This document shows, piece by piece, positions 1 to 10,053 of a stretch of DNA of 10,053 nucleotides. Numbering within the stretch: position 1 is the stretch's first letter; the number at the start of each line of letters is the position of its first letter. A program made the translations under genes and the position numbers. The notes under the pieces were generated by a model. The model was not told the origin of the DNA and did not search any database. It saw only the letters and a list, made by a program, of their open reading frames with translations. This stretch comes from an uncultured Bacteroidota bacterium (GTDB lineage Bacteria > Bacteroidota > Bacteroidia > Chitinophagales > Chitinophagaceae), in the NCBI GenBank assembly GCA_903879995.1, contig CAIRNW010000310.1, positions 1 to 10,053 of the forward strand. The letters are read 5' to 3'.

Positions 1-631
1 ACACTTCTTCCAGCCATGCCCACTGTTCTTCCCCCAATAAGGTGCTGTCTGAATTTTGATGTATGCTATAGTCCAACCCATAGAAGTAGCGTTCGCGAGG
101 AGTTGGCGCTGTACTATCAAATATTCTTACATCATCACGAAACGTTCGATTGTCTACTAAAATCAGCTGGATAGTTCGTCCCTTATTTTTTATGTACTCC
201 ACATGATAGATCCCCTCGTGCTTTCTGCGCGAGCTGGTAGCTGGCTCTTCAAAAAATGAAAGAAAAATTTCTTTTGCCTCTTTTTTAAAGGGATAATGAC
301 GTCCCGCATCATTACGACCAAAGTCATGATCATCCCAGGTGGCAAAAAGACGCGTCGCTTTTTTTAGCTCCTGAAAATATGGTTGTGCACCCCAACGCTG
401 ATATTTTGCGCGTAACGTATCCATGTTATCAGTATCCCCGTAAATATTATCACCCAAGAAAATAAAATAATCAGGTTTGTAATTGGCCGCTATTCCTAGT
501 AAGGGTTGCGGAATATCTTGATTAGCACAAGAGCCAATTCCAATGGTGGTAACCGCGGAAGTTTCTGGCAATTGACAAGCCGTTAGATAAAGAATGATTA
601 CAATACTGAGTACCTTGATTGAATTCTGCAT
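1..631 (-). CDS. PhoD-like phosphoesterase lipoprotein, 3' end outside window
   Basis: This is the N-terminal 210 residues of a metallophosphoesterase resembling the PhoD alkaline phosphatase/phosphodiesterase family; the rest lies left of the window. The start is ATG at 629-631, with an in-frame TAG two codons upstream. Residues 5-18 are a hydrophobic signal ending in the lipobox LTAC (Cys19), so it should be a lipoprotein on the periplasmic face. Family motifs seen are GIGSC (31-35), FLGDNIYGD (58-66, metal-binding GD), TWDDHDFGRND (98-108, metal-binding DDHDxG), LVDNRTFRD (158-166) and LLGEEQWAWLEE (198-209). PhoD-type enzymes hydrolyse phosphate mono- or diesters with Ca/Fe; the substrate here cannot be told. 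It is transcribed away from the neighbouring tRNA. I am confident in the family but not in the exact activity. Confidence 0.88.
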   Translation of the reverse strand, partial: MQNSIKVLSIVIILYLTACQLPETSAVTTIGIGSCANQDIPQPLLGIAANYKPDYFIFLGDNIYGDTDNMDTLRAKYQRWGAQPYFQELKKATRLFATWDDHDFGRNDAGRHYPFKKEAKEIFLSFFEEPATSSRRKHEGIYHVEYIKNKGRTIQLILVDNRTFRDDVRIFDSTAPTPRERYFYGLDYSIHQNSDSTLLGEEQWAWLEEV

Positions 632-662
632 ACTCTAAATTAAGCGTCTGTCATCTTTTAAT

Positions 663-670
663 TACTTTTG
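663..670 (+). promoter_or_regulatory. -7 box of the CAT-anticodon tRNA promoter
   Basis: TACTTTTG matches the Bacteroidota -7 consensus TAnnTTTG at all six fixed bases. It ends 7 bases before the first base of the tRNA, so transcription would start at or just before the mature 5' end. No clear -33 TTTG box is seen at the expected distance. The consensus is established for the phylum; its use here is inferred. Confidence 0.5.
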
Positions 671-677
671 CCCTCCC

Positions 678-751
678 GGACCCTTAGCTCAGACGGTTAG
701 AGCATCTGACTCATAATCAGAGGGTCGTTGGTTCGATCCCAACAGGGTCCA
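678..751 (+). tRNA. tRNA with CAT anticodon (tRNA-Ile2 or elongator tRNA-Met)
   Basis: This is a complete 74-base cloverleaf. The acceptor stem GGACCCT (678-684) pairs with AGGGTCC (744-750), with discriminator A751. The D stem is GCTC/GAGC, the anticodon stem TCTGA/TCAGA, the loop CTCATAA with anticodon CAT at 712-714, and the T arm GTTGG/CCAAC. CCA is not encoded. G1-C72 pairing excludes the initiator tRNA. By anticodon alone it would be called Met, but C4-G69, C5-G68, C6-G67, U27-A43 and U29-A41, and general likeness to E. coli ileX, point to the tRNA-Ile2 that TilS converts to lysidine-34 for reading AUA. The choice between the two is unresolved. Confidence 0.9.
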
Positions 752-764
752 CTCATTTAATCAG

Positions 765-787
765 AATCAATACATAATGTATTGATT
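765..787. repeat. Perfect 11+1+11 palindrome before the barrel-protein gene
   Basis: Arms AATCAATACAT (765-775) and ATGTATTGATT (777-787) are exact inverted repeats around a single A at 776. The site lies 13 bases after the tRNA and 18 bases before the ATG at 806. No T-run follows, so it is a poor intrinsic terminator. An operator for the downstream gene, or a processing hairpin for the tRNA 3' trailer, are the alternatives. Function is inferred only from position and symmetry. Confidence 0.5.
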
Positions 788-805
788 TACAATTAATTAT
801 TGATA

Positions 806-1531
806 ATGAAAAAAATTTATTTTCTTCTACTCCTTTCGTTCTCACTTGTAAATGCAGTAATGGCGCAGGAAAATGGAGCTAATACAGGTAAAAAGAAAAT
901 TGATCTTTCCAACCGCCCAAACGACCACCTCGTTATTCAGTTTGGACATACTACTTGGACCGGGGTACCCGACACTATTGCCATGGGCAAGTTTTCAAAA
1001 AGCTTCAACGTGTACTTCATGTTTGATTTTCCTTTCAAGAGTAATCCAAAGATGAGTTTAGGTGCGGGAGTTGGCGTAGGTAGTGATCACATTCGATTTT
1101 CAAAAGTGAATATTGGAATCAAAGAAATCGGCAGTACCATGCGCTTTACCAATGTGCGCGATACCAATCATTATAAGAAAACAAAACTGGCAACCAGTTA
1201 TGCAGAAGTTCCGCTTGAACTTCGCTATAGTGCAAATCCTGAGACTGGAAAAGGATTAAAAGTTGGTTTAGGTGTTCGCGTGGGAGCATTGATCAATGCA
1301 CACACCCGCAATGTAGATTGGCAAAATAGAAATGGGAATCTTATCAATGAATTTTCCGTAAAGGAATCTAGTACTCGCTACATTAACAAAACAAGATTTG
1401 TAGGAACCTTTCGCGTAGGCTACGGCAACTTCTCAATTTTTTCAAGTTATCAACTCAATCCAACCCTTCGAGATGGAGTGGGTCCTACGGCAAGACCCTT
1501 TACACTTGGGTTGATGTTGAGTGGCCTTTGA
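806..1531 (+). CDS. Secreted outer-membrane beta-barrel-type protein
   Basis: The product is 241 residues. I chose ATG 806 because it begins a clean signal peptide (MKK, hydrophobic core to about residue 17, cleavage after VMA at 18-20, mature start QENG); an upstream in-frame TTG at 800 adds only two residues. The mature part has alternating hydrophobic/polar stretches with Gly and aromatic residues, such as SLGAGVGVGSDHIRF, AEVPLELRYS, LKVGLGVRVGAL and TFRVGYGNFSIFSSYQL. This is typical of small eight-strand-like barrels of the PorT/OMP_b-brl type common in Bacteroidota. It ends in Leu rather than the classical aromatic residue. No enzyme motif is visible. hflX follows after 9 bases, so the two are probably cotranscribed. 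The barrel class is fairly secure; its role is unknown. Confidence 0.75.
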   Translation: MKKIYFLLLLSFSLVNAVMAQENGANTGKKKIDLSNRPNDHLVIQFGHTTWTGVPDTIAMGKFSKSFNVYFMFDFPFKSNPKMSLGAGVGVGSDHIRFSKVNIGIKEIGSTMRFTNVRDTNHYKKTKLATSYAEVPLELRYSANPETGKGLKVGLGVRVGALINAHTRNVDWQNRNGNLINEFSVKESSTRYINKTRFVGTFRVGYGNFSIFSSYQLNPTLRDGVGPTARPFTLGLMLSGL

Positions 1532-1540
1532 GGATTTGCT

Positions 1541-2755
1541 ATGATTGATAAGCGGAATAAGATTGAACAAGAAGAACGAGCCATCCTCGTAGGCGTTATC
1601 CAAAAAGATCAAACAGAAACACAGGTCTCAGAATACTTAGCAGAGCTAGCCTTCTTAGCTAGTACTGCGGGGGCTATAACCGTCAAAACCTTTACACAAA
1701 AACTTCCACATCCTGACAGTAAAACTTTTATTGGTAAAGGAAAGCTGGAAGAGATTGCAACCTATGTAAAGGGTAAGGACATCCGTGTAGTAATTTTTGA
1801 TGACGAACTCAGCGGCGCACAGATCAATAATATTGAAAAAGCCCTCCAGGTAAAAACAATTGACCGGAGTGATTTGATATTAGACATTTTTGCACGACGT
1901 GCCAAAACTGCGCAAGCAAAAGCACAAGTAGAATTAGCCCAATACCAATATATATTACCCCGGTTGCGAGGAATGTGGAAACACTTGGAACGTCTAGGAG
2001 GCGGCATTGGTACCCGAGGCCCTGGAGAAACAGAAATTGAAACAGACCGTCGAATTGTTCGTGATAAAATTTCACTCTTACGCAAACGGCTCGCAGAAAT
2101 CGATAAACAAGCATTTACACAACGCAAAGAAAGAGGTGAATTTATTCGTGTTGCCTTAGTGGGCTACACCAATGTGGGGAAATCCACGCTCATGAATTTA
2201 TTAAGCAAGCGTGATGTATTTGCAGAAAATAAACTATTTGCCACGCTGGACACCACTACCAGTAAAGTAGTATTTGAAAACACACCATTCCTGCTGAGTG
2301 ATACGGTTGGATTTATTCGAAAACTTCCCCATCACTTGGTAGAAAGCTTCAAGAGTACGCTAGATGAAGTAAAAGAAAGTGATATCCTATTACACGTAGT
2401 TGATATTTCTCATCCTAATTATGAGGATCAGATGAAAGTAGTTAACACCACACTGGCTGAACTAGGCTGCGCGGATAAGCCCACGGTAACTATTTTCAAT
2501 AAAATGGATGTATATGAAAAACAAACCTTTGACCAGTGGTTAGAAGAAGACGTAAAAGAATCCATTTTAAGAGATTTAAAAAAACGGTGGGAGAATGAAA
2601 CACTGGGTGCCTGCGTATTTATATCTGCAACAGAAAAAAGAGAGATTGACACCTTACGAACAAACTTACTACAACAAGTAAGGAAATTATACAGTCAACG
2701 ATATCCGTATAAAACTGCTTATTACTCCCATGTCGACTACACCGAAGGAACTTGA
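1541..2755 (+). CDS. hflX: Ribosome-associated GTPase HflX
   Basis: The product is 404 residues, close to the usual length of the family. The N-terminal nucleotide-binding HflX domain includes FIGKGKLEE (63-71) and the family signature GGGIGTRGPGETEIETDR (153-170), preceded by a helical linker. The TRAFAC-class G domain follows with G1 GYTNVGKST (208-216), G3 DTVGFI (254-259), G4 NKMD (320-323) and G5 SATE (362-365). HflX binds the large ribosomal subunit and splits stalled or stress-damaged 70S ribosomes; it is cytosolic. The ATG at 1541 lies 9 bases after the barrel gene, with a modest AGGA at 1531-1534, unusual for this AT-rich window. The 3' end overlaps the next gene by 26 bases in another frame. 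All catalytic motifs are intact. Confidence 0.97.
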   Translation: MIDKRNKIEQEERAILVGVIQKDQTETQVSEYLAELAFLASTAGAITVKTFTQKLPHPDSKTFIGKGKLEEIATYVKGKDIRVVIFDDELSGAQINNIEKALQVKTIDRSDLILDIFARRAKTAQAKAQVELAQYQYILPRLRGMWKHLERLGGGIGTRGPGETEIETDRRIVRDKISLLRKRLAEIDKQAFTQRKERGEFIRVALVGYTNVGKSTLMNLLSKRDVFAENKLFATLDTTTSKVVFENTPFLLSDTVGFIRKLPHHLVESFKSTLDEVKESDILLHVVDISHPNYEDQMKVVNTTLAELGCADKPTVTIFNKMDVYEKQTFDQWLEEDVKESILRDLKKRWENETLGACVFISATEKREIDTLRTNLLQQVRKLYSQRYPYKTAYYSHVDYTEGT

Positions 2756-3071
2756 TTGGCATTTGCTGACGGAAGATCCTAAAAACTTACCCTGGGATCA
2801 ACAAGCTATTTTATCGTTTACCATTCATGAAAAAACCATTTGCCTGACACAACAGGATGGAAAATTCTACGCGTTTCAAGCACTTTGCCCCCATGCCGGC
2901 GCCCCATTGAAAGACGGGTATATAGATGCAAAAGGGAATATTGTTTGCCCGCTCCATCACTATAAATTTTGCCTCTCCAATGGCCGAAATTGCACTGGGC
3001 AAGGCTATGATATGCGTGTTTATGCGTTGGAAATGAGAGCAGACGGCCTTTATGTCGGATTCCGAAAATGA
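2730..3071 (+). CDS. Small Rieske [2Fe-2S] ferredoxin-like protein
   Basis: The product is 113 residues forming a single Rieske domain. The cluster ligands are visible as CPH (Cys53, His55) and CPLHH (Cys73, His76), the CxH...CxxH pattern. The context ALCPHAGAPLKDGYID and IVCPLHHYKFCLSNG is like NirD/biphenyl-dioxygenase-type soluble Rieske ferredoxins. There is no signal peptide or membrane helix, so it is a cytosolic electron carrier. Its partner oxidoreductase is not in the window. The ATG at 2730 lies inside the hflX 3' end, giving a 26-base overlap and suggesting translational coupling. The next ATG in frame falls after the cluster ligands, so this start is required unless a non-ATG codon is used. 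Family is secure; physiological role is unknown. Confidence 0.93.
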   Translation: MSTTPKELDWHLLTEDPKNLPWDQQAILSFTIHEKTICLTQQDGKFYAFQALCPHAGAPLKDGYIDAKGNIVCPLHHYKFCLSNGRNCTGQGYDMRVYALEMRADGLYVGFRK

Positions 3072-3093
3072 GTCTAAATATTCTGATTTTCCT

Positions 3094-3101
3094 TATTTTT
3101 G
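3094..3101 (+). promoter_or_regulatory. -7 box for tRNA-Asn
   Basis: TATTTTTG fits TAnnTTTG. It would start a transcript with a leader of roughly 45 bases before the tRNA. That leader can form two hairpins: CCGCCG (3106-3111) with CGGCGG (3130-3135), and GTTTC (3137-3141) with GAAAC (3146-3150), the second ending two bases before the tRNA. These may guide 5' processing. The -33 box is not clear, so this is a moderate call. Confidence 0.4.
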
Positions 3102-3152
3102 CTCCCCGCCGGAAAGATCTCCATCTAAACGGCGGCGTTTCAAAAGAAACAC

Positions 3153-3226
3153 TCCTCCTTAGCTCAGTTGGTTAGAGCATCTGACTGTTAATCAGAGGGT
3201 CGCTGGTTCAAGTCCAGCAGGGGGAG
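3153..3226 (+). tRNA. tRNA-Asn (GTT)
   Basis: This is a 74-base cloverleaf. The acceptor stem TCCTCCT (3153-3159) pairs with AGGGGGA (3219-3225), including one G-U pair, with discriminator G3226 as expected for Asn. The D arm is GCTC/GAGC. The anticodon stem is TCTGA/TCAGA and the loop CTGTTAA, with GTT at 3187-3189 (reads AAC/AAU). The T arm is GCTGG/CCAGC. CCA is not encoded. The anticodon arm matches the CAT tRNA at 678-751 except within the anticodon. Confidence 0.96.
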
Positions 3227-3239
3227 CTGATATAAATGT

Positions 3240-3274
3240 AAAAGGGTTATACTTTGATAGTATGACCCTTTTTT
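3240..3274. terminator. Strong intrinsic terminator after tRNA-Asn, probably two-way
   Basis: The left arm AAAAGGGTTATACT (3240-3253) pairs with AGTATGACCCTTTT (3259-3272) over 14 pairs with one G-U, around the loop TTGAT, and runs into TTTTTT (3269-3274). It ends the tRNA-Asn transcript. Read on the minus strand, the same stem is followed by TTTTAC, so it can also stop the regulator gene that ends at 3282. Confidence 0.88.
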
Positions 3275-3281
3275 CGATCAT

Positions 3282-3644
3282 TTAACACTTATTATTTATC
3301 ACATCTTCCTTGTACTGCATTATCTGTTTTTTCATTGCGCGGATATCCTTCATCTTATGTTCAAGGGATAACAACTTCTCGTCTAAAATTTGAAGCTTTT
3401 CCTTTTTTGAGTACTTCCGGTTATACCAGGCATCAATAATTTGGCCGATCTCTTTAATAGTAAAGCCGACCGATTTCGCATCACTGATAAATTCAAGTTT
3501 TTCAACAGTTACGTCATCATAATGGAAGTAATTGTTGGATTTTACGGACTCGTCTCTTCTACCAGCAATCAAACCCGACTTCTCGTAGAAGCGAATAGTG
3601 TGAACTGAAATACCTGCCTTTTTCGATAATTCGTTTATTAACAT
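3282..3644 (-). CDS. MerR-family transcriptional regulator
   Basis: The product is 120 residues, using ATG at 3642-3644 because the conserved MerR N terminus (MLINELSKKAGISVHTIRFY) begins exactly there; the 13-residue upstream extension possible from 3683 is not MerR-like and would read through the divergent promoter. The winged helix-turn-helix covers residues 1-70 (IRFYEKSGLI 17-26, FTIKEIGQII 61-70), followed by a Lys/Glu-rich dimerisation coiled coil (about 80-113). There is no large ligand domain. The only Cys is the last residue (Cys120), so it lacks the thiols of CueR, MerR or SoxR, and a metal or redox-cluster effector is unlikely. It diverges from the short-chain dehydrogenase, its probable target. 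The effector is unknown. Confidence 0.92.
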   Translation of the reverse strand: MLINELSKKAGISVHTIRFYEKSGLIAGRRDESVKSNNYFHYDDVTVEKLEFISDAKSVGFTIKEIGQIIDAWYNRKYSKKEKLQILDEKLLSLEHKMKDIRAMKKQIMQYKEDVINNKC

Positions 3645-3680
3645 AAAGCAAAAATAAGGCGTTAAAAAATAAATATATAC

Positions 3681-3730
3681 CATAGACTATACTCTACTGT
3701 TGCCTGTTCGAGTGGAAGAGTCTATGTTTG
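3681..3730 (+). promoter_or_regulatory. Divergent promoter/operator for the dehydrogenase and MerR regulator
   Basis: A Bacteroidota-type promoter faces right: TTG at 3700-3702, a 20-base spacer, then TATGTTTG (3723-3730), a full TAnnTTTG match, giving a start near 3736 and a short leader to ATG 3753. An exact 8-base inverted repeat, CATAGACT (3681-3688) and AGTCTATG (3719-3726), flanks it, and the right arm overlaps the -7 box. A shorter ACTCT/AGAGT pair lies inside (3691-3695, 3717-3721). MerR proteins act on promoters with suboptimal spacing, so control of this promoter by the adjacent MerR is the natural inference. Confidence 0.55.
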
Positions 3731-3752
3731 TCACATCATCAAAATTTCCTCT

Positions 3753-4568
3753 ATGAGAAAAACAATTTTTATAACAGGTGCTAGTACTGGCATTGGCAAG
3801 GAGACAGCAAAATTCTTTCAATCAAAAGGCTGGAACGTGGTGGCCACCATGAGAAATCCTGAACAAGAAACAGCACTAAAATATTTAGATAATGTTTTTG
3901 TAACGAAACTGGATGTTTTAAACTTGGATTCCATAAATCAAGCCGTTACCGAAAGCATCCGAAAATTCGGAGGTATTGATGTGTTAGTAAACAATGCGGG
4001 ATATGGGGCATACGGACCATTAGAATCCTTCCCGAGAGAAAAGATACTACGTCAATTCAATACCAATGTAATTGGCCTGTTAGACGTGACAAGAGCAGTA
4101 CTTCCTCATTTTCGAGCAAACAGAAAAGGGATCATCATTAATATTTCCTCAATGGGTGGAAGAATAACTTTTCCGCTGGGCTCTTTATATCACGGGACAA
4201 AATTTGCTGTCGAGGGAATTTCGGAATCATTGCGCTACGAAGTAGAAGAATTTGGTGGACGCGTCAAAATAGTCGAACCGGGAGCCATCAACACGGATTT
4301 TGCAGGACGCTCCTTTGATTTTCATAACGATGAAAAATTAGAAGCCTATCAAAACATAGTCAGCAAAATATTATCAACTTTTCCCAAAATGCTAAAAAAC
4401 GCCTCTCAAACTAATGTAGTATCAAAAGTTATCTATAAAGCTGTTACAGATAGATCAAACCAATTAAGATATATGGCAGGTAAGGATGCCAAACTATTCA
4501 ATCTTTTTAACAACTTTTTCGGACACAATTTCATCTATAAATTGAACAAGCGATTTTTTAATCTATGA
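3753..4568 (+). CDS. Classical short-chain dehydrogenase/reductase
   Basis: The product is 271 residues, usual for a classical SDR. The Rossmann cofactor motif TGASTGIG is at 8-15, NNAG at 80-83, the structural Asn at 105 (FNTNVIG), catalytic Ser at 132/133 (NISSMGG) and YxxxK as Tyr146-Lys150 (YHGTK). The PG motif is at 176-177 (EPGAINTDF). An Arg at 34 after the second strand (ATMRN) favours NADP(H). It is a soluble oxidoreductase acting on a carbonyl/hydroxyl compound that cannot be named from sequence. Its promoter is shared with the divergent MerR gene, a common pairing in which the regulator induces the reductase on exposure to a reactive compound. The gene is intact and ends 217 bases before the next one. 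Confidence 0.95.
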   Translation: MRKTIFITGASTGIGKETAKFFQSKGWNVVATMRNPEQETALKYLDNVFVTKLDVLNLDSINQAVTESIRKFGGIDVLVNNAGYGAYGPLESFPREKILRQFNTNVIGLLDVTRAVLPHFRANRKGIIINISSMGGRITFPLGSLYHGTKFAVEGISESLRYEVEEFGGRVKIVEPGAINTDFAGRSFDFHNDEKLEAYQNIVSKILSTFPKMLKNASQTNVVSKVIYKAVTDRSNQLRYMAGKDAKLFNLFNNFFGHNFIYKLNKRFFNL

Positions 4569-4730
4569 AACAATTTTCTGTGATTTTAAAGGAACGAACT
4601 ACCCGATTTAAAAAATAATTACGATTTCAAACATCTATAAACAGATGCATCTTTTGCCAAAAAAGAGAGCGAATAAAGAAAATTAGCAGAAGAGTGATTG
4701 TGATAACGGTGCGACTCGTTTTATCCTTAA

Positions 4731-4757
4731 ACATACTGTGATATAAGTTACATACTG
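4731..4757 (+). repeat. Direct repeat in the 217-base gap before the methyltransferase
   Basis: ACATACTG occurs at 4731-4738 and 4750-4757, offset by 19 bases (about two helical turns), 29 to 55 bases before the methyltransferase ATG. It could be a tandem regulator site. The rest of the 4569-4785 gap holds no convincing gene; a weak hairpin CATCT/AGATG near 4630-4645 followed by TTTT might be a poor terminator of the dehydrogenase gene. Confidence 0.35.
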
Positions 4758-4785
4758 GGAAGGCACTTTTGTCAAAATTTGCTCT

Positions 4786-5397
4786 ATGAAAGCAAATACA
4801 AAAGAACATTGGGAAAATATTTTTACAACAAAAAAGTACAATGAAGTAAGTTGGTCGCAAGAAATACCTACAAATTCCTTGGAATTGATAAAAAAATCAA
4901 CGCTTGATAAAAAGACAAAAATAATTGACATAGGAGGTGGAGATAGTAAACTTGTTGATTATTTATTAAGAGACGGTTTCACCAATCTCACTGTGTTAGA
5001 CATATCACAAACAGCAATTAACAGAGCGAAAGAACGACTGGGACAAGAATCTGGTAAAGTAAAGTGGATTGTATCTGATATTTTAGATTTTAAACCAATT
5101 GAAAAATATGACATTTGGCATGATAGAGCATCTTTTCACTTTCTAACGCAAAAAGAAGAGATTGAAAAATATTTAGGTACCGTTAAAAGTGTAGTGACAA
5201 GGGCTGCCATAATAGGCACCTTTTCAACTGAAGGCCCAAAAAAATGTAGCAGCTTAGAAATCAAACAATACGATGAAATAACTATGAAAGAATTATTTCT
5301 TCAAGCTGGTTTTAAAAACACAGAATGCAAGCGTGAGGATCATATTACACCAAGTGGAATAACGCAAAACTTTGTTTTTTGCAAATTCAGCAAGTAA
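4786..5397 (+). CDS. Class I SAM-dependent methyltransferase
   Basis: The product is 203 residues with a seven-strand methyltransferase fold. SAM motif I is IIDIGGGDS (46-54), the acidic residue after strand 2 is Asp72 (TVLDIS), and SDILDF (97-102) is the motif II region. WHDRASFHFLT (111-121) follows, characteristic of a family of small Bacteroidota methyltransferases that begin with HWENxF...VSW, as here (8-23). The end (TQNFVFCKFSK) matches what I recall of full-length relatives. The substrate is not known; TehB-like or metalloid methylation is only a guess suggested by the adjacent arsenic genes. It stands between the dehydrogenase and the arsenic cluster in the same orientation but with its own 217-base upstream region. 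No Shine-Dalgarno is visible. Confidence 0.9.
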   Translation: MKANTKEHWENIFTTKKYNEVSWSQEIPTNSLELIKKSTLDKKTKIIDIGGGDSKLVDYLLRDGFTNLTVLDISQTAINRAKERLGQESGKVKWIVSDILDFKPIEKYDIWHDRASFHFLTQKEEIEKYLGTVKSVVTRAAIIGTFSTEGPKKCSSLEIKQYDEITMKELFLQAGFKNTECKREDHITPSGITQNFVFCKFSK

Positions 5398-5416
5398 TTA
5401 CGCGCAAACTGATTAC

Positions 5417-5605
5417 ATGCAAGCTGTCACCTCAATGGGTATTGCACTTGCATTTGACCCCTTTAATACAGAACAAAAATGGAATGACAGGCCAACGTGG
5501 CAAAAGACTGTTTTAATTCTCCACCTTGCAGTAGTGGCAGCTATGTTTGGCCTAGGGATGGGATACAGGATAAATAAACTCACTTTTGCAATTTTTGGAT
5601 GTTAA
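5417..5605 (+). CDS. Small membrane ORF, probably the 3' remnant of a truncated gene
   Basis: This encodes 62 residues from the only ATG. It has a hydrophobic start (AVTSMGIALAF), a polar stretch DPFNTEQKWNDRPTWQK, then a clear membrane helix (about KTVLILHLAVVAAMFGLGMGY). The frame is open upstream into the methyltransferase end, but there the start is an unconvincing TTG (5372) and no ribosome site is seen. The DPF(N)xxxxWxxRPxWQK segment followed by a helix reminds me of the C-terminal half of small two-helix proteins of unknown function in Bacteroidota, so the first helix may have been lost when the methyltransferase or arsenic genes were joined here. Its end overlaps the earliest possible arsR start by a few bases. 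Functional status is uncertain. Confidence 0.4.
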   Translation: MQAVTSMGIALAFDPFNTEQKWNDRPTWQKTVLILHLAVVAAMFGLGMGYRINKLTFAIFGC

Positions 5606-5633
5606 ATATTAATCGTATTTTTACGATTAATAT
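5606..5633. promoter_or_regulatory. ArsR operator: perfect 12-4-12 inverted repeat
   Basis: Arms ATATTAATCGTA (5606-5617) and TACGATTAATAT (5622-5633) are exact inverted repeats around TTTT. The right arm includes the A and T of the arsR start codon at 5632. ArsR/SmtB repressors bind such AT-rich dyads near their own promoter and are released by As(III), so this is the expected autoregulatory site. Because it lies in the leader, repression would block elongation or initiation from an upstream promoter; a full -7 match TATGTTTG is present at 5542-5549 and a one-mismatch match (CACTTTTG) at 5581-5588. Confidence 0.75.
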
Positions 5634-5964
5634 GGGAGCCAGTAAATTAACCGAATACACTCAGAAAGAAATAAACTTGGCTAAGTACGCCAAGGCGCTT
5701 GCACATCCAGCTCGAGTTGCCATTGTGAAGCTGTTGCTTAAAAAGCAAACATGCATATGTGGCACTATTGTTGACGAGCTACCCATTTCACAAAGCACAG
5801 TATCGCAGCATCTAAAAGAATTAAAGAATGCTGGATTAATAAAAGGTGAAATTGAAGGAGCAGCCGTTTGTTACTGTATTGATGAAAAAGAGTGGTTATT
5901 CGCACAATCATTAATTACAGGTTTATTTGACAAGCACTCGTCTAATAATCTTAAATGTTGCTGA
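5632..5964 (+). CDS. arsR: ArsR-family arsenic-responsive repressor
   Basis: The product is 110 residues, normal for the family. I prefer ATG 5632 over 5599 because the extra 11 codons would be read straight through the operator palindrome and are not family-like. The winged helix-turn-helix includes LAHPARVAIVKLL (23-35), the recognition region SQSTVSQHLKELKNAGLIKG (53-72) and the wing (EIEGAAVCYCIDE). The metalloid site is the CxC pair Cys41-Cys43 (TCICG) at the start of the DNA-binding region, as in arsenite sensors; extra Cys residues are Cys80, Cys82 and the C-terminal Cys109-Cys110, any of which could be a third ligand. It represses the arsR-arsM-arsC unit until As(III) binds. The next coding segment begins 38 bases downstream. 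Confidence 0.93.
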   Translation: MGASKLTEYTQKEINLAKYAKALAHPARVAIVKLLLKKQTCICGTIVDELPISQSTVSQHLKELKNAGLIKGEIEGAAVCYCIDEKEWLFAQSLITGLFDKHSSNNLKCC

Positions 5965-6002
5965 ACTGCACAAAACAAATAATTAAAAAAAGTACATAAA
6001 AT

Positions 6003-6113
6003 ATGAAAACAGCTGCAGAATTGAAACAGTTAGTGAAAGACAAATACAGCGAAATAGCTATGCAAGAAAAGGAAACAAATATGTCATCCTGCTGTGGTGC
6101 TGGTGAATGCTAG
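6003..6113 (+). CDS. arsM: N-terminal segment of arsM, ended by an in-frame amber codon
   Basis: ATG 6003 opens 36 codons (MKTAAELKQLVKDKYSEIAM..., ending SSCCGAGEC) and stops at TAG 6111-6113. The reading frame is the same as that of the large arsM ORF at 6132 (129 bases, 43 codons apart). After the TAG the frame continues TEVYNI into the Met of MSDDYT, which is the sequence I recall for intact Bacteroidota ArsM proteins. So this is the usual ArsM N terminus, with its Cys cluster, cut off by one nonsense codon. It could be a real mutation, a base-call error, a site of amber readthrough, or a translated leader that allows reinitiation 18 bases later. In related enzymes an N-terminal Cys takes part in the disulfide relay of As(III) methylation. 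Confidence 0.75.
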   Translation: MKTAAELKQLVKDKYSEIAMQEKETNMSSCCGAGEC

Positions 6114-6131
6114 ACAGAAGTATATAACATT

Positions 6132-6854
6132 ATGAGTGACGATTATACAATATTAGAGGGCTATAATTCTGACGCGGACCTTGGATTAGGCTGTGGATTA
6201 CCTACCCAATTTGCTAAAATCAAAAAGGGTGATGTTGTTGTGGACTTAGGAAGTGGTGCAGGAAACGACTGTTTTGTTGCCAGATATGAAGTGGGCGACA
6301 CCGGAAAAGTAATAGGCATAGACTTTACCCCAAAAATGATTGAAAGGGCTAGGGCCAATGCGGAAGCAAGAGGTTTTAATAATGTTGAATTCCGAGAGGG
6401 TGATATCGAGCAAATGCCTATAACTTCTAATACTGCAAACGTAATTGTAAGTAATTGCGTACTAAACCTTGTACCTAATAAAGATGGCGTTTTTAAAGAA
6501 ATATTTAGAGTATTAAAGCCGGGGGGGCATTTTAGTATCAGCGATGTAGTCCTAGAGGGGGCATTGCCAGAGGGCTTAAGAAGAGATGCTGAGCTGTATG
6601 CGGGCTGTGTATCAGGAGCAATACAGAAAAATGTATATCTGGAACTAATTCAATCAAATGGTTTCGAAAATATTAGCATTCAAAAAGTGAAGCCGATCAA
6701 TATTCCTAATGACATTTTGAAAAACTACTTAAATGACGAAGAAATAAGCACTTTCAAAAATGGAACAGCAGGAATCTTCAGTCTTACTGTATTTGCACAA
6801 AAACCATTGACAAACAGAAACGAAACCTGCACACCCGGTGGTGGCTGCTGCTAA
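6132..6854 (+). CDS. arsM: Arsenite S-adenosylmethionine methyltransferase, main domain
   Basis: The ORF has 240 residues and begins at the Met of MSDDYTILEGYN, inside the normal ArsM sequence rather than at its usual start. It converts trivalent arsenic to methylated, partly volatile species using SAM and thiols in the cytosol. Seen are LGLGCGLPT (conserved Cys21), SAM motif I VVDLGSGAGND (36-46), IGIDFTP (61-67), SNCVLNLVP (107-115), LKPGGHFSISD (128-138) and AGCVSGAI (Cys159, the second arsenic-binding Cys). The C terminus CTPGGGCC has Cys233, 239 and 240. The methyltransferase core is complete; the N-terminal about 43 codons are separated by the TAG at 6111. With Cys21 and Cys159 retained, activity on methylarsenite might survive even if As(III) methylation is reduced. 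arsC follows after 11 bases. Confidence 0.92.
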   Translation: MSDDYTILEGYNSDADLGLGCGLPTQFAKIKKGDVVVDLGSGAGNDCFVARYEVGDTGKVIGIDFTPKMIERARANAEARGFNNVEFREGDIEQMPITSNTANVIVSNCVLNLVPNKDGVFKEIFRVLKPGGHFSISDVVLEGALPEGLRRDAELYAGCVSGAIQKNVYLELIQSNGFENISIQKVKPINIPNDILKNYLNDEEISTFKNGTAGIFSLTVFAQKPLTNRNETCTPGGGCC

Positions 6855-6865
6855 ATCATAGCCTA

Positions 6866-7288
6866 ATGAAAAAAATTCTGATTCTTTGTACTGGAAATTC
6901 TTGTCGAAGTCAAATAGCACATGGGTACTTAAAGCAAATGACAGGTGAAAAAGCGTTAGTATTAAGCGCAGGTGTCGAAACACATGGAGTGAATCCAATG
7001 GCTATTGCAACCATGAAAGAAGACGGTATTGATATTTCAAACCATACATCAAATAATATTTTAGAATACCAACATATTGATTTTGACTTTGTAATTACCG
7101 TTTGTGATAATGCTAAAGAACGATGCCCAATTTTTCCAGGTAAGTCGATTAAATTACACCATAATTTTCCAGATCCAGCCAAAGCAAAAGGAACAGAACA
7201 AGAAATAGAGAGCGAGTTCAAGCGGGTTAGACAGTTGATTAAAGACTATTGCCGTATTTTTGTCAATGAACATCTAAAGATTTATTAA
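6866..7288 (+). CDS. arsC: Arsenate reductase, thioredoxin-type (LMW phosphatase fold)
   Basis: The product is 140 residues. The P-loop CTGNSCRS (8-15) with nucleophile Cys8 and Arg14 identifies the low-molecular-weight tyrosine-phosphatase-like arsenate reductases. The relay cysteines are Cys80 and Cys87 in VCDNAKERCPIFPG, matching the Cys10/82/89 trio of the S. aureus pI258 enzyme, and the DPA motif with the general-acid Asp is at 103-105. It reduces arsenate to arsenite, with electrons from thioredoxin. The start ATG 6866 is 11 bases after arsM, so the two are cotranscribed. It provides the As(III) that ArsM methylates. No efflux pump gene follows; the next ORF abuts the stop codon directly. 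Confidence 0.95.
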   Translation: MKKILILCTGNSCRSQIAHGYLKQMTGEKALVLSAGVETHGVNPMAIATMKEDGIDISNHTSNNILEYQHIDFDFVITVCDNAKERCPIFPGKSIKLHHNFPDPAKAKGTEQEIESEFKRVRQLIKDYCRIFVNEHLKIY

Positions 7289-7396
7289 ATGGAATCCATT
7301 CGAAAATTTTTAAATAAATACAGACGAGAAATATTTGTGGGATTAATTGTCTTTTTATTTCTTCTCTTCAGAGATTTATTTAGACTCCTTCGTTAG
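7289..7396 (+). CDS. 35-residue single-helix ORF abutting arsC
   Basis: The ATG follows the arsC stop with no gap (TAAATG), an arrangement favouring translational coupling. The peptide has a basic N terminus (MESIRKFLNKYRREIF) and one membrane helix (VGLIVFLFLLF) followed by RDLFRLLR, then TAG at 7394-7396. The last 21 bases overlap the 3' end of the convergent pyrC. It may be a genuine small membrane protein of the arsenic unit, or the beginning of a longer transporter gene lost when the cluster was joined to pyrC; arsenic clusters normally include a membrane pump and none is present here. I do not recognise it as the start of Acr3, ArsB or ArsP. A short hairpin TCTCT/AGAGA near 7364-7375 with TTTATTT could be a weak terminator. 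Confidence 0.45.
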   Translation: MESIRKFLNKYRREIFVGLIVFLFLLFRDLFRLLR

Positions 7397-8722
7397 TGGT
7401 AGTCCCTTTATAGCATCATCAATTTGCCCGTTATTAAATACTAAATGGCCATTAACAAATGTATGGGTGACTTTAGAATGAAAGGTTGTTCCTTCTAGTG
7501 GTGACCAACCACACTTCGATAAAATACACTCTTTGCTTACTGTCCATTCTGCATTTAAGTCTACTATTGCTAGATCAGCAAAATAACCCTCTCGAATAAA
7601 CCCCCGTTTCTGAATACCATAAAGAATCGCAGGATTGTGAGACATCTTCTGAACAATTTTTTCAAGTGAAATTTGTCCTTGCCTATAGAATTCAAGCATA
7701 ATATTCAAGGAGAATTGAATAATAGGTGCACCAGACATAGACTGAAAATAAGGTTTTTGCTTCTCTTCAAGAGTATGGGGGGCGTGATCAGTAGTAACTA
7801 TATCAATTCGGTCATCAATCAGCGCTTTTAACAATCCTTTTTTATCCTTATCCGTTTTAATGGCAGGATTCCATTTAATTAAAGTACCCAGACGCGCATA
7901 ATCTTTATCTGTAAACCATAAATGATGAACTGAAACTTCTGTAGTAACATTTTTTTGTTCTAGCGGAATATCATTTCTAAAAAGATGTGTTTCTATTTCC
8001 GTTGTCAAATGCAGGATATGCAGACGAGCATTATGCTTATTAGCAATTGCAATTGCATTTTTAGTAGACTCGTAACATGCCTCTTCACTCCTGATAAGAG
8101 GATGACATTCGATAGGTATATTATCCCCATACTTCTCTCTGAATAGTTCTTCGTTGGCCTCCACTATTTGTTCTTTTTCAGAGTGTATGGCAACAATTGA
8201 TTTACAATTTGAAAGAAGTCGTTCTAAAGTATCTAGATTATCGGCAAGTAAATTACCTTTCTTTGTAAAGTACAAGCCATCGTCTGAAACCGCTAGCAAG
8301 GAGGTGGTATCAAGTTTTAGAACTTCCTCTAAATTATCACTATTCACTCCTAAAAAGAAACCATAATTTGCTAATGACTTAACGGAGGCAAGCTTATTTT
8401 TTTCTTCAAGCGCAGCCAAGTTCAACACATTTGGGATAGTATTTGGCATATCAATAAAAGAAGTAACTCCCCCTGCAACAGCTGCCCTACTCTCACTATA
8501 GAGGTCTGCCTTGTGGGTAAGACCTGGCTCCCTGAAATGAACTTGCCCATCAATAATGCCTGGAATAAGCAATTTACCGGTGCCGTCGATCACAATTGCT
8601 GAATCATCATCAATTTCATCCCCGATCAATTTAATAAACTTCCCCTCTACTAACACATCACCAGTATTAATAGTCCCTTCACTGACAATTTGAATATTTT
8701 TAATCAACGTTTTAGCTCCCAT
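7376..8722 (-). CDS. pyrC: Dihydroorotase
   Basis: The product is 448 residues of the amidohydrolase superfamily, with the class I dihydroorotase layout. It catalyses reversible ring closure of carbamoyl-aspartate to dihydroorotate in pyrimidine synthesis, in the cytosol. Seen are IDGQVHFREPGLTHK (57-71), DMPNT (91-95), AIHSE (His180), HILHLTTE (His235/His238) and the catalytic VTTDHAPH (Asp312). In the first metal motif Gln60 replaces the first His of DxHxH; I recall the same QVHFREPG form in other Bacteroidota, so this is probably lineage-typical. The C terminus ends LPLTKESK, whereas I would expect something like LPLTFNR, possibly altered where the arsenic cluster joins. The start ATG 8722 is 36 bases after the NTF2-like gene; no Shine-Dalgarno is seen. 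Confidence 0.92.
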   Translation of the reverse strand: MGAKTLIKNIQIVSEGTINTGDVLVEGKFIKLIGDEIDDDSAIVIDGTGKLLIPGIIDGQVHFREPGLTHKADLYSESRAAVAGGVTSFIDMPNTIPNVLNLAALEEKNKLASVKSLANYGFFLGVNSDNLEEVLKLDTTSLLAVSDDGLYFTKKGNLLADNLDTLERLLSNCKSIVAIHSEKEQIVEANEELFREKYGDNIPIECHPLIRSEEACYESTKNAIAIANKHNARLHILHLTTEIETHLFRNDIPLEQKNVTTEVSVHHLWFTDKDYARLGTLIKWNPAIKTDKDKKGLLKALIDDRIDIVTTDHAPHTLEEKQKPYFQSMSGAPIIQFSLNIMLEFYRQGQISLEKIVQKMSHNPAILYGIQKRGFIREGYFADLAIVDLNAEWTVSKECILSKCGWSPLEGTTFHSKVTHTFVNGHLVFNNGQIDDAIKGLPLTKESK

Positions 8723-8758
8723 AAAGCGTATTAAAATTAAGCACTACGCAAACCAGAG

Positions 8759-9196
8759 TTAGCGTTTTCGCGTATCAATAATATATTGAATCCTCCAACC
8801 GTCCAAGGATTTAACTAAGCAAAACGCATTCACACCGCTATGACTAAAAGAGCCATTATAATAAAATCGATAGGGCGTCCAAACAAACGCAAGTGGTGGA
8901 TCAATTTTAATATCATCAAATTCAATTATTTCGTTCAGTGACCCCTTTTTTTGCCTACCAACTGATGAAGCAAAATTGTTGACCAATTCGTTTTTGACAA
9001 TTGCCTTATTTTCCTTTGTATTAACAATGGTTTGCATGATAGCTCCGTCCATAAATACAGAGACCACAGAAGCTGAATCTGATTCTTGCATCCCTTTAAA
9101 CAGTTGAGTAATCACTTGCTTGATATCGTCTTTAGGATCCTGAGCAATGGCAGGGACCGAAATAAAATACAAAAGAAAATAAAAAATGAATCTCAT
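8759..9196 (-). CDS. Secreted NTF2-like (SnoaL/DUF4440-type) protein
   Basis: The product is 145 residues. The signal peptide MRFIFYFLLYFISVPAIA is cleaved before QDPKDD (after residue 18), placing it in the periplasm or outside. The mature part shows the cone-like NTF2 pattern: a first helix DDIKQVITQLFKGMQESDSASV (23-44), the FMDGAIMQTI turn, a strand pair with LAFVWTPYRFYYNG (102-115) and a last strand pair AFCLVKSLDGWRIQYIIDTR (124-143). NTF2-like folds include enzymes and binding proteins, and no catalytic residues can be assigned. It lies between the desaturase and pyrC on the same strand, with 10 and 36 base gaps, so it is probably in one transcript. Confidence 0.75.
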   Translation of the reverse strand: MRFIFYFLLYFISVPAIAQDPKDDIKQVITQLFKGMQESDSASVVSVFMDGAIMQTIVNTKENKAIVKNELVNNFASSVGRQKKGSLNEIIEFDDIKIDPPLAFVWTPYRFYYNGSFSHSGVNAFCLVKSLDGWRIQYIIDTRKR

Positions 9197-9206
9197 TCTT
9201 AATAAA

Positions 9207-10053
9207 TTAATGAGGCCGGCTCAGCTCGCGTAAGTGTGCAACATGCGAAGCAATTGCCAAGCGCATTTTAGGATACTCGATATAAGGAATTTCAAATTGA
9301 GCGCATGTATCACGAATTATGTTGCTGATTGCTGGATAATGTACATGAGAAATGCGAGGAAATAAATGATGCTCTATTTGAAAATTCAAGCCCCCCAACC
9401 ACCAAGAAATAAATCGATTATGCGTAGCAAAATTTGCAGTAGTCTTTAATTGATGTATTGCCCACTCCTCTTCCACAGGTTGATTTTTTTTATCTGACTC
9501 TATAAATGTAGTATCCTCAACAGTGTGAGCCAATTGAAAAACAATACTTAAAACAAACCCCGTAAAAAGCCCAAATGCTAAAAATCCAAGAAGCCAAGCC
9601 TTGAATCCAATAACAAGTATTGGAACAACTACAAAAAGAAAGAGATGCATTAGCTTGAAAAACCAGAAAGACAAATGATCTAATAATTGCATGGGCTTTA
9701 AAGGAACATCACCTACTCGCTTTGTAAAATATTTTTTATAGTCTGTAAAAAAAATCCACCACATATAAAGCAATGAGTAAGCAGCCCAAAAATACCAGTG
9801 CTGAAATCGATGAATTTTGTAGTAAGCCTGCGAATCACATAGGCGCAAAAGTGGTCTGGCTTCAATATCATCATCTACCCCATCAATATTTGTATACGTA
9901 TGGTGAATGATGTTATGTTTAGTCTTCCACATGAAATTATTTGCACCCAGCATATTCAACGTTAGTCCTGCAAGCTTATTGACCCAGCTTCTACTACTAA
10001 AAGATCCGTGAATACCATCATGCATGATATTAAACCCAACTGCAGCAGTCAAA
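9207..10053 (-). CDS. Membrane fatty-acid desaturase, N terminus outside window
   Basis: The C-terminal 281 residues are present; the first visible codon is an internal TTG (Leu), so the true start lies beyond the right edge. All three iron-binding histidine boxes are seen: HDGIHGS (11-17), HNIIHH (46-51) and QIEHH (225-229), together with HTYTNIDGVDDD and LFPRISHVHYP, the pattern of acyl-CoA/acyl-lipid desaturases with the front-end-type QxxHH third box. Membrane helices lie around 86-103 and 127-175. The enzyme introduces a double bond into membrane acyl chains using O2, for fluidity or polyunsaturated synthesis; regiospecificity cannot be read from sequence. It is the first visible gene of the desaturase, NTF2-like, pyrC series. 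Confidence 0.93.
   Translation of the reverse strand, partial: LTAAVGFNIMHDGIHGSFSSRSWVNKLAGLTLNMLGANNFMWKTKHNIIHHTYTNIDGVDDDIEARPLLRLCDSQAYYKIHRFQHWYFWAAYSLLYMWWIFFTDYKKYFTKRVGDVPLKPMQLLDHLSFWFFKLMHLFLFVVVPILVIGFKAWLLGFLAFGLFTGFVLSIVFQLAHTVEDTTFIESDKKNQPVEEEWAIHQLKTTANFATHNRFISWWLGGLNFQIEHHLFPRISHVHYPAISNIIRDTCAQFEIPYIEYPKMRLAIASHVAHLRELSRPH

Follow-up and report, generated by a model that had tools for sequence, protein, structure and literature searches.

An in-frame amber codon divides arsM in a Chitinophagaceae metagenome bin and is probably a recent nonsense change

Introduction

ArsM proteins have four conserved cysteines, at positions 44, 72, 174, and 224 of CmArsM, according to the available portion of PMC5552862. 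In the excerpted text of PMC3877260, the human AS3MT (hAS3MT) mutants C32S and C61S lose methylation of iAs(III) and retain methylation of MMA(III), CmArsM C72A behaves in the same way, and hAS3MT Cys156 and Cys206 are required for both methylations. Rat AS3MT is given in the same excerpt as reportedly independent of Cys32, Cys61, and Cys85. Elsewhere, two cysteines are said to suffice for the ArsM of Bacillus CX-1 (excerpt of the review PMC6950371), and just one of the three usual cysteines is present in Thermus TtArsM (excerpt of PMC8649762). The stop codons mentioned in the accessible part of PMC8552651 were put into the genes by the authors themselves. For natural in-frame stops, the available passages of Belinky et al. 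2021 (PMC7918605) argue that many are not pseudogenes, suggest readthrough, which is argued on the basis of conserved in-frame stops to be frequent in bacteria, and describe in-frame stops of this sort as short-lived polymorphisms.

Here, we examined a 10,053-nucleotide contig of an uncultured Chitinophagaceae bacterium (the window; contig C310 of its assembly), in which a preliminary description had reported an arsM gene split by a single amber codon. The case resembles those of Belinky et al. 2021, as excerpted, in that one in-frame TAG interrupts a gene that otherwise shows purifying selection; it differs from their main set, in which stops are common to two or more species, in that the stop of the window occurs in no relative examined. 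Compared to Bacteroidota ArsM proteins (NF008823; P0001 to P0003 and their neighbors), the window frame is the same over 283 residues except at the stop and at one or two further positions, and codon 37 is TAG where those proteins have Ser. Most likely, this is either a recent knockout confined to a single strain or an error of assembly, rather than a split enzyme of a new kind.

Results and Discussion

The window belongs to an assembly of 2.10 Mb in 410 contigs (96.7% complete, 4.15% contamination). The features that bear on the interrupted gene are as follows.

5632 to 5964, plus strand: arsR-type metalloregulator, 5′ of arsM (NF033788, 72.4 bits; cut-off 55)
6003 to 6110, plus strand: 5′ piece of arsM, 36 codons, with Cys30, Cys31, and Cys36; conserved at all 79 readable loci
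6111 to 6113, plus strand: in-frame TAG, codon 37; Ser in 77 of 79 loci
6114 to 6131, plus strand: TEVYNI codons between the TAG and the next ATG; kept in relatives
6132 to 6854, plus strand: ArsM catalytic core, 240 amino acids from Met44, with Cys64, Cys152, and Cys202; NF008823 and Pfam methyltransferase matches
6866 to 7288, plus strand: arsC-like arsenate reductase of the LMWPc fold, 3′ of arsM; LMWPc match

From the ATG at 6003 to the terminal stop at 6852 to 6854, the TAG is the only internal stop, confirming the coordinates of a frame that is otherwise open. Complete ArsM proteins align collinearly with the 36 residues before the TAG, with the TEVYNI that follows, and with the core. 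Against NCBIfam NF008823 (cut-off 263), the core alone scores 321.2 bits and the intact allele P0003 scores 361.2 bits, so that both pass.

We compared this frame with 80 loci, kept from 287 that encode a relative; these are mostly from Bacteroidota metagenome bins, many titled Chitinophagaceae and some with lake or pond in the title. One locus (L035) starts at a contig edge and was left out, giving 79 readable loci. Every one of these has Cys30, Cys31, and Cys36 and an uninterrupted run of 43 codons ahead of Met44; in a 43-row alignment, these three cysteines and Met44 are invariant. Judged from these alignments, conservation of the upstream frame is far beyond chance, and Met44 is not the usual ArsM start, since the upstream codons are open and conserved in relatives. 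The preliminary description had taken the 36 residues and TEVYNI for the normal ArsM N terminus, had placed the stop between the N-terminal cysteine cluster and the catalytic core, and had pointed to a methionine for possible restart 18 bases past the TAG, and all three points stand. It had also named, as an observation that would speak against it, relatives that regularly start at the MSDDYT methionine; the relatives instead carry the conserved upstream part, and the exceptions are three database entries from short contigs (P0085, P0121, and P0122). Across genomes, the gene was found at an E value of ≤1e-60 in 45 of 97, including the genome of the window. A short open frame seen in G053 in this comparison was uninformative, as the contig terminates only 59 bases beyond the match. 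One of the loci (L011) comes from a bin titled Streptomyces griseus with an ArsM core 81% identical to that of the Bacteroidota lineage; the title is probably wrong.

The gene neighborhood is that of an arsenic cluster. The arsR-type regulator lies within a longer open reading frame (ORF; 5599 to 5964) with an HTH_5 match, and the arsC-like gene scores 149.6 bits against TIGR02691, under the cut-off of 174.3. By eye, loci L006 and L009 have the same ORF order (arsR-like, arsM, arsC-like), and the order in genome G023 matches that of the window over arsM, an arsC-like ORF, a 448-residue ORF resembling the amidohydrolase of the window, a short ORF, and a longer ORF. In its own assembly, the core has one full match; the sole other match is partial and 29% identical, and no second full-length arsM match was found there. 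No acr3-type arsenite efflux gene scored over the cut-off in the same genome (best, 19.4 bits). At another locus (L156), a 356-residue ORF (2311 to 3381) adjoining arsM is acr3-like by eye. Comparison of the window with viral contigs and plasmids gave no match. Between the S-adenosylmethionine (SAM) methyltransferase ORF and arsR, the window also holds a 77-residue ORF (5372 to 5605) which by eye resembles an 80-residue ORF of L006 (1047 to 1289) from about position 5414 onward; the window ORF lacks an equivalent of approximately 27 residues at the N terminus of the L006 form and has a different C terminus. From this comparison, the ORF looks like a 5′-truncated gene remnant.

The stop itself was found only in the window. 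At the codon 37 column, none of the 79 loci has a stop (Ser in 77, Gly in L027, and Thr in L074). None of 34 further loci of related genomes, at least 3 of which are the same records as in the 80-locus set, has a stop at the same offset either (Ser 21, Gly 9, Thr 2, Ala 1, and Cys 1), where loop lengths vary so that the column is not always equivalent. Among the 120 proteins listed (7,999 scored), 119 include the N terminus and each of these has Ser at the stop column, although predicted proteins cannot reveal an internal stop and the list is therefore no test of whether the stop is shared; the remaining one, P0085, begins at Met44. Intact alleles are close at hand: P0001 differs from the window frame only at the TAG (Ser) and residue 95, P0003 differs only at the TAG (Ser) and residue 250, and among those listed the nine intact entries P0001 to P0009 are at 98 to 99% identity and together represent 20 contigs. 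Residue 95 (6285 to 6287), which sits between the invariant R94 and E96, is Tyr in the window and P0003 and His in P0001, P0002, and P0004 to P0018, making it a second change carried by this haplotype. Between the window and five relatives, pN/pS was 0.11 to 0.13 for codons 1 to 36 and 0.11 to 0.15 for the core; among the relatives themselves, it was 0.04 to 0.24 and 0.09 to 0.18, respectively. As the values for the window fall within these ranges, they give no sign of long decay. Near-identical intact alleles and no sign of decay suggest that the stop is either very young or an error.

We consider it probable that the window carries an ordinary arsR-arsM-arsC cluster of Bacteroidota whose arsM acquired a nonsense codon at position 37 very recently. 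The change would belong to this strain or to the assembled haplotype. Translation of the 36-codon piece would stop at the TAG, and restart by a fraction of ribosomes at Met44 (6132) may yield a low level of the 240-residue core. Lacking the N-terminal cysteines, this core would probably be incapable of the first methylation step on As(III), leaving the strain ArsM deficient for arsenite within a population still carrying working copies. Several considerations count against this reading: the TAG could stem from an erroneous consensus; entries P0085, P0121, and P0122 leave room for a tolerated truncation; the incomplete tRNA set and the failure to find prfA leave a small probability for a suppressor or for reassignment; and the excerpted PMC7918605 argues for frequent readthrough. 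If the stop is real, a survey of gene presence would count this genome as an arsenic methylator even though its arsM may be nonfunctional, and functional and broken copies of arsM would exist together in the population. If it is an error, the case is a warning against treating single stops in metagenome bins as biology. Either reading leaves existing knowledge of ArsM unchanged.

An error of sequencing, consensus, or strain mixing, with the real gene intact, is possible, if rather unlikely. The assembly is fragmented and contaminated to the extent given above, the protein database has intact alleles one other residue away (20 contigs for the nine entries P0001 to P0009), and an independent copy of the TAG was not seen. 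However, Tyr95 is common to the window and P0003, which indicates that the haplotype is not random noise. In addition, P0085 begins at Met44 in two contigs, as a copy bearing the TAG would, although this entry can be read in other ways; we rejected it as proof of an independent TAG, given that its core is identical to that of the intact P0002 and its longest contig is 2,305 bases. Finally, a second in-frame stop did not come to our attention in the contig, only part of whose genes were compared with relatives, and one small ORF (5372 to 5605) looks truncated.

A further explanation is that the stop leaves an N-terminally truncated ArsM that works, with the core produced by restart at Met 6132 and acting on methylarsenite and the 36-residue peptide perhaps serving as a loose partner. 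Restart at Met44 is permitted by the 18-base distance, which makes it a possibility only; Met44 is, as noted, invariant in the alignment. The cysteines that remain in the core, Cys64, Cys152, and Cys202, align with CmArsM 72, 174, and 224. Cys30 aligns with the cysteine at chain position 46 of the algal ArsM 5evj and would be the counterpart of CmArsM Cys44 and human Cys32, an equivalence that is indirect because the CmArsM alignments begin after residue 44. Of the four conserved cysteines of ArsM, only the last three are encoded in the ORF whose translation needs no readthrough. Like the hAS3MT C32S and CmArsM C72A class of mutants in the excerpted PMC3877260, which includes hAS3MT C61S, the core of the window would lack a cysteine of the conserved set, in this case the first (C32 in human, C30 here). 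In contrast to the core, those are point mutants of a full-length enzyme, whereas the product here would miss 43 residues and keep C64, the counterpart of C61 and C72. The preliminary description had raised loss of As(III) methylation and a shift to methylarsenite, both of which would be read across from the published point mutants of human AS3MT and CmArsM. By analogy with hAS3MT C32S, which still methylates MMA(III), the restarted core, if made, may have lost arsenite methylation and kept methylarsenite methylation. The two-cysteine requirement reported in part of PMC6950371 for the Bacillus CX-1 enzyme, the cysteines of TtArsM in the excerpted PMC8649762, and the crystallized human chain described below speak against a strict need for all four cysteines, so that the core, if made, might retain activity.

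Structural comparison bears on the same question. In crystallized human AS3MT (8xt7; 321 residues), 35 residues precede the position aligned to residue 78, versus 77 in the window frame; this shorter front indicates that folding does not require an equivalent of about the first 40 residues. The best fold matches of an AlphaFold2 model of P0003 (mean pLDDT, 72.5) were ArsM and human AS3MT entries. Ten-residue blocks over residues 1 to 60 had pLDDT values of 35 to 58, and the model is therefore silent on N-terminal packing.

Database entries that begin exactly at Met44 would also fit a working truncated enzyme. P0085 has 240 residues from Met44, occurs in two contigs, and represents a cluster of 8 sequences, and P0121 and P0122, from other species, are 85% and 84% identical and represent clusters of 5 and 2 sequences, respectively. 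However, their contigs are short (at most 2,305 bases for P0085, 2,093 for P0121, and 1,216 for P0122), and the entries could represent fragments cut at contig edges, errors in calling the start, or additional truncated alleles. Such start calls do occur: P0123 (contig of 962 bases) begins at a different internal Met with the N-terminal cysteines retained. Moreover, the presence of C30, C31, and C36 at every readable locus argues that the N terminus matters. Taken with these points, a functional truncated ArsM is improbable. It is very doubtful that the truncation is both real and recurrent, arising in the same lineage (P0085) and in related species (P0121 and P0122) and being kept because the core detoxifies methylarsenite from neighbors. 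If this were the case, a single codon would act as a switch from an arsenite methylator to a methylarsenite-only methylator.

The preliminary description had further raised readthrough and a two-piece enzyme, and these fared poorly, with the stop in no relative examined and intact alleles one other residue away. Reading of the TAG as an amino acid, by a suppressor tRNA, pyrrolysine, or UAG-selenocysteine, is scarcely credible. Such recoding would be in line with the selenoprotein ArsM families of NCBIfam, with the readthrough argued for in the excerpted PMC7918605, and with prfA (RF1), which was not found in this assembly, where only an RF2-type match was detected. Nevertheless, the search for an amber suppressor that had been proposed found a CUA anticodon in none of the 27 tRNAs of the assembly, a set that is incomplete (Ile and Phe tRNAs are missing), and no PylS match and no tRNA-Sec over the cut-off were found in the same gapped assembly. 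The tRNA-Sec matches under the cut-off fall on tRNAs that ARAGORN calls Ser (three), Leu, and Trp. UAG-selenocysteine was rejected on this ground and on that of the relatives having mostly Ser at the column. At the stop, the RNA fold was no better than that of shuffled sequences (z = +0.88) and no Rfam match was found. Furthermore, TAG terminates 4 of 52 frames of ≥150 codons sampled from the window and loci of its own assembly; frames ending in this way include ones that we take to be plsX-like and accA-like.

The missing prfA probably falls in an assembly gap. A prfA match over the cut-off was present in 35 of the 41 genomes searched, the genome of the window being among the 41. In the other five genomes, prfA was in pieces in G004, G021, and G036, and only an RF2-type match was found in G006 and G040, which are 86% and 72% complete. 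We infer the RF2-type identity of the match from its score and from the occurrence of the same match beside a full prfA in most relatives. In G023, prfA adjoins a VanZ-like ORF and what we take to be gcvH. Contig C51 of the window's assembly (locus L158), which carries a gcvH-like gene, ends inside the ORF that adjoins prfA in G023 (its tail matched by eye), and this break is the reason for placing prfA in a gap. The window's assembly gave no match to the ORF that flanks prfA on its opposite side in G023, an empty answer that by itself shows nothing. We hold RF1 loss with UAG reassignment to be unlikely, given the break of C51 beside the prfA place and the frames that TAG terminates. The protein of C51 near the prfA place, which we take to be GcvH-like, is 100% identical to that of G023, while the ArsM core of G023 is only 85% identical to that of the window.
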